Assembly (NCBI RefSeq): GCF_030378165.1
Contig: NZ_CP119766.1
Location: forward strand, 1,488,001 to 1,552,000
Direction of reading: 5' to 3'
Origin: Flavobacterium panacagri
Lineage (GTDB): Bacteria > Bacteroidota > Bacteroidia > Flavobacteriales > Flavobacteriaceae
DNA: 64,000 bases
Below, one piece after another: positions 1 through 64,000 of the stretch. Every line of letters starts with the position of its first letter. Within the stretch, counting starts at the first letter, position 1. Under the pieces are notes generated by a model, which worked only from the letters and a program-made list of their open reading frames with translations, had not been told where the DNA came from and ran no database searches. A program made the translations under genes and the position numbers.

Positions 1-16
1 ATAAAATTGTATTGAT

Positions 17-208
17 ATGCTGAAAAACATTTTAAATCTTAATGGCGCTCAGACTATAACTAGAAATGAGCAGAAAGCTATGAGAGGTGGAATTCCTGAT
101 TGCTGGATTTATGCAATTGAAGCAGGATGCATTTTGATACCGCCAGGCGAAACTTGTCCGATAAATACAGCATCAGGTATTTGTGATACAAGTCGTCTTT
201 GTTGTTGA
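17..208 (+). CDS. Double-glycine leader peptide precursor, bacteriocin/RiPP-like, six-Cys core
   Basis: This 63-residue precursor has an N-terminal leader of about 25 residues ending in RGG, followed by a 38-residue core. The leader has the look of Bacteroidota double-glycine leaders: a short MLKNILNL start, a polar middle (RNEQKAM) and a GG cleavage site at residues 24-25. The core holds six cysteines (C29, C38, C47, C56, C62, C63), enough for three disulfides or for thioether chemistry, and ends in Cys-Cys. Downstream lie a C39-peptidase ABC exporter and a HlyD adaptor, the machinery that cleaves behind GG and exports the product. No modifying enzyme is visible on this side; the window starts just upstream, so further precursors or enzymes may lie off the edge. 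Export as a disulfide-bonded peptide is inferred. Antibacterial or signalling activity is unknown. Confidence 0.8.
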   Translation: MLKNILNLNGAQTITRNEQKAMRGGIPDCWIYAIEAGCILIPPGETCPINTASGICDTSRLCC

Positions 209-282
209 TTTTTAACTTTTTTAAAAGTAATACGATATAGCCTTATTTAGAATTTAGTCATGTTTTTTTTGAATGTATAGGC

Positions 283-400
283 GCTCGATCGTGGAACATT
301 GAGCATTTTCTCAGTATTGATGATTGGTACTGAGATTCTTAGGAGTTGGCCGCTGTGTTTAATTTTAATTGGTTAGGGTAAAACCGCGGCCATGTCCTAA
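283..400 (+). ncRNA. Candidate structured RNA between peptide gene and exporter
   Basis: No convincing gene lies between the peptide stop and the exporter, but the strand folds well. GCTC at 283-286 pairs with GAGC at 301-304. CTCAGTA at 310-316 pairs with TACTGAG at 328-334. A two-part stem joins TTAGGA (339-344) to TCCTAA (395-400) and GGCCGC (348-353) to GCGGCC (386-391), with a 3x3 internal loop. A strong terminator follows at 439-471, so this could be a small RNA or the structured 3' end of the peptide transcript. A frame without a start codon also crosses it, so a gene remnant is an alternative. Confidence 0.35.
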
Positions 401-438
401 AGAAATTGTGTTGCTGGTAATTTGTTTATAAATACCCA

Positions 439-471
439 AACAGAGAAGATTTATATCTTCTCTGTTTTTTT
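439..471 (+). terminator. Rho-independent terminator
   Basis: A perfect 12-bp stem (AACAGAGAAGAT / ATCTTCTCTGTT) with a TTAT loop runs straight into a T tract. It separates the peptide-gene transcript from the exporter genes, which therefore need their own promoter or read-through. Confidence 0.85.
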
Positions 472-525
472 ATGGATTAACAAGAATTTTTTTTCCTACT
501 TTAGTCTTGAATAAATCAAAATAAA

Positions 526-2718
526 TTGAAAAAATTCGCTCACTACAGACAAGCCGATCATAAAGATTGCGGGCCTACATGTTTAAAAATTATAGCTAAA
601 TATTACGGTAAGACAATCAACATTCAAGAGTTGAGAGATTTTAGCGAGACTACTCGTGAAGGTAGTAATCTGCTTTTTTTGAGCGATGCTGCCGAAAAAA
701 TCGGCTTTAGGACTTTAGGAGTAAAATTATCTGTACAGAGAATTGAAGAAGCTCCCCTGCCTTGTATTCTTCATTGGAATAAAGATCATTATGTAGTTCT
801 ATATAAAGTAAAAAAAGACAAATATTATATTTCAGATCCTGCTTTTGGACTTCTTGAATACAACAAAGAAGAGTTTGTAAAATTCTGGATAGGAAATAAT
901 GCTGATGATACAACAAAAGAAGGTATAGCATTATTAATAGAAGCAACTCCTCTATTTTTTGAATCTGATTTTGAGAAAGAAGAAAATAAAGGACTAGACT
1001 TTCGATTTCTATCCAAATATTTATTTCAGTACAAATCCTTTTTAATGCAGCTTGCAATTGGACTTCTTGCGAGCAGTTTACTTAATTTAATTTTTCCGTT
1101 TTTAACGCAAAGTATTGTAGATGTTGGGATTCAGAATCAGAATATTAACTTCATCTATTTAATTCTTTTTGCAATGCTGTTTGTTTTTGCTGGAAGAACC
1201 GGTTTAGAATTAATTAGGAGCTGGATTTTACTTCATTTGTCTACCAGAATCAGTATTTCTCTTATCTCAGATTTCTTTATAAAACTAATGAATCTGCCCA
1301 TTTCGTTTTTTGATGTTCGAATGACCGGAGATATTATGCAGCGAATTAATGATCATCGCCGTATAGAAAAAATACTGACAACCTCTTCATTAAATGTTCT
1401 TTTTTCAGTTATAAACATGTTCGTCATGGGAGCTGTTTTGGCCTATTTCAATCTGCAGATATTTTTAGTTTTCTTTATTGGCAGTGTTTTTTATTTTGGA
1501 TGGATCACACTATTCTTAAAAAGGAGAGAAGCTTTAGATTATAAGCGTTTTGCTGAAGTTTCAAAAGAACAGAGCAAAGTAATGGAGCTCATTAATGGAA
1601 TGCAGGAAATAAAGCTTCATAATGCGGAAAAACAAAAACGCTGGGGATGGGAGCATGTTCAGGCTAGACTTTTTAGAGTTTCGATAAAAGGACTGATTTT
1701 AGAGCAGACACAAACGATTGGCTCTTCTGTAATTAACGAATTAAAAAATATATTTATTATTCTGCTTTCTGCAAAATTGGTAATAGAAGGCTCTATAACG
1801 CTGGGTATGATGCTTGCCATTAGCGCTATTGTTGGAAGTTTAAATGGTCCTATAACGCAGCTAATAGAATTTGTAAGAGAATTCCAGGATGCTAAAATTT
1901 CGCTGGCAAGATTATCTGAAATTCATGAAAAAGAAGATGAACTGCAGCAAGAATCTCATCAAACAACCGATGTTCCTTTTGATGCCGACATTGAGATCAA
2001 AAACCTTTCGTATCGTTACATGGGTTCTGATACTCCAGTTCTAGATGATTTAAGTTTAGTGATTCCGGCTAAGAAGGTGACTGCAATTGTAGGTGTCAGT
2101 GGCAGCGGAAAAACAACTTTGATGAAACTGCTCTTAAAGTTTTATGAACCTGAAAAAGGAGAAGTGACAATTGGAAGTACGCAGCTCAAAAATATTTCTC
2201 AGAAAGCTTGGAGATCCAATGTTGGTGCAGTAATGCAGGAAGGATATATTTTTGGTGATACCATTGCCAATAATATTGCCTTAGGTTCTGATCGAATTGA
2301 TAAAGAACGACTCATTTATGCTACAGATGTTGCTAATATTAAAGAATATATTGCAGGATTGCCTTTGGGATTTAATACTAAAATAGGAGGAGATGGAATG
2401 GGAATGAGTACAGGACAGAAGCAGCGTCTTTTAATCGCAAGAGCAGTTTACAAAAATCCTGAAATTTTATTTTTTGATGAAGCTACTTCGGCTTTGGATG
2501 CTAATAATGAAAAAGAAATTATGAGAAAACTGGATATCTTTTTCGAAAATAAAACAGTAGTAGTAATTGCGCATAGATTAAGTACAGTAATGAATGCAGA
2601 TCAAATTGTCGTTTTGGACAAAGGAAAAATTATCGAAATTGGAAATCATTCTGCTTTAGTAGAGCAAAAAGGCAATTACTTTGAATTAGTTAAAAACCAG
2701 CTTCAGTTAGGAAATTAA
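526..2718 (+). CDS. Peptidase-containing ABC transporter (C39 family bacteriocin exporter)
   Basis: The protein cleaves double-glycine leaders and exports the cargo across the inner membrane using ATP. Its N-terminus is a C39 cysteine peptidase: Q9 for the oxyanion hole, the catalytic Cys in DCGPTC (C15), H88 and D104. An ABC exporter membrane domain follows (about residues 165-450, several hydrophobic helices). The C-terminal nucleotide-binding domain has Walker A GVSGSGKTT (about 521-530), signature STGQKQR (a variant of SGGQ) and Walker B ILFFDEATSAL near 650. The length of 730 residues is normal for the family. The start is TTG; the next residues (KKFAHYRQADHKDCG) match the usual beginning of the peptidase domain, so TTG is credible. 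The adaptor gene starts two bases after the stop, so the two are surely co-expressed. Confidence 0.93.
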   Translation: MKKFAHYRQADHKDCGPTCLKIIAKYYGKTINIQELRDFSETTREGSNLLFLSDAAEKIGFRTLGVKLSVQRIEEAPLPCILHWNKDHYVVLYKVKKDKYYISDPAFGLLEYNKEEFVKFWIGNNADDTTKEGIALLIEATPLFFESDFEKEENKGLDFRFLSKYLFQYKSFLMQLAIGLLASSLLNLIFPFLTQSIVDVGIQNQNINFIYLILFAMLFVFAGRTGLELIRSWILLHLSTRISISLISDFFIKLMNLPISFFDVRMTGDIMQRINDHRRIEKILTTSSLNVLFSVINMFVMGAVLAYFNLQIFLVFFIGSVFYFGWITLFLKRREALDYKRFAEVSKEQSKVMELINGMQEIKLHNAEKQKRWGWEHVQARLFRVSIKGLILEQTQTIGSSVINELKNIFIILLSAKLVIEGSITLGMMLAISAIVGSLNGPITQLIEFVREFQDAKISLARLSEIHEKEDELQQESHQTTDVPFDADIEIKNLSYRYMGSDTPVLDDLSLVIPAKKVTAIVGVSGSGKTTLMKLLLKFYEPEKGEVTIGSTQLKNISQKAWRSNVGAVMQEGYIFGDTIANNIALGSDRIDKERLIYATDVANIKEYIAGLPLGFNTKIGGDGMGMSTGQKQRLLIARAVYKNPEILFFDEATSALDANNEKEIMRKLDIFFENKTVVVIAHRLSTVMNADQIVVLDKGKIIEIGNHSALVEQKGNYFELVKNQLQLGN

Positions 2719-2720
2719 TT

Positions 2721-4013
2721 ATGGCAGAAGAAAAAGATACCTTTGAATTAAGAAGTGAAGAAGTTCAGGACATTCTAACCAAAGTACCACATTGGATGAT
2801 ACGCTGGGGAACGGTCTTGATATTTGCCATTATTGTCATGCTGTTTTTTGTGTCTTGGTTTGTTAAATATCCAGATGTTGTAACAGCCGAGATAGTAATT
2901 ACAACTAATATTCCTCCTGAAAAAATTGTTTCAAAATCCTCAGGAAGAATTGAAGCTATTCTGGTAAAAGATAAAATGGTAGTTTCAAAAAATAGTACAC
3001 TTGCCATTATTGAAAATACAGCCAACTACAAAGATGTTTTCTTGCTGAAAAGCATTGTCGATGGTTATAATATTAATGCTGTAAAAGCGTTTCCTTTTGA
3101 ATTGTTAAAAAACAAGCAGTTAGGAGAAATAGAAAGTGCTTTTGCCGTTTTTCAGAAAGATTATCAAGCGCAGGAACTTAATCAAAATCTGCATCCTTTT
3201 GAAGTTGAAAGTAGGGCGCAAAGCTTTGAGAAAGTACAGATTAAAGAAAGATTGGAGATTCTGCAGCAACAAAAAGGAATAAATGAAAGTGAATTAGAGC
3301 TTCAAAAAAATGAAGTAGCCCGTTTTGAAGTTTTATTCAAAAAAGGAATTATTTCGGCTCAGGAGATGGAAGCAAAGAAACTTGGATTCTTGCAAGCAGA
3401 AAAGAGTTATAGAGGGCTTTTGTCGTCAATTTCTCAATTAAGGTCTTCTTTGATAGATAATACAAAATCAAGTCAGAATTCACGTATAAATAGCACGAGA
3501 GAAGAAGTAAATTTAGGACGAAGTATGGCGCAGTCTTTTTATCAGCTGAAAAAAGTGATAAAAGATTGGGAATTGGCTTATACTTTAAAATCTTCCATTA
3601 GTGGTGTAGTAACTTTTCTTCAGGTTTGGAATGAAAGCCAGACTATAAATGTTGGTGATAATGTTTTTTCGATAATTCCAGATGCTAAAAATGGTTTTGT
3701 CGGAAAAGTGAAAGCTCCGGCATTAAATTCTGGGAAAATAAAAGTAGGGCAGAGAGTTAATATTCGTCTGGCAAATTATCCAGACCGCGAATTTGGTGTG
3801 CTGAAAGGTGAAATCAAAAATATTTCCCTAGTTCCAGATAAAGATGGGAATTTACTCGTAGATGTTACACTTCCAAACGGATTAAAAACATCTTATGATA
3901 AGCAAATTGTCTTTCAGCAGGAAATGAAAGGTAGGGCTGAAATTGTAACCGAAGATCTTAGATTAATAGAAAGAGTTTTGTATCAGTTTAAAAGTATTTT
4001 TGAACAGGTTTAA
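2721..4013 (+). CDS. HlyD-family membrane fusion protein (exporter adaptor)
   Basis: This is the periplasmic adaptor expected to link the C39 ABC exporter to an outer-membrane channel such as TolC. It has a short cytoplasmic start, one transmembrane segment (about residues 29-50), a first half of a lipoyl/barrel-sandwich region (near 60-95), a long helical hairpin rich in Gln, Glu and Lys (about 130-275), then the second lipoyl half and beta-barrel region (about 285-400). The size of 430 residues fits bacteriocin-type HlyD proteins. No outer-membrane partner is in the window; presumably a general TolC is used. Its stop overlaps the stop of the convergent trmN6-like gene by four bases, so there is no room for an intergenic terminator. 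Confidence 0.9.
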   Translation: MAEEKDTFELRSEEVQDILTKVPHWMIRWGTVLIFAIIVMLFFVSWFVKYPDVVTAEIVITTNIPPEKIVSKSSGRIEAILVKDKMVVSKNSTLAIIENTANYKDVFLLKSIVDGYNINAVKAFPFELLKNKQLGEIESAFAVFQKDYQAQELNQNLHPFEVESRAQSFEKVQIKERLEILQQQKGINESELELQKNEVARFEVLFKKGIISAQEMEAKKLGFLQAEKSYRGLLSSISQLRSSLIDNTKSSQNSRINSTREEVNLGRSMAQSFYQLKKVIKDWELAYTLKSSISGVVTFLQVWNESQTINVGDNVFSIIPDAKNGFVGKVKAPALNSGKIKVGQRVNIRLANYPDREFGVLKGEIKNISLVPDKDGNLLVDVTLPNGLKTSYDKQIVFQQEMKGRAEIVTEDLRLIERVLYQFKSIFEQV

Positions 4014-4717
4014 AATTTTAAATAAAAATCTTTAGCCAACTCAATATATTCAGGAGTGTAAACGTGTCTTTCGATTTCGATAACTAACTCGTTTATTTCA
4101 ATTTCAGAAATTTCATTTCGGCTAAAAGCCAATAGACTACGTTTGATTTCTGATTTAGAAGTTCCTTTAACACGTGTAATTTTTAACGGATACAATTCGG
4201 ATTCTTTCGCCAAAGCGATGAATTTTTGTTCTTCTTTGAAAGGAATAATAATGGCTAAAACTCCATTTTCTGAAAGTAATAAATCGGCGGCTTCAACAAT
4301 TTCTTCAAATGGCATTGCATCTTGAAATCTTGCTAAATCTCGTTGCTCATTATCCGTTTTATAATTTTCAGCATAAAAAGGCGGATTTGAAACAATCAAA
4401 TCATATTCGTCTTCTGGCTCATCAATAAATTCATCTAAACCAGCATGAAAGCAAAATAAGCGATCGCCCCATGGAGAGGCTTCGAAATTTTCTACTGCCT
4501 GTTCGTATGCTTCTTCATCAATTTCAAGAGCGTCAATTTGTTCTGCATTAGTTCGTTGCGCAAGCATTAAAGCAATAATTCCAGTTCCAGCACCAATATC
4601 TAAAACACTAAAAGGATTGTGATTAATTGGTGTCCATGCGCCAAGTAAAACACCATCTGTGCCAACTTTCATCGCTGTTTTGTCTTGTTTTACAGAGAAT
4701 TGCTTAAATTGAAACAT
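4010..4717 (-). CDS. trmN6: tRNA1(Val) adenine-37 N6-methyltransferase family protein
   Basis: This SAM-dependent methyltransferase of the YfiC/TrmN6 group is expected to methylate A37 of a valine tRNA. Visible hallmarks are the N-terminal FKQFSVKQDKTAMKVGTDGVLLGAW block typical of this group (within residues 3-30), motif I DIGAGTG (about 41-47) and the adenine-N6 catalytic motif NPPFY (near 110). The length of 235 residues is standard. It lies downstream of rpsP and rimM on the same strand, about 80 bases after rimM, so it probably belongs to the same translation-related transcript. It converges on the HlyD gene with overlapping stops. Confidence 0.88.
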   Translation of the reverse strand: MFQFKQFSVKQDKTAMKVGTDGVLLGAWTPINHNPFSVLDIGAGTGIIALMLAQRTNAEQIDALEIDEEAYEQAVENFEASPWGDRLFCFHAGLDEFIDEPEDEYDLIVSNPPFYAENYKTDNEQRDLARFQDAMPFEEIVEAADLLLSENGVLAIIIPFKEEQKFIALAKESELYPLKITRVKGTSKSEIKRSLLAFSRNEISEIEINELVIEIERHVYTPEYIELAKDFYLKF

Positions 4718-4797
4718 TTTGATTTATGATTTGATAAATTGCCAATTCGTAATGCAGTTAGAAAACTGAATACTAAAAACGGTCACTGAGCACTAAA

Positions 4798-5322
4798 TTA
4801 AAGGTACATCTCAACAAGACCTTCTGGAAGATTCATAATGACTTTTTTGTTTTCACGATCGATTTTTACTAAAAAATTATCAATCATTGGAACTAGGATT
4901 TCTACTTCGCCATTCAAAACTTCAAAAAGAGGCTGAGCAGTAGAATCATTAATAGAAGTAATTTTCCCGAAAACGCCCAAACGCTGATCTTCGATTTCAA
5001 AACCGATAACTTCGTGGAAATAAAATTTGTTACCAGTAAGTTTTGGTAACATAGTTAGAGGAAGGTAAATACCATTTCCAACAAGAGCATCAGCATCTTC
5101 TTCAGTATTTACATCTTCAAAACGAACTCTAAGAAAGTCGTTTTTGTGCATTGAGCTAGATTCAATAAAAAAAGGAACCAAGTGTTTGTTGTGTTCAACA
5201 AACACTGATTCCAGATTTTCGTATAACTCAGGTTCGTCTGTGTCTAAATAGATCAGAACTTCCCCCTTGAAACTAAATTTTTTAGCGATTTTACCTAAAT
5301 AAAAACAGTCTTCTTTACGCAT
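4798..5322 (-). CDS. rimM: Ribosome maturation factor RimM
   Basis: RimM is a 30S assembly factor that works on the S19/head region of the small subunit. The 174-residue protein shows the N-terminal RimM barrel (FYLGKIAKKFSFKGEVLIYL, residues 7-26, the conserved G-x-hG-x-G stretch) and a C-terminal PRC-barrel (about 95-174, containing HEVIGFEI and LVPMIDNFLVKID). It starts 15 bases after the rpsP stop, the usual rpsP-rimM pairing, so the two are co-transcribed. Confidence 0.95.
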   Translation of the reverse strand: MRKEDCFYLGKIAKKFSFKGEVLIYLDTDEPELYENLESVFVEHNKHLVPFFIESSSMHKNDFLRVRFEDVNTEEDADALVGNGIYLPLTMLPKLTGNKFYFHEVIGFEIEDQRLGVFGKITSINDSTAQPLFEVLNGEVEILVPMIDNFLVKIDRENKKVIMNLPEGLVEMYL

Positions 5323-5337
5323 TATCGCTAAGTAAAA

Positions 5338-5898
5338 TTATGCTTCAGTTGTTTCGTTATTCTCTTCAGCAGCAGGAGCTTCTTCAGTTGCTTCAGCAAC
5401 TTCTTCTGTAGCCTCAGTAGCTTGTGCAGCGGCAACAGCTTCAGCTTGTGCAGCAGCAGCATCAGCAACACGTTTAGCGTTAACTTCTTTTTCAGCTTTT
5501 AAAGCTTTAGCTTTAACATCAGCTTGTGCTTTTGATAAACCATCTTTTTTAGCATCAACTTTTCCAGCTTTAGCCTCTAACCAAGCCGCTAATTTAGCGT
5601 CAGCTTGTTCTTGAGTTAAAGCTCCTTTACGGATACCTCCATCAAGGTGGTGTTTCAATAAAGCACCTTTGTAAGAAAGGATAGCTCTTGCAGTATCAGT
5701 TGGTTGAGCACCATTGTGTAACCATTTAACTGCGCTGTCAAGGTCTAATTCAACAGTTGCTGGGTTAGTGTTTGGATTGTAAGTACCGATTTTCTCTAAG
5801 TATTTACCATCTCTTTTTGAGCGTGCATCTGCAGCTACAACCCAGTAAAAAGGTTTTCCTTTTTTACCGTGTCTTTGTAATCTAATTTTTACTGACAT
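5338..5898 (-). CDS. rpsP: 30S ribosomal protein S16 with Ala/Glu-rich tail
   Basis: The first 80 or so residues are a standard S16 (VKIRLQRHGKKGKPFYWVVA, then RDGKYLEKIGTYNP). It continues to 186 residues, about twice the E. coli length, with a Lys/Ala-rich part and then a low-complexity acidic tail of Ala, Glu and Thr. Such tails are common in Bacteroidota S16. It is first in the rpsP-rimM-trmN6 group. Upstream, TATCTTTG on the minus strand (5949-5956) is a good -7 element, but no TTG sits at the right distance. Confidence 0.96.
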   Translation of the reverse strand: MSVKIRLQRHGKKGKPFYWVVAADARSKRDGKYLEKIGTYNPNTNPATVELDLDSAVKWLHNGAQPTDTARAILSYKGALLKHHLDGGIRKGALTQEQADAKLAAWLEAKAGKVDAKKDGLSKAQADVKAKALKAEKEVNAKRVADAAAAQAEAVAAAQATEATEEVAEATEEAPAAEENNETTEA

Positions 5899-6089
5899 AA
5901 TCTTATTGATTAAATTTTGAGGTACTCGACCTCTGTTAATTAAGGGCGCAAAGATATAATTTTTTTATCAAATATGCGTTTTTAAAAGGATTAATTATAA
6001 TTGAGTCGTTTTTTTAGCATTTTTTTGACTTTTTAATTTAAGTATTTAGCTCTTAATGCGATACTTTTGCATCAAATTCATTTTTAAAT

Positions 6090-6572
6090 ATGAAAAAATA
6101 CTTTTACTTTTTATCATTTTTACTTATCATAACATCTTGTACAGAGGAAGTAAGGTTTAATAATCCAGCTTTTCAAACCTTAAAAGATAACACTTTTTGG
6201 AGATCACAAAGTTATTGGTCAGGAACGCAATCTAGTGGCGTTTTTACTATTGAAGGAATACTAGGTTATGAAAAAATAAGTTTTCAGTTTCCCCAGCAGC
6301 CGTCACAAAAGACATATGTTTTAGGGGTAGATGATTTTACAAAGGCGACCTACAAAAACTCTTATACCGGCCAAGAAGCGGAGTTTACGACAGGAGCAGG
6401 AAGAGGCAGCGGACAAATTATAGTGACCGAATACAATACGACTGAAAAAACTATTTCAGGTACATTTAAATTTACGGCAGTAAATATTGATGACACAAAT
6501 GAGAAAAAAGAAATACGTTTTACCGAAGGTGTGTTTTACAAAATTCCAGTTGTGTTAACTTCTAATTTCTGA
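6090..6572 (+). CDS. Small lipoprotein, DUF6252-like
   Basis: This 160-residue lipoprotein has signal peptide MKKYFYFLSFLLIITSC with the lipobox Cys at residue 17. The mature part is predicted beta-rich, with repeated patterns such as GVFTIEG and ISGTFKFTA that resemble DUF6252-type lipoproteins, where a calcycin-like sheet is built from GxF motifs. That assignment is from memory and tentative; no function is known to me. A TACTTTTG -7 element (6062-6069) lies about 20 bases before the ATG, indicating its own promoter; no -33 TTG is at proper distance. Confidence 0.75.
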   Translation: MKKYFYFLSFLLIITSCTEEVRFNNPAFQTLKDNTFWRSQSYWSGTQSSGVFTIEGILGYEKISFQFPQQPSQKTYVLGVDDFTKATYKNSYTGQEAEFTTGAGRGSGQIIVTEYNTTEKTISGTFKFTAVNIDDTNEKKEIRFTEGVFYKIPVVLTSNF

Positions 6573-6690
6573 TAGGCTGTTTTTTTACGTTTATAGCTTT
6601 TAAAATCTAAATAAAAACATAAATAAACTAATATATAATAGATTACAGAATAATAAGATTACATTTGCTTATTATTATAAAAAAGTATCT

Positions 6691-7038
6691 ATGAATATTT
6701 TCGTTGGAAGCCTTCCATTCAGTATTGAGGAAGCAGATTTAAGAGAGTCTTTTGAGGCTTATGGAACAGTTGACTCTGTTAAAATTATTACTGATAAATT
6801 TACTGGAAGAAGTAAAGGCTTTGGTTTTGTTGAAATGCCAAATGATAGCGAAGCTCAGAAAGCTATCGACGAATTGAATGGTGCTGTTGTTGCAGGACGT
6901 ACAATCGTTGTAAATAAATCTGAGCCAAAACCAGAAGGCGAAAGAAGAAGTTTTAATAACAATCGTGGTGGAAATGATCGCGGTGGTTACGGAAACAACC
7001 GTGGAGGAAATGACCGCGGAAACAGAGGAGGATATTAA
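6691..7038 (+). CDS. RNA-binding protein with RRM and RGG-like tail
   Basis: This is a single-domain RNA recognition motif protein. RNP2 (NIFVGSLPF) is at residues 2-10 and RNP1 (KGFGFVEM) near 43-50; the fold fills residues 1-80. The tail is a glycine/arginine/asparagine-rich stretch with repeated NNRGGNDRGG units, like the RGG tails of cold-shock-type RRM proteins of cyanobacteria and Bacteroidota. It likely binds single-stranded RNA without sequence strictness and may act as an RNA chaperone; that is inferred from the family. A TACATTTG -7 element lies near 6660 and a strong terminator follows the gene, so it is monocistronic. Confidence 0.92.
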   Translation: MNIFVGSLPFSIEEADLRESFEAYGTVDSVKIITDKFTGRSKGFGFVEMPNDSEAQKAIDELNGAVVAGRTIVVNKSEPKPEGERRSFNNNRGGNDRGGYGNNRGGNDRGNRGGY

Positions 7039-7059
7039 TATTTTTTTTCTAAAATATAA

Positions 7060-7088
7060 AAGGGATCAACGAAAGTTGATCCCTTTTT
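7060..7088 (+). terminator. Rho-independent terminator after RRM gene
   Basis: The stem AAGGGATCAAC / GTTGATCCCTT closes on a GAAA tetraloop and is followed by T residues. It ends the RRM gene transcript. Confidence 0.88.
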
Positions 7089-7178
7089 TAATGTCTAAAA
7101 ATTGTTTACAAGTTTAACGTTCTTGCAACCTGACCCGATGCTTTAGCCGAACGGGTGAAGCAAACAAAAATGAACTAA

Positions 7179-8234
7179 TTATACATTCGCTGCTAACCAG
7201 TCACCTACTTCTTTAGTACCGTAGGCTTTACCTCCATTTGCTAAATCTTCAGTAACTACTCCAGCTTCTAAAGCTTTGTTCACAGCATCTCTCATTGCTT
7301 TTCCTTCTTCCATCAATCCGAAGTTTTCGAACATCATAGCAGCAGATAATACAGTAGCCATTGGGTTGGCAATGTTTAATCCTGTAGCTTGTGGGTATGA
7401 ACCGTGAATAGGTTCGAATAAAGATACTTCAGCTCCCATAGAGGCAGAAGGCATTAATCCCATTGAACCTGAAATTACAGAAGCTTCGTCTGTTAAGATA
7501 TCACCAAATAAGTTTTCAGTGATTAATACATCATAAGAGTTTGGCCATTGAACTAAACGCATTGCTACCGCATCAACAAATTCGTAGCTCACTTCAACCT
7601 CTGGGTAGTCTTTTTCCATTGCCTGAACCGTTTCTCTCCATAAACGAGAAGTTTCCAAAACGTTTGCTTTATCAACGCAGCATAATTTTTTAGAACGTGT
7701 CATTGCTAATTCGAAACCTTTTTTAGCTAAACGCTGTACTTCGGCTCTTGTGTAAACGCAGTTGTCGTAAGCTGTATCTCCGTTATCTTTTCTTCCTTTT
7801 TCACCAAAGTAAATTCCGCCAGTTAATTCTCTTAAGAAAACTAAATCAGTTCCTTCAATTCTTTCTCTTTTTAGTGGCGATTTATCTAATAAAGATGGGA
7901 ATGTAAAAGTTGGTCTTACGTTTGCAAACAAACCTAAAGCTTTACGCATTTTTAGTAAACCTTGTTCTGGACGAACTGGTGCAGAAGGGTCGTTATCATA
8001 TTTAGGGTGGCCAATTGCTCCAAAAAGAACGGCATCAGCATTTTTACAAACTTCGTGTGTTGCATCTGGATAAGGTTCTCCTACTGCATCAATTGCGGCA
8101 GCACCAGTTAAAGCTGGTTTCCAAGTAATTTCATGTCCAAATTTTTGCGCAATTGCATCAGATACTTTTACTGCTTGATCGATTACTTCTGGTCCGATTC
8201 CGTCTCCGGCTAAAAGGGCTATGTTTAATTTCAT
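7179..8234 (-). CDS. leuB: 3-Isopropylmalate dehydrogenase
   Basis: LeuB oxidises and decarboxylates 3-isopropylmalate with NAD in leucine synthesis. The 351-residue protein has the N-terminal [11 protein letters not shown] block (residues 7-17), the substrate-binding [12 protein letters not shown] loop (near 133-144) and the [10 protein letters not shown] / EPIHGSYP region near the C-terminus typical of the isocitrate/isopropylmalate dehydrogenase family. It is the last gene of the leuC-leuD-leuA-leuB run on the minus strand. Confidence 0.96.
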
Positions 8235-8261
8235 TTTTAAATATTTATTATTTTAAGGTTC

Positions 8262-8344
8262 AAAGTGACAAAGAGGCAAAGGTTCAAAGTTTTAAAAGCA
8301 GACTAAAATCTTTGTCTCTTTGTCACTTTAAACCTTTGTCACTA
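8262..8344. repeat. Intergenic palindrome, AAAGTGACAAAG family
   Basis: The gap between leuA-type gene and leuB holds a 20-bp inverted repeat with one mismatch (AAAGTGACAAAGAGGCAAAG at 8262-8281 against 8310-8329), followed by a further CCTTTGTCAC unit. The same word family recurs at 49811-49860. It has no T tract and lies inside an operon, so it is probably a dispersed palindromic element rather than a terminator. Confidence 0.75.
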
Positions 8345-8347
8345 TAA

Positions 8348-9868
8348 TTAAGTTATAATGTTAAGCATTTTTTGTGTCGCAATAATCGCTGCAACGGTTT
8401 GGTCAGAGTCTAATCCGCGGGTTTTGAATTCTTTTCCGTTGTTTACCCATGTGATAATGGTTTCGCACAATGCATCAGAGCTACTTCCGGGAGGGATTCT
8501 TACTGCATAGTCAATCAGTTTTGGAAGCGTCAATTTTTTGCTTTTGTAAATCTTGGATAAAGCATTCATAAAAGCATCAAACTGACCGTCTCCTTGTGCG
8601 TTTTCTTCGATTATTTCTCCGTTTAAATTTAAAGATAAAGTCGTAGAGGGACGCATTCCTTTAGAATGAACCAGCATATAAGAGTTTATCGTGATTTTTT
8701 CTTCGTAAGTATGACTGTCCAAAACATCCGAAATAATGTATGGTAGATCTTCCTTTGTAACTGTTTCTTTTTTGTCACCCAGTTCAATAATTCTTTGCGT
8801 AACCAATTTCAAATCTTCGCTGTTTAATTTTAAACCTAATTCCTGAAGATTTTTTTCGATATTGGCTTTTCCAGAGGTTTTTCCTAAAGCGTATTTTCTT
8901 TTTCTTCCAAAACGTTCTGGAAGTAAATCATTAAAATAAAGATTGTTTTTATTATCTCCATCAGCATGGATTCCAGCTGTTTGTGTAAAAACATTATCTC
9001 CAACAATTGGTTTGTTGGCAGGAATTCTGTAACCAGTAAAGGTTTCTACCAGTTTACTTACAGAGTACAAAGATGTTTCTTTTATATTGATTTTTACTTC
9101 TGGCAGATAATCATTAATTACGGCAACTGTGCTTTCAAGTGGCGCATTTCCAGCACGTTCTCCCATTCCGTTTACGGTTACGTGAAGTCCGTTGATTCCG
9201 GCTTTTATGGCTTCCATAACATTAGCGACACTTAAGTCGTAATCGTTATGAGCATGGAAATCAAAATGAATGGTTGGATATTTGGCTCTGATTTTTGAAA
9301 TAAATTCAAAAGTTAGAGACGGAATTAAAACCCCTAAAGTATCAGGAAGTAAAACTCTTTTAATTGGCTGTGTTGCTAAGAAATCTAGAAATTGAAAAAC
9401 GTAATCTTGGGAATTTCGCATTCCGTTGCTCCAGTCTTCCAAGTAAACATTAGTTTCAATATTGTTTTCTTTAGCTAAAGAAATGATTTGAGCGATTTCA
9501 GAAAAGTGTTGTTCAGGTGTTTTTTTCAATTGATGCGTTAAGTGATTCATTGAGCCTTTGGTCAATAAATTTTGTACTTTGGCGCCGGCTTTTTTCATCC
9601 AGTCAATTGAAACGCCTCCGTCAACAAACGTAAGAACTTCAATTCTGTTTATATAGCCGCGTTCTTCAGCCCATGAAGTAATGCCTTTTACGGCTTGAAA
9701 TTCTCCTTCGCTCACGCGAGCCGAAGCAATTTCGATTCTATCAATATTTAATTCCTCCAGCAACAATTGCGCAATGGTTAATTTTTCTGCGGCAGAAAAT
9801 GAAACTCCTGAGGTTTGTTCACCATCACGGAGTGTCGTATCCATTATTTCAATTTTTCTTTTTTCCAT
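8348..9868 (-). CDS. leuA: 2-Isopropylmalate synthase / citramalate synthase family enzyme
   Basis: This Claisen-type acyl transferase condenses acetyl-CoA with a 2-oxo acid. The N-terminal HMGL-like barrel has DTTLRDGEQT (about residues 10-19), HAHNDYDL and NGMGERAGNAPLE, the metal and substrate motifs; the C-terminal LeuA regulatory domain (about 380-500) has PPGSSSDALCE. The longer open frame begins at a TTG; I chose the ATG four codons in (MEKRKIEIMDTT). Its position between leuD and leuB points to isopropylmalate synthesis. However, the catalytic half resembles the divergent group that includes (R)-citramalate synthases, so pyruvate as acceptor (isoleucine route) is a real alternative. 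The leuA symbol rests on operon context. Confidence 0.8.
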   Translation of the reverse strand: MEKRKIEIMDTTLRDGEQTSGVSFSAAEKLTIAQLLLEELNIDRIEIASARVSEGEFQAVKGITSWAEERGYINRIEVLTFVDGGVSIDWMKKAGAKVQNLLTKGSMNHLTHQLKKTPEQHFSEIAQIISLAKENNIETNVYLEDWSNGMRNSQDYVFQFLDFLATQPIKRVLLPDTLGVLIPSLTFEFISKIRAKYPTIHFDFHAHNDYDLSVANVMEAIKAGINGLHVTVNGMGERAGNAPLESTVAVINDYLPEVKINIKETSLYSVSKLVETFTGYRIPANKPIVGDNVFTQTAGIHADGDNKNNLYFNDLLPERFGRKRKYALGKTSGKANIEKNLQELGLKLNSEDLKLVTQRIIELGDKKETVTKEDLPYIISDVLDSHTYEEKITINSYMLVHSKGMRPSTTLSLNLNGEIIEENAQGDGQFDAFMNALSKIYKSKKLTLPKLIDYAVRIPPGSSSDALCETIITWVNNGKEFKTRGLDSDQTVAAIIATQKMLNIIT

Positions 9869-9880
9869 ATTGATATTCAA

Positions 9881-10127
9881 ATTTCTAAAGGGGTGGATAG
9901 TTGATATCCCTGTTTTAATTTTGACGCTGATTTAACGGATTCGCTTTCGTGAAGACGCTGGTAAAAACGGATTTTTATTATTAGTAAAATAAAAATCTGT
10001 GTTAATTCGCTTCCGATAGTTATCGAGATTGCGAAAACAAATCAGTTTCATCCGCGTCCTATTTATTCTAGAAAGACCCGAGAGGTTTTGAAGCCTGTCG
10101 GGTCTAATAGACTGAATGATATTGCTA
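9881..10127. repeat. Intra-operon gap with hairpin repeat
   Basis: The gap between leuD and the leuA-type gene has no gene. It holds a degenerate palindromic stretch (words such as AAAAATCTGTGTTAATTCGC) and a hairpin AGACCCG / CGGGTCT at 10074-10105 of the same CCCGACAGG family found near 32830 and 36900. Both look like dispersed repeats inserted in the operon. Confidence 0.6.
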
Positions 10128-10724
10128 TTAGTAAGGAAGTTTATCGGCGAAAGCCTTAATATCTTCTTTCATATCTTGTAAATAATCAATATCGTCAAAA
10201 CCATTAATTAGGTTGTTCTTTTTGTAACCGTTGATAGCAAAAGATTCTTGCTCACCAGTTGACAGCAAAGTAATCGTTTGGTTTGGAAGATTGATTTCTA
10301 ATTCTGTATTAGGATCAGCTTCGATAGCTTTGAAAATATTAGCTAAAAATTCTGGACTGATTTGTACTGGTAAAACACCAATATTCAAACAGTTTCCTTT
10401 GAAGATATCAGCAAAGAAACTAGAAACTACGGCACGGAATCCGTAATCGTAAACTGCCCATGCAGCATGTTCTCTAGAAGATCCAGAACCGAAGTTTTTT
10501 CCTCCAACCAAGATTTTTCCACTGTAAGTAGGATTGTTTAAAACGAAATCAGCTTTTGGAGTATCGTCTCCGTTGTATCTCCAGTCTCTAAAAAGGTTGT
10601 CTCCAAAACCTTCACGTTTTGTAGCTTTTAAGAAACGAGCCGGAATGATTTGATCTGTATCTACGTTCTCAATTGGCAACGGTACGCCGCTGCTTGTAAG
10701 TATGTTAAATTTATCGTATGCCAT
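10128..10724 (-). CDS. leuD: 3-Isopropylmalate dehydratase small subunit
   Basis: LeuD is the swivelling small subunit of isopropylmalate isomerase and joins LeuC to convert 2- into 3-isopropylmalate. The 198-residue protein shows the family's [14 protein letters not shown] (about residues 19-32), [13 protein letters not shown] near 75-87 and the [14 protein letters not shown] region. It follows leuC after about 165 bases and precedes the leuA-type gene. Confidence 0.96.
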
Positions 10725-10890
10725 TTTTTGAAATTTTAGATTTTAGATTTTAGATTTTAGATTTTCTTTTGAAAACTTAAAATTTTAGAATCTAAAAATG
10801 TTTTGTATTAAATAATGTTGATCAATTTTATTTGAAGAAATTTAGATAAAGATTGCACAAAGTGAGAAATCTAAAATCAAAATCTCCAAT
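10725..10890. repeat. TTTTAGA tandem repeats between leuC and leuD
   Basis: Four tandem copies of the heptamer TTTTAGA occupy about 10734-10761. The gap ends with complementary words (CTAAAATCAAAATCTCC, near 10871-10887), so the ends can pair into a long weak AT-rich stem. This is likely a degenerate palindromic element. I see no gene here. Confidence 0.6.
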
Positions 10891-12285
10891 CTAAAATAAC
10901 TCGCGCGGATCTGTTAGTTTTCCTGTAACAGCAGCAGCAGCAGCCATAATTGGACTTGCAAGAAGCGTTCTTGAACCAGGTCCTTGACGACCTTCAAAGT
11001 TTCTGTTTGAAGTACTTACTGCATATTTTCCAGCAGGAACTTTATCGTCGTTCATTGCTAAACAAGCAGAACAACCCGGCTGACGTAATACGAAACCAGC
11101 TTCAGTCAAAATATCTAAAATTCCTTCTTCTTTAATCTGTGCTTCAACAACGTGAGAACCCGGAACTAACCAAGCCGTAACATTATCTGCTTTTTTTCTT
11201 CCTTTTACAATTTCAGCAAAAGCTCTAAAATCTTCAATACGTCCGTTTGTACAACTTCCTAAGAAAACGTAGTCGATTTGTTTTCCAATCATTACGTCGT
11301 CTTCGTTGAAGCCCATATAAGCTAAAGACTTTTTGTAAGTTTCCTCACCTCCTTCAACTTCTTTTGCATTCGGAATATGTTTTGTGATACCAATTCCCAT
11401 TCCTGGATTAGTACCATAAGTAATCATTGGTTCGATATCTTCCGCTTTAATGTTTAATTCAGCATCAAATACAGCGTCAGCATCCGTTTTTAAAGTTTTC
11501 CAGTACTCAACAGCTTTTGTCCAAGCTTCTCCTTTTGGAGCGTAAAGTCTTCCTTCTAAGAAATCGAAAGTAGTTTGGTCAGGAGCAATCATTCCTCCGC
11601 GAGCTCCCATTTCGATACTTAAATTACAAACTGTCATACGACCTTCCATAGTCATGTTTTCAAAAACATCACCAGCATATTCAACAAAATATCCTGTACC
11701 TCCAGAAGTAGTTAATTGAGCAATAATATAAAGCGCCACGTCTTTTGGGCCAACACCTTTACTCAATTGACCGTTTACGTTAATACGCATTTTCTTTGGT
11801 TTAGGCTGCATAATACATTGAGTTGAAAGCACCATTTCAACTTCAGATGTTCCGATACCAAAAGCAATTGCTCCAAAAGCACCGTGAGTAGACGTATGCG
11901 AATCTCCACATACAATAGTAGCACCTGGCAAAGTAATTCCGTTTTCGGGACCAACTACGTGTACAATTCCATTTTTTTGGTGACCTAATCCCCAGTGCGA
12001 AATTCCGTATTCTTTAGCATTATCTTCAAGAGCCTGAAGCTGATTAGCAGAAAGCGGGTCTTCAACTGGTAAGTGTTGGTTTATGGTTGGTGTATTATGG
12101 TCGGCAGTTGCAAAAGTACGCTGTGGGTATAAAACGTTAACGCCTCTTGATTTTAATCCTAAAAAAGCAACAGGGCTCGTAACTTCATGAATGAAATGGC
12201 GGTCAATAAAAAACACATCTGGCCCATCTTCAATTTTACGCACTACATGTGAATCCCATACTTTGTCAAATAATGTCTTACTCAT
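10891..12285 (-). CDS. leuC: 3-Isopropylmalate dehydratase large subunit
   Basis: LeuC is the 4Fe-4S aconitase-type catalytic subunit of isopropylmalate isomerase. The 464-residue protein has [13 protein letters not shown] (about residues 130-142), the cluster-binding Cys in FLGSCTNGR (near 345) and [12 protein letters not shown] (near 405-416), giving the three cluster cysteines. It is the first gene of the leu operon, with a good promoter about 65 bases upstream. Confidence 0.97.
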
Positions 12286-12350
12286 TTTTTATTTTTTTTA
12301 ATTGTAATTTCTATAACCACAGCAATTCCCTGTTCATTATAATAGCAAAA

Positions 12351-12380
12351 CAAAAGTAAAAAAAGATAAAAAAGCGTCAA
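12351..12380 (-). promoter_or_regulatory. Bacteroidota-type promoter of the leu operon
   Basis: Read on the minus strand: TTG, 19-base spacer, TACTTTTG, a full match to the Flavobacterium consensus TTG-N17-23-TAnnTTTG. Predicted transcription starts near 12344, leaving a leader of about 60 bases. I see no leucine-rich leader peptide in it. Confidence 0.8.
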
Positions 12381-12462
12381 TTTCGATATTTCATTTTATA
12401 CGATACCCAAACTAATTTACAAATTGTGAAACCACTTTTGTAAACTAAAATTTGAAAGAAAA

Positions 12463-12552
12463 ATGATTAAGAAATGGATTTGCTTTTTCTTTTTCGGCTT
12501 TAATTTTTCTTGTTTGTTTTTTGTTTTAATAGTTTGCAAATTTATCTCATAA
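12463..12552 (+). CDS. Possible 29-residue hydrophobic small protein
   Basis: The 530-base gap between leuC and the next gene holds only the leu promoter and this short frame. It would encode a basic MIKKW start followed by a very hydrophobic Phe/Cys/Val/Leu segment, like a single-pass membrane peptide, with a purine-rich GAAAGAAAA ahead of the ATG. In such AT-rich DNA a Phe-rich frame of this size can arise by chance, so this is a weak call. Confidence 0.2.
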   Translation: MIKKWICFFFFGFNFSCLFFVLIVCKFIS

Positions 12553-12817
12553 TTACTATAAAATATAAGAATTTGATTGAAAAAATCTAACAAAATGAGT
12601 AAAAATAGTAATAATTGTTATTTTTGATTTCTTTGCAGAAAAGATGCTTTTCGGGTTTTTTAAAGCTTTTAAAGGAGTTTTTTCGACACTATTTAGATTC
12701 AATAAAAGGTCAAAATACTACGACATCCAAGAGGTGTATTTTTGTGAAATTTTATGAATTTTAAGAGAAAAAAGGACTAATAAATAAGAATGCCTTTTTT
12801 TAAAATTTAATTGTTTT

Positions 12818-13594
12818 TTAAAGATAAATAAAATGCATTCCGTAATCCATTCGATATGACTTAATTTTTATTTTATTTCCGTGATATTCAACTTGATGGA
12901 TTCGTGCATTTTGTTTGTCAAAATAACAATTTCTATAGATGCTTTCAGATTGTTCGCTTAATTTCATTAAGTCATAGTTTCTACGTAATCTCATCTGGGC
13001 AGATTGGGTGCTTTCATCTGGAATATCTGAGTTCATACGAAGAGTTTTTAATATTTCAATGCTATCTTTTGCTTGAATAATTTGGCAATCTAGCAAGGAA
13101 TAAAAAGATTCATGAATAAGATTTAATCTTTTCAGCGACTTACTACGGTCATTATTATTAATTAATTTGTCAATGGCAAGATTAAATTCTTTTGAAAAAG
13201 TAGTATTGATTTTAGGAACCTTTGGTATTAAGGTGTCAAAAGGAAACTCCCAATAATCTCGATATTTGCTATTGAAAAGCGGAATAGTGTAAATCTCATT
13301 TTTACCATTAATTAAAACGAGAATTTGATTTCTGTTTTTATAATACTGAGGTTGCGAATAAAGTCGAATCTCAGTATTGAATTCTCCTTCTCTTACACTT
13401 CTGGTAAATGAGAATTCACGGGTTTTGGCTGTATTCTTATCAGCGGTAAGCTGTGGATATTTTTTAATCAAATTTTGAATAGAAGTATTGATTTTAGGCT
13501 CGATACTTTGATTACAGCTCACGGTAATTAATAAAACTAAAAAAGATAAAAAAGTATATTGTAGTCTACAGTTTATTACAGATTTATTTACCAT
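12818..13594 (-). CDS. Uncharacterised lipoprotein
   Basis: This 258-residue protein is not one I recognise. Its N-terminus has a hydrophobic segment FLSFLVLLITVSC with a lipobox Cys near residue 27, so it is probably a lipoprotein, with an unusually long n-region. The mature part is charged, with no membrane segment and no motif I can name; a helical stretch near 150-220 is rich in Leu, Arg and Ser. It is followed on the same strand, after a short gap, by nothing but the leu-operon gap, and preceded by another small lipoprotein gene 48 bases upstream, so the two may be co-transcribed. Confidence 0.7.
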   Translation of the reverse strand: MVNKSVINCRLQYTFLSFLVLLITVSCNQSIEPKINTSIQNLIKKYPQLTADKNTAKTREFSFTRSVREGEFNTEIRLYSQPQYYKNRNQILVLINGKNEIYTIPLFNSKYRDYWEFPFDTLIPKVPKINTTFSKEFNLAIDKLINNNDRSKSLKRLNLIHESFYSLLDCQIIQAKDSIEILKTLRMNSDIPDESTQSAQMRLRRNYDLMKLSEQSESIYRNCYFDKQNARIHQVEYHGNKIKIKSYRMDYGMHFIYL

Positions 13595-13642
13595 AATTTG
13601 AATTTATTTTCTTGAAAGAATGAAACTATTGAATCTTCAATT

Positions 13643-14107
13643 TTATTTGTAAGATTTGTATTTTTCAGGATTGTAAAGTCTTTTCTCTTCATAATCATTC
13701 GGATATTTTTTAAGATCATTTTCCTTTTCTTTAATCAAAAAAATGTAATTCAAATACGGTTTTTCTTTTGTAGGATAGGAAAGTATGATCACTTTCTCGT
13801 TAAAGCTTACAATATCATAAGAGAAATCTCTCCATGTCAAAATACTGTCTTCAGATACGGACCATTTTTCAGGATCTCCAGCCATATATCGATCTTCTGG
13901 CTTATCGGTAAATTTCCCATTTTCATCCCTGTTATAACGATAAGATAACTGATCGTCTTTAAACTTGAAATAGGTAAAATAGGAGTCACAATTTGTATAA
14001 TAACACCAACATTCATCCGACTTTGTTTCTAACGCTTTTTCGATAGGATTTTTTTGGGAACAGCCAGTTAAAATCAGTATCAGAAAAAATAAAAAGTAAG
14101 TTTTCAT
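13643..14107 (-). CDS. Uncharacterised small lipoprotein
   Basis: From the ATG the product begins MKTYFLFFLILILTGCSQK, a clear lipoprotein signal with Cys at residue 16. The longer frame begins at a TTG five codons earlier and is unlikely. The mature protein (154 residues in all) is rich in Tyr, Lys, Asp and Glu and has a CWCYYTNCDSYF cluster near residues 33-44, three cysteines close together that might form a disulfide. No family recognised. It sits just upstream of another lipoprotein gene on the same strand and diverges from dnaE. Confidence 0.7.
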   Translation of the reverse strand: MKTYFLFFLILILTGCSQKNPIEKALETKSDECWCYYTNCDSYFTYFKFKDDQLSYRYNRDENGKFTDKPEDRYMAGDPEKWSVSEDSILTWRDFSYDIVSFNEKVIILSYPTKEKPYLNYIFLIKEKENDLKKYPNDYEEKRLYNPEKYKSYK

Positions 14108-14382
14108 AGGCTTTTGATTCAATTTGAGAGACTGTGTTTTTATTAAGTCTTTTTAATGTTGGTTTTTTAGTCCAAATTAGATTGTTAAAACATTTAAATC
14201 TAATACTATTTTGTCAAAATTGTTTGTTTTTGTTAACAACTTTCACTTCGTTATTTCTTTAAAAAAAGCGTAAATTTGAACTTCCTCCAAAATTCATAGA
14301 GCAATTTTTTACACTCCATATAATCAAGTGTTTATATTGGAAAAGCTTTGGATTTGGAGTTTAATTTTTGTATTTTCACTCT

Positions 14383-17300
14383 ATGTATTTAATATTCGAT
14401 ACCGAAACAACCGGATTACCAAAACGCTGGGATGCCCCAATAACCGATTCTGATAACTGGCCTCGCTGTATTCAGATTGCGTGGCAGCTTCATGACGAAA
14501 TGGGACAGCTTATCGAACATCAGGACTATTTGGTAAAACCAGAAGGATTTAATATTCCGTATGATGCCGAACGTATTCACGGAATTTCAACTGAATTGGC
14601 TGAAGCCGATGGAATTTCGCTGGCCGAAGTTTTAGAGAAATTCAATATCGCTTTAAGCAAAACCAAATTTATCGTTGGTCAGAATTTGGGTTTCGACGTT
14701 AATATTATGGGAGCCGAATTCCATAGATTGGGAGTGGAGTCTCAAATGAGTTCAATGCCTGTTTTGGATACCTGTACCGAAGTTACGGCTTCATTATTAC
14801 AGCTTCCTGGAGGACGTGGAGGAAAATTCAAACTTCCAACACTTACGGAATTACACAGCTATCTTTTCGATCAGCCATTCGCAGAAGCGCACAATGCAAC
14901 TGCCGACGTTGAGGCAACTACGCGTTGTTTCTTGGAACTGGTTAGAAGAGAAGTTTTTACCAAAGAAGAATTAGACGTTCCGAAGGAATATTTCAAAGAA
15001 TTTCAGGAGAGAAATTTTGAACCATTTAAGTTAATTGGTTTAAAACATATCAACTTAAAAGCAGCTTCTGATAAAATCAGAGAGCAGCTTAAAGCGTTAG
15101 CTGGAGAAGGCCAGCAAACCGTTGTTTCAGAAGAAGATAAAGCCGATTTTAAAGCAGCAAAATTTGCACATTTGCACAATCATACACAGTTTTCGGTTCT
15201 TCAATCGACTATCGGAATTGGAAACATTGTAGGAGCTACAGCAAAAAACGGAATGCCTGCTGTTGCCATGACCGATACCGGAAACATGATGGGAGCTTTC
15301 CATTTTGTGAGTGCCGTTATGAACCATAACAAAGCAGCATCTGGAAAAAACAAAGCTCTGGTTGAAGCTGGTGAAGAACCAACAGAAACCGAAGTAAAAC
15401 CAATTGTAGGATGTGAATTTAATATCTGCGAAAATCACTTAGATAAATCCAAAAAAGACAACGGTTATCAGGTTGTTTTAATGGCTAAAAATAAAGCTGG
15501 TTACCATAACTTGGCTAAAATGGCTTCGATTGCTTATACTGATGGATTTTATTATGTTCCAAGAATTGACCGCAAGATTGTCGAGCAATACAAAGGCGAT
15601 ATCATGGTTTTGTCTGGGAATTTATATGGAGAAATTCCGAGTAAAATCTTGAACATTGGTGAAAACCAAGCCGAAGAAGCTTTGATTTGGTGGAAGGAGC
15701 AATTTGGCGAAGATTTCTATCTGGAAGTGATGCGCCACAATCAGGAAGATGAAAATCGTGTCAACAAAACCCTGATTGAGTTTTCTAAAAAACACGATGT
15801 AAAGTTAATCGCTACCAACAATACTTATTATTTAAATAAAGAAGATGCCAATGCACACGACATTTTACTTTGTGTAAAAGATGGTGAAAAGCAGGCAACA
15901 CCAATTGGACGTGGACGTGGTTACCGCTACGGACTTCCAAATCAGGAATACTATTTCAAGTCGCAAGACGAGATGAAAAAACTCTTTGCCGATTTGCCAG
16001 AAGCTATTATCAATATTCAGGAAATTATTGATAAGGTGGAAGGATATTCATTGTATCGAGACGTATTACTTCCGAAATTTGAAATTCCGGACGAATTTAT
16101 GGTACCCGAAGATGAAGAAGACGGTGGTGTACGTGGAGAAAATAAATACTTGCGACACCTTACTATGGAAGGTGCCAAAAGAAGATATGGCGAAATTACC
16201 GAATCGATTCAGGAACGTTTGGATTTTGAGTTAATGACGATTTCGAATTCAGGATATCCAGGTTATTTCTTGATTGTACAGGATTTCATCGCTGAGGCAA
16301 GAAAAATGGACGTATCGGTTGGTCCAGGACGTGGATCTGCAGCGGGTTCTGCCGTTGCATACTGTCTCGGAATTACAAATATTGACCCAATTAAATACGA
16401 CTTGCTTTTTGAGCGTTTCCTAAATCCGGATCGTGTATCGATGCCCGATATTGATATAGACTTTGATGACGAGGGTCGTGGACGTGTAATGGAATACGTA
16501 ATCAATAAATACGGTCAAAAACAGGTGGCGCAGATTATCACTTATGGTAAAATGGCAACCAAATCAGCGATTCGTGATACGGCTCGTGTATTGGATTTAC
16601 CATTATTTGAAGCCGATAGAATTGCGAAATTGATTCCGGGAATGATGCCTTCCAAATGGAATTTGGCACGTTTTATTTCTGAAAGTGAAGATGAAGTGAA
16701 AAAAGCACTTCGTTCTGACGAATTTGATAATGTAAAAGAGTTAATCGCGATTGCCAATGAAGATGATTTGGCGGGAGAAACCATTCAGCAGGCAAAAATT
16801 CTTGAGGGATCAATGCGTAACACGGGGATTCACGCCTGTGGGGTAATCATTACACCATCGGATATTACAAATTATGTTCCGGTTACCACAGCAAAAGATT
16901 CTGATTTATATGTAACACAGTTCGATAACTCGGTTGCTGAAAGTGCCGGATTGCTGAAAATGGATTTCTTGGGTCTGAAGACCCTTACGCTGATAAAAGA
17001 TACCGTAAAACTGGTAAAATATAGAACTGGAATTGAACTTGATCCAGATACTTTTCCAATTGACGATGTTGAAACATATGCACTTTTCCAAAGAGGCGAA
17101 ACGGTTGGAATCTTCCAATACGAGTCACCCGGGATGCAGAAATACATGAAAGATCTGAAACCTACAGTTTTTGGGGATTTAATTGCGATGAACGCCTTGT
17201 ATCGCCCAGGTCCTTTAGAGTATATTCCTTCTTTCGTTCGAAGAAAAAATGGCGATGAGGAAATCAAATACGATTTAGATGCCTGTGCGGAATATTTATC

Positions 17301-18918
17301 AGAAACTTACGGAATTACGGTTTACCAAGAGCAGGTAATGCTTTTGTCTCAGTCTTTGGCAGGATTTACAAAGGGTGAGGCCGACGTCTTGCGTAAAGCG
17401 ATGGGTAAGAAACAAAAAGACGTACTAGATAAAATGAAGCCAAAGTTTGTGGAACAAGCCGCTGCAAAAGGTCACGACGCTAAGATTTTGGAGAAAATCT
17501 GGAAAGACTGGGAAGCCTTTGCGAGTTATGCCTTCAACAAATCGCACTCGACTTGTTATGCTTGGATTGCCTATCAAACGGCTTATTTGAAAGCGCATTA
17601 TCCTGCTGAATATATGGCCGCGGTACTTTCAAATAATATGAACGATATCAAACAAGTTTCGTTCTTCATGGAAGAATGTAAACGTATGGGATTACAGGTT
17701 TTGGGTCCAGACGTAAATGAGTCGTACTATAAATTTACCGTAAACGATGAATATGCTGTCCGTTTTGGAATGGGAGCAATTAAAGGAGTGGGTTCTGGAG
17801 CTGTTGAAACCATTGTAGAAAATAGAAAAGACGGAAGATATAAATCAATTTTTGATTTAGCGAAGCGAATTGATTTGCGTGCAGCCAACAAAAAAGCGAT
17901 TGAGAATTTAGCATTGGCAGGAGGTTTCGATTCATTTGAAGGAACAACCAGAGCGCAATATTTCCACGATGATGGAGATGGAATTACATTCTATGAAAAA
18001 GCGATGCGTTACGGATCGAAGTTTCAGGAAAATGAAAATTCATCGCAGGTAAGTTTGTTTGGAGAAGCCAGCGAAGTACAAATCGCAGAACCAGTTGTGC
18101 CGCCATGCGAAGACTGGAGTACAATGGAAAAGTTGGCGAAAGAAAAAGAAGTTGTCGGAATCTATATTTCAGGGCATCCGCTTGATGATTTTAGATTTGA
18201 AATGAAATATTTCTGTAATTCTCGTTTAGAATCGCTGAAAAGTATGAACGAATATGTTGGGAAAAACTTAATGTTTGCTGGAATTATTAATAACGTACAG
18301 CATCGTGTAGCCAAAAATGGAAAAGGCTGGGCGGCTTTCAACTTAGAAGGATATGATGAAAGTTACGAGTTTAAGATTTTTGGTGAAGAATATTTAAAAT
18401 TTCGTCATTTCTTAATTCAGAACAATTTTGCTTTCTTGAAAATTATGATAAAAGACGGATGGGTCAATCACGATACAGGTAAAAAATCGGATCCTAGAAT
18501 GCAGTTTGTGGAGATTCGTCAGCTGCAGGATATTTTAGAAGCTTTCGCTAAAAAATTAATCTTATTGTTGAATATTAAAGACCTTCATCCCGAGTTTATA
18601 CATAAGTTGAGTCATTTATTTAATGAAAATAAAGGAGATAATTCTGTGACTTTTGAAATCATGGAATTAGAAAAGATCAAGAAACTGGTCGAAGTAGAAA
18701 CTCCAGCTGATTTTGAAGCAGAAAACGCTGATTTCGAAGCAGAAAATGACAACGAAGATAGTGCTATGGAAGATACTAAAATTCAAGAGGTAAATGAAGT
18801 TGAAGAAATAAAAGTAGTAACCAAATTAACGATGCCAAGTCGCCGTTTGAAGGTCAAAATTTCAGCTGAATTATTGCAGGAATTGGAAAAAATGCAGATT
18901 AATTTTAAATTGAACTAA
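14383..18918 (+). CDS. dnaE: DNA polymerase III alpha subunit with N-terminal exonuclease domain
   Basis: This is the replicative polymerase, 1511 residues from the ATG used here; the open frame reaches a TTG five codons earlier. The extra N-terminal 190 residues form a DnaQ-like 3'-5' exonuclease: IFDTETTG gives D6 and E8, and AHNATADVEAT supplies later acidic and His residues. Next come a PHP domain (HLHNHTQFSVL, near 263), the Pol III catalytic core (PDIDIDFDD near 687 with metal-binding Asp; YRPGPLEYIP; NKSHSTCYAWIAYQTAY near 1055) and an OB-fold (LMFAGIINNVQ near 1297). A short acidic repeat (ADFEAEN twice) precedes the C-terminus. Proofreading is thus fused in one chain, a form seen in Bacteroidota. 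A TAAATTTG -7 element lies at 14271-14278. Confidence 0.96.
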   Translation: MYLIFDTETTGLPKRWDAPITDSDNWPRCIQIAWQLHDEMGQLIEHQDYLVKPEGFNIPYDAERIHGISTELAEADGISLAEVLEKFNIALSKTKFIVGQNLGFDVNIMGAEFHRLGVESQMSSMPVLDTCTEVTASLLQLPGGRGGKFKLPTLTELHSYLFDQPFAEAHNATADVEATTRCFLELVRREVFTKEELDVPKEYFKEFQERNFEPFKLIGLKHINLKAASDKIREQLKALAGEGQQTVVSEEDKADFKAAKFAHLHNHTQFSVLQSTIGIGNIVGATAKNGMPAVAMTDTGNMMGAFHFVSAVMNHNKAASGKNKALVEAGEEPTETEVKPIVGCEFNICENHLDKSKKDNGYQVVLMAKNKAGYHNLAKMASIAYTDGFYYVPRIDRKIVEQYKGDIMVLSGNLYGEIPSKILNIGENQAEEALIWWKEQFGEDFYLEVMRHNQEDENRVNKTLIEFSKKHDVKLIATNNTYYLNKEDANAHDILLCVKDGEKQATPIGRGRGYRYGLPNQEYYFKSQDEMKKLFADLPEAIINIQEIIDKVEGYSLYRDVLLPKFEIPDEFMVPEDEEDGGVRGENKYLRHLTMEGAKRRYGEITESIQERLDFELMTISNSGYPGYFLIVQDFIAEARKMDVSVGPGRGSAAGSAVAYCLGITNIDPIKYDLLFERFLNPDRVSMPDIDIDFDDEGRGRVMEYVINKYGQKQVAQIITYGKMATKSAIRDTARVLDLPLFEADRIAKLIPGMMPSKWNLARFISESEDEVKKALRSDEFDNVKELIAIANEDDLAGETIQQAKILEGSMRNTGIHACGVIITPSDITNYVPVTTAKDSDLYVTQFDNSVAESAGLLKMDFLGLKTLTLIKDTVKLVKYRTGIELDPDTFPIDDVETYALFQRGETVGIFQYESPGMQKYMKDLKPTVFGDLIAMNALYRPGPLEYIPSFVRRKNGDEEIKYDLDACAEYLSETYGITVYQEQVMLLSQSLAGFTKGEADVLRKAMGKKQKDVLDKMKPKFVEQAAAKGHDAKILEKIWKDWEAFASYAFNKSHSTCYAWIAYQTAYLKAHYPAEYMAAVLSNNMNDIKQVSFFMEECKRMGLQVLGPDVNESYYKFTVNDEYAVRFGMGAIKGVGSGAVETIVENRKDGRYKSIFDLAKRIDLRAANKKAIENLALAGGFDSFEGTTRAQYFHDDGDGITFYEKAMRYGSKFQENENSSQVSLFGEASEVQIAEPVVPPCEDWSTMEKLAKEKEVVGIYISGHPLDDFRFEMKYFCNSRLESLKSMNEYVGKNLMFAGIINNVQHRVAKNGKGWAAFNLEGYDESYEFKIFGEEYLKFRHFLIQNNFAFLKIMIKDGWVNHDTGKKSDPRMQFVEIRQLQDILEAFAKKLILLLNIKDLHPEFIHKLSHLFNENKGDNSVTFEIMELEKIKKLVEVETPADFEAENADFEAENDNEDSAMEDTKIQEVNEVEEIKVVTKLTMPSRRLKVKISAELLQELEKMQINFKLN

Positions 18919-19041
18919 AAAATTAACAGTTAAATTTTAAACACATGTTAATTTTTTATGTTAAAAATATGCATGCATAATAGTTTTTTAGTAATATTGC
19001 CCGAAATTATAACGATTTCGTTCCAAGTCTAACTTTACAAA

Positions 19042-19072
19042 TTGTAAGAATGTGTTTAATGTTCTAAGTTTG
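19042..19072 (+). promoter_or_regulatory. Bacteroidota-type promoter
   Basis: TTG (19042-19044), a 20-base spacer and TAAGTTTG (19065-19072) match the Flavobacterium consensus. Transcription should start near 19079, about 17 bases before the ATG of the barrel protein. The short leader and near-perfect boxes suggest strong expression. Confidence 0.8.
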
Positions 19073-19095
19073 TATAAATCAATTAACTCAAAATT

Positions 19096-20049
19096 ATGAA
19101 AAAGAACCTATTTTTATTAGGATTATTAGTTTGCTCAATGACTATGATGGCGCAAACAGAAAAAGCAGACAAACCAGAGAGCTGGTACTTTAAATTGGGT
19201 GGATCTTATTTCATTCAAACAGCAGCAACAGAATTTCCAATTGTAAATGGTCAATTACCTAATACAGATGTTTACGGTTCTAATGGAACTACATTAATTT
19301 CTAGAAGAACAAATCACGGTTCATTTGGAGAAGGTTTCCGTTCAGGATTAACTGCAGGTTACCGTTTTACAACTCGATTAGGAGTTGAGATGGGAATTAA
19401 CTATTATTCTAGTGCTGATAAATTAATGGTTGAAACTACAAATCGTTTAGTTGCTACTACTCCAGCAAATATTTTCGTAACTGGTGATGCTGTAGGGAAA
19501 ATAAGAGCTTGGGATTTATCTCCTTCATTAGTATTATTTTTAGGAGAGGCTAAAGGGTTTGAGCCGTATACAAAAGTAGGAGTTATTGTTCCTATTCATG
19601 GTGATTTAACTATTGAGACAAATCGCGAGTATTATGCCGCAACACCAAATGGGCCATCAACAGTAGCAAAAACATATTCAGAAGATGTTGTAAAACCTAA
19701 TCCAACAATTGGTTTTATGGCGGCAGTAGGAACTTCTTATAAAATAGGTAAAAAAATAGCTTTATTTGCTGAGATTGAATACAGAAATTTTACTGTTCAT
19801 GGTAAAACTAAAGAAACAACTGTATTTACTGAAAATGGAGTTGACAAATTACATACACCTACTACTTTTAGACAAGATGCTTCTTATTCTGCAATCCACA
19901 CTAATTATGTAAGTCAATTGACTACAAGTTCTAATAGCAAAGTAACTAATGCTGCAGGCTTTGATGATACAAGAGCTACAGATGATATTAGTTCGTTTGT
20001 TGGAATTTCAGGTATTGGTTTAACATTTGGTTTAAAATACAGTCTGTAA
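19096..20049 (+). CDS. Outer-membrane beta-barrel protein
   Basis: The product has a signal peptide MKKNLFLLGLLVCSMTMMAQ (cleaved near residue 20) and then alternating polar/aromatic strands typical of small porin-like barrels (WYFKLGGSYFIQ, FRSGLTAGYRFTTRLGVEMG, GFMAAVGTSYKIGKKIALF, ISGIGLTFGLKYSL). It ends on a hydrophobic terminal strand, LTFGLKYSL, as expected for BAM insertion; there is no T9SS tail. At 317 residues it fits the general 'outer membrane beta-barrel' group; cargo or role unknown. A consensus promoter and a good terminator make it a single-gene unit. Confidence 0.85.
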   Translation: MKKNLFLLGLLVCSMTMMAQTEKADKPESWYFKLGGSYFIQTAATEFPIVNGQLPNTDVYGSNGTTLISRRTNHGSFGEGFRSGLTAGYRFTTRLGVEMGINYYSSADKLMVETTNRLVATTPANIFVTGDAVGKIRAWDLSPSLVLFLGEAKGFEPYTKVGVIVPIHGDLTIETNREYYAATPNGPSTVAKTYSEDVVKPNPTIGFMAAVGTSYKIGKKIALFAEIEYRNFTVHGKTKETTVFTENGVDKLHTPTTFRQDASYSAIHTNYVSQLTTSSNSKVTNAAGFDDTRATDDISSFVGISGIGLTFGLKYSL

Positions 20050-20074
20050 TTTTATTCCATATTATAGTTTACAA

Positions 20075-20109
20075 AAAGAGGATATTCGAAAGAATATCCT
20101 CTTTTTTGT
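20075..20109 (+). terminator. Rho-independent terminator
   Basis: AAAGAGGATATTC and GAATATCCTCTTT form a perfect 13-bp stem on a GAAA loop, followed by T residues. It ends the barrel-protein transcript. Confidence 0.88.
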
Positions 20110-20132
20110 TTGAATTCTGAATTTTCGCATAG

Positions 20133-20238
20133 CTTGTCATTCCGAGGAACGAGGAATCTCCGCAAGTAGCTCGACAAAGATTGACGATTTTCTATCTGTA
20201 GTTTCTTGCGGGGATTCCTCGTTCCTCGGAATGACAAG
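20133..20238. repeat. 34-bp inverted repeat (GTCATTCCGAGGAACGAGGAATC family)
   Basis: The arms 20133-20166 and 20205-20238 are complementary at 33 of 34 positions, around a 38-base loop. The arm begins CTTGTCATTCCGAGGAACGA. Similar GTCATTCCGA...GGAATC palindromes are scattered through Bacteroidota genomes. A frame crossing it on the minus strand is an artefact of the repeat. Confidence 0.85.
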
Positions 20239-20272
20239 ATTATGTATATTACATTAGCAGGAGTAGATAATT

Positions 20273-21268
20273 TTAAGATTTAGCCTCTCTAAACTCTTTC
20301 AAAACCTGATCAATTACCCAAGTAGTTCTTGAACCCGAAATACCTTTTGATGGAGAAGCTCCTTCTTTTCCTAAAAGCTCAGAAATAACAGTTTCTATAA
20401 ATGGCTGCTGGATATGTAATGGATTTTCAATTGTAATACTTTCTTTTTCTCCATTTGCATATTGAATATGAATTGGATCATTTCCAAATGTGGAGAAGGA
20501 TATTTTTCCTTTGTCGCCTACAATTTCAGTGTTATCATAACGTTCAAAACTGGCAAAATTCCAAAGACCAGATCCATGAATTCCATTTTCAAATAAAAAA
20601 GACATGGAAACAGCATCTTCAGCAGGATAGGCTTTTAACTGAGAAGTAGCATGTCCTCGAACAGATTTTATCGGACCTAAAACAAAATCTAGAAAGTCTA
20701 AAGTATGACAAGCTAAATCAACAAAAATTCCACCTCCTGAAATATGTGGAAGGACTGTCCATGGAAGATTAATTTCATCATCATAACGTGCTTCGAACGG
20801 ATGGTACAAAACACAGTTTACATGTCTGATTGTTCCAAGTTTGCCTTTGTCGATCAACTCTTTTATTTTTAGAAAACGAGGTAAGGCTCTTCTATAATAA
20901 GCAACAAATAAAGGTACGTTATGCTCTTTGCAAACATTGATCATTTCGTTGCATTCCTCAAAAGTTAATGCCATTGGTTTTTCAACATAAACAGGTTTTC
21001 CTGCTTTGGCACACAAGATAGTATATTCTTTATGAGAAGATGGAGGAGTGGCAATATAAACTGCATCAACTTCTGGATCATTTATTAAATCAATTGCATT
21101 CGAATACCATTTTGGAACATTATGGCGTTTGGCGTAATCTTCAGCAAGTGTAGCATCTCGGCGCATAACCGCAACTAAAGCAGAATTTGGTGCCTTTTGA
21201 AATGCTGGCCCACTTTTTACTTCGGTTACATTACCGCAGCCAATAATTCCCCATTTTATAATTTTCAT
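20273..21268 (-). CDS. Gfo/Idh/MocA-family oxidoreductase
   Basis: This NAD(P)-dependent sugar or cyclitol dehydrogenase family protein has a Rossmann start GIIGCGNVTE (about residues 7-16), the family's EKPMAL motif (catalytic-site Lys, near residue 96) and a C-terminal alpha/beta domain with HISGGGIFVDLACHTLDF (near 174-191), where Asp/His are the usual active-site residues. The length of 331 is standard. Substrate cannot be read from sequence. It stands alone between palindromic repeats. A TAAATTTG -7 element on the minus strand (21289-21296) lies close to its ATG. Confidence 0.9.
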   Translation of the reverse strand: MKIIKWGIIGCGNVTEVKSGPAFQKAPNSALVAVMRRDATLAEDYAKRHNVPKWYSNAIDLINDPEVDAVYIATPPSSHKEYTILCAKAGKPVYVEKPMALTFEECNEMINVCKEHNVPLFVAYYRRALPRFLKIKELIDKGKLGTIRHVNCVLYHPFEARYDDEINLPWTVLPHISGGGIFVDLACHTLDFLDFVLGPIKSVRGHATSQLKAYPAEDAVSMSFLFENGIHGSGLWNFASFERYDNTEIVGDKGKISFSTFGNDPIHIQYANGEKESITIENPLHIQQPFIETVISELLGKEGASPSKGISGSRTTWVIDQVLKEFREAKS

Positions 21269-21321
21269 GGTTTAAGTTTTAAGTTTCTCAAATTTAGTGT
21301 AAATGGTTTATTTAAAAAAGT

Positions 21322-21487
21322 TAGCCACGAATTCACGAATTTATTTCAAGCAGATTAAAAATGATTTAAGCAGATGCACACAGATTTTTATTAATTAAAG
21401 CAGCTTAGATCTGCAAAAATTTGCGAAATCTGCGTGAAACAAAAAAAAGCCACGATATTCAGAAATAAATTCGTGAATTCGTGGCTA
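21322..21487. repeat. Palindromic element, GCCACGAATTCACGAAT family
   Basis: The outer arms TAGCCACGAATTCACGAATT (from 21322) and their complement ending at 21487 are perfect over 22 bases. The interior contains further words on the theme GCAGAT...AAATCTGCG. Related copies occur at 46588-46726 and 55624-55727. The 240-base gap has no gene. Confidence 0.85.
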
Positions 21488-21507
21488 AAAAAAATTGGTT
21501 TAAAGGT

Positions 21508-23616
21508 TTACTTTTTAGGCAAAGTTTTGAAACCCATATTGTAAAGCGTAAAAGCTTGAATGTCTACATTTTCTTGAATGCTTGCTGCAACAGATTTTCC
21601 TGCACCATGACCTGCTTTAACATCAATTCTAATTAAAACCGGATTGTCTCCTGCTTGTTTTTCCTGTAATTCAGAAGCAAATTTGAAACTATGAGCTGGA
21701 ACCACACGATCATCGTGATCTCCAGTTGTTACCATTGTTGCAGGGTAATGTGTTCCTTTTTTAACGTTATGAACAGGAGAATATTCTTTTAAATACTCAA
21801 ACATTTCTTTGTTATCCTGAGCAGTCCCATAATCAAATGCCCATCCAGCACCTGCAGTAAATGCATTGTAACGAAGCATATCCATAACTCCAACAGCTGG
21901 TAAAGCTACTTTCATTAAGTCAGGACGTTGTGTCATTGTTGCACCAACTAGTAATCCTCCATTAGATCCTCCACGAATAGCTAAATAATCTGAAGAAGTA
22001 TATTTTTGAGCAATTAGATATTCCGCAGCAGCGATAAAATCATCAAATACATTTTGTTTTTGAAGCTTTGTTCCCGCATTATGCCATTTTTTTCCGTATT
22101 CACCGCCTCCTCTTAAGTTAGCAACGGCATAAACGCCACCATTTTCCATCCAAACCGCATTTCCAATACTGAAACTTGGCGTTAAACTAACATTGAATCC
22201 GCCATAACCGTACAAAATGGTTGGATTTTTACCATCTAATTTTGTTCCTTTTTTATAAGTAATAATCATTGGGATTTTAGTGCCGTCTTTAGAAGTGTAG
22301 AATACTTGTTTAGATTCGTAATCTTCGCTTTTAAAATCTACTTTTGGCTTTTGATAAACTTCAGATTTACCAGATTTTGGTTCAAAAGAATAAATACTTC
22401 CAGGAGTTGTGTAATTAGTAAAGCTGTAGTACAAAATCTTTTCTTCTTTTTTACCGCCAAAACCGCCAGCAGAACCAACAGCAGGAAGTTTGATTTCGCG
22501 TACTAATTTTCCATTGTAATCATATTGCTGTACAAACGATACTGCGTCTTTTGTATAATTGGCAAAAAAGTATCCAGCACCTGTTGATGGACTTAAAACG
22601 TTCTCGGTTTCTTTGATAAAATCTTTCCAGTTTTCTACTTTCGGATTACTAGCATCTACAGTAACAACGCGAACATTTGGAGCATTAAGATCAGTTTCGA
22701 TGAACAGTTTACTGCCTTCATTTTCAATAATTGAATTAGAGCTATTGAAGTTATCTACAATAGTAACAATTGGACTATTTGGTTTAGTCAAGTCCTTGAT
22801 GTATAATTCATTTCCGTAAGTTGAATTAGCGGCAGTAATAATCAAATAACGATCATCTTCTGTAACATAGCCACCAATGTATCTTCTTTTTTGATCTGCT
22901 CCAAAAATTACCTTATCGTCTTTTTGAGAAGTTCCCAGCTTGTGAAAATACAATTTATGCTGATCCGTTTTTGCAGATAATTCGCTTCCTTTTGGTTTTT
23001 CATAACTTGAATAATAAAAACCTTCATTTTTGTACCAAGAAACACCGCTGAATTTTATATCTACCAAGGTGTCTTCTAAAACTTTTTTAGATAAAGCATC
23101 AATGATGATTACTTTTCTCCAATCACTTCCGCCTTCGGAAATTGAGTAAGCTGCTTTATTTCCGTCTTTAGAAAAATTTAAACCTCCAAGAGAAGTTGTA
23201 CCATCTTTAGAAAAAGTATTGGGATCTAGGAAAACTTCATCCTTTCCATCTTTTCCTTTTCTATATACTACAGATTGATTCTGAAGTCCGTTGTTTTTAG
23301 AATAATAAGTAAATTTTCCTTCTGTAAATGGAGCGCCAATTTTTTCGTAATTCCAAAGTTTTTCCATTCGTTTTTTAAGTTCTTCACGAAATGGAATTTT
23401 ATCCAAGTATGCATAAGTTACTTCATTTTCAGCTTTTACCCAAGCTCCAGTTTCGGCAGATTTATCATCTTCTAACCAGCGGTAAGGATCGCTTACTTTG
23501 GTGTCGAAATATACATCAACCGTTTCTCCTTTTTTTGTATCAGGATATTTGATTTTATTTTGAGCAAATGAAATTCCTGCAGTTGTTAGTGCCATTAATA
23601 AAAAAGTTTTTTTCAT
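21508..23616 (-). CDS. Prolyl oligopeptidase (S9A family), exported
   Basis: This serine peptidase cuts short peptides after proline. Signal peptide MKKTFLLMALTTAGISFAQ directs it to the periplasm. The N-terminal half is a beta-propeller with repeated strand units; the C-terminal alpha/beta-hydrolase has the nucleophile in RGGSNGGLL (near residue 550), the Asp in HDDRVVPAHS and the His in AGHGAG, a full catalytic triad. NPTILYGYGGFNVSLTP is the usual S9A entry block. The size of 702 residues fits bacterial prolyl endopeptidases. A TATTTTTG -7 element lies about 25 bases upstream. It is flanked on both sides by dispersed palindromes. Confidence 0.93.
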   Translation of the reverse strand: MKKTFLLMALTTAGISFAQNKIKYPDTKKGETVDVYFDTKVSDPYRWLEDDKSAETGAWVKAENEVTYAYLDKIPFREELKKRMEKLWNYEKIGAPFTEGKFTYYSKNNGLQNQSVVYRKGKDGKDEVFLDPNTFSKDGTTSLGGLNFSKDGNKAAYSISEGGSDWRKVIIIDALSKKVLEDTLVDIKFSGVSWYKNEGFYYSSYEKPKGSELSAKTDQHKLYFHKLGTSQKDDKVIFGADQKRRYIGGYVTEDDRYLIITAANSTYGNELYIKDLTKPNSPIVTIVDNFNSSNSIIENEGSKLFIETDLNAPNVRVVTVDASNPKVENWKDFIKETENVLSPSTGAGYFFANYTKDAVSFVQQYDYNGKLVREIKLPAVGSAGGFGGKKEEKILYYSFTNYTTPGSIYSFEPKSGKSEVYQKPKVDFKSEDYESKQVFYTSKDGTKIPMIITYKKGTKLDGKNPTILYGYGGFNVSLTPSFSIGNAVWMENGGVYAVANLRGGGEYGKKWHNAGTKLQKQNVFDDFIAAAEYLIAQKYTSSDYLAIRGGSNGGLLVGATMTQRPDLMKVALPAVGVMDMLRYNAFTAGAGWAFDYGTAQDNKEMFEYLKEYSPVHNVKKGTHYPATMVTTGDHDDRVVPAHSFKFASELQEKQAGDNPVLIRIDVKAGHGAGKSVAASIQENVDIQAFTLYNMGFKTLPKK

Positions 23617-23673
23617 AGTTTGTTTTTATCTGTTGTAACAAAAATAGTACTTTTTGTGAGAATTAATAAATGT

Positions 23674-23768
23674 TTAACCGCAAAGTACGCAAGGAAAAAA
23701 GCGCAAAGAGCGCAAAGTTTTTTATTTGCTTTGCGCTCTTTGCGCTTATCTTAGCGTCTTTGCGGTTA
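23674..23768. repeat. Palindromic element, AACCGCAAAGTACGCAAAG family
   Basis: Arms starting TTAACCGCAAAGTACGCAAG and ending in the complement TCTTTGCGGTTAA, with an inner perfect pair GCGCAAAGAGCGCAAAG / CTTTGCGCTCTTTGCGC. It fills the gap between the peptidase and the TonB receptor. Confidence 0.85.
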
Positions 23769-23776
23769 AATAAATT

Positions 23777-25984
23777 TTATAAGTTGAAATTAACTCCCAA
23801 AACGATGTTTCTTCCAATATTTGGAATACCGTCTGTTTTTAATCTTGAAAGGTGTGCAATATATTTTTTATCAAATAAATTGTTTCCGTTTAAGTTAATG
23901 TCAAAAGCAGTTTTTCCTAGTTTTACCGTTCCTCCAAAACCTAAATTGACCAAAGTATATCCTTTTGAAGCTGTTTCAAAACCACTCACATTATCCTGAC
24001 TGAAAGTAGAAGAAACATTCAAAGAAGCAAAACCTTCGCTAAGCCAATTTTTGATGTTAAACTCAGTTCTAAGGGTATTATTCCAATTGTTGGCAGGAAT
24101 TAATGGAAGATAATCTTTGTTCTCTTTTTTACCGGTAACCGTTTCAAAACTTGTTTCAAAATGCAGCCAATCCAAAGGATGCGGATGAAAGTGTAATCCA
24201 ACTTCACCTCCGTACAATTGAGCATTATCTTGAACATAGGCAAAAACATCATTGTCCTCTAAAACTTCTCCTGTTGGAGATGTGTAGATATAATTGTTTA
24301 CATGATTATAAAATCCGTTTACGAAAAATTCGAAATGAGTGTTCTTATATTCTAAATTCAAATCAGTTTGAACATTTTGTTCTGTTTTCAGATTTGCATT
24401 TCCAATTTCGTATCTATTAGTTCCTTCGTGAACACCATTTGAAGTTAACTCAGCTAAGTTTGGTGCTCTAAATCCCGTAGCAACATTTAAACGAAGAGTC
24501 AATGGTTCAGCCAATTTTGTTTTATAACCTAAAGAAGCATTAAAACTGTCGAAAGATCTGTCAAGTGGCAGAAAATATCCTTCTTCACCTTCAGTTCCGT
24601 GTTCGATTGAAGTAATGTTTCTATTATCAAATCGTAATCCAGCTTGTAAAACGCTGTTGTTCCATTCGTAATTTGCCGTTCCAAAAACACCAAAATCGTT
24701 TGTCGTAGCATCTGGAATTAAATATTCTTCTCCCGAATTTTTATTCGTTTGATGCATTCCCTGAACCCCTACAATAGTTTCGATTTTTCCGAATTTAGGA
24801 AAATGATATTTAGCATTGTAGTTAAAAGTATTCAATTTCATATGAAGAGAAGCTTCGTTGCTGTCTTCAAATTCGCTTCTGTCATTGGCAATGTAACCTA
24901 AATCAACATCCAATTTTGAGTTTTCAAAAAAGATAACGTTGTTTAAACTCAACAAATGATTGAAAATTCCTTGTCTTGGAAACTGCGTGTCTTTGCTTGA
25001 GGATTGTTCAGCAATTCCATCTTCAGGAATTCCAATGTCCAGTTTATTATAATTGTATCTTAAAACACTAGAAAAAGTGGAGTTGCTGTATCCAATTCCA
25101 GTTTTAAAATCAGTTTCGTTATAACGTGAATTTGTCACACGATCTCCGTCAGCAATTTTGTAGTCAGAATGGGTGTTGTAACTTCCGCGAGCTAAAAATT
25201 TCCAGTTATCTGTAGAAGTTTTTAATCCGATAGAAGAATTGCTTCCTTGTGTATTGGTAAAATATTTTTGACTGAAATTAGCTTTAAAGTCGCCTGCATC
25301 AGCAAATTTTTCAGGATTAAAGTACAAAACCCCACCCAAAGCATCAGAGCCATATAATAAAGAAGCTGGCCCTTTAATCACTTCAACACTTTCGATTCCG
25401 GCATCATTTAAACCTAAACCATGTTCGTCTCCAAACTGCTGATTTTCGATGCGAACTCCTTGAGAATATACTAAAACACGATTCCCGCTAAGCCCACGAA
25501 TTACAGGTTTTCCAATAGAAGTTCCGGTTGAAATTTGTGAAACTCCGGGAATTGTCGCCAAACCTTCAATTAAAGTTGAGGTTCCTTTTTGCTGTAATGT
25601 TTTGATGCTTTCGTGTTCAATTTTCATTACGTTCTGCGATTGTAATTTATTAAATGGAGTAGAAACTACCACTTCGTCCATCTCTAAAATTGATTCTTCA
25701 AGAGTAATATCTAAAGTATTTTGCTTCAGTAATTTTGAGATAGTTTTATTCTGATTGGCATATCCAACATAAGTAAAAGCAAGTCTAAGACTTCCGTTTG
25801 GAAGATTATTTAATTCGTACTTTCCGTTTGCATCTGTAGTGGTTCCTTTGTGAATTTCGGGAGCATAAACAGAAACACCAGGCAATGGATTATTTTGATT
25901 ATCGGTTACAATACCAGAAACCGAATTTTGAGCAGAAAGAATGCCCGAAAACCCTAAAACAAGGGCAATTATAAATTTTTTCAT
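23777..25984 (-). CDS. TonB-dependent receptor with carboxypeptidase-D-like domain, ZnuD-like
   Basis: This is an outer-membrane active transporter of 735 residues. Signal peptide MKKFIIALVLGFSGILSAQ; a carboxypeptidase-regulatory-like beta-sandwich (about 20-105, GIVTDNQNNPLPGVSV); a plug (about 115-225, with PVIRGLSGNRVLVYSQG and VEVIKGPASLLYGSDALGG); then a 22-strand barrel. The plug's GDEHGLG resembles the metal-type receptors around ZnuD. The adjacent upstream gene encodes a small His/Cys protein, supporting metal uptake. No DNA-binding or siderophore gene is next to it. Metal choice (Zn or Cu) is inferred only. Confidence 0.88.
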   Translation of the reverse strand: MKKFIIALVLGFSGILSAQNSVSGIVTDNQNNPLPGVSVYAPEIHKGTTTDANGKYELNNLPNGSLRLAFTYVGYANQNKTISKLLKQNTLDITLEESILEMDEVVVSTPFNKLQSQNVMKIEHESIKTLQQKGTSTLIEGLATIPGVSQISTGTSIGKPVIRGLSGNRVLVYSQGVRIENQQFGDEHGLGLNDAGIESVEVIKGPASLLYGSDALGGVLYFNPEKFADAGDFKANFSQKYFTNTQGSNSSIGLKTSTDNWKFLARGSYNTHSDYKIADGDRVTNSRYNETDFKTGIGYSNSTFSSVLRYNYNKLDIGIPEDGIAEQSSSKDTQFPRQGIFNHLLSLNNVIFFENSKLDVDLGYIANDRSEFEDSNEASLHMKLNTFNYNAKYHFPKFGKIETIVGVQGMHQTNKNSGEEYLIPDATTNDFGVFGTANYEWNNSVLQAGLRFDNRNITSIEHGTEGEEGYFLPLDRSFDSFNASLGYKTKLAEPLTLRLNVATGFRAPNLAELTSNGVHEGTNRYEIGNANLKTEQNVQTDLNLEYKNTHFEFFVNGFYNHVNNYIYTSPTGEVLEDNDVFAYVQDNAQLYGGEVGLHFHPHPLDWLHFETSFETVTGKKENKDYLPLIPANNWNNTLRTEFNIKNWLSEGFASLNVSSTFSQDNVSGFETASKGYTLVNLGFGGTVKLGKTAFDINLNGNNLFDKKYIAHLSRLKTDGIPNIGRNIVLGVNFNL

Positions 25985-26140
25985 TTGAAAATGATACTAT
26001 AGTTAAATTGATTTTTTCTTCGAATAAAAACAAAACCAACAATAAAGCATTCTGATCCCGATTATAGAAACAGGATTAGAAAGCTCAATGTTTTTTGAAT
26101 TTGAATTAAAAGAAATGTGATTTTTTCGAAAAACGAAAAC

Positions 26141-26494
26141 TTAAGAAACTATAGTAACAGGAGGACCTCGTAAGAAATAGGAGGTAATTGAAACGGAAAA
26201 AATCTTCTCTGAAACAGAAAAGAAATAGGGAGTTTCTCTATCAAAAGAATGAAATTGAAAGGAGAAATCCTGTGGGATAACAAATGATTCAAAAGCAAAA
26301 TGACAAACAAAACAAACATCATAATCATGATGCTGATGCGTTATCTCGCCATTAGGATCATTGTAATTATGATGACACTGCTTTTCTGAAAGCTGTTTTA
26401 CAATATGCTCATAACTGTGTATCGACTGAAACAATATTGAGAACAATATTGTGACAGCAAACGAAAGACTTAATATGAGCTGCTTTTTCTTCAT
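26141..26494 (-). CDS. Small His/Cys-rich membrane-anchored protein, DUF2946-like
   Basis: The ATG at 26494 gives 117 residues; the longer frame starts at a TTG. One hydrophobic segment (LILSLSFAVTILFSILFQS) begins the protein. Then come CHHNYND, HQHHDYD and a VCFVCHF pair (C-x2-C), good candidate metal ligands, and the end reads FLRGPPVTIVS. A Cys pair in the middle with a terminal RGPP is the pattern of DUF2946-type proteins often found beside metal TonB receptors; I infer that relation by eye. It lies 156 bases upstream of such a receptor on the same strand. A TACCTTTG -7 element sits only about 7 bases before the ATG, so a leaderless mRNA is possible. Confidence 0.7.
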   Translation of the reverse strand: MKKKQLILSLSFAVTILFSILFQSIHSYEHIVKQLSEKQCHHNYNDPNGEITHQHHDYDVCFVCHFAFESFVIPQDFSFQFHSFDRETPYFFSVSEKIFSVSITSYFLRGPPVTIVS

Positions 26495-26719
26495 TTCCTG
26501 CAAAGGTATAAAACATAAAAAGAAAATTCATTTATTTTTTGGCTCTTCCAGTCGATTTATTGAAAAATATGCAGCAATTAATTTTATTAGCAAGTAAAAT
26601 AAGAATATTTGTATTTCTTAGCACTGCTAAAAAAAGCATTATAGTATATTTGTATATGAAATAAATAAGTGCAGCAATGCGTTTATTTTAAAACCCTCTT
26701 TTAAAACCAAATTTACGAT

Positions 26720-27424
26720 ATGCGAATTATTTTTAGCTGCCTGTTTTTACTCACTTTTTTTAGCTCTTTTGCACAAGAAGAGGTTAAGCCTGAAGTAAAA
26801 CCAATAGTCAAAATAGATTCTTTGTATCGAGAAGACCAATTTTATTTTTCTGTAACTTATAATATGTTTACCGATATTCCGATTGCATTTAAACAGAATA
26901 AATTCTCTTTAGGGCTTTCTGGAGGTTTTTTGAGAGATATGCCAGTTAATAAATCAAGAACAATTGCAATAGCTGCAGGTTTAGGATTGAGTTATCAAAA
27001 CTATTATCAAAACTTAACCATTTCTCAAGATGGTTCAGGTAATATTATTTATGGTGTAAACGATTCTGGGCAATTTGTTTCTAATCGTTACAGACAATAT
27101 TCTGTAGATCTTCCGATAGAGTTTAGATGGCGTAATTCAACTTATGAAAGTACTAAGTTCTGGCGTATTTACGGAGGTGTGAAATTGAGTTATGTGTTCT
27201 CCGATTCTTCCATTTTAGATGACGGCGAGAAAACGTATCGAATCAATAATAATGCAGCTATTAATAAATTTCAGTACGGACCATATCTTGCTGCAGGATA
27301 TAATACTTGGAATGTGTATTTGTATTACGGTTTAAGTCCGTTGTTTAATTCGGCAACCACTTTGTCTGGAGAAAAAATCAATATGAAGACCTTAAATGCG
27401 GGATTGATTTTTTATATTTTATAA
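26720..27424 (+). CDS. Outer-membrane beta-barrel protein, PorT-like fold
   Basis: Signal peptide MRIIFSCLFLLTFFSSFAQ followed by eight or so amphipathic strands (FYFSVTYNMFTDIP, FSLGLSGGFLRDMP, IAIAAGLGLSYQNYY, YSVDLPIEFRWRNST, WRIYGGVKLSYVF, YGPYLAAGYNTWNVYLYYG, TLNAGLIFYIL). The 234 residues and strand layout match the outer-membrane barrel group that includes PorT of the type IX secretion system; without neighbours from that system I do not assign it. The stop overlaps the convergent PAP2-like gene by six bases. A TATATTTG -7 element lies about 70 bases upstream. Confidence 0.82.
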   Translation: MRIIFSCLFLLTFFSSFAQEEVKPEVKPIVKIDSLYREDQFYFSVTYNMFTDIPIAFKQNKFSLGLSGGFLRDMPVNKSRTIAIAAGLGLSYQNYYQNLTISQDGSGNIIYGVNDSGQFVSNRYRQYSVDLPIEFRWRNSTYESTKFWRIYGGVKLSYVFSDSSILDDGEKTYRINNNAAINKFQYGPYLAAGYNTWNVYLYYGLSPLFNSATTLSGEKINMKTLNAGLIFYIL

Positions 27425-28051
27425 CCATAAGTATAAAAACAATAGCTGAGGCATTATTCCAACAAACAAACCAATTAATATTTCTCTAGACGTATGTGCA
27501 TTCATTTCTAAACGCGATGATGCTACAACCCCCGACAATAAAATCAGTAAAGCCGGCCAGTACGGATTATGCATTTGAAGATGAATGTTCAAACCGATTA
27601 CAAAAATGGCAAAACCGCAGATGGCAACCATGTGCAGACTCGCTTTTATTTTAAAAAGGGCAAAAACCAAGGCCAGAATTGCACTGAATAAAGCTCCTAG
27701 AAAAAAGAAATGAAGCTCTGGATAACGAATAATTACAATGCTTCTTTTTACCAGTAAAATATACAAAAAACACTGTAGAATTAACGGAATAGTACGTTCT
27801 GAAGTTTGACTGAGCATGATCGTTTTTACATGGCCAGTTGATTTAAGTAACAGATAAAACAAGATGGGCACAATTACATTAATCACCAAAATCTGCAATA
27901 AAACAAAGTATTTTTCTTGTGTGCTAAAAAGGTCTCCTTTACAGAACAAATAAAACAAAGTGGCATACAACGATATAAAAATCGGGTGTAATATATAAGA
28001 GAAAAGTGGAAGTATTTTTTTCAAAACGCGAAAATTTGTGTGTAAAAACAA
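27419..28051 (-). CDS. Integral membrane protein, PAP2 phosphatase-like
   Basis: Five to six membrane helices in 210 residues. Scattered motifs recall the PAP2 lipid phosphatase active site: SERTIPL (like the R-P of motif 1), KASLHM (like S-G-H of motif 2) and SRLEMNAHTSREI (the SR...H...E/D of motif 3). The match is imperfect, so this may be an inactive or diverged relative. The longest frame begins at TTG; a second TTG nine codons in (start LKKILPLFSYIL) follows a TATATTTG -7 element at 28049-28056 and may be the true start. It overlaps the barrel-protein gene tail-to-tail. Confidence 0.7.
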   Translation of the reverse strand: MFLHTNFRVLKKILPLFSYILHPIFISLYATLFYLFCKGDLFSTQEKYFVLLQILVINVIVPILFYLLLKSTGHVKTIMLSQTSERTIPLILQCFLYILLVKRSIVIIRYPELHFFFLGALFSAILALVFALFKIKASLHMVAICGFAIFVIGLNIHLQMHNPYWPALLILLSGVVASSRLEMNAHTSREILIGLFVGIMPQLLFLYLWL

Positions 28052-28156
28052 ATATACAGAAATATAAACAACGAAGCTAAAAGGCTTTATTTTTTAAGAA
28101 AATCACAACTCTTTTCTATCTTTAATATCTTAATTTTGAAAAAAAGATATTTCTAA

Positions 28157-30628
28157 ATGAGCCTAAATTTAAAAAGCCTGATTTCAGTTCTGAACGCCAA
28201 ATGGATTGGTTTGGAAACTGATGTTTTCATTGATCATATTTCTATAGACAGCCGTTCTCTTCAAAACGGATCTCAAACCTTGTTTTTTGCTTTGGCAGGT
28301 ATTAATAACGATGCTCATTTATTTATTCCCGATTTAATAGAAAAAGGAGTTCAGAATTTCGTAGTCCAATATATTCCTGAAGGTTTGGTGGATAAGGCTA
28401 ATTTTCTTGTAGTTGAAAACACACTGGATGCATTGCAGGAATTTGCTGCCTATTACAGAAACCTTTTTCATTTTCCAGTTATTGGATTGACGGGAAGTAA
28501 CGGAAAAACCATTGTAAAAGAATGGCTTAATTTTTTATTGAGTCCTGACTATAATATTATAAGAAGTCCTAAAAGTTACAATTCACAGGTTGGCGTGCCA
28601 CTTTCGGTAATTGCCATTAACGAAAAACACAATTTAGGGATTTTTGAAGCTGGAATTTCGACAGTAAACGAAATGGCAAAACTGGAAAAAATCATTAAGC
28701 CTAATATTGGTGTTTTAACAAATATTGGTTCTGCGCACGATGAAGGCTTTTTAAATTTAGTGCAGAAAATTGACGAAAAACTGCTTTTGTTTAAAGATTG
28801 TCCGATCATTATTTATCAAAAAACCGAAATTGTCGATTCATGTTTGACGCAGTTTGTAGCAGAATATATGATGCATCCTCGAAAGCTTTTTTCTTGGAGT
28901 TTTACCGATAAAACGGCAGACGTTTTTATTCTGAAAAAAGAAAGTAAAAATGATCACACGTTTATTCAATATCAATATCAGAATGAAGTTTTTGATTTAG
29001 AAATTCCGTTTAGCGATTCGGCTTCTATAGAAAATGCTATTTCGTGCTTGTTGGTTTTATTGCATTTTAATTATGATCAAGCCACCATTCAAAGCCGAAT
29101 TGAGATGCTTTATCCAGTTAGAATGCGTTTAGAAGTGAAAAACGGAATTAACAATTGCAGTATAATCGATGATAGCTACAGTTCTGATTTTCAATCTCTC
29201 AAAATTGCTTTGGATTTCTTGGAGAGTCAAACAAAAAAAGGTGCTTCAAAAACGGTTATTTTATCAGACATTTTCCAAAGCGGATTTTCAAATGAAGAAT
29301 TATATTCAAAAGTAGCGCAGTTAATTGCCGATAATAAAATTAATCGTGTAATTGGTATCGGAGCAACCATTTCTTCATTTGCAGCTAAATTTCCGAACAG
29401 TACGATGTTTCAAAACACAGCTGATTTTATTGAATCAGTTGAAAGTTTGAATTTTCAAAATGAAACCATCCTAATAAAAGGAGCAAGGTCATTCGAGTTT
29501 GAAGAAATTGTTTCGCTTCTGGAAGAGAAAACGCACGAAACAGTTCTGGAAATTAATCTGGACGCCATTAGTCACAACTTTAATTACTTTAAATCAAAAC
29601 TGGCTCCCAATGTCAAAATGATGGTAATGGTAAAAGCTTTTGGTTATGGAAATGGAGGATTAGAAATTGCAAAATTATTAGAACATCATAAAGTAGATTA
29701 TTTAGGTGTGGCTTTCGCCGATGAAGGAATATCATTGAAAAATGGCGGAATAAAATTACCTATTATGGTTTTAAATCCAGAATCTACCAGTTTCCCTTCG
29801 ATAATTCAATATCAATTAGAACCTGAAATTTACAGTATAAAAGGACTAAATGCGTTTTTAAAAATAGCACGAGAAAAGAAACTGATAGATTTTCCAATTC
29901 ATATCAAAATTGATACGGGAATGCATCGTTTAGGTTTTGAAGAAAATACGATCGAAGAATTAATTGAAACTTTAAAAGGAAATTCAACTGTTCGTGTTCA
30001 AAGTATTTTGTCACATTTGGCGACAAGCGACGATCCAAAACATTATGATTTTGTCCATAAACAGATTGCATTATTCGAGAAATTGTCTTCTAGATTAATA
30101 AATGAATTAAACATAAATCCAATTCGACATATTTTAAACACTTCTGGAATAAGCAATTTCCCGAATTCACAATACAATATGGTGCGTTTAGGAATTGGTC
30201 TGTACGGCGTTTCCAACGATCCAGCAGAACAAAAATATTTAGAAAACGTTGGAACTTTAAAATCGATTATTTCTCAGGTTCGCGTTATTCCTTCGGGAGA
30301 CAGTGTAGGTTACGGACGCCGTTTTATGGCGCAAAAAGAAACCAAAATTGCTACGATTCCCATTGGTTACGCAGATGGAATTTCAAGATTATGGGGAAAT
30401 GAAGTCGGATTTGTAACCATAAAGAATCAAAAAGCGCCAATTGTAGGCAGTGTCTGTATGGATATGTTAATGGTAAACGTTTCAGAAATTGACTGCAAAG
30501 AAGGTGATCCAGTAATTATTTTCGGCGAAAGCCCAACGGTTATTGAGATGGCAGTGGCTTTAAAAACAATTCCATACGAGATTATGACCAGTATTTCGCA
30601 AAGAGTAAAACGGGTATTTTTTAGATAA
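28157..30628 (+). CDS. murF-alr: Fused MurF / alanine racemase
   Basis: This bifunctional cell-wall enzyme has residues 1 to about 455 as MurF (UDP-MurNAc-tripeptide:D-Ala-D-Ala ligase; ATP loop LTGSNGKTIVKEW near 113-125, which has I where most have T) and the rest as alanine racemase (PLP Lys in MVKAFGYGNG near 492, SVGYGRRF, and the catalytic-Tyr region with GSVCMDMLMVNVS). The racemase makes D-Ala and the ligase adds D-Ala-D-Ala, so the fusion couples substrate supply to use. The fusion is a known Bacteroidota trait. A TAATTTTG -7 element lies at 28131-28138, very close to the ATG. Confidence 0.96.
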   Translation: MSLNLKSLISVLNAKWIGLETDVFIDHISIDSRSLQNGSQTLFFALAGINNDAHLFIPDLIEKGVQNFVVQYIPEGLVDKANFLVVENTLDALQEFAAYYRNLFHFPVIGLTGSNGKTIVKEWLNFLLSPDYNIIRSPKSYNSQVGVPLSVIAINEKHNLGIFEAGISTVNEMAKLEKIIKPNIGVLTNIGSAHDEGFLNLVQKIDEKLLLFKDCPIIIYQKTEIVDSCLTQFVAEYMMHPRKLFSWSFTDKTADVFILKKESKNDHTFIQYQYQNEVFDLEIPFSDSASIENAISCLLVLLHFNYDQATIQSRIEMLYPVRMRLEVKNGINNCSIIDDSYSSDFQSLKIALDFLESQTKKGASKTVILSDIFQSGFSNEELYSKVAQLIADNKINRVIGIGATISSFAAKFPNSTMFQNTADFIESVESLNFQNETILIKGARSFEFEEIVSLLEEKTHETVLEINLDAISHNFNYFKSKLAPNVKMMVMVKAFGYGNGGLEIAKLLEHHKVDYLGVAFADEGISLKNGGIKLPIMVLNPESTSFPSIIQYQLEPEIYSIKGLNAFLKIAREKKLIDFPIHIKIDTGMHRLGFEENTIEELIETLKGNSTVRVQSILSHLATSDDPKHYDFVHKQIALFEKLSSRLINELNINPIRHILNTSGISNFPNSQYNMVRLGIGLYGVSNDPAEQKYLENVGTLKSIISQVRVIPSGDSVGYGRRFMAQKETKIATIPIGYADGISRLWGNEVGFVTIKNQKAPIVGSVCMDMLMVNVSEIDCKEGDPVIIFGESPTVIEMAVALKTIPYEIMTSISQRVKRVFFR

Positions 30629-30696
30629 TTTTAAGAAATTTCAAGAAAATTACGTATTTTCGGGATTCACTTATTATAAATATAAATAGATACGAT

Positions 30697-31074
30697 ATGG
30701 GATTTTTTTCAGAATTTAAGGAATTTGCAATGAAAGGCAACGTAGTCGATTTGGCTGTCGGTGTAATTATTGGAGCAGCTTTTGGTAAGATCGTCAGTTC
30801 ATTTATTGAAGATGTAATTACGCCATTGTTGTTGAAACCAGCTTTAGATGCTGCGAACTTGTCGACAATTGAACAATTAACCGCTTTTGGAGGTGTAAAG
30901 TACGGATTGTTTCTATCGGCAGTAATTAACTTTATTATCGTTGCTTTTGTTTTATTTCTGATTATTAAAGCGATGAACCACGCTAAAAAGAAAGATGTTG
31001 CACCGCCACCTCCAGCTGGGCCAACTCAAGAAGAATTATTGATACAGATTAGAGATTTATTGAAAAATAAATAA
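30697..31074 (+). CDS. mscL: Large-conductance mechanosensitive channel
   Basis: MscL is the pressure-release channel that opens under hypo-osmotic shock. The 125-residue protein has the family N-terminus FKEFAMKGNVVDLAVGVIIG (residues 7-26, first membrane helix with the gate), a second helix (about 68-92) and a C-terminal charged bundle helix after a proline-rich link (VAPPPPAGP). A terminator follows. Confidence 0.97.
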   Translation: MGFFSEFKEFAMKGNVVDLAVGVIIGAAFGKIVSSFIEDVITPLLLKPALDAANLSTIEQLTAFGGVKYGLFLSAVINFIIVAFVLFLIIKAMNHAKKKDVAPPPPAGPTQEELLIQIRDLLKNK

Positions 31075-31106
31075 AAATATAATACCGCTACACTAAGTCT
31101 AACTTA

Positions 31107-31133
31107 ACCGCCTTCTAAAGAGGCGGTTTTTTT
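31107..31133 (+). terminator. Rho-independent terminator after mscL
   Basis: AACCGCCT and AGGCGGTT form an 8-bp GC-rich stem with a seven-base loop, followed by a T tract. Confidence 0.85.
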
Positions 31134-31179
31134 ACAAAATGTTTATTTTGTAACATTTTGTTATTTTTTGTGAATCACC

Positions 31180-31209
31180 TTGCGGAGACTTTTATTATAC
31201 TTACTTTTG
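31180..31209 (+). promoter_or_regulatory. Bacteroidota-type promoter of asd
   Basis: TTG (31180-31182), 19-base spacer and TACTTTTG (31202-31209) match the Flavobacterium consensus; transcription should start near 31216, 35 bases before the asd ATG. Confidence 0.8.
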
Positions 31210-31250
31210 CCTTACTAAATTAGATTATTGAATTATTTAAAAATATAAAA

Positions 31251-32240
31251 ATGAGAATTGCAGTCGTTGGTGCTACCGGAATGGTTGGCGAAGTAATGCT
31301 TAAAGTTTTAGCGGAAAGAAATTTTCCAGTTACAGAATTAATTCCTGTTGCTTCTGAAAGATCAGTAGGAAAAGAAATCGAATATAAAGGAACAAAATAT
31401 AAAGTAGTTGGTTTACAGACAGCAGTAGATATGAAAGCAGATATTGCCGTTTTCTCTGCCGGAGGAGATACTTCTTTGGAATGGGCTCCAAAATTTGCTG
31501 CTGCAGGAACTACTGTAATTGATAATTCATCTGCATGGAGAATGGATCCTACTAAAAAATTGGTAGTTCCAGAAATCAATGCTGCTGTTTTAACTAAAGA
31601 AGACAAAATCATTGCTAATCCAAACTGTTCTACAATTCAGATGGTGATGGCTTTAGCGCCTTTGCACAAAAAATACAATATCAAAAGAATCATTGTTTCT
31701 ACTTACCAATCGATTACAGGAACTGGTGTAAAAGCGGTAAAACAATTAGAAAATGAGTACGCAGGAGTTCAAGGTGATATGGCTTACAAATATCCAATTC
31801 ACAGAAATGCAATTCCTCACTGCGACAGTTTTGAAGATAACGGATATACTAAAGAAGAAATGAAATTAGTTCGTGAAACTCAAAAAATTCTTGCTGATAA
31901 CACGATTAGAGTTACGGCTACAGCGGTTCGTGTTCCTGTTGTAGGCGGACATAGCGAAGCAGTAAATGTTGAGTTTACAAATGATTTTGATGTAAATGAA
32001 GTTCGCGAAATCTTACACCATACAGATGGTGTAACGGTACAAGATAATTTAGATACCTTTACTTATCCAATGCCATTATATGCTGAAGGTAAAAATGATG
32101 TTTTTGTTGGAAGAATTCGTCGTGACGAAAGCCAGCCAAATACTTTAAATATGTGGATTGTTGCTGATAACTTAAGAAAAGGTGCTGCTACAAACACCAT
32201 CCAAATCGCTGAATATTTAATTCAAGCAGGTTTGGTATAA
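31251..32240 (+). CDS. asd: Aspartate-semialdehyde dehydrogenase
   Basis: Asd makes aspartate semialdehyde for lysine, threonine, methionine and diaminopimelate synthesis. The N-terminal Rossmann start VGATGMVGE (residues 5-13), the catalytic Cys in NPNCSTIQ (about residue 125) and the His in VGGHSEAV (near 233) are all present. The length of 329 is normal. It has its own promoter and terminator. Confidence 0.96.
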   Translation: MRIAVVGATGMVGEVMLKVLAERNFPVTELIPVASERSVGKEIEYKGTKYKVVGLQTAVDMKADIAVFSAGGDTSLEWAPKFAAAGTTVIDNSSAWRMDPTKKLVVPEINAAVLTKEDKIIANPNCSTIQMVMALAPLHKKYNIKRIIVSTYQSITGTGVKAVKQLENEYAGVQGDMAYKYPIHRNAIPHCDSFEDNGYTKEEMKLVRETQKILADNTIRVTATAVRVPVVGGHSEAVNVEFTNDFDVNEVREILHHTDGVTVQDNLDTFTYPMPLYAEGKNDVFVGRIRRDESQPNTLNMWIVADNLRKGAATNTIQIAEYLIQAGLV

Positions 32241-32271
32241 TCTGAGATTAAATAAAATTGTTATAAAGAGA

Positions 32272-32307
32272 AAACCGTAATTGCAGTACTGTGATTACGG
32301 TTTTTTT
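32272..32307 (+). terminator. Rho-independent terminator after asd
   Basis: AAACCGTAAT and ATTACGGTTT pair around a 12-base loop and lead into a T tract. Confidence 0.85.
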
Positions 32308-32406
32308 GATTTTATAAATGTCATAATTTAGCGACTTTATAACTTATTAAGTAAAAGTCAATCAATATAAAGTTATTTTTGTAGGATCAATATAAATTAA
32401 AAATTT

Positions 32407-32808
32407 ATGCCGTTTCCGATAGATGTCAAATACATAATTGAAACAGAAGAGCAATTAGAGATTCAATTTCCGCCTTTATTCAAACAAAAAATGATGGAAG
32501 AGAATGGAGGAGAAGCTTCAACAGAATATGATGATTGGAATTTGTATCCATTTTTTGATCAGAGCGATAAAAAAAGAATAAGCAGAACCTGCAACCATAT
32601 TGTTTTAGAAACGAAACAGGCGAGAAAATGGAACAACTTTCCCTCCACAGCAATTGCTATTGCAAGCAATGGATGCGGCGATCAATTAGTTCTTATTCCG
32701 ATGGATAATGACAGCAAAAAGTTGAGTGAATCAATTTACTTCTGGTATCATGAAACTGGAGCATTGGAGAAAGTGGCTGAAAACATAAAGGAATTAATAG
32801 CGGAATAA
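32407..32808 (+). CDS. SMI1/KNR4 (SUKH) family protein
   Basis: The 133-residue sequence follows the SUKH pattern: an early helix with LPxxFKxxMxxxNGG-like order (here LEIQFPPLFKQKMMEENGGE, residues 18-37), a central strand LYPF, then NFPSTAIAIASNGCGDQLVLIP and a terminal helix. SUKH proteins are often immunity factors for polymorphic toxins; no toxin gene is nearby, so this copy is an orphan or has another role. A TATTTTTG -7 element lies about 25 bases upstream, so it has its own promoter. Confidence 0.85.
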   Translation: MPFPIDVKYIIETEEQLEIQFPPLFKQKMMEENGGEASTEYDDWNLYPFFDQSDKKRISRTCNHIVLETKQARKWNNFPSTAIAIASNGCGDQLVLIPMDNDSKKLSESIYFWYHETGALEKVAENIKELIAE

Positions 32809-32826
32809 AGATACTTTACATAAGAA

Positions 32827-32855
32827 ACCCGACAGGGCTTAAAAACCTGTCGGGT
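32827..32855. repeat. Palindrome, ACCCGACAGG family
   Basis: A perfect 10-bp pair ACCCGACAGG / CCTGTCGGGT with a short loop, related to hairpins at 10074-10105 and 36898-36932. It has no T tract. Confidence 0.7.
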
Positions 32856-32869
32856 GTGCATATAAATAG

Positions 32870-32901
32870 AAAAAGCGAGAATTTTTGATTCTCGCTTTTT
32901 T
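32870..32901. terminator. Bidirectional terminator between SUKH and ferredoxin genes
   Basis: AAAAAGCGAGAAT and ATTCTCGCTTTTT form a perfect 13-bp stem with A and T tracts at both ends, serving both converging genes. Confidence 0.82.
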
Positions 32902-32906
32902 ATATT

Positions 32907-33224
32907 TTAATATTCTGGAGCCAATTCTAACTCCAATCCTTCTAAATCTTCAGTAATTGGAATTTGACATCCTAAACGGCTATTAGACTTCACATAAAAT
33001 GCTTCAGAAAGCATTGCTTCTTCATCGTCTCCCATTTCTGGTAATGCAACATCATTTAGAACATAACATTGGCAGGAAGCACACATGGCCATTCCGCCGC
33101 AAGTTCCTTCAACAGGAAGTTCGTATGCTTTGCATAACTCCATTATATTCATTGCCATATCAGTAGGAGCCTGTAATTCGTGTATAACTCCTTCTCGATC
33201 TTTAATCTTTATTAATACATCCAT
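32907..33224 (-). CDS. 2Fe-2S ferredoxin (adrenodoxin type)
   Basis: This 105-residue electron carrier has the cluster ligands as C-x5-C-x2-C (TCGGMAMCASC, about residues 40-50) plus a distal Cys in LGCQIP near 86. That spacing is the vertebrate/ISC type rather than the plant type. It lies near a NifU-domain protein and Mrp, suggesting a role in Fe-S cluster supply. The 195-base gap from the NifU-domain gene may contain its own promoter, though no clear one is seen. Confidence 0.93.
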   Translation of the reverse strand: MDVLIKIKDREGVIHELQAPTDMAMNIMELCKAYELPVEGTCGGMAMCASCQCYVLNDVALPEMGDDEEAMLSEAFYVKSNSRLGCQIPITEDLEGLELELAPEY

Positions 33225-33419
33225 TTTTTAGTATTGGAATTTTATTTTTAGAATTTGAAAACGTGTTCAAATTCTTATAATTAATTTTAACTTTTCGATT
33301 TCTGTTTTTGGCTTATTATAATGCAATATCAATGAAAAAGACTTTCGGAAGCATTAATTCTAAATGCCAGAATTTTTATCTAAATGCGGAAAACACAAAG
33401 TCGAAAACAATTAAATTGT

Positions 33420-33659
33420 TTACATGATATTTACCACAGTTTCAATTTGTGGCGCATATTTTTTTATTGTGGTTTCAACTCCGGCTTTCAAAGTCATTTG
33501 ATTAACGCTGCAGCTAATGCAAGCTCCTTCTAAGCGAACTTTTACATGTTTATCATCTTCAATCGAAATCAATGAAATATCTCCACCGTCTGATTTCAAA
33601 AATGGTCTTATCTCGTCTAAGGCCAATAAAACATTATTTGTTAATTCTTCTGTTGTCAT
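33420..33659 (-). CDS. NifU-like C-terminal domain protein (Fe-S carrier)
   Basis: The 79-residue protein is a single NifU C-terminal domain. GACISCS holds the C-x2-C pair that binds a transferable 4Fe-4S or 2Fe-2S cluster, followed by MTLKAGVETTIKKYAP. It lies 75 bases after mrp on the same strand, so both likely share a transcript; Nfu and Mrp are partners in cluster delivery. Confidence 0.92.
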   Translation of the reverse strand: MTTEELTNNVLLALDEIRPFLKSDGGDISLISIEDDKHVKVRLEGACISCSVNQMTLKAGVETTIKKYAPQIETVVNIM

Positions 33660-33734
33660 AATTAATGTGTCAATTGTGAAAATGTGTCAATTAGATAATT
33701 ATCTCCTTGACGTATTATCTCATTATCTAATTAT

Positions 33735-34865
33735 TTAATTTTTTTTAACTGCTGAACAACCCGCCATAGTTGTAATTTTAATGGCTTCAGTTGCTGGTAA
33801 ACTTTCGTTTCTGTTTACGGTTTCCTGCACCACATTACGAGTAATTTCTTCAAATACTTTTTCTATTGGTGAAGCAGTTTGTAATGCTGCCGGACGACCG
33901 TAATCTCCAGCCTCACGAATAGATTGTACAATTGGAACTTCTCCTAAAAATGGAACTTCTAAATCTTGTGCCAAGTTTTTAGCGCCTTCTTGTCCAAAGA
34001 TATAATATTTATTTTCAGGTAATTCTTCTGGCGTAAAGTATGCCATGTTTTCAATAATTCCTAGAACAGGAACATTGATATTATCCTGCATAAACATTGC
34101 CACTCCTTTTTTAGCATCTGCTAGAGCTACGGCTTGTGGCGTACTTACTACTACAGCTCCAGTAATAGGAAGTGACTGCATGATAGATAAGTGAATATCT
34201 CCAGTTCCAGGAGGTAAATCAAGAAGCATGAAATCCAATTCTCCCCAATCTGCATCAAAAATCATTTGGTTTAATGCTTTTGCAGCCATTGGACCTCTCC
34301 AGATTACTGCTTGACTTGGAGCAGTAAAGAATCCGATAGAAAGCATTTTGATTTCGTAGCTTTCAATAGGTTTCATTTTTGATTTTCCGTCAACTGTGAT
34401 AGAAACTGGTTTTTCGTTTTCAACATCGAACATAATCGGCATTGAAGGACCATAAATATCAGCATCCAAAACACCAACTTTAAAGCCCATTTTTGCAAGC
34501 GTTACCGCTAAATTTGCTGTTACAGTAGATTTTCCTACTCCACCTTTTCCAGAAGCAACAGCAATAATATTTTTGATTCCAGGAATTGCACGACCTTTAA
34601 TTTCAGGTTTCTCTGGAGATTCTACTTTAATATTTACTTTAACTTTTGCATCAGGAGATATTAATTCGTGAATTGTTTTCTTAATATCATCTTCTGCTCT
34701 TTTTTTGATGTGCATTGCAGGAGTATGCAATACAAGGTCAACAACAGCTTCATCGCCAAAAGTAATCACATTGGTTACAGCGCCGCTTTCAACCATATTT
34801 TTTCCTTCTCCAGCAATAGTAATGGTTTCTAATGCTTTCAGAATTTCTTTTCTATCTAGTTTCAT
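33735..34865 (-). CDS. mrp: Mrp/NBP35-family ATPase
   Basis: The 376-residue protein is a P-loop Fe-S cluster carrier. An N-terminal DUF59/MIP18 domain (about 1-85) precedes the NBP35-type ATPase: deviant Walker A ASGKGGVGKST (about 107-117), DADIYGPSMP and LLDLPPGTGD. In most relatives a C-x2-C pair follows NM-YF and binds a bridging cluster; here that place reads MAYFTPEELPENK with no cysteine. The only Cys is near the C-terminus (MAGCSAV). It may bind the cluster differently or work as a pure ATPase. TATCTTTG on the minus strand (34941-34948) is a -7 candidate. Confidence 0.9.
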   Translation of the reverse strand: MKLDRKEILKALETITIAGEGKNMVESGAVTNVITFGDEAVVDLVLHTPAMHIKKRAEDDIKKTIHELISPDAKVKVNIKVESPEKPEIKGRAIPGIKNIIAVASGKGGVGKSTVTANLAVTLAKMGFKVGVLDADIYGPSMPIMFDVENEKPVSITVDGKSKMKPIESYEIKMLSIGFFTAPSQAVIWRGPMAAKALNQMIFDADWGELDFMLLDLPPGTGDIHLSIMQSLPITGAVVVSTPQAVALADAKKGVAMFMQDNINVPVLGIIENMAYFTPEELPENKYYIFGQEGAKNLAQDLEVPFLGEVPIVQSIREAGDYGRPAALQTASPIEKVFEEITRNVVQETVNRNESLPATEAIKITTMAGCSAVKKN

Positions 34866-34948
34866 TGTAATTGGGCTATTTTTCTATTCTTAGAAATCAG
34901 TTTTTTAAAGATTATACTTATTTAAACCGAATTCAGGGTGCAAAGATA

Positions 34949-35284
34949 ACAGATTAAGTTCGGAATTAAGCGATTTTGAATTGTAATTATTGATATAGAG
35001 ATTATTCAAAATTATGTTAGAATGATTTTTTAGACATTTTTAGCTTAAATTTTACTCTAAAATTTTAATTATAACAAATTTATAGTTAGAAGTGCATTTG
35101 AATTTTTGTATAAATTTTCTTCTTTTTCAAAAGAGATTCTCGTAAAAGTTCGCTATATTTGAGTACCCAAATCGATGATTTCCAGTTATTAAAAAAGTAT
35201 GTGAAAACTTATTTTTTAGGATTGCTTATTGGGTTTTCCGTATTTTTTTCAAAAGTTATTTTCTATCATTTAAACTTTAAAAAT
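34949..35284. other. Divergent gap between mrp and the L,D-transpeptidase
   Basis: No gene or palindrome is visible here. The plus strand carries a TATATTTG -7 element at 35154-35161, giving the transpeptidase an mRNA leader of about 115 bases. A frame starting at TTG (35159) runs in phase into the transpeptidase but would add an unlikely hydrophobic preamble. Confidence 0.5.
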
Positions 35285-36883
35285 ATGCGAAATTTTACTT
35301 TTTCTACAATTATTATTGCGATCAGCTTTTTTGCATTTTCATTTCATTTATACTCAGGTAAAACAGAAATTAAAAAGGCTTCGATAAAGCACAAATATGT
35401 TGTGGCTCTTACAATAGACGCGGCATCTTTAAACGCTTTCTTTAAAAAATATCCCAAACTTAAAAAATACCAAAAAGACGTTGAAGACCTTTACAAAAAC
35501 AAGCAATACAAATCGATTTGGTATGATGATAAAAACATCACAGAATTTGGAGCACTATTGTATCAAAAAGTAAATGTACTCAAAGATCAGGGGATCAACA
35601 GCGAAATGCCTTATAAAGAAGTAATTGATCAGGCATTTAACGAAAGCGATAATATCGAACCTCCGCAGATAGATACAGAATTACTTTTAACCAGCATGTA
35701 TATTTTCTATGCTAGTAATGTTTATTCTGGCGTAGATCCTGCAACTTTAAAGAAAATAGGTTGGTATTTACCAGCTAAAAGTATTTCGTATTCTAAAATT
35801 TTAGACTCTTTAATTGTCGATACAAACCGATTGAACGAAGACGACAATCTTTTATTTAGTCAGTACTACAAACTAAAAGATGCCTTAAAAAAATACAGAC
35901 AAATAGAAAAAGATAATCTTTGGCAGAAAATTACAATCGACAGTCTTAACTACAAAGATTTACGACCAGATGACACAGCTGTTGCGATAAAACAAATCAG
36001 AAATCGTTTGTTTGTGGTGGGAGATCTTAAACGCGATTCTCAGAGTGACGTATATGATGAAGAATTAATGGCTGGAGTTTTAGATTATAAAAAACGATAC
36101 AATCTTAAAATAAATTATGCCATAACACGAGATCATATCAATCAAATGAATGAACCAATCAGCAAAAGCATTAAAACGATCATGCTGAATATGGAAAGAT
36201 GCCGATGGATTCCGACCAATTTATCTAAAGCAGAAGAATATGTAATGGTGAATATTCCATCATTCAGAATGTTTTATGTGAAAGATGGAAAATATGCGCT
36301 CGTTTCTGATATTTTTGTTGGAAACAGATTGAGTGAAACTGTGATTTTCAGCGGTACTATGGATAGAATCGTTTTTAGTCCCTATTGGTATGTGCCGAAC
36401 AGCATTATTCAAAACGAATTGAAACTCCAGATGGCAAGAGATAAAAACTATCTGGCCGATCATAATATGGAATGGAACGGCGGAAAAGTAAGGCAGAAAC
36501 CAGGGCCTAAAAACTCTCTAGGTTTAGTGAAATTTATGTTCCCAAATCCAAATGATATTTACATGCACGATACACCTGCAAAAAGTTTGTTTGAATTTGA
36601 AAACCGTACTTTCAGCCATGGCTGTATTAATGTAAAAGAAGCAAAAAATCTGGCATTGGCTATTTTAAAAGATGACCCAGACTGGCCGGTCGATAAAATT
36701 GATAAAGCCATGAGTGGTGAAAAAGAAACGACTTGCATGCTGAAACATAAAATTCCAGTTTACATTGGTTATTTTACAGCTTGGGTTCAGGATAATGGCG
36801 AAATTAACTTTTTCCCAGACGTGTATAGCCGAGACGAAAGTTTAGATAAACTTCTTTATTCAGATTCTGTAACCATGAAATAA
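35285..36883 (+). CDS. L,D-transpeptidase, YcbB-like
   Basis: This peptidoglycan cross-linking enzyme is exported. From the chosen ATG it starts with a hydrophobic segment FSTIIIAISFFAFSFHLYSG (signal anchor). A substrate-binding scaffold with peptidoglycan-binding-like helices fills residues 40-320, and the YkuD catalytic domain follows, with YMHDTPAKSLFEFENR and the nucleophile in SHGCINV (Cys near residue 446). The 532-residue length suits the YcbB group, which forms 3-3 links. The longer open frame begins at a TTG overlapping a -7 element, so I reject that start. Confidence 0.9.
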   Translation: MRNFTFSTIIIAISFFAFSFHLYSGKTEIKKASIKHKYVVALTIDAASLNAFFKKYPKLKKYQKDVEDLYKNKQYKSIWYDDKNITEFGALLYQKVNVLKDQGINSEMPYKEVIDQAFNESDNIEPPQIDTELLLTSMYIFYASNVYSGVDPATLKKIGWYLPAKSISYSKILDSLIVDTNRLNEDDNLLFSQYYKLKDALKKYRQIEKDNLWQKITIDSLNYKDLRPDDTAVAIKQIRNRLFVVGDLKRDSQSDVYDEELMAGVLDYKKRYNLKINYAITRDHINQMNEPISKSIKTIMLNMERCRWIPTNLSKAEEYVMVNIPSFRMFYVKDGKYALVSDIFVGNRLSETVIFSGTMDRIVFSPYWYVPNSIIQNELKLQMARDKNYLADHNMEWNGGKVRQKPGPKNSLGLVKFMFPNPNDIYMHDTPAKSLFEFENRTFSHGCINVKEAKNLALAILKDDPDWPVDKIDKAMSGEKETTCMLKHKIPVYIGYFTAWVQDNGEINFFPDVYSRDESLDKLLYSDSVTMK

Positions 36884-36897
36884 AATAGAAAATAAAA

Positions 36898-36932
36898 AAC
36901 CCGGCAGATTTAAAAATACAATCTGTCGGGTT
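36898..36932 (-). terminator. Hairpin, terminator for the efflux operon (CCCGACAG family)
   Basis: AACCCGGCAGATT and AATCTGTCGGGTT pair with one mismatch. On the minus strand the stem is followed by a T-rich tract, so it can terminate the permease gene that ends at 36955. It shares sequence with the dispersed ACCCGACAGG palindromes. Confidence 0.65.
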
Positions 36933-36954
36933 CTAAAAAAAATGGTCTACAAGC

Positions 36955-39381
36955 TTATTCGTATTTTAAATATTTTAAAACGTCTATTTTGGTTACCTGA
37001 AATGCTTTTGTTAAGACAATTAATAATGTCAGGAACAAAAGTGAGATCAATGCAATACCAAAAGGAACGGGTGATATTCCAATTCTAAAAGCAAAATCCT
37101 CAAGCCATTTTTGTAATAATATGTAGGCTGGAATAATTCCAATTCCAAATCCTATGACACAGAAAACAATGTATTGTTTTGATAATTCTTTTAACAAAAC
37201 ATCGGTTTCTGCTCCTAATGTTTTTCTAATGGCGATTTCTTTCAGTCTTCTCTCCATCGAAAATGATGCCAAAGCGAACAATCCGAAGATTGCAATTATA
37301 ATTACGACCAAATTTAGGATAAAAAACAGGTTTTTTTGCTTTACTTGTTCTTCATAAGTCTTTGCAAATCCTTTGTTAACAAATTCGTAATCAAAAGGAT
37401 AGTCTGGGTTTACGTTTTTCTCCCAATATAATTTCAATTTTTCCAACGTTTCTGTTAAATTATTTGGAGAAACCTTCACGTAGACATTTTGAAAGTTATT
37501 CCATTTTAAAGTTCTATTGTTTATAAAAACCATTGGAGGAACTTTGTCTTGCAGTCCAGTAATATGAAAATCCTTTACAACACCAACAATTTTAAATTTC
37601 ATATTTCCTTTTTCATTTCCCCATCCAGAGGATATAATTGTGTTTATGGGATTTTTAAGTCCCAAAGTTTTAGCAAGGGTTTCATTTATAAGCCAGTTAT
37701 CGATAGTATCTGAAGCAAATTTTGGAGACAAATCTCGGCCTTCTACTATTTTAATTTTCATCATTTCTAAAAAGCCAAAATCCATTTCAACATTTCTAGG
37801 CTGCACAAAAACACCATTATGAGTAAAACCAGAACTTGAATTTGTGCTATTCCCAAAAGTACCGGCAAAAGTAGAAACTTCATCAACGCCAGGTATTTTA
37901 AAAATCTCCTGTTTTGTGGTTTTATACTTTTGCAGCTTTGTGCCAAAATCTTGATAATTAAAAGGAATTCTGATTATCTGATTGCCACTAAATCCAAGAT
38001 CTTTATTCATCATGTATTCTACCTGAGAATTTACAATTAAGGCGCCAATGATGAAAAAAGCAGCGATTCCAAATTGAAAAATAAGCATAGAATTCCGAAT
38101 CCAGATGCCACTTTTACTTCTTGAAAAATTGCCTTTGAGAACTTTTAACGTTTCAAAATTGGAGATGTAAACAGCTGGAAAAATACCTGCAAGAATGATT
38201 ACTAATCCAAAAATCAAAATGAGTTGCAGGTAAAATTCGCCGCCATTGATAGTTAAGTTTTTTTTCAAAAACGCATTGTAAAATGGAAGAGAGAGTTCTA
38301 CAATTGCCAAAGCAAACAAAATGGCAAGAGTTACAATTATTGCAGTTTCAAATATAAATTGGGTAATGATTTGTTTTTTTGAAGCGCCTACGATTTTGCG
38401 AACGCCAACTTCTTTTGCACGTTTTATTGCGGAAGCAGTTGCGAGATTAATGTAATTAACCAATGATAGGATTAAAATTAAAAGAGACAAACCCGCCATG
38501 ATGTATAGAAGCTGTAAGTTTCCTTTGCCTTCTGGAGATGATGATCCTGAAGATTTTGTACCGTGCAAGTAGCTTGTTTTCAGCTGATCTAATATGATTT
38601 TAATTTCACCATTTTCTTTTACATATTGTTCAACAGTCTGACCGCTTTCTTTGGCATCTTTTAAAGTTCTATTTACAAAATTGACATTATGCATTTTCTT
38701 TAAAACTACATTAATGGCAGCATCTTTTTTGGTTTTGATCATTAAACCATAATTGAAATTTCCCCATTGATTAATGTCGTCTTCTCGAACAATTCCTCCA
38801 AAAACAAAATTTGGTTCAATAGAAGATGGTTGCATAATATGATAAACAGCTTTTACAGTAAAAGGTTGATCTTTATAGGTAATAGATTTTCCTATCGGAT
38901 CTTCACTTCCAAAAAGTAATTTAGCCTGCTTTTCCGAAATTGCAACACTGTTTTTTTCTTTAAGAATATCTTTTTTTGCCCCTTTTATTATAGGAAAAGG
39001 ATAAAAATCAAAGAAATTATTATCGGTTACCGTTATTTTTTTATCGATTACTTTTTTGTTCTGATATTTTATAACCGATTGGTCATACCAAACATTTAAG
39101 AAACAAATTTGTTCGATTTCAGGAATTGTTGCTTTACAGGTATTTCCAAAAGGAATGGAGCTTGTTGCCCATGTATCACCAGTTCTTCCTATTTTGTTGA
39201 GAACTTGATAGACATTTTCTTTTTCTGGATTCCATTGATTATATGCATGTTCATTGTTCCAATAGAGAATGGCGAAAATAACACCAGAAATCCCGATGCT
39301 TAAACCTAAAACATTTAAAAACGAAAACAGTTTGCTTTGCTTTAAATGATAAATAAATATTTTAAACCAGTTAAAAATCAT
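36955..39381 (-). CDS. ABC transporter permease, MacB/FtsX family (long form)
   Basis: The 808-residue membrane protein has the two-block layout of Bacteroidota FtsX permeases: an N-terminal helix (about 20-45), a large periplasmic MacB-core domain, three helices near 290-430 (with KEVGVRKIVGASKKQI between), then a second copy of the same plan with a second periplasmic domain and three helices near the end (with RLKEIAIRKTLGAE). It acts with the ATPase encoded upstream and the HlyD adaptor; export of a peptide, lipid or toxic compound is inferred from the MacAB pattern. It is the last gene of the operon, about 130 bases after the ATPase. Confidence 0.92.
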   Translation of the reverse strand: MIFNWFKIFIYHLKQSKLFSFLNVLGLSIGISGVIFAILYWNNEHAYNQWNPEKENVYQVLNKIGRTGDTWATSSIPFGNTCKATIPEIEQICFLNVWYDQSVIKYQNKKVIDKKITVTDNNFFDFYPFPIIKGAKKDILKEKNSVAISEKQAKLLFGSEDPIGKSITYKDQPFTVKAVYHIMQPSSIEPNFVFGGIVREDDINQWGNFNYGLMIKTKKDAAINVVLKKMHNVNFVNRTLKDAKESGQTVEQYVKENGEIKIILDQLKTSYLHGTKSSGSSSPEGKGNLQLLYIMAGLSLLILILSLVNYINLATASAIKRAKEVGVRKIVGASKKQIITQFIFETAIIVTLAILFALAIVELSLPFYNAFLKKNLTINGGEFYLQLILIFGLVIILAGIFPAVYISNFETLKVLKGNFSRSKSGIWIRNSMLIFQFGIAAFFIIGALIVNSQVEYMMNKDLGFSGNQIIRIPFNYQDFGTKLQKYKTTKQEIFKIPGVDEVSTFAGTFGNSTNSSSGFTHNGVFVQPRNVEMDFGFLEMMKIKIVEGRDLSPKFASDTIDNWLINETLAKTLGLKNPINTIISSGWGNEKGNMKFKIVGVVKDFHITGLQDKVPPMVFINNRTLKWNNFQNVYVKVSPNNLTETLEKLKLYWEKNVNPDYPFDYEFVNKGFAKTYEEQVKQKNLFFILNLVVIIIAIFGLFALASFSMERRLKEIAIRKTLGAETDVLLKELSKQYIVFCVIGFGIGIIPAYILLQKWLEDFAFRIGISPVPFGIALISLLFLTLLIVLTKAFQVTKIDVLKYLKYE

Positions 39382-39514
39382 TTTGGTATATGTTTTTATA
39401 GTTAATATGGCAGTTTTAGAAAACCGTTTTTGGTTTTAAATCATAGTAAATATTTTGCAGACAAGTTCTACCAGAACAACGAATGCAGTAACGATAATTT
39501 TGATCATCATTTTA

Positions 39515-40222
39515 TTATTTAGCGTCCATAAAAACATCAACATTGCGTTGATTTAACCTTTCAGAAAATATAACTCCGTCTTTCATATGAATAGTTTTTT
39601 GCGAAAAAGAAGCATCATAATCAGAGTGGGTAACCATCAATATTGTAGCGCCTTTAGCGTGTAAATCGGTTAAAAGTTCCATTACTTCATTACCGTTTTT
39701 GCTGTCTAGATTTCCAGTTGGCTCATCGGCTAAAATAATTTTGGGGTCATTGACCAAAGCTCTTGCAACGGCAACTCTCTGCTGTTGTCCGCCTGAAAGT
39801 TGTTGCGGAAAATGTTTCAAACGATGTGAGATATTCAATTTCTCTGCAATAGCTTCGATTTTTTGCTTTCTTTCAGAAGCTTTTACATTGTTGTAAAGAA
39901 GTGGTAATTCGATATTGTCATAAACAGAAAGTTCGTCGATCAGGTTGAAGTTCTGAAAAATGAAACCAATATTTTCTTTTCTCACTTTTGCTCTTCCTTT
40001 TTCTTTTAGACCAATCATTTCTTGGTCAAGCAATTTGTAGCTTCCGTCGTTTGCACTGTCCAAAAGTCCAATAATATTTAATAAAGTTGATTTTCCACAG
40101 CCAGAAGGCCCCATGATAGTTAAAAAATCTCCTTTTTTTATTTCTAAATTGATGCCACTCAAAGCAGCAGTTTCGATTTCTTCGGTTCTAAAAACTTTGG
40201 TTAAATTCTGAATTGTGATCAT
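39515..40222 (-). CDS. ABC transporter ATPase, MacB/LolD type
   Basis: The 235-residue protein has Walker A GPSGCGKST (near residues 38-46), Q-loop, signature LSGGQQQR (about 141-148), Walker B IILADEPTGNLD and the switch His. It matches LolD/MacB ATPases and surely drives the FtsX permease next to it. About 105 bases separate it from the adaptor upstream, with a short hairpin in the gap. Confidence 0.95.
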   Translation of the reverse strand: MITIQNLTKVFRTEEIETAALSGINLEIKKGDFLTIMGPSGCGKSTLLNIIGLLDSANDGSYKLLDQEMIGLKEKGRAKVRKENIGFIFQNFNLIDELSVYDNIELPLLYNNVKASERKQKIEAIAEKLNISHRLKHFPQQLSGGQQQRVAVARALVNDPKIILADEPTGNLDSKNGNEVMELLTDLHAKGATILMVTHSDYDASFSQKTIHMKDGVIFSERLNQRNVDVFMDAK

Positions 40223-40284
40223 AATTTTTTAAGGTTTTGAAATGTTATTAAAAACGTTTTTTGATTGATGATTGATGTCTTTTC

Positions 40285-40309
40285 TGCAAGGTTTTTAAAA
40301 CCTTGTAGT
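40285..40309. repeat. Short palindrome, CAAGGTTTT family
   Basis: CTGCAAGGTTTTTAAAACCTTGTAG is almost self-complementary (positions 40285-40309; longest perfect arms AAGGTTTT / AAAACCTT). It matches the centre of the larger repeat at 44553-44651 and lies inside the efflux operon. Confidence 0.6.
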
Positions 40310-40327
40310 TATTTCTTTTTTTTGTAT

Positions 40328-41572
40328 TTATTGTTGCTGAAGCGAAAGCTCTTCAATGTCTTTATAATCCGAGTAAGAAGAAGTAATTACAGATTCGCCT
40401 TCTTTTAAGCCTTCTAGAACTTCATAATAAGAAGGATTTTCGCGTCCTAATTTTATGTTTCTTCTTTCGGCTTTATTTCCTTTTACTACAAAAATCCATT
40501 TTCCTGCTGCTTCCTGATTAAAGCTTCCTTTTGGAATTACTAATGTTTTGTTCTTTTCAGATAAAATTAGTTTTACGCCAAAACTAAGACCGTCCTGTAA
40601 AGCAATATTTTCTTTTGAGGTAAATACCAGTTCGACTGTAAAATGTCCGCCTTTTACTTCCGGTATTACTTTAGTAACCAAAACTTCAAGATTTTTACCT
40701 TTAAATTCAACCTGACCTTTAAGACCTTCTCTTATTTTTTCCAGATAAAATTCATCTACGTCAGCAACTAGTTTGTAGCCTTTTTTAGAATCGATTTTCC
40801 CGATGCTTTGACCAGCCTGAAAGTTTTGACCTAATACTGCTTCAAAAGAAGTTAATCTTCCCGTTTCGGGTGCTGTAATCAAGAAATTCTTTTTGTTGTT
40901 TCTAAGTATTTCCAAACTCTTTTCCATTGTCTGAATCGAGCGGTTAATTTGAGAAATCTGAACCTGATTGCTTTGTTTTTCTTTTTGAATGCTTTGCTGA
41001 ATTGTTTTTTTACGTTCTTCCTGAAAACGAAGACTTTCTTTAAAAGTGTTCCAGTCGTTTTTCGAAATCACGTCTTTGGCAAACAATTTAGCGTTTACAT
41101 CGTATAATCTTTTAGCGTCGTTGTAATCATGTTCGATTAGGACAAAATCTTTGGTCAAGTTTAATTCTTGGTTTCTAATATTTAGTTTTCCTGTATTTAA
41201 ATTGTTAATCTGCTCGATAATAGCGGTTTCTTGCGTTAGGTAATTCAATTCTGTATTTGGATTGTATAAGCGAGCAAGAGATTGTCCTTTGGTAACCATG
41301 GCGCCATTTTCCACAAAAATTTCTTTTACAGAACCACCTTCGGTTACATTTACAAGCATTACGTTCAATGGCTCAACTTTTGCCTGAAAAACAACGAAAT
41401 CTTCAAAAAAAGCTTTTTCTGCTTTTTGGATTGTGATTTCCTCAGTCTTTACATTTAAAGTTCGTTTAGTATTAAATGCAAAAACGACGATAATCACTAA
41501 AACTAAAAAAGCAACGATTGCTATTGTGAGATATCTAAATTTTTTATTTTTACGAGGAATTATCTTGTCCAT
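40328..41572 (-). CDS. HlyD/MacA-type efflux adaptor
   Basis: From the ATG at 41572 the product has 414 residues; the longer frame begins at TTG. It opens with a basic stretch and one membrane segment (YLTIAIVAFLVLVIIVVFAF), then a lipoyl half (GSVKEIFVENGAMVTKGQSL), a long coiled-coil hairpin (about 105-225), a second lipoyl half (TAPETGRLTSF), a beta-barrel and a membrane-proximal domain. This is the MacA-like periplasmic adaptor of the ABC efflux operon and its first gene. The 5' gap contains a sigma-54-like promoter facing it. Confidence 0.92.
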   Translation of the reverse strand: MDKIIPRKNKKFRYLTIAIVAFLVLVIIVVFAFNTKRTLNVKTEEITIQKAEKAFFEDFVVFQAKVEPLNVMLVNVTEGGSVKEIFVENGAMVTKGQSLARLYNPNTELNYLTQETAIIEQINNLNTGKLNIRNQELNLTKDFVLIEHDYNDAKRLYDVNAKLFAKDVISKNDWNTFKESLRFQEERKKTIQQSIQKEKQSNQVQISQINRSIQTMEKSLEILRNNKKNFLITAPETGRLTSFEAVLGQNFQAGQSIGKIDSKKGYKLVADVDEFYLEKIREGLKGQVEFKGKNLEVLVTKVIPEVKGGHFTVELVFTSKENIALQDGLSFGVKLILSEKNKTLVIPKGSFNQEAAGKWIFVVKGNKAERRNIKLGRENPSYYEVLEGLKEGESVITSSYSDYKDIEELSLQQQ

Positions 41573-41602
41573 TTTTTTTAATATTTTGCTGATAATCAAT
41601 AG

Positions 41603-41617
41603 GTAAATACTGTGCCA
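41603..41617 (-). promoter_or_regulatory. Candidate sigma-54 (-24/-12) promoter of the efflux operon
   Basis: On the minus strand TGGCAC, five bases, TTAC: the -24 half is perfect (TGGCAC) and the -12 half is TTAC where TTGC is standard. The start site would be near 41591, about 20 bases before the adaptor ATG. A sigma-54 activator gene is divergent and next door. The imperfect -12 half is the main doubt. Confidence 0.6.
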
Positions 41618-41681
41618 TAAAAATTATTATTTGTAAAGTGTTGATTTTAAAGAGTATTTTAAAGCCTCTTAAAAAAAGTAG

Positions 41682-41719
41682 TGTTCGATAATGAACAGTT
41701 GACCGTTCGGAAGCGGACA
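41682..41719. promoter_or_regulatory. Two dyads, candidate activator binding sites
   Basis: TGTTC-N6-GAACA (41682-41697) is a perfect dyad; TGACCG...CGGACA (41700-41719) is an imperfect one. They lie about 65-105 bases upstream of the candidate -24/-12 promoter, where NtrC-type enhancer sites are expected, and just ahead of the regulator's own ATG. Confidence 0.45.
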
Positions 41720-41732
41720 GAAAAAATATCTT

Positions 41733-43085
41733 ATGCGAAAAAAACAAGCCCAAATATTAATAGTTGACGATCAGGAAGAAATTCTTTTTTCGGCAAAAAT
41801 GATTCTCAAAAAACATTTTGAAACGATTTTTACAGAAAATAATCCTAAAAAAATCATTTCAATCTTGGCCGAAAATGAAATAAATGTGGTTTTGCTGGAT
41901 ATGAATTACCGAATTGGTTTTGAAGACGGGCGCGAAGGAATTCATTGGCTGAAAGAAATTAAAACGCTTTCGCCAAATACAATTGTAATTTTAATGACAG
42001 CTTTTGGCAAAATAGAAACAGCAGTAGAAAGCATCAAAATTGGCGCTTTTGATTATGTTTTAAAGCCATGGAATAATGAAAAATTACTGGAAACGATTGA
42101 TAAAGCAGTTGTCGAAAGCAGAAAAAACAGTAAAAAAACAGCTGTTGAAAATGACGGCAAATCTGAAAAGAAATATTTCGTTGGAACTTCTGCCAAAATA
42201 AAACAAGCTTATTCTATTGCCGAAAAAGTAGCGAGAACCGATGCAAACGTTCTGATTTTAGGTGAAAACGGAACAGGAAAATATGTTTTTGCGGAGTTTA
42301 TTCAGCAGCATTCCGAAAGAAAAAATCAGCCTTTTGTACATGTAGATTTGGGATCTTTAAGTGATAATTTATTCGAAAGTGAACTTTTCGGTTATGCTAA
42401 AGGTGCTTTTACCGATGCCAAAATTGACACTCCCGGCCGTTTTGAAAATGCTGCAAACGGAACCATTTTTTTAGATGAAATCGGAAATATTCCGTTGCAT
42501 TTGCAAGCCAAATTGCTTCATGTTTTACAGACCAAAACCGTGACACGTTTGGGAGAGAGCAAACCAAGACCTTTGAATGTTCGTGTGATTGCAGCCACAA
42601 ACAGCGACATTAAAACCGAAGTGAAAAATAAAACTTTTCGTGAAGATTTGCTTTATAGAATCAATACCATGGAAATCAATCTGCCTTCCTTAAGAGAACG
42701 AAAAGATGATATTGTACCCATGGCCAATTTTATTCTCGAGCAAATAGCCCAAAAATACAATCAAGAAAATTGGCATTTTGAAGAAAATGCAGCTCCTTAT
42801 TTAGAAAGATATCCATGGAAAGGAAATGTTCGTGAGATGGAGAACAAAATCGAACGTGCTTTAATTTTGGCCGAAAATAATACAATTTCTGTATTGGATT
42901 TAGATATTTTGGATTTTGAAGAAATTCAAGAAAACGATGAAAATCCTTTATCAGAAATGGAAAAAGGCGCTATCGAAAAAGCCTTGTTCAAACACAACGG
43001 TAACATCAGTAAAACAGCTGAGGAATTGGGATTATCGAGAGCAGCTTTATACCGGAGAATTGAAAAGTACGATCTGAAGAATTAA
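41733..43085 (+). CDS. Sigma-54-dependent response regulator (NtrC family)
   Basis: The 450-residue regulator has a receiver domain (phosphoacceptor Asp in VVLLDMNYR, D56; DD pair at 12-13; Lys in VLKPWN), a sigma-54 AAA+ domain (Walker A GENGTGK near 177, the loop GAFTDA near 225, Walker B GTIFLDEI, RFREDLLYRIN-like arginine region) and a Fis-type helix-turn-helix (GNISKTAEELGLSRAALYRRI). The sigma-54 contact loop reads GAFTDA instead of GAFTGA. It is divergent from the efflux operon and followed by its histidine kinase, so it probably switches that operon on. Confidence 0.93.
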   Translation: MRKKQAQILIVDDQEEILFSAKMILKKHFETIFTENNPKKIISILAENEINVVLLDMNYRIGFEDGREGIHWLKEIKTLSPNTIVILMTAFGKIETAVESIKIGAFDYVLKPWNNEKLLETIDKAVVESRKNSKKTAVENDGKSEKKYFVGTSAKIKQAYSIAEKVARTDANVLILGENGTGKYVFAEFIQQHSERKNQPFVHVDLGSLSDNLFESELFGYAKGAFTDAKIDTPGRFENAANGTIFLDEIGNIPLHLQAKLLHVLQTKTVTRLGESKPRPLNVRVIAATNSDIKTEVKNKTFREDLLYRINTMEINLPSLRERKDDIVPMANFILEQIAQKYNQENWHFEENAAPYLERYPWKGNVREMENKIERALILAENNTISVLDLDILDFEEIQENDENPLSEMEKGAIEKALFKHNGNISKTAEELGLSRAALYRRIEKYDLKN

Positions 43086-43101
43086 ACGTAAATTAAGTTT
43101 T

Positions 43102-43202
43102 GCCACAGATTAAAAGGATTAGAATGATTTTTTAGCGTTGTGTATTTTATTTGAATTGAACAGACAGAAAATATAATCCTATTAATCCTTTTAATCTGTG
43201 GC
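43102..43202. repeat. Palindromic element, GCCACAGATTAAAAGGATTA family
   Basis: The arms GCCACAGATTAAAAGGATTA (43102-43121) and their complement (43183-43202) are perfect over 20 bases. It separates the regulator from its kinase gene. A related fragment lies near 46623. Confidence 0.85.
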
Positions 43203-43217
43203 TAAAAGAAAATAAAC

Positions 43218-44543
43218 ATGAAGAATTGGAAGTTTTATAACGCACTATTTGTGAGGGTTCTGTTTGTAATGGTGCTCTTTTTGGGCAGCGTTTTGTTGTT
43301 GTACAAAGGGTTTCGATTCAATGCGCTTTTGGTAGGATTTTTTGTTTTAGTTTTTTTGTTTGAAATGTACTTTTTTGTCAAAAGCCAATTATTATTCTAT
43401 GATAAAACCATCGATTCAATATTACATGATGACTTTTCAACCTATTTTCCAGAAGAACATAAGAAAGACAATTTCAATAGCTTGTATCGTTTGTATGGCA
43501 CCTTGAAAGTTCAGAGACAAGAGCAGATCTCCAAAGAGTTAATTTATCAATCGATTTTAAATAGTATTGACACTGCTGCTTTAATTTTAGAAAAAGAAAA
43601 CGATTCTTGGTCGATTTTTATCATGAATGACTGCTTTTCAAATCTCTTTAAAGTCCCTAAAGTTGGTCATTGGAAATACCTAAAAAATTATCTTCCTGCA
43701 CTTTGCAACGAAATAGAAAATGTTGATTTTGCAGAACTTAAAACCGCAATTTCGATTAAAATAGAAGATCAGGATCTGCAGACTTTTATGCTTCAGACTT
43801 CGCGTACACAAACTTATAACAAAGAATATTTCATCATTCTATTAGACAGTATTCAGCGTGTAATTGAGAAGAAAGAGAAAGAAGCCTGGATTAATCTTAT
43901 GAAAATTATTTCGCATGAATTAATGAATTCCTTAACGCCGATTCGAGCGCTTTCGCAGAATCTCCTTCATATTGTCGATCAGGAAGAATTAGAAGAGGAT
44001 GATTTCGAAGACATTAAAAGCAGTATTTCTACCATCATAAACAGAAGCGATCATTTACAGGTTTTTGTGGAGAATTACAGAAAACTGGCCATGCTTCCAA
44101 CACCAAACAAACAAATGACACCAATTAATGCTTTGTTTGAAGATTGCCTCCGAATCATGAATCCGATTATAAAAGCGGAAGGAATTGAATTGATTAATGA
44201 AATTCATAGCTCTCGTTCGATTATGATAGATAAAAACCAAATGGAGCAGGTAATTATTAATTTGATTACGAATAGTATTCATGCCTTAAAAGAAAAGACA
44301 GAAAAGAAATTGATTCTTTCGAGTTATACTGAAAACAATCGTTTTTTTATTGTGATTTCAGATAATGGAAGAGGAGTCGATCCTGAAATTCGTGATAAAG
44401 TTTTCCTGCCATTTTTTACGACTAGAAAAGATGGCGCAGGAATTGGCTTAACGCTCTCTAAAAACATCATTGAAGCACACGGCGGTTATTTAAGCTACCA
44501 AACCGATGCCGAAAAAACCGATTTTGTGATTTGTTTGATTTAA
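43218..44543 (+). CDS. Sensor histidine kinase
   Basis: The 441-residue kinase has two membrane helices in its first 55 residues with only a few residues between, so no large periplasmic sensor; signals are likely sensed in the membrane or cytoplasm. A PAS-like region (about 105-215) precedes the phosphoacceptor block HELMNSLTPI (His near 234). The ATPase domain has the N box MEQVIINLITNSIHAL, DNGRGVDP and GAGIGLTLSK. It pairs with the sigma-54 regulator upstream and plausibly senses the substrate or envelope stress relieved by the efflux pump. Confidence 0.93.
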   Translation: MKNWKFYNALFVRVLFVMVLFLGSVLLLYKGFRFNALLVGFFVLVFLFEMYFFVKSQLLFYDKTIDSILHDDFSTYFPEEHKKDNFNSLYRLYGTLKVQRQEQISKELIYQSILNSIDTAALILEKENDSWSIFIMNDCFSNLFKVPKVGHWKYLKNYLPALCNEIENVDFAELKTAISIKIEDQDLQTFMLQTSRTQTYNKEYFIILLDSIQRVIEKKEKEAWINLMKIISHELMNSLTPIRALSQNLLHIVDQEELEEDDFEDIKSSISTIINRSDHLQVFVENYRKLAMLPTPNKQMTPINALFEDCLRIMNPIIKAEGIELINEIHSSRSIMIDKNQMEQVIINLITNSIHALKEKTEKKLILSSYTENNRFFIVISDNGRGVDPEIRDKVFLPFFTTRKDGAGIGLTLSKNIIEAHGGYLSYQTDAEKTDFVICLI

Positions 44544-44552
44544 ATTTAGCTC

Positions 44553-44651
44553 TCCTGCAAGGTTTCCAAAACCTTGTAGGTATGATATTTTAAAGATTAG
44601 TTTGAGAAATAGAAGAGTATAGACCTACAAGGTTTTGGAAACCTTGCAGGA
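44553..44651. repeat. 29-bp perfect inverted repeat (TCCTGCAAGGTTTCCAAAAC family)
   Basis: Arms 44553-44581 and 44623-44651 are perfectly complementary over 29 bases around a 41-base loop, and each arm has a smaller hairpin of its own (AAGGTTT...AAACCTT). It fills the gap between two convergent genes. Confidence 0.88.
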
Positions 44652-44667
44652 AGTCATACAGAGTTTT

Positions 44668-44994
44668 TTACGATTCAATCTCGGGTTTCCAAAAGTGTTT
44701 TTCAAAATCAACAATCTGATTGTTAACGACTTTAATTCCTTCGTTTTCTAATAATTGCTGCATTAAATTGGTTCCGTCAAAATGGTGTTTCCCAGTCAAA
44801 AGTCCTTTTTGGTTTACTACTCTATGTGCGGGAACATCATCCATGTTATGACAGGCATTCATGGCCCAGCCAACCATTCTTGCTGATCGTGCCGTTCCTA
44901 AAGCTTTTGCAATTGCACCATAAGAAGTTACTTTTCCGTAAGGAATTTGTCTTGCGATTACATAAACTCTTTCGAAAAAATTTTCCTCAGCCAT
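44668..44994 (-). CDS. Alkyltransferase-like protein (MGMT family without active Cys)
   Basis: The 108-residue protein matches the DNA-binding half of O6-methylguanine-DNA methyltransferases (IPYGKVTSYGAIAKALG, then ARMVGWAMNACHN). Where active enzymes have PCHRV, it reads PAHRVVN, so the methyl-accepting Cys is Ala. That is the hallmark of alkyltransferase-like (ATL) proteins, which bind alkylated guanine and recruit nucleotide excision repair. The length also fits ATL. Monocistronic. Confidence 0.9.
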   Translation of the reverse strand: MAEENFFERVYVIARQIPYGKVTSYGAIAKALGTARSARMVGWAMNACHNMDDVPAHRVVNQKGLLTGKHHFDGTNLMQQLLENEGIKVVNNQIVDFEKHFWKPEIES

Positions 44995-45030
44995 AATAGA
45001 TAAAAAATTACAATGATTTACTAATAAAAT

Positions 45031-45106
45031 TTTCCCGCAGATTTTGCGGATTTAACAGATAAAATTAAATTAAAAATCTTTCTACATCTGCAAAATCTGC
45101 GGGAAA
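45031..45106. repeat. Palindromic element, CCCGCAGATTTTGCGGA family
   Basis: TTTCCCGCAGATTTTGCGGA (45031-45050) and the complement at 45087-45106 pair at 19 of 20 positions. Similar GCAGATTT...GCG words fill part of the element at 21322-21487. Confidence 0.8.
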
Positions 45107-45158
45107 CTTAAATTTATACCGAAAGATAAAAGTCTCCTTAATCTGTGGAGATATAAAA

Positions 45159-45797
45159 TTAACCGAAATAGTAATTTAAAATATTGAAAAGTGTTACAAG
45201 AGCAATTACACCCGTAATGCTTCCAATAATAGTATTCATATTTCGCATTAAGTAATCAGTTTTCTTTTCGATTTTTCCGAAGAAAGCAATGTAACTGTAC
45301 AAAGCAGCAAATGATCCCAAAACAGATCCTAATACAAAAGTAAAAATGATATTGTTTTCGAATGCAAAAAGATGATAGGAAGCCAAAGTAACGCTTACCA
45401 CAACGTAATACGGAATTGGAAAGAAATTTAATCCAGAGAGTAGCATTCCCAAAAAGAAACGACTTTTTTTACTGCTCTTCTTAATCTTCGATTTTTTCTT
45501 GGTTTTAGGATCTTTGGCAATAAACAAAAAGTAAATCGTTAAGATTGAAAAAATAAAAAAACCAGCTTCTCTCAGCAAGGTTACCACATCTGGTCTATTA
45601 TCTATAACTCTTGCAAAAAGAACCGAAACATAAACCTGAAAAAAAATAACGAGAACCGCACCAATAACAAACCATAAGGCATTCTTTTTTCCTTCTTTCA
45701 GATTTATTTTAGCTGCCGTCATGTTGATTAATCCCGGAGGAATAATCCCAATAATAGCGGCAATGAAACCTGAAAGTAATGGAGCAAGATATACCAT
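45159..45797 (-). CDS. LysE-type exporter family protein
   Basis: The 212-residue protein has six or so membrane helices and the LysE/RhtB signature at the start (GFIAAIIGIIPPGLINMTAAK), followed by a basic loop (KDPKTKKKSKIKKSSKKSR, residues 96-114) before the fourth helix. It probably exports amino acids or small metabolites; the substrate is unknown. It lies downstream of trmB on the same strand with a 41-base gap that holds a 13-bp palindrome (arms 45826-45838 and 45845-45857). Confidence 0.85.
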   Translation of the reverse strand: MVYLAPLLSGFIAAIIGIIPPGLINMTAAKINLKEGKKNALWFVIGAVLVIFFQVYVSVLFARVIDNRPDVVTLLREAGFFIFSILTIYFLFIAKDPKTKKKSKIKKSSKKSRFFLGMLLSGLNFFPIPYYVVVSVTLASYHLFAFENNIIFTFVLGSVLGSFAALYSYIAFFGKIEKKTDYLMRNMNTIIGSITGVIALVTLFNILNYYFG

Positions 45798-45838
45798 TCA
45801 GCAGTTTGTGTGGTTAAAAGGTTGTTTTCAAAATTAAA

Positions 45839-46516
45839 TTAGTCTTTAATTTTGAAACGAATATACGTAATTGCCTTGTTAATTTCTAGATATTGTTTCT
45901 CATAAAATGTCTGAATTGAAGTGACAACTTCTGGACTTCCTTCATTTTTGTAAACATTATGGTTCGCATATAAAACTTCGTGCCCTTCTCCATGAAGTAA
46001 ACCAAGTGTATATCCATGCATAAATTCGCTGTCGGTTTTTAAGTTTACGACACCATCTTTTTTAAGAATCTTTTTGTATAATTTCAAGAATTCAGAATTG
46101 GTCATTCTGTGTTTCGTTCTTTTGTATTTGATCTGCGGATCTGGGAAAGTAATCCAGATTTCATCTACTTCGCCTTCGGCAAAAATATGATTGATCAATT
46201 CGATTTGAGTACGTACAAAAGCCACATTATGAAGACCGTCTTCAACAGCAGTTTTAGCACCACGCCAAAAACGAGCACCTTTAATGTCAATTCCGATAAA
46301 ATTTTTGTCTGGGTATTTTTCAGCTAATCCAACAGAATATTCTCCTTTTCCACATCCTAACTCTAAAACTAAAGGATTGTCATTTTTAAAGAAGTCAGAG
46401 TTCCATTTTCCTCTTAAAGGCATTAAATTGCCCACAACTTCTTCTCTAGTTGGTTGAAAAACGTTTTGAAATGTTTCGTTCTCTCTGAATCTTTTAAGTT
46501 TATTTTTGCTTCCCAC
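45839..46516 (-). CDS. trmB: tRNA (guanine-46-N7)-methyltransferase
   Basis: The 225-residue protein carries the SAM motif LELGCGKGEYSVGLA (about residues 51-65), IDIKGARFWRGAK and the TrmB hallmark ITFPDPQIKYKRTKHRM (near 122-138). It makes 7-methylguanosine at position 46 of the tRNA variable loop. TAATTTTG on the minus strand (46533-46540) is its likely -7 element, about 20 bases before the ATG. Confidence 0.95.
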   Translation of the reverse strand: MGSKNKLKRFRENETFQNVFQPTREEVVGNLMPLRGKWNSDFFKNDNPLVLELGCGKGEYSVGLAEKYPDKNFIGIDIKGARFWRGAKTAVEDGLHNVAFVRTQIELINHIFAEGEVDEIWITFPDPQIKYKRTKHRMTNSEFLKLYKKILKKDGVVNLKTDSEFMHGYTLGLLHGEGHEVLYANHNVYKNEGSPEVVTSIQTFYEKQYLEINKAITYIRFKIKD

Positions 46517-46587
46517 TTTTAAAAATTTTTGGCAAAATTAAGGAATATAAACGAATGAAACGGCTTAAGAAGGTTTAAATGTTTTTC

Positions 46588-46726
46588 GCCACGAATTCAC
46601 GAATTGTACTTTATTTATTTTTGCCACAGATTATAAAGATTAAAAAGATTTTCAAATCTGTGCTTAAAATTTTAAAGCCACGAATTCACGAATTTTATTT
46701 TTAAAATAATTCGTGAATTCGTGGCT
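46588..46726. repeat. Palindromic cluster, GCCACGAATTCACGAATT family
   Basis: A perfect 19-bp pair AGCCACGAATTCACGAATT (46676-46694) / complement (46708-46726) is preceded by a second copy of the same arm at 46588-46604 and by a GCCACAGATTATAAAGATT fragment at 46623. The interval is a nest of two repeat families in one gap between trmB and amt. Confidence 0.82.
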
Positions 46727-46742
46727 GAAAAAAAAATATTTT

Positions 46743-48125
46743 TTAACCGTAATGTGGTTCTGTAATTGGTTGTGCTTTTGGATCTAGAGATTCATCGTGC
46801 TGAGATAAATCCAGTCCAATATGTTCCGATTCTTCAGAAACTCTCAATGGAATAATAAAGTTCGTTACTTTAAATAAGAAATAAGCTCCGAAGAAAGTAA
46901 AGACAGAAACTAAAACTAAGGCCATCATATGGTGTCCGAAAACATTCCATCCTCCGTGTAATAAACTTGCATTTTCGCCGTGAGCAAAAATCGCAGTTAA
47001 AATCATTCCCATAATTCCACCAACACCGTGGCAGGCAAAAACGTCAAGAGTATCGTCAAATCTTTTTGAATATTTACAGTTTACAGCCGTGTTAGAAACC
47101 AAAGCCGTCACAAATCCGAAGAACATACTTTCTGGAACCGAAATAAATCCTGCAGCTGGTGTAATGGCAACTAAACCAACAACAGCTCCAATACAAGCAC
47201 CTAAAGCAGAAACTTTTCTTCCGTTCATTCTATCGAAGAAAATCCAAGTTAACATAGCAGCAGCCGATGAAGTAGTGGTTGTTGCAAAAGCCATAGCGGC
47301 TGTTCCGTTGGCAGCAAGAGCAGATCCAGCGTTGAATCCGAACCAACCAAACCAAAGCATTCCAGTTCCTAATAATACAAACGGAATATTGGTTGGAATA
47401 TGCTGGCTGTTTTTTCTTTTTCCTAAAACAATAACACCTGCCAAAGCTGCAAAACCGGAACTCATGTGAACCACAGTTCCTCCTGCGAAATCCTTAACAC
47501 CAAAATAACTTCCTAAAACACCCGTTGGATACCAAACGGCGTGACATAAAGGAGCATATATGAAAATCGTAAATAAACTAATGAAGACTAAGTAAGAGAT
47601 AAAACGAACACGTTCTGCAAAAGAACCTGTAATGATTGCAGGACAAATGATCGCAAATTTCATTTGAAACAAAGCAAAAAGCATAAACGGAATCGTGTTT
47701 GCCAATTGTTTATGAGGTAGAACGCCTACATAATCCATAAAAGCAAAAGTGGTCGGATTTCCGAAAAAGCTGTAAAAATGATCTCCAGAACCAAAACCAA
47801 CTGGCTCTCCAAACGCTAAACTAAAAGCAACAACAACCCATAAAAGTGTTACAACTCCCAAACAGATAAAACTCTGAAGCATAGTCGAAATAACGTTTTT
47901 CTTTCCTACCATTCCACCATAAAAGAAAGATAATCCAGGTGTCATGATTAAGACTAAACAGCTTGAAGTAAGCATCCAGGCAACATCGGCAGGAACAATA
48001 TGATCTGTTGTTCCAAATTCTGATAAAACATAACTATTTTCTGTTACTGTTGGCCAAAATGCACCAATTGTGCATACGACACTGATCATAATAAAGGAAA
48101 TAATCCAGCGTTTTTCTATTTTCAT
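46743..48125 (-). CDS. amt: Ammonium transporter
   Basis: The 460-residue channel of the Amt/Mep/Rh family has eleven helices. The signature DFAGGTVVHMSSGFAALAG (near 208-226, first pore His) and FACHGVGGIMGMI (near 363, second pore His) give the twin-His pore. An N-terminal hydrophobic segment may be a signal peptide, as in E. coli AmtB. No glnK lies next to it. TAACTTTG on the minus strand (48164-48171) is a -7 candidate; I found no sigma-54 box in its leader. Confidence 0.95.
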   Translation of the reverse strand: MKIEKRWIISFIMISVVCTIGAFWPTVTENSYVLSEFGTTDHIVPADVAWMLTSSCLVLIMTPGLSFFYGGMVGKKNVISTMLQSFICLGVVTLLWVVVAFSLAFGEPVGFGSGDHFYSFFGNPTTFAFMDYVGVLPHKQLANTIPFMLFALFQMKFAIICPAIITGSFAERVRFISYLVFISLFTIFIYAPLCHAVWYPTGVLGSYFGVKDFAGGTVVHMSSGFAALAGVIVLGKRKNSQHIPTNIPFVLLGTGMLWFGWFGFNAGSALAANGTAAMAFATTTTSSAAAMLTWIFFDRMNGRKVSALGACIGAVVGLVAITPAAGFISVPESMFFGFVTALVSNTAVNCKYSKRFDDTLDVFACHGVGGIMGMILTAIFAHGENASLLHGGWNVFGHHMMALVLVSVFTFFGAYFLFKVTNFIIPLRVSEESEHIGLDLSQHDESLDPKAQPITEPHYG

Positions 48126-48291
48126 TTTTAAAATACTTTGTTTAACCCTATTTTTTTTGGGGTCAAAGTTAAAAAAAAATAAATATTCTCGTTTTGAAGG
48201 CTGTTAAATTAGAGGTCTGGGTTTTATTTTGATCGATTTTTTAAAATACACATCATTTTTTTGACAGTATCTTATTTTAAAGTTACAAAAA

Positions 48292-48349
48292 AGCACCGTT
48301 TTTGCCGAATTAATTAAAATTAATTTCTTAATTCGGCTTCTAAGGTGCT
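48292..48349 (-). terminator. Terminator of the NTF2-like gene
   Basis: Nested stems AGCACC / GGTGCT (48292-48297, 48344-48349) and GCCGAATTAA / TTAATTCGGC (48304-48313, 48328-48337). On the minus strand the structure is followed by six T residues, as for a Rho-independent terminator. Confidence 0.75.
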
Positions 48350-48388
48350 CGAAAAGTTATGTTTATAAAAAGAAACAGGTGAAATGTT

Positions 48389-48877
48389 TTATTTCTTTTG
48401 AAGCTTTGTTATCAAAGTGTCTTCGATTGGTGCTTTGATTTTGGTTACCGCATCAACCTCATCGTTTGGAATCGTCATCGATAAAACATAATGCTGGATT
48501 TTCCATTCGTTACCTACTTTTGCCAAAACTCCAGAACCACGGCAGATTTTCATTTGTGTATCTAACAATTCATCAAACCAAGCAATTTTTCCAGTTTTGT
48601 CAAAAAAGATATGACGTTCTAAAGCTTTAAAGTTCCAAGTTGTTCCTTTGTCAAAATAAGGTTTTGCCCAGATTGCGAATTCTTTTTTAGTCCAGTTTTC
48701 GGTTGCATCAGTTCCAATGTAGATGGCATCGTCTGCCAAAGTATTGAAATAAGCATCAAATTTTACTTCGCCCGCCGCTTTATGCCAAGCATCTAAAGTT
48801 TGATTGATTTTGTTTTTGTCTGTCTGTGCATTCGCAAAAGAAGCAACGAATAAAAGAAGTAAAAGTGTTTTTTTCAT
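48389..48877 (-). CDS. Exported NTF2/SnoaL-like protein
   Basis: Signal peptide MKKTLLLLLFVASFANAQ precedes a 144-residue NTF2-like cone (DAWHKAAGEVKFDAYFNTLADDAIYIGTD, residues 29-57; then helical and sheet segments ending VGNEWKIQHYVLSMTIPND). This fold (DUF4440/SnoaL-like) houses varied enzymes or binders. A Cys in MKICRGSG lies in the sheet. The role is unknown. It is a single-gene unit with its own terminator. Confidence 0.85.
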   Translation of the reverse strand: MKKTLLLLLFVASFANAQTDKNKINQTLDAWHKAAGEVKFDAYFNTLADDAIYIGTDATENWTKKEFAIWAKPYFDKGTTWNFKALERHIFFDKTGKIAWFDELLDTQMKICRGSGVLAKVGNEWKIQHYVLSMTIPNDEVDAVTKIKAPIEDTLITKLQKK

Positions 48878-49132
48878 GAGATATACTATTTGAGTTTAAA
48901 GGTATAAATTTTTTTAAACCATATAAGGAATATAAGAAAATGGAAGTTTTTATCTAGCATTTGTGATCGTAAATGTGTTGTTTCTCAGGATTACCTAAAT
49001 TACTGATAACCTGTCTGGATTTTGAAATCAAAACAATTTTAAAATCTTGTCTTTAATTATCATTAACATTCCTCATGTAATTTAATCGCTCAAAAACTAT
49101 TATATTTGATTTTCAATAAAAATACCATCCCC

Positions 49133-49786
49133 ATGAATCCAAAACTACTTATAAGTTCACTCGCTATAACCTCTCTTTTATTTGTTTCGTGCAAAAAAGA
49201 GTTAGAACCGCAAAAAAGCACATCAACTTCTGAATTGGTGCGATTAGGACTTGCAAAAGACACTACAAAGGCGGCGACGCCAGCTGTACAAGCTCCAATG
49301 ACAAACCCAAATTCTGTTATGGGAGAAACAAAAGGGATCAATCCAGCTCACGGACAGCCGGGACATCGTTGTGATATTGCAGTGGGAGCGCCACTAAATT
49401 CTGCGCCTACACAACAAGTACAAACACAGCAAGGTCAAACGGTTCAAGTAAATCCAACGCAGCAACAGGTAGTTACTACAACACAAGTTAAAACACCAAA
49501 AGGCATGAATCCGCCTCACGGACAACCAGGACATAGATGTGATATTCCAGTAGGAGCACCATTAAATTCGCCTGCGGCAAAAACAACTGCAGCTGTAAAT
49601 ACAGCGGAAAGCGGATCGGTTTCTCAGAATTTTACGGTTACGCCTCCTCCGGCATCCAATCCAGTTCCTGCTTTATTGAGTACTGAAGGTACAGAAGCTA
49701 AAGTAGCAGAGGGAATGAATCCGCCACACGGAAAACCAGGACACAGATGCGATATTGCGGTAGGAGCACCTCTGCCAAAATCTTAG
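49133..49786 (+). CDS. Lipoprotein with three copies of a NPxHGxPGHRCDIxVGAPL motif
   Basis: From the ATG the product is 217 residues. The signal MNPKLLISSLAITSLLFVSC gives a lipidated Cys at residue 20. The rest is low-complexity (Gln, Thr, Ala, Pro) linking three near-identical blocks: G68-S90, G124-S146 and G194-L214, each reading G-[IM]-NP-[AP]-HG-[QK]-PGHRCDI-[AP]-VGAPL. Each block has two His and one Cys that could bind heme or a metal, or form disulfides between blocks. I know no named domain for it. A TATATTTG -7 element (49101-49108) overlaps the TTG that begins the longer frame, which supports the ATG start. Confidence 0.85.
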   Translation: MNPKLLISSLAITSLLFVSCKKELEPQKSTSTSELVRLGLAKDTTKAATPAVQAPMTNPNSVMGETKGINPAHGQPGHRCDIAVGAPLNSAPTQQVQTQQGQTVQVNPTQQQVVTTTQVKTPKGMNPPHGQPGHRCDIPVGAPLNSPAAKTTAAVNTAESGSVSQNFTVTPPPASNPVPALLSTEGTEAKVAEGMNPPHGKPGHRCDIAVGAPLPKS

Positions 49787-49810
49787 ATGAAAGTGACATA
49801 GAAATAAAAC

Positions 49811-49860
49811 AACAAAGTGACAAAGGTTCCAGAAAAACTTAGAACCTTTGTCACTTTGTT
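49811..49860. repeat. Palindrome, AACAAAGTGACAAAGGTTC family
   Basis: The 19-bp arms AACAAAGTGACAAAGGTTC (49811-49829) and complement (49842-49860) are perfect, with a 12-base loop. The same words occur between leuA and leuB. It lies between two convergent genes and may help stop transcription, but no T tract follows. Confidence 0.8.
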
Positions 49861-49882
49861 ACTTTGCAACTTATTTATTATA

Positions 49883-50197
49883 TTAATGTTCTTTTATTTT
49901 TTCGAAAGTTGTAGTCAACGATTTTTTTGCCTTTGCCAAAGCACCGCTAAATGCTTTTTCAAGGGTTTCGGCATGATCTGTAACAGTGATTGGCTGTAAT
50001 TTTACAGGACGTACCTCGATTACGCATTTTTTGTCATGCAAGCTGAATTTTTCTCCATTTTCGTCTCCAAAATGAATCTCTACGCGAGTAATTTTATCTT
50101 GAAAACGTCCTAAGCTTTTTTCTGTTTCCGCAGCAAAATAGCTTTCTAACCTTGCACTTCCTTCAATGTTTTTGTCGGTGTTGATTTGTACTTTCAT
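49883..50197 (-). CDS. hpf: Ribosome hibernation factor, HPF/RaiA family (short form)
   Basis: The 104-residue protein has the HPF/YfiA pattern: MKVQINTDKNIEGSARLE, a central strand VEIHFGDENGEKFSLHDKKCVIEV and a basic C-terminal helix (AKAKKSLTTTFEKIKEH). It binds the 30S decoding site to silence ribosomes in stress or stationary phase. Only the short N-terminal domain is present, so it is not the long dimerising form. A full promoter lies 28 bases upstream. Confidence 0.92.
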   Translation of the reverse strand: MKVQINTDKNIEGSARLESYFAAETEKSLGRFQDKITRVEIHFGDENGEKFSLHDKKCVIEVRPVKLQPITVTDHAETLEKAFSGALAKAKKSLTTTFEKIKEH

Positions 50198-50224
50198 AAT
50201 GCATAATATTTAATGATTCATTCT

Positions 50225-50255
50225 CAAACTTATCCAATTTAAAGGTAAAAGACAA
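50225..50255 (-). promoter_or_regulatory. Bacteroidota-type promoter of hpf
   Basis: On the minus strand: TTG, 20-base spacer, TAAGTTTG, identical in both boxes and spacing to the promoter at 19042-19072. The start site should be near 50218. Confidence 0.8.
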
Positions 50256-50356
50256 GAAGGTTAAGGAAATATTAAGATAATATTTCGGGAAAATTATTAT
50301 CATTTTCATAAACGAATAAAAAATGTAATTTAGCCCTATTTAAAGAGTAAATTCTT

Positions 50357-51121
50357 ATGGCAAATAAATATGTAGACTTTATTACGGATGAGCATTTTTT
50401 GAATTGTGTAGCCAATCTGCATAACTCTTATCTTAAAGCTAAAAACAATATTACTAAAAAGAAATTTTTTAAAAATAAGATTGACACTATAAAACTTACC
50501 TTAGATTCAAAGTTCAATAGTATTGATGAAGAAGATTTAGTCCAGTCAGAAATATTAAGACAGATTGATAAATCTATTAATAATTCTATTGGTACATTTC
50601 ATGAACAGATACTTGGAGGTGTAGATGGATATACGGTTGGCAAATTGAGTGGTTTTGATATTAAAGCTGTTGATGATACTTTGTTTGCTGATATCAAGAA
50701 TAAACATAATACAATGAATAGTAGTTCTGCAGAAGCTCTTTTTCAAAAGCTTGCCCGTTATGCAGATGACTATAAAAAATCAAAATGCTATTGGGTTCAA
50801 ATTTTAGCAAAAGGTAGTTTTTGCGAATTGTGGCATGGTGATATTAATGGCAAAGAATATAGTCATTCAAGGGTTTATAAAATTTCAGGGGATCAGTTTT
50901 ATGCTCTCATTACAGGAGTTGAAGATGCTTTTTTTCAGATATATAAGAATCTGCCTTTGGTAATTGATGACTATTTAAACTCAATCGAACAAACCGATCA
51001 TGTTATAGAAAACTCTGCAATAGATGAAATAAAAAATAATACAATCTCTTCAAAAAGAAGTGTACTGGAGCAGATAACTTTTGAAAATTATAAATATTAT
51101 TCAGGCTTTGATAAATTATAA
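50357..51121 (+). CDS. Type II restriction endonuclease, Eco47II-like
   Basis: The 254-residue protein matches the Eco47II/Sau96I-type family by sequence blocks: an early helix region, DTIKLTLDSKFN, then GFDIKAVDDTLFADIKNKHNTMNSSS (within 96-125), where D of GFDI and D/K of ADIKNK give a PD-(D/E)xK-like site. Members cut GGWCC or GGNCC. Its gene converges on a cytosine methylase gene with a 25-base overlap of the tails, forming a compact restriction-modification pair. The leader is AT-rich with no clear -33/-7 pair. The target site is inferred from the family. Confidence 0.88.
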   Translation: MANKYVDFITDEHFLNCVANLHNSYLKAKNNITKKKFFKNKIDTIKLTLDSKFNSIDEEDLVQSEILRQIDKSINNSIGTFHEQILGGVDGYTVGKLSGFDIKAVDDTLFADIKNKHNTMNSSSAEALFQKLARYADDYKKSKCYWVQILAKGSFCELWHGDINGKEYSHSRVYKISGDQFYALITGVEDAFFQIYKNLPLVIDDYLNSIEQTDHVIENSAIDEIKNNTISSKRSVLEQITFENYKYYSGFDKL

Positions 51122-52335
51122 TATTGATTCAAAAATTTGATAATAGAATATCCTACTTCTTTACCTAGGTTTACAGGAACAGCATTTCCAATTTGTTTAT
51201 ATTGTTGAGCAAGAGATCCTGAGAATTTCCAATCGTCTGGAAATGTTTGGATTCTAGCATATTCTCTAACGGTAAAAGGTCTTGTTTCTTCTGGATGGCA
51301 TCTTTCTGTTTGCTTTTGTGCAGGGCTGCAAGTTAGAGTAAGACAAGGTTCATCCCATCCAATTCTTCTTGCGATTCCTGTTTTGCCGCCGCCAAGATAA
51401 AAACTGCCTCCCATAAATTCTTTCTGTATGTCTAAAGGAAGATCTCTCCAATATCCTTTTTGTGGCACTAATTTTAAAACATCAATTTTGGATTGAGGAT
51501 ACTTTGCTCCTCCAGAATGGGGAGCATCACAATCAAACAAGTCACCTTTTTTGAGAGCGTCTCGGAGATTGTATATTTTTTTATAAGGTTCAGGATATTC
51601 ATATTTTAAATCAATATCTTTTCTAATGCCAACCAGAATTAATCTTTCTCTTTTTTGAGGAACATTGAAATTAATTGCCTTTAAAACTTGAACTGGAACA
51701 ACATTATAACCAATTTCATCTAAAATAGAAATCATGCCTTGCAGGGTTTTACCATTATCATGACTCAATAGTCCACGAACATTTTCTCCAATACAAATTG
51801 GAGGATTTACTTCCTTCACGGCTCTGGCAAATTCATAAAATAAGGTTCCTCTTGCATCAGCTAATCCTAATTTTTTTCCTGCATAACTGAATGCTTGACA
51901 AGGAAAACCTCCGGTTACAACATCAACTTTATTATGAAATTCTGAAAAATTAAATTCTTTTATATCTCCTTCTAAAACATTCCAATTTGGTCTATTGGTT
52001 CTTAATGTTTCACAAGCCCATTTGTCAATTTCATTTAAAGCCACACATTTAAGACCTGCTTTTTCCATTCCAACAGCTAGTCCACCAGCTCCAGCAAAAA
52101 GCTCGAGAACAGTATAATCATTATTAGGTTTTACGTAATTAGAAACGGCATCTTGTATATCGTCATCAATAAAACTTGAAAACAAGCGAATAATTTCAGA
52201 TTTATTGTACATTCTATAATTACTCATAGGTTCGCGTACAGCATTCAGTTTGCCCTCATTATCCCAACGTCTTAAAGTCTCTTTACTTTTTCCCAATAAT
52301 TCTGAAGCTTCAGACAATGAAATATAATCACTCAT
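51097..52335 (-). CDS. DNA (cytosine-5) methyltransferase with N-terminal HTH
   Basis: From the ATG at 52335 the product has 412 residues. It opens with a MerR-like helix-turn-helix (SLSEASELLGKSKETLRRWD, about residues 4-23, then NYRMYNKSEIIRLF) and continues as a cytosine-5 methylase: FAGAGGLAVGMEKAG (motif I), GGFPCQAFSYAG (catalytic Cys near 143), GENVRGLL (motif VI) and IGNAVPVNLG at the end. It protects sites cut by the convergent Eco47II-like nuclease. The extra HTH may let the methylase repress its own promoter, in place of a separate controller. TATTTTTG on the minus strand (52367-52374) is a -7 candidate, and TAACGTTA (52348-52355) is a perfect palindrome between it and the ATG. Confidence 0.9.
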   Translation of the reverse strand: MSDYISLSEASELLGKSKETLRRWDNEGKLNAVREPMSNYRMYNKSEIIRLFSSFIDDDIQDAVSNYVKPNNDYTVLELFAGAGGLAVGMEKAGLKCVALNEIDKWACETLRTNRPNWNVLEGDIKEFNFSEFHNKVDVVTGGFPCQAFSYAGKKLGLADARGTLFYEFARAVKEVNPPICIGENVRGLLSHDNGKTLQGMISILDEIGYNVVPVQVLKAINFNVPQKRERLILVGIRKDIDLKYEYPEPYKKIYNLRDALKKGDLFDCDAPHSGGAKYPQSKIDVLKLVPQKGYWRDLPLDIQKEFMGGSFYLGGGKTGIARRIGWDEPCLTLTCSPAQKQTERCHPEETRPFTVREYARIQTFPDDWKFSGSLAQQYKQIGNAVPVNLGKEVGYSIIKFLNQYYNLSKPE

Positions 52336-52513
52336 AACCAAGTTGTTTAACGTTATACAATGGTTACAAAAATAAAGTAAAAAATTCCATAATAAAGAGT
52401 GTTTTTTGTTCTAAATTGGAACAAAATAGATTTGATTTTTTTAATTCACTCGAGATCATTTAAGTAGAAGAAAACGAACGTAGCATATTTTTTTAGTTTC
52501 TTTTGATATAGTC

Positions 52514-54997
52514 TTAATCCGTGGAAGATTTATCCTTCTTTCCCCACTTTATTTTCATTTTTCCTTCATTATCATAAGCAATCAAATGAAGCACAATTCC
52601 ACGTTCACGAACGGCTTTACGCTCTGCTTTAGTCGCTAGATTGGTATCGTTTTTAGAATTTCTAAGCGGAATGGTAAGTGCAAGATTGGTGCCTCGACCG
52701 AAAGAATAAATTCCATCTACATCGAAGTTTAGGACGCTGGAACTTATCATGAGTTTGTTGACATCGACTTGCTCGCCACGAAGATTTAAGGAACCTGATA
52801 AATCACTGAACGTAATATTCTCGACATCACGAAGCGGAAAAGCAAACTTGCCGATTTTCATAATCGGTTCAAAGTTGAGTAAAGCACCTTGATTGACTTT
52901 GAAATCTAAATTTCCTTTCATAGAGTTCACAATTAAATCGCCTTTACTGCTCATTAAACCGGTAACATTGGCATTGGAAGTTAATCGGCCTCGAATGTTT
53001 TTTGGACTAAAAGATTGGATTCCGAAATTATGGAAAGATCTTAGGAAACTTGCAATGTCCACCTGATTTACCTGAGCATTCGAACTAAAAATGTAATGAT
53101 TACCACTGGGCTGAATCGCTCCGTTAAAAGCAATACTTCCACCTGAAGTCTGCAGGATTCCGTTTTTCAGCAGTAATTTAGAATTCAGCATTTGCAATGT
53201 TGCCTGAGTATTGGTTGCGGTAAGCGAACCATATGTGATTTTATCGGCTTTAAGATTAATGATCGCCGTACATTTTTCTATAACCGATTTTAACTGATTC
53301 GTAAAATTTATATTTTGTTTTTTGACAGTTTTTTTCTGAACTGTTTTTTGTGCTGGAGAAGTTTTTAAAACGCCCAAAAATTGTTTCACATCAATATTGG
53401 GACAATAAATGTTCCAGTTTACGATCATTTTTTCGGGAGCGTCGTAATACAGATTCAGGAAATTATCGATTTTTCCGTCAATACGAATAATGTTTTTTTT
53501 GTGTTTATAAGCTATTTTTTTAATGTAAAGTGCTTGCTCCGTAAACGATAATTGAACAGCCGTTTTCTCAGCATGAATGCTTTTCGGCAGATAATTGAAA
53601 GTAGCATCAGTAATATCGACATCGCCTGTAAAACGAGGTTTGTTGATGTATAAATCGACTATATCAAATTGAAAATTTAAATTAGCTTTAGCATGACCGC
53701 TTTCAAAATGAAGGATTTTTTCGTTGGTCATCCCGTTTAGTTTCGAAATATCAAAATCGGCATTTACAATTCCTGTGGCAATGGGTTTTTCGAGATTATT
53801 AATAACTGCCTGTGCAATCGTAAGCGGAATGGTTTGGTATTCAGCCTTAAAATTTTTTAAAATTATAGCCGAATTTGGGTCGTTAAACCCGTTTTCTGGT
53901 TTAAAATTATTCGTAAAAATTCCTTTAAAACTGCAATTGGTAAACAAACCATCTGGAATGGTCAATTCATTGTTTCGAACATCAGCCTGAACTACAATTT
54001 TCGGATCGCCTTCGACATTCAAATCCCCTTTAATATCGCAGTTGACTTTTATCGGTTTTTTCAAATCAAACTGATTCAGTTTTGAACTGATATTGGCAGA
54101 AAGCAAATTTGAAGCACTTCGCCATAAAATATCAGTCCTGATATTGATGCCGAACAGCGAATTGTTTTTTCCGATATTAAAAAAGGCAACAATATCAAAT
54201 CGGTCATCGCCAATTTTTAGCTGTTGTGTCTTGATGTCAATTTTTTGAGATTTCTCGGCATAAGAAATATTAAAATTTCCTTCGAGCCATTTTTCTTTGG
54301 CAAAACTTCCGTGAACAGTATTAAAAGCCAGACTGTTAATCTTGGTTTTTAAGAATAAGTTCGTTTGCCAGTTTTCGTCGTCATAATCTACTTTAGATTT
54401 TAAACTGGCAACATCAAAGTCAAATAATTTATGCCCAAGATGATTGTCTATAATAACATGAACATTGTTGAGGTTCACTTCATCAATTGTTGTTTCTGGT
54501 TTTTCTTTGTTGGTTTCTGCTTTCTTCTTTTTCGGTTTAAAGATGTTTACATTCGAATATCCATTTTCGGCTTTATAAATATAAATCTGAGCATCGTTAA
54601 TCAAGATTTTATGAATGTTGATTTCCTTTTGCAATAAACTCCAAATGTTCAATCTTGCTTCAATTTCGTTGGCTTTCAATAAAGTATGTTTGTGTACATT
54701 CCATTGATTGTCTTTGAGTTCTACATCACTTAATGCCAAAGTAAAATTAGGGAAACCGGTTAAAAACTTGTAATGAAAGTCGGTAACATGAAATTGACCA
54801 TTTATATTCTCGTTGATTTTATGATTGACTTTGGCGATAATTTCGGTTTTATGCTGATTGAAGTAAATGGATAAAGCACCACAGGCAAGCAGTAGTATAG
54901 CAATCAAGCCAAGAATAAAAAAAACAAAACGTTTGGCATATTTTTTAAAAGGCTCAGATTGAAGAAAGGATTTTATTTGAAGTAAAATTTGCTGCAT
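52514..54997 (-). CDS. AsmA-like outer-membrane/lipid-transport family protein
   Basis: The 827-residue protein has a short cytoplasmic start, one membrane segment (FVFFILGLIAILLLACGALSIYF, about 25-47) and a very long periplasmic part made of repeating beta-strand units. The first 150 residues match the AsmA N-domain (INENINGQFHVTDFHYKFLTGFPNFTLALSDVEL, starting near 62), and the C-terminal part matches the AsmA C-terminal region (LRLRGEQVDVNKLMISSSVLNFDVDGIY-like). Such bridge-like proteins are thought to carry phospholipid between membranes. It is a single-gene unit flanked by the restriction system and thioredoxin. Confidence 0.88.
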   Translation of the reverse strand: MQQILLQIKSFLQSEPFKKYAKRFVFFILGLIAILLLACGALSIYFNQHKTEIIAKVNHKINENINGQFHVTDFHYKFLTGFPNFTLALSDVELKDNQWNVHKHTLLKANEIEARLNIWSLLQKEINIHKILINDAQIYIYKAENGYSNVNIFKPKKKKAETNKEKPETTIDEVNLNNVHVIIDNHLGHKLFDFDVASLKSKVDYDDENWQTNLFLKTKINSLAFNTVHGSFAKEKWLEGNFNISYAEKSQKIDIKTQQLKIGDDRFDIVAFFNIGKNNSLFGINIRTDILWRSASNLLSANISSKLNQFDLKKPIKVNCDIKGDLNVEGDPKIVVQADVRNNELTIPDGLFTNCSFKGIFTNNFKPENGFNDPNSAIILKNFKAEYQTIPLTIAQAVINNLEKPIATGIVNADFDISKLNGMTNEKILHFESGHAKANLNFQFDIVDLYINKPRFTGDVDITDATFNYLPKSIHAEKTAVQLSFTEQALYIKKIAYKHKKNIIRIDGKIDNFLNLYYDAPEKMIVNWNIYCPNIDVKQFLGVLKTSPAQKTVQKKTVKKQNINFTNQLKSVIEKCTAIINLKADKITYGSLTATNTQATLQMLNSKLLLKNGILQTSGGSIAFNGAIQPSGNHYIFSSNAQVNQVDIASFLRSFHNFGIQSFSPKNIRGRLTSNANVTGLMSSKGDLIVNSMKGNLDFKVNQGALLNFEPIMKIGKFAFPLRDVENITFSDLSGSLNLRGEQVDVNKLMISSSVLNFDVDGIYSFGRGTNLALTIPLRNSKNDTNLATKAERKAVRERGIVLHLIAYDNEGKMKIKWGKKDKSSTD

Positions 54998-55149
54998 TTG
55001 AATAACATCTTTGGAGTATTAAAGATACTATAAAAAAGATTAACGTTTTATTTGGTTGATTTTCAGTAAAATAAATTGTAAATTGACATTTGTGAAGTTG
55101 ATAATTAATGACAATACATTTATAATGAAAACTAATTTATTAATCGTGT

Positions 55150-55176
55150 TTGATTTATTTTTAATTTCTAAATTTG
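55150..55176 (+). promoter_or_regulatory. Likely trxA promoter
   Basis: TTG (55150-55152), a 16-base spacer and TAAATTTG (55169-55176). The -7 box is a full match; the spacer is a base or more shorter than usual. The start site would be near 55183, about 47 bases before the ATG. Confidence 0.55.
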
Positions 55177-55229
55177 TACTGTAGTTTGGAAGTTAATTAT
55201 TTCAGACCTAATTTTAATCTAAATATATT

Positions 55230-55547
55230 ATGGCATTAGCAATAACAGATGCTACTTTTGATGAAGTAGTTTTAAAATCAGATAAACCAGTAATGGTAGA
55301 TTTTTGGGCAGCATGGTGTGGTCCTTGTAGAATGGTTGGTCCAATCATTGACCAATTAAGTGAGGAATATGCTGGTAAAGTAGTTGTTGGTAAAGTAGAT
55401 GTAGATGCTAACCAAGAATTTGCTGCAAAATACGGTGTGCGTAACATACCAACCGTTTTGGTATTTCAAAATGGTGAAGTAGTAGGGAAACAAGTAGGAG
55501 TAGCTCCTAAACAAGCCTACGCAGATAGCTTAGACGCTTTATTGTAA
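55230..55547 (+). CDS. trxA: Thioredoxin
   Basis: This 105-residue disulfide reductase has the active site WCGPC (C30, C33) after VDFWAA, and the cis-Pro segment in [10 protein letters not shown]. It is full length, with no signal peptide, so it is cytoplasmic. A strong terminator follows. Confidence 0.97.
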
Positions 55548-55570
55548 TCTTTTAAGATTGCAGTTTATAT

Positions 55571-55602
55571 AAAAAAGGTTTGACGAAAGTCAAGCCTTTT
55601 TT
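55571..55602 (+). terminator. Rho-independent terminator after trxA
   Basis: AAAAAGGTTTGAC and GTCAAGCCTTTTT pair (one G-T) on a GAAA loop, followed by T residues. A near copy of this stem ends the DUF4082 gene at 59899-59929. Confidence 0.87.
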
Positions 55603-55623
55603 ATTGTTTTTGATTTTTTTTTC

Positions 55624-55727
55624 GCCACGAATTGCACGAATTTTCGCGAATTTTATTATTAGAAAAGCAGATAAGTAATGGGTTAATTTCACAAATTTAA
55701 TTCGCGTAAATTCGTGTAATTCGTGGC
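55624..55727. repeat. Palindromic element, GCCACGAATTGCACGAA family
   Basis: Arms of 29 bases (55624-55652 and 55699-55727) pair at 27 positions. The arm begins GCCACGAATTGCACGAATTT, a variant of the family at 21322 and 46676. The far end reaches the stop of the kinase gene. Confidence 0.82.
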
Positions 55728-55733
55728 AAACTT

Positions 55734-57812
55734 TTATTCAAAAATAATAGTAAAAGTAGCTCCAGCATTTGGTTTGGAACAGACTTCTATCTTGCAATTA
55801 ATAGCCGTTGCAAGATCTCGGATTAAATGAAGACCTAAACCAGATTTAATGCCGACAACTTCGGATTCATCATATAAAGCCTTAAATTTTTCCTGCGTTC
55901 CACCTGGACCGTTATCCGTTATTGAAAGATAGTTTTTCTGATTTTCCTCCCAAGCTTTCCAGACGATTTTGGCATTTGGAGTTTTGTCTAAAGCTTTAAT
56001 GGCATTTCCCGTAAGATTTCTAATGATGGTTTTTAGATAGTTTTCATCGGTTTCTAGAATGATGTTTTCAGGGTTTTCAAATAGGATTGCGATATTTTCT
56101 ATATTTGAAAAATGTTTTTCGGTTTCTTCAAACAAAGCAGCTATGGTAATTTTTCTAGGCTGCGGTTTAAAGTTTTCCATCTGTCCTTTGCTCCAAAGTA
56201 AAATATCTTCCATAGACGATAATAGATTTTCGGCACCCGTTGTCACTTTATGCTGCATTCGGATGGCGGTTTCTTCATCTATCAATTCGGGATTTTCTTT
56301 TTGAATATGCAAAAAGTGAATCAAATTAGAAACGGGACTTCTTAAATCATGATTTAAAATACTAAAGAATCTTAGTTTAATTTTATTTGCTTCATCTAAT
56401 TCTTGGTTTAAAGCCTGAAGTTTCAAATTGGTCTTCTTTCTATTTTGGTTTTGTTTGAATAACAATAATACGATGATACAGATCAAAGCAATTCCTGAAA
56501 TTAAAAAAATACGCTGTCTTTTAGCCTCTTCAATCTGAATATTTTTGATTGTGTTTTCTGTGGATAGGTTTTTTATTTTCTGCAGTTTGGTTTTATTTTG
56601 GTAACGGGCTTCTGCATTGGCAATGCTTTGTTTGGCAGATTGTGCCATCATTTCGTCATTGTTTTTGCTATAGATTTCGTTATAGTCATAAGCTTCCTTC
56701 CATTGTCCAAGCGCGGCATAACTCTGTGATAGTTTTTTATTGATGTTTATAAAAGATTCTTTATCGTATTTCAAGGCATTTTTTGATGCTTTTTTTAAAG
56801 TTTCAATTGCTTTTTTGTATTCTCCTTTTTCATATAAAACTTTTCCCAAAATAGTATTGGCTTCCATTATGATATCTTCGTCATTCGATTTTTTTCCGTA
56901 CAAAATTGCTTTTTGAGCATAATAGTAGGCTTGGTTTATTTTGCCATCATTTACAAAATATTCAGACATGCTTCTATTAGCAAAACTTAGGTTAAGAAAA
57001 AGAGAATCTTTTGCTGTGGGATAAGTATATATTAAATCATAATATTTTTGAATGCTGTCATTTTTATGTAACGGTACAAAACTTTGTAAATAATAATTGC
57101 ATAAAAAAGCAGCTGCGTAAGGCGAATATTTTACGTATGGTTTGGCTTCATTTAAATATTCGATTGCTTTATCGTATTGCTTCATTCTGGTATAAGCACT
57201 TCCAATTTGAAGATAAGATATGCCAATGTTCTCCTCGTTGGTTTTGTCTTTTTTAAGCATTTTTTTGTATGAAATCGCTTTTAATTGATAACCAATAAAA
57301 GTTTCATATTCAGCATTATTCTGATAATATTCTGCTAAACTTCCGTGTAGGATAGCTTTGGTATAATTACTTTTGGTAGTATCGACAACTTGTTTGATGT
57401 ATTTAACCAAAGATTTACCTTTTGCGGTATCTTGAACTGAATAATAGATATAATTAAGGCGCATCAAAATAGTAGTTTCATTTTTTAGATGTCTGGCTTT
57501 TCGAGCATATCTCCAAGCTGTTTCATAATTTTCCAGCGCTTTTTGATATTGATTGTTGCTGAATTCGTAGGCAAGTCCTTTTTGAAGATAAAACCGGCTT
57601 ACGTAAGCATATTGATTTTTTGAAATCACAATTCCTTTTTCTGCTGCAATAATAAGTTTAGGATAATCTTCAGACTCTAAAAGCTGATTGGTATATTTTA
57701 GCCAGACTTTCAATTTTTCGTTTACAGATTTGTAACGCCCTAAATTAGGTTCCTGTTGTGCAAAAGCATTAAAACTTATATAGAATAACAGCAAGAATTT
57801 AAAGATTCTCAT
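55734..57812 (-). CDS. TPR-containing sensor histidine kinase
   Basis: The 692-residue kinase has a signal peptide MRIFKFLLLFYISFNAFAQ, a periplasmic array of tetratricopeptide repeats (about 45-400, repeated Y-x-KAIE-x-L-x-A units), one membrane helix (IFLISGIALICIIVLLLF near 447-464), a short coiled coil and a cytoplasmic catalytic part. The dimerisation block is HDLRSPVSNLIHFL and the ATPase has NLTGNAIKAL, TDNGPGG and SGLGLHLIRDLA. TPR sensing of a periplasmic protein or peptide is inferred from fold. The gene starts four bases inside the LytTR regulator (ATGA overlap), so the two are a unit. Confidence 0.92.
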   Translation of the reverse strand: MRIFKFLLLFYISFNAFAQQEPNLGRYKSVNEKLKVWLKYTNQLLESEDYPKLIIAAEKGIVISKNQYAYVSRFYLQKGLAYEFSNNQYQKALENYETAWRYARKARHLKNETTILMRLNYIYYSVQDTAKGKSLVKYIKQVVDTTKSNYTKAILHGSLAEYYQNNAEYETFIGYQLKAISYKKMLKKDKTNEENIGISYLQIGSAYTRMKQYDKAIEYLNEAKPYVKYSPYAAAFLCNYYLQSFVPLHKNDSIQKYYDLIYTYPTAKDSLFLNLSFANRSMSEYFVNDGKINQAYYYAQKAILYGKKSNDEDIIMEANTILGKVLYEKGEYKKAIETLKKASKNALKYDKESFININKKLSQSYAALGQWKEAYDYNEIYSKNNDEMMAQSAKQSIANAEARYQNKTKLQKIKNLSTENTIKNIQIEEAKRQRIFLISGIALICIIVLLLFKQNQNRKKTNLKLQALNQELDEANKIKLRFFSILNHDLRSPVSNLIHFLHIQKENPELIDEETAIRMQHKVTTGAENLLSSMEDILLWSKGQMENFKPQPRKITIAALFEETEKHFSNIENIAILFENPENIILETDENYLKTIIRNLTGNAIKALDKTPNAKIVWKAWEENQKNYLSITDNGPGGTQEKFKALYDESEVVGIKSGLGLHLIRDLATAINCKIEVCSKPNAGATFTIIFE

Positions 57813-58516
57813 GCAATTAGATTTAAGTTTTCCTTGTAACTTCTTCCAATAGGAATTATAGCCGCATTATTCAAAACAATTTCAGTTGAATTGATCTTCT
57901 GAACATACTGCTTTTGTACAGCATAACTTCTGTGAATGCGTACAAAGGACTGAAAATGATCTTCTTTTAAAAGATTTCCAATACTAGAAAGCACACAATG
58001 CCTTTTTCGTTCTGTGACTACCAAAGTATAATCTTTTAAGGCTTCCAGATATAAGATTTCGTGCAGTTTTACTTTGGTTTGTTCGTGGCCTTCTTTGATA
58101 TAAATAGTATCACCGCCAATGCTGGCTTCAAACAAAGAAGCTTTCAGTTTGATTTCCATAAACTCCTCGATACGATTTATGGTTTGGGTAAAACGATCCA
58201 GTTTAAGCGGTTTTACAATAAAATCGAGTGTTTCGATCTGAAAACTTTCTACGGCATGTTCTGGATGTGCGGTTATAAATACGCAGACAGGAACTTCGAG
58301 AGCTTGTTTTCTAAATTCGATTCCGTTTAATCCCGGCATATCAATATCTAAAAACAAGATATCTACTTTTTGTTTTTCCAAGAAAGGAACTGCCTCTTCA
58401 GCCGATTCAAAAACACCTAAAATATCCAGAACCGGAAATTTCTTAGCATAAGAAACCACCGTAAGTCTGTCTATTTCGTCATCGTCAACAATAATACAAG
58501 AGTATTTTTTCATCAT
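57809..58516 (-). CDS. LytTR-family response regulator
   Basis: This 235-residue regulator has a receiver domain (CIIVDDDEIDR; phosphoacceptor in ILFLDIDMPGLNG; VKPLK near 104) and a LytTR DNA-binding domain (KVKLHEILYLEALKDYTLVV, then FVRIHRSYAVQKQYVQKI, about 140-232). It is encoded first, overlapping the TPR kinase gene. LytTR regulators usually control surface or secreted functions; the divergent lipoprotein gene next door is a natural candidate target. Two adjacent ATGs lie at the start. Confidence 0.93.
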   Translation of the reverse strand: MMKKYSCIIVDDDEIDRLTVVSYAKKFPVLDILGVFESAEEAVPFLEKQKVDILFLDIDMPGLNGIEFRKQALEVPVCVFITAHPEHAVESFQIETLDFIVKPLKLDRFTQTINRIEEFMEIKLKASLFEASIGGDTIYIKEGHEQTKVKLHEILYLEALKDYTLVVTERKRHCVLSSIGNLLKEDHFQSFVRIHRSYAVQKQYVQKINSTEIVLNNAAIIPIGRSYKENLNLIA

Positions 58517-58711
58517 TCAAACTGAATTTAGGTTGTCTGTCTATTTAAAATGTTGTTCGTCTATTGGCTGTTTTTAGCTTGAACTTATTGACGCAAATTT
58601 GTTTTGAAATTAAATCATAAGGAAAAAAATGCCCTTACTGATTTTTGCAAAAGTAAAGCTATTGAATTAAAAAAGAGTTATTTAATTAAATTTTTAAAAA
58701 TCAAAAATGTT

Positions 58712-59251
58712 ATGAAATTTTCAAAAACCATTATTACAATTTTTTTACTAGCCATTTCTACTATTTCATGCAGCGGCGATGACGGAGCAGATGGAACTAA
58801 CGGAACAGATGGCGCACCAGGAGCAGCAGGAACCGCCAATGTTATTTACAGTGCCTGGATTACAGCTCCAGCAGCAGTTGCAGAAACTATCGACGGAACT
58901 TCTGGATTGTCTACCTCTATTAATGCTCCACAACTATCAGCAGATATTCTAGCCAAAGGAACCGTATTAGTTTATATGTCTTTTAGTGGCAGTGTTTATG
59001 CGTTGCCTTATACATCAACAGCAGGAGGATTTGCAAATACAATTACAGCCATTTCCAGCTTAAATAAAATCAAACTTTTTCGCTTTAAACACGCTAATGA
59101 TGGTACAACAGTAGGGCTTCCAACATCACTTACCTGGCGTTACATATTGATTCCGGGCGGTGTTCAAGCGGCGACAGCGAAAACAGCAAAACTAGATTAT
59201 GCTAAAATGAGTTACGAAGAAGTTTGCAGCCATTTTAATATACAGCCATAA
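58712..59251 (+). CDS. Lipoprotein with short collagen-like GXX run
   Basis: From the ATG at 58712 the product has 179 residues; the longer frame starts at TTG 36 codons earlier and would put the signal sequence inside. The signal is MKFSKTIITIFLLAISTISC, Cys at residue 20. A GDDGADGTNGTDGAPGAAG run follows, like the collagen-like linkers of Bacteroidota lipoproteins, then a domain of about 135 residues that is hydrophobic-polar alternating and probably beta-rich. No function recognised. It is divergent from the LytTR regulator and 33 bases ahead of a DUF4082 lipoprotein gene, so the two form a unit. Confidence 0.8.
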   Translation: MKFSKTIITIFLLAISTISCSGDDGADGTNGTDGAPGAAGTANVIYSAWITAPAAVAETIDGTSGLSTSINAPQLSADILAKGTVLVYMSFSGSVYALPYTSTAGGFANTITAISSLNKIKLFRFKHANDGTTVGLPTSLTWRYILIPGGVQAATAKTAKLDYAKMSYEEVCSHFNIQP

Positions 59252-59284
59252 TTACAACAAAATCAACTAATCAAAATCAATATT

Positions 59285-59866
59285 ATGAGAGCTTTTAAAA
59301 CCATATTTACAATTATACTAACAGCTGCTTTAGCCATTTCGTGCAGCAGCGATGATAAAGATAATAGTCCGAAATTTGAAACCGAAAATCCGTTAGCAGC
59401 TTATTATACAGCTACAGGCTTTAGCACAGTAAGTAACTTTATTAATTCTGGAGACTACGAATTTGGATTAGCATTTACGCCAACTGTGAAAGGAAAAATA
59501 AAGGCAATTACGCTAAAACTGCCCGCGACAAATTCCAGTGTTCGTGTAACGATCTGGGACTATACAGCAAAAACAGTATTGCGTTCGGAGACTTTAAATG
59601 TTGCAACAGCTGATGTTGAAGTGAAGAAAGAAATCAGCGAACTCGCTTTAGATAAAGATAAAAAATACATGATTACCATGAACTCAAATGATTGGTACAA
59701 AAAAAATAAAGCTGATCTTTCCAATACAACTTATCCAGTTACAGCTGGAAAAATTAGGATTGAGGAATACAGATGGATTTCTGGTACTGCACAAATTTTC
59801 CCAACAAATGTTTCGGCAAATTACAATGCAGGGGATTTAAGCTTTGATTTTCAACAAACAGAATAA
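59285..59866 (+). CDS. DUF4082-like lipoprotein
   Basis: The 193-residue lipoprotein has signal MRAFKTIFTIILTAALAISC (Cys 20) and an SSDD spacer. The mature domain begins YEFGLAFTPTVKGKIKAIT and continues VRVTIWDYTAKTVL, a layout of DUF4082 beta-sandwich domains, which occur in secreted and surface proteins and may bind carbohydrate. The assignment is by eye. It follows the collagen-like lipoprotein gene and ends at a terminator. Confidence 0.8.
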   Translation: MRAFKTIFTIILTAALAISCSSDDKDNSPKFETENPLAAYYTATGFSTVSNFINSGDYEFGLAFTPTVKGKIKAITLKLPATNSSVRVTIWDYTAKTVLRSETLNVATADVEVKKEISELALDKDKKYMITMNSNDWYKKNKADLSNTTYPVTAGKIRIEEYRWISGTAQIFPTNVSANYNAGDLSFDFQQTE

Positions 59867-59898
59867 TTCTTTTTTTGGATAGCTTTGAATTAGTAAAG

Positions 59899-59929
59899 GA
59901 AAAGGTTTGACAATCGTCAAGCCTTTTTC
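59899..59929 (+). terminator. Rho-independent terminator
   Basis: AAAGGTTTGAC and GTCAAGCCTTT form a stem (one G-T) with a four-base loop followed by T residues. It is very similar to the trxA terminator. Confidence 0.8.
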
Positions 59930-59936
59930 GTTTTAA

Positions 59937-60130
59937 CAGAGTGTAGCAACTCTTTTTTAAGCTTCGGAGAAGCGAAATATTTATAGAAAAGAATAGAAAT
60001 TCTACAATTTAAAGCTCCGGAGGAGTGACATATTTTTTTTACAATCCATAATATATCTCGCTCCGCTGGAGCTTTTTCATTTGTGTTATTGAAATTCTAT
60101 AAATATTTTACCCCGCTGGGGTTTGCTGAT
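59937..60130. repeat. Nested palindromic cluster (GCTCCGGAGG / CCGCTGGAGC)
   Basis: This gap has at least two nested inverted pairs: AAAGCTCCGGAGGAGTGACA (from 60030) against CTCGCTCCGCTGGAGCTTT, and an outer pair AAATATTTATAGAA against TTCTATAAATATTTTACC. No gene is visible. It resembles tandem insertion of one repeat into another. Confidence 0.7.
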
Positions 60131-60157
60131 AAAATAATTGAATATTCCAAAAATCAA

Positions 60158-61372
60158 TTAATGACTGTGGCTTTCGCTGTTTTCATACCCAATAACGGTA
60201 ATCATATAAGGCGTTGCAGAAACCTTTGTCTTTTTAATTTCTGATGAAGAAAGATTTACCTGCAATAATTCTCCGGTTGTTGGCGAAGTGATGTAAGCAA
60301 ATTTGTCTGTAACGGCCATTTGAGGTTTTAATGTTGCATCTGTTGCCGTAGCAGTTGTTGCTTTAATTTCTTTTTCTACTTGCTGACTATTGATGTTGAA
60401 AATTTTAAGATCTCCTGAATGCAAAAGAACAGCCAGTTTTTTAAGATCATAACTTACTTTACACAGCATAATAGTCGTGTTGGCAATAATTGGTTTTACT
60501 GTGCCGGCAACAACATCGATTAAATAAGCACCTTTTGCGGCAGTATAACCAATGAATTTTCCAGCAGAAGCCGTTTCCAAAATACTTCCGAACCAAGCCG
60601 TTCCAAAATCTGCCGGATGATCGATTAACTTTTGGTTTCCGTTGCTTTCCACTACCAAAATGCCGCTTGACGAACCAAAAACAGCATAAACACCGTCTGA
60701 AGCATTTCCGTGAATTCCTTTGGTTTGAATTTTAGCATCAAAAAGCGTTTTTCCGGTATTATCGATAATTTTTACTTTTTCAGGAAGTGTTCCTGTAACC
60801 GAATTATCTTTTTCAGTAATAGCATAAGTTCCGTTTGTGAAAGTCGCCATTGCACCGTGATGTGCCAATAAACCAGCGTTTATCGTTTTGAATGTTGAAC
60901 CAGCTTTGTTTACATCGGTTTCTTTACCAACAGAAAGCGTTCCGTCTCCGTCATTGAAAGTTAGGATTTCGCCAATTTTACTTTTAAAATGCGTTGGTTT
61001 TAATGCGCTTGTCGCTAAAATTCCAAATTTCGGAACATCATCAACATCAATATGATCGCCGTGTAATTCCAAGCCGCTGTCAAAAGTTTCTACGAAATTA
61101 TTGTCTCTGTGAACAATTCCAGCAAAACGTCCCGATTCTGTAGTGTACAAAGAAGACTTTGGAAATTTAGCCGTAAAAGAACTGATTTTATCTTCTGACG
61201 GATCAAAAAGTGTTAACTCAGTTGTTTTTTCATCAGAAAGTAAAATTCTAACATAAGTATGTTCTGCCGAATCATGGTCGTGATCATCATGATTATCATC
61301 ATCGTTGCTACACGAAACCGCAAAAAGCGACAGTGTGAATAAAAAAAGTGCTTTGTAAAAATTGTTTTTCAT
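60158..61372 (-). CDS. His-rich lipoprotein with propeller-like fold (AztD-like)
   Basis: The 404-residue lipoprotein has signal MKNNFYKALFLFTLSLFAVSC (Cys 21) and a His/Asp-rich tract DDDNHDDHDHDSAEH that should bind divalent metal. The rest is built of repeated four-stranded units, as in propeller proteins of the zinc-chaperone AztD type; the C-terminus ends in SHSH. It is the last gene of an operon with a TonB receptor and a DUF4625-like protein. Handing metal to or from the receptor is a reasonable inference; zinc is suggested by the family but not shown. Confidence 0.82.
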   Translation of the reverse strand: MKNNFYKALFLFTLSLFAVSCSNDDDNHDDHDHDSAEHTYVRILLSDEKTTELTLFDPSEDKISSFTAKFPKSSLYTTESGRFAGIVHRDNNFVETFDSGLELHGDHIDVDDVPKFGILATSALKPTHFKSKIGEILTFNDGDGTLSVGKETDVNKAGSTFKTINAGLLAHHGAMATFTNGTYAITEKDNSVTGTLPEKVKIIDNTGKTLFDAKIQTKGIHGNASDGVYAVFGSSSGILVVESNGNQKLIDHPADFGTAWFGSILETASAGKFIGYTAAKGAYLIDVVAGTVKPIIANTTIMLCKVSYDLKKLAVLLHSGDLKIFNINSQQVEKEIKATTATATDATLKPQMAVTDKFAYITSPTTGELLQVNLSSSEIKKTKVSATPYMITVIGYENSESHSH

Positions 61373-61423
61373 TGTAATAAAGGATTAAAAATTTGTAAAT
61401 ATTTGAGTTTTGAATTGCCGGAT

Positions 61424-63631
61424 TTATTGAGAAACCAAAAACGGAATCTTCATAGAAACAATAATGTTTCTTCCCGCTTCAGGAAGTTCGATAAGTCGGT
61501 AAAAGCTGGTGTGATTTAAATATCTTGTATTAAATAAATTCTGGATCTGAATATTGATGCTGATATCCTGTTTTCCTGTTTTTACTTTTGAGCCAAAGGC
61601 CAGATTAAAAACATGACTTTCCTTGGTCTTTTTTTCTGGCGGAACGATATTATTTTGTTCTGCTGTAAAACGATAATCAACAGAAAAATAAGGTTCTTTT
61701 AAAAAGCTAATTTGAGGTTCGTAATTCAATCCAAACAAAACCGAAGGCGGTGGCGAAAAAGGAAGTGTGTAACCTTTTTTGCTTCCTGATTTTTGTTCCG
61801 AATAAAGATATTCGGCACCTATTTCTGCGCTTAAAGATTTCAGGAAATAATATCTTGTCTGCAATTCTGCACCGTAGCGAAAGACTTTACTTTGTTCGTA
61901 TTCAAAAACCTGATTTCCTGCGCCGTAATAAATATCATGCGCTGCCGTTGGATTCAGATAAATAAAATTCGGAAAATAATTGGCAAACGGAGTAAACTGA
62001 AAAGAGAAGTTCTGGTCTTTCCATTCCATTCCCAAATCCAGTTGATAGGAACGTTCTGCATCCAAATTCGGATTTCCTTTTTCGAATCGGAAATAATGAT
62101 AATTGACGCCGTTTGAAGCCAGTTCTTTGGCAATCGGCATTCTAAAACTGGAACCCAAATTGGCTTTAAGGGAAAGTTTTCCAGGATTGTAATTTGCCCC
62201 AACCGACCATGTAAAACTGTTGAAAGTTTTAGTCAAATCCTGAGAACGCTGTAAATATTCCATTTCCGTCTGATTGTTTTCAGAAACGGGACTTTCAAAC
62301 CAGTCGTAATAGGATTTCATGTTGATTTTTCCATAATCGTAACGAACAGCGCCGTTTAAAAACCATTTTTCATTCAGTTCCATTTTGTCATAAGCAAATA
62401 AACCCGCGTTGAATTGTGTGAAAGACGGAATTAAAAAACTCCATCCGCCAATTTCATTTTGCTGGAAAACCACATTCGAACCAACCGTAATTTGATGGTT
62501 ATCAATTCTAAATTCATCTTTAGCAGAAAACGACCATACATCTTTATCATATTGACGTTCCAAATCTTGCGGAGCGTACATATCTTCAGGATAAATTGGA
62601 GGCATATAACCATGATTAACATAATGGCTATATTCTCTTCTAAAATTATTTTGAAAACCAATCTCTGTCTCAAAAGCATGATTTCCCAACTGAAAAGAAG
62701 TCGTATTGCTAACTTTCAAATGATTGACTTGTTGATACGGCATCAAAATATCACGGCTCGATTTATCGTGTAATTCCAGATCTACATTTCTAGGTTCGAG
62801 TCCGTGCGCATTCGCAAAAAATCCGCTTTTGGTATGCACGTTACTGAAATAGAAAACCGATTTAAAATGCTCTCCCGAATAACCAGTACTCAAATGAAAA
62901 TCAAGTTCACGTCCAGCCGTATTTCGCAGATGATTTTTGTATAACGGAACAGCGTAACTATAGACATGAACCACATCGGTCGGAACACGATAATCGCCAT
63001 AATCCATTGTGGTCACACGCGAATCAAAGAACCAGTTTTCGTTTCTTCCGAATAAATTGATTGAACTTCCAAATTGTGCATTGTTGCTTTTTCCGGTAAG
63101 ATCAACGCTTCCGCCAAAAGTGTTTTGAGACGGAAGAGGAAGCGGTTTAATATTGATTGCACCGCCTACAGCATCAGATCCATAGATAAATGAAGAAGGG
63201 CCTTTTATAATTTCTACCCGATTAACCGCATATTGATCGATTTCCAGTCCGTGATCCGCACCCCATTGCTGGCCTTCGTGTTTCAAACCGTTCTCCACCA
63301 CAATAACCTGATTGAAACTCAAACCACGAATAAGCGGTTTAGAACCTCCGGAGCCAATCGAAATGGTTTTAACGCCCGGCAATTTCTGCAAAGACTGCAT
63401 CAAACTTCCGCCAAGATTACGCTGAATGAAACTATTGTTTACCGTTTCGACATTCAGCGATTCTTCTTTTTTGTTTTTTTGTGCAGAATTATTACTGATT
63501 AAAACTTCTTCAAGCTCCTTGATTTCCGGTTTTTTTTCAGAAGGCTGATTTTGAGAAAAAGCTTCCGCTGAAACCAATAAACTGATAAGTAAAAAACAAT
63601 ATTTCCAATACATGGATAGGGCATTCTTCAT
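61424..63631 (-). CDS. TonB-dependent receptor (metal-type, ZnuD-like)
   Basis: The 735-residue outer-membrane receptor has a signal peptide ending in AEAFSQ, a TonB-box/linker region, a plug (about 65-190, with KPLIRGLSFNQVIVVENG and VEIIKGPSSFIYGSDAVGG) and a 22-strand barrel ending IIVSMKIPFLVSQ. Unlike the receptor at 24 kb it has no carboxypeptidase-like domain. The plug's GQQWGADHGLE has the His seen in ZnuD-like receptors, and several barrel loops are His/Tyr-rich. It starts 10 bases after the upstream stop and is followed by a His-rich lipoprotein after 51 bases, so all three are an operon. Either of two ATGs (63631 or 63613) could be used. Confidence 0.9.
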   Translation of the reverse strand: MKNALSMYWKYCFLLISLLVSAEAFSQNQPSEKKPEIKELEEVLISNNSAQKNKKEESLNVETVNNSFIQRNLGGSLMQSLQKLPGVKTISIGSGGSKPLIRGLSFNQVIVVENGLKHEGQQWGADHGLEIDQYAVNRVEIIKGPSSFIYGSDAVGGAINIKPLPLPSQNTFGGSVDLTGKSNNAQFGSSINLFGRNENWFFDSRVTTMDYGDYRVPTDVVHVYSYAVPLYKNHLRNTAGRELDFHLSTGYSGEHFKSVFYFSNVHTKSGFFANAHGLEPRNVDLELHDKSSRDILMPYQQVNHLKVSNTTSFQLGNHAFETEIGFQNNFRREYSHYVNHGYMPPIYPEDMYAPQDLERQYDKDVWSFSAKDEFRIDNHQITVGSNVVFQQNEIGGWSFLIPSFTQFNAGLFAYDKMELNEKWFLNGAVRYDYGKINMKSYYDWFESPVSENNQTEMEYLQRSQDLTKTFNSFTWSVGANYNPGKLSLKANLGSSFRMPIAKELASNGVNYHYFRFEKGNPNLDAERSYQLDLGMEWKDQNFSFQFTPFANYFPNFIYLNPTAAHDIYYGAGNQVFEYEQSKVFRYGAELQTRYYFLKSLSAEIGAEYLYSEQKSGSKKGYTLPFSPPPSVLFGLNYEPQISFLKEPYFSVDYRFTAEQNNIVPPEKKTKESHVFNLAFGSKVKTGKQDISINIQIQNLFNTRYLNHTSFYRLIELPEAGRNIIVSMKIPFLVSQ

Positions 63632-63641
63632 TAATCTGATC

Positions 63642-64000
63642 TTATAAAATTTTAATACTTAAGCCTTTCAACGTTTGCCAGCCTTCTTTATCCGTCAGGC
63701 GAATCATAAAATGGTAATCTCCGGGATCAACATCTGCAGGAATGGTAATTTGTGCCGTTGCTTCGTAGCTTTTTACACCATTTGGAATTGTGTAATTGTT
63801 GATGAAAAGCATTGGTTTTACAGGCTTTTTTACCGCTTCCATTTCACAGTTCGTCACTTCTGTACTGTGCGTGTGATGATCGAAATTGTGATGAATGTCA
63901 AGGCTGTAAGAACCAAGCGCAACATTATCGCTAAAAGAAGCTTTAAAAGTGATTGTTTGACCGCGTTCAATCGTACTGCACTGAATCGGAAAAGCATTTT
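63642..64000 (-). CDS. DUF4625-like protein, C-terminal part (cut by window edge)
   Basis: The frame stays open to the right edge, so the gene is partial at its start; the GTG at 63857 is internal. The visible 119 residues read TITFKASFSDNVALGSYSLD, then IHHNFDHHTHSTE, and end GDYHFMIRLTDKEGW...LSIKIL. The DN-LxxYxxxIHxNFDxHxH pattern is that of DUF4625-type immunoglobulin-like lipoproteins of Bacteroidota, with many His for metal. It precedes the TonB receptor by 10 bases. Confidence 0.8.
   Translation of the reverse strand, partial: NAFPIQCSTIERGQTITFKASFSDNVALGSYSLDIHHNFDHHTHSTEVTNCEMEAVKKPVKPMLFINNYTIPNGVKSYEATAQITIPADVDPGDYHFMIRLTDKEGWQTLKGLSIKIL

Follow-up and report, generated by a model that had tools for sequence, protein, structure and literature searches.

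Introduction

The closest described systems are the bacteroidetocin loci which, in the available portion of PMC6671954, encode a five-TM protein, a Cys-bearing double-glycine (GG) peptide, a thiol oxidoreductase and a C39-ABC exporter. According to the same portion of that source, deletion of the TM or the oxidoreductase gene attenuates bacteroidetocin activity, the four genes are sufficient in E. coli, the first two bacteroidetocins described have net charges of +6 and +2, and no obvious immunity gene is present in the loci (PMC6671954).

The locus analyzed here, from Flavobacterium panacagri, appears to have in common with these systems (proposed class IIf), as the available portion describes them, a GG precursor with several Cys, an oxidoreductase, a membrane protein and a C39-ABC exporter. 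Bacteroidetocins have at least two Cys; the core studied here has six, invariant in 61 distinct cores. VKOR, thioredoxin-like and C39-like domains are fused here, and the roles of a bacteroidetocin locus are present when likened by description. The differences are also clear: the leader, with 25 aa, falls outside the 15-16 aa of bacteroidetocins, and the core has a net charge of about -3 compared to +6 and +2 (both from the available portion of PMC6671954). A multi-precursor cassette, a TPR-AraC regulator, Cys-less peptides and a structured RNA, all present here, are not described for bacteroidetocins in that portion, and the term “HlyD”, a gene present here, is absent from the main text of PMC6671954. 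Due to the leader length and to the added domains and parts, and because the likeness is by description only, the locus was not classed as a bacteroidetocin locus; the best reading, by analogy, is that it is functionally close to one. As a whole explanation, we propose, with a probability of about 0.7, that the locus produces peptides, oxidizes them to disulfide-bonded forms and exports them, all under a regulator of its own.

Results and Discussion

Organization and conservation of the locus

The window (the whole stretch of DNA analyzed, 64,000 nucleotides) spanned bases 1488001-1552000 of a genome assembled as one contig of 5.98 Mb and held the downstream portion of the locus, the larger part being upstream of window base 1. 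Upstream features are numbered on L003, a genome segment which includes the DNA 5' of the window and in which position 14001 is window base 1. The order on the + strand before the window was regulator, oxidase, a precursor with four Cys and a precursor with two Cys, followed by the six-Cys precursor at the start of the window.

Conservation was scored in 80 loci from named genomes, the best 80 of 434 relatives, whose titles were Flavobacterium, Flavobacteriaceae or [Flexibacter]; upstream features were counted in the 75, and downstream features in the 72, with enough sequence. Among these best 80 of 434 relatives, the regulator was present upstream in all 75 loci, the RNA and the exporter were present in all 72, HlyD in 70 of 72, GG precursors in 67 of 72, and the six-Cys peptide, searched for by pattern, in 52 of 72. 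The sets of loci overlap (at least 21 of the 80 are also in the other set), and merged peptide counts are given as distinct sequences.

The exporter (window 526-2718, + strand, 730 aa) showed Peptidase_C39, ABC_membrane and ABC_tran domains well above the Pfam cut-offs together with the catalytic motifs DCGPTC, DHYVV and SDPA, and was assigned on this basis to the C39-peptidase ABC exporters (PCAT). It began with UUG, as in 71 of the 80 loci (best 80 of 434 relatives; one GUG, eight starts not found), a rare start perhaps kept to limit exporter dosage. The gene for the HlyD-type periplasmic adaptor (window 2721-4013, + strand, 430 aa, HlyD_3 match) started 2 bases past the exporter. Two proteins of the genome matched the exporter at E <= 1e-60, the second without the C39 region.

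An earlier note on this DNA had placed a GG peptide, its exporter and its adaptor at 17-4013. The three genes were correctly positioned, and the Pfam domains bore out an exporter and an HlyD adaptor 3' of the precursor, but the range missed the upstream oxidase, two precursors, the regulator, the Cys-less peptides and the RNA at 226-415. The exporter had been described as dedicated to one peptide, which did not hold: several precursors share the sole C39-covering match in the genome (E <= 1e-60). Of the additional GG precursors and modification enzymes envisaged upstream, two more Cys-containing GG precursors and the oxidase were found; the ORF list between regulator and exporter held no lanthipeptide-type or other modification enzymes, the remaining frames being short overlapping or unsupported.

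Downstream, on the - strand (window 4010-5898), were putative genes for a methyltransferase and for RimM-like and S16-like proteins, presumably housekeeping genes. The methyltransferase gene lay at most 1.5 kb from HlyD in 38 of 64 loci, so the site seems fairly fixed. Upstream of the locus, a Flavo-1 RNA (RF01705, 74.1 bits) was present at L003:5534-5609 (+ strand), distinct from the RNA at 226-415.

A three-part oxidase

The oxidase (L003 about 11979-13541, + strand) was a three-part membrane protein, composed of a C39-like domain, a VKOR domain (PF07884, above cut-off; VKOR structures were also matched, weakly, in a PDB sequence search) and a DsbA-like domain. The Cys pair of the VKOR loop and the CXXC motif (Cys 187, 195, 264 and 267) were invariant in 20 homologues. 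The N-terminus had the C39 fold by the fold test applied; no Cys before position 187 was invariant in the 20 homologues, leaving no candidate for the catalytic Cys of C39, and the Pfam C39 matches of 7 members began at profile positions 31-47. Compared with the peptidase domains of PCATs (PCAT1, LahT, ComA), the C39-like domain thus lacks the segment carrying the catalytic Cys. VKOR-thioredoxin fusion oxidases have the four VKOR Cys and a thioredoxin-like CXXC domain in common with this protein, but not its N-terminal C39-like domain or its GG-precursor neighbours. The fusion of C39-like, VKOR and DsbA-like domains in one protein suggests that disulfide formation may be guided by the leader. 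Of 199 Flavobacterium genomes, 61 carried the oxidase; a profile search across Bacteroidota detected it in 33 of 296 genomes, belonging to 12 of 139 genera.

Even numbers of Cys in the precursor cassette

The cassette encoded, before the six-Cys precursor, a 60-aa GG precursor with four Cys (L003:13570-13752, + strand) and a 43-aa GG precursor with two (L003:13824-13955, + strand). In the first 61 loci (L003 plus the 60 regions L034-L093), 127 of 131 cassette precursors had an even number of Cys. Merging the sets gave 268 distinct precursors; where at least three Cys were present, the number was even in 231 and odd in 5, compared to 83 even and 75 odd among the remaining small ORFs in this DNA. 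When all sequences containing Cys were counted, the values were 254 even and 11 odd for precursors and 275 even and 467 odd for control ORFs; the corresponding P values take no account of relatedness. Of the 112 precursor clusters at 60% identity, 99 were even, 10 were odd and 3 lacked Cys; clustering of cores was greedy, because single linkage chained nearly all of them together, and the cores were cut by regular expression, some containing leader residues. Even Cys counts, together with an oxidase gene in the same gene run, indicate disulfides.

Cassette composition varied in Flavobacterium, and distant loci held quite different cassettes. One genome (L065, about 6200-10700) had 14 Cys-rich GG precursor genes, 13 of them distinct, between oxidase and exporter. 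Another locus (L135:9607-9783) contained a precursor-like ORF, translated by eye, with the usual leader and no GG; comparable GG-less leaders were observed in L051, L056, L057, L058, L060 and other loci, so this ORF may be a family member rather than a product of decay.

Regulator, putative tandem operator and Cys-less peptides

The regulator (L003:8697-10454, + strand, from reading of the ORFs upstream of the window) consisted, by hydropathy, of a hydrophobic N-terminus, TPR repeats, a TM helix (residues 394-412) followed by positive charges, and an AraC domain. A single TM helix between TPR and AraC was predicted by hydropathy in 46 of 49 full-length homologues and two in the other three; the N-terminal hydrophobic segment was present in 27 of the 49 only. 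This arrangement suggests that the TPR domain would be outside and the AraC domain inside the membrane. The genome had no second full-length regulator, seven other matches covering the AraC part only.

Two TATAATTNATAAA-type sites 23 bp apart were found upstream of the oxidase in 80 of 80 cases (this genome plus 79 of the best 80 of 434 relatives), and a single occurrence of the double site was found in the entire genome when up to 3 mismatches were allowed. For distant oxidase genes, excluding truncated matches and those with less than 2.5 kb upstream, tandem AATTTATAAATT (22-23 bp, up to 4 mismatches) was present in 13 of 15 with an adjacent regulator (all except L065 and L087) and in none of 20 without, the 4-mismatch test having been picked after a looser one had been seen to give 14 of 15 and 3 of 20. 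In the six loci with one oxidase gene of each kind, the operator was at the regulator-linked copy only (6/6), and base-shuffled upstream sequences reached the operator score in 4 of 1340 trials. Among regulator-bearing loci the scoring spacings included 23 bp (43), 16 bp (40) and 24 bp (36); several spacings other than 23 bp also score because of the AT-richness of the DNA and the self-similarity of the site, and a very loose scan gave additional weak double sites in most of the named loci (best 80 of 434 relatives). On the oxidase tree, presence of the regulator changed at least 6 times on well-supported branches. We read this as operator and regulator having probably been gained and lost together several times.

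Five Cys-less GG peptides of 47 aa, with Gly/Pro-rich cores and a spacing of 198 bp, were encoded on the - strand between regulator and oxidase (L003:10465-11400), four of them identical in protein sequence. One to seven such peptides occupied this position in 73 of 75 loci (best 80 of 434 relatives), and 217 of 226 distinct opposite-strand peptides had a Cys-free core. A first regular expression, applied under the same exclusions as the operator test, detected them beside 36 of the 47 regulator-linked oxidase genes and beside none of the 20 others, missing 8 of the 15 distant regulator loci; manual inspection of these eight revealed Cys-less candidates in six (two, L069 and L074, without a clean GG), a candidate with Cys in L072 and none in L087. 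A uniform rule, composed with these candidates already in view, raised the count to 44 of 47 with the regulator (12 of 15 in the distant loci) and left it at 0 of 20 without.

We infer that the Cys-less peptides may be the ligand of the regulator. In RRNPP receptors, a cytoplasmic TPR domain is joined to a DNA-binding domain and binds a re-imported peptide. The regulator resembles them in combining TPR with a DNA-binding domain and in adjoining genes for small, predicted-exported peptides; unlike in RRNPP systems, peptide re-import would be unnecessary, since one predicted TM helix puts TPR outside and AraC inside. To our knowledge, there is no established peptide pheromone circuit in the phylum Bacteroidota. 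TPR proteins of Bacteroidales peptide clusters have been suggested as pheromone binders, in the available portion of PMC10352776.

An alternative, to which we give nearly even odds, is that the Cys-less peptides are separate secreted products leaving through the shared exporter and not TPR-AraC ligands. Their number and repetitiveness (five in this genome, Gly/Pro-rich) fit a bulk product more than a trace signal, and three distant loci had the regulator and no Cys-less candidate by the uniform rule; against it, the peptides lie between regulator and oxidase in the 73 of 75 loci mentioned above (best 80 of 434 relatives) and track the regulator, albeit by a rule made after the candidates had been seen.

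A structured RNA upstream of the exporter

Fold, covariation and covariance-model search all supported a structured RNA at window 226-415 (+ strand), directly followed by an intrinsic terminator recognized from sequence (hairpin plus U tract, window 441-471, + strand). The RNA was closed by stem P1 (226-236 paired with 405-415) and enclosed four hairpin domains. A 261-nt piece folded with a z-score of -8.3, and the closed domain alone with -6.7, compared to -4.2 for the reverse strand. Among 81 distinct rows, 25 of 71 pairs changed on both sides (mean of 13.6 in shuffled and 9-14 in slid versions), amounting to 197 cells compared to 24-41 in slid versions; these counts refer to an alignment fitted to a related model and to the fold of the window's own sequence. 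In P1, 9 of 11 pairs changed on both sides; the last hairpin (helix 7) kept 75.5% of pair cells, some of its pairs being mostly broken.

Several identities were discarded. Under lax filters for two RNA members, and across all of L003, no Rfam 15 family reached its gathering threshold at this RNA, with nothing near it in the searches of the RNA itself, so an Rfam family was rejected; the same library detected Flavo-1 elsewhere in L003. A DNA cruciform was rejected because G-U pairs were common in P1 and the reverse strand folded at -39.5 versus -67.8 kcal/mol, and a leader peptide because the sole ATG frame was not conserved between species (by eye). As for antisense pairing of the RNA loops with gene starts of the locus, the strongest duplex (-16.0, single sequence) was between loop 5 and the start of the 43-aa precursor.

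The covariance model, run with Infernal's stricter filters, under which weak matches are lost, detected the RNA in 32 of 199 Flavobacterium genomes, each time downstream of the oxidase; these 32 were exactly the genomes with an oxidase at least 59% identical to the one described here. Since the RNA was also present in loci with no detected six-Cys core, such as L135, its function is not bound to the six-Cys peptide. A terminator-like site followed 79 of 87 RNA copies (loose test). Five loci (L146, L149, L150, L153 and L162) had two RNA copies, the first with no detected terminator in all five.

Instead of acting in trans or as a 3' end, the RNA could be a riboswitch or attenuator of the exporter, a function considered rather doubtful. 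In its favor, a closed domain of several helices, with a terminator behind it, lies immediately 5' of the exporter gene; against it, inspection by eye revealed no alternative antiterminator pairing, and the predicted fold keeps the terminator stem apart from P1.

The six-Cys precursor

The precursor gene (window 17-208, + strand; supported by the ORF, homologue alignment and pN/pS) encoded 63 aa, with a leader (residues 1-25) ending in GG and a 38-aa core (residues 26-63) in which six Cys were spaced C-X8-C-X8-C-X8-C-X5-CC. Four acidic residues and one basic residue gave the core a net charge of about -3 by sequence. No Pfam or NCBIfam model matched the precursor at E <= 0.1; a search of 5.8 billion proteins returned six full-length homologues with 70-86% identity and one partial match.

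When the fetched loci were searched by similarity, without requiring Cys, 61 distinct cores were obtained at identities of at least 50% (still 61 at 40%), with 16 of the 38 positions invariant, the six Cys among them; unfiltered, the search gave 78 core-covering matches, including unrelated precursors joined via the leader, and Cys was invariant at two positions only. In 62 distinct genes, collected with a pattern that required GGIPxCW and the final CC, pN/pS was 0.24 for the core and 0.21 for the leader. Found by similarity, the six-Cys core was present in 62 of the best 80 of 434 relatives' loci and absent from 18, some of them incomplete, in which the rest of the locus was retained.

The earlier note had read this gene as a GG precursor of 63 residues whose 38-residue core contains six Cys and ends in CC, which is exactly what was found. 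The homologues show that it is not a chance ORF, and the Cys pattern, whose loss in relatives would have told against the idea, is fully conserved in the 61 cores. Its reading of the product as a secreted disulfide-rich peptide is supported by this conservation, by the even Cys counts and by the oxidase in the gene run, and remains a prediction from sequence.

Antagonism seems somewhat likelier than signalling as the role of the peptide. The acidic core and its purifying selection across species, unlike the variable neighbours, weaken a simple cationic-bacteriocin reading. Core and leader were about equally conserved, and more variation would be expected of a weapon under diversification; nor was an immunity gene recognized at the locus. 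It is conceivable, though we favor antagonism, that the six-Cys peptide serves as a signal or acts on the producer itself and only the variable cassette neighbours are antagonistic: the core is acidic, under purifying selection with 16 invariant positions over 61 distinct cores, and present in 62 of 80 loci (best 80 of 434 relatives) while its neighbours change. The invariance of all six Cys and the lack of a candidate receptor for this peptide argue in the opposite direction, and a signal is more plausibly found among the Cys-less peptides adjacent to the TPR regulator.

Laterosporulin and actifensin, defensin-like bacteriocins, are likewise small disulfide-rich bacterial peptides when likened by description, but a bacterial beta-defensin-like fold is improbable, despite six Cys ending in CC and human beta-defensin-1 as the top Foldseek matches of the core model, as this resemblance was not significant and the precursor profile had no PDB sequence match below E 1.9.

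Proposed mechanism and significance

In the favored reading, that of disulfide-bonded peptides made, oxidized and exported under the locus's own regulator, the GG-leader precursors with 4, 2 and 6 Cys, which are conserved ORFs, would be translated and their leaders bound by the proteolytically dead C39-like domain of the oxidase. The VKOR and DsbA-like domains, whose catalytic Cys are present, would then form disulfides, probably on the periplasmic side. The C39-ABC exporter, with its catalytic residues in place, would cleave after GG, and the core would leave through HlyD and an outer-membrane channel presumably encoded elsewhere. The TPR-TM-AraC regulator, which co-occurs with the tandem 23-bp operator, would bind it and activate the oxidase-precursor run. 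The RNA would end the precursor transcript and probably set the precursor-to-exporter dosage or mRNA stability. The product would be a 38-residue peptide with three disulfides, for which related bacteria are the most likely target, at about even odds.

A more ambitious version, which we put forward tentatively and would not bet on, is a self-sensing system: Cys-less peptides would exit via the same exporter and be read by the periplasmic TPR domain, AraC would bind tandem AATTTATAAATT and switch on an arsenal of disulfide peptides, the dead C39 domain would pick the substrates of the oxidase, and a new class of RNA would balance precursors and exporter.

The observation of the precursor is real and, alone, modest. 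The new elements are the RNA and the proposed circuit of regulator, operator and peptides; a literature search found no published description of either. The RNA is strongly structured, covarying and bound to one locus. With its components all named, the locus offers a testable model for how disulfide-rich secreted peptides may be made and controlled in many Bacteroidota.
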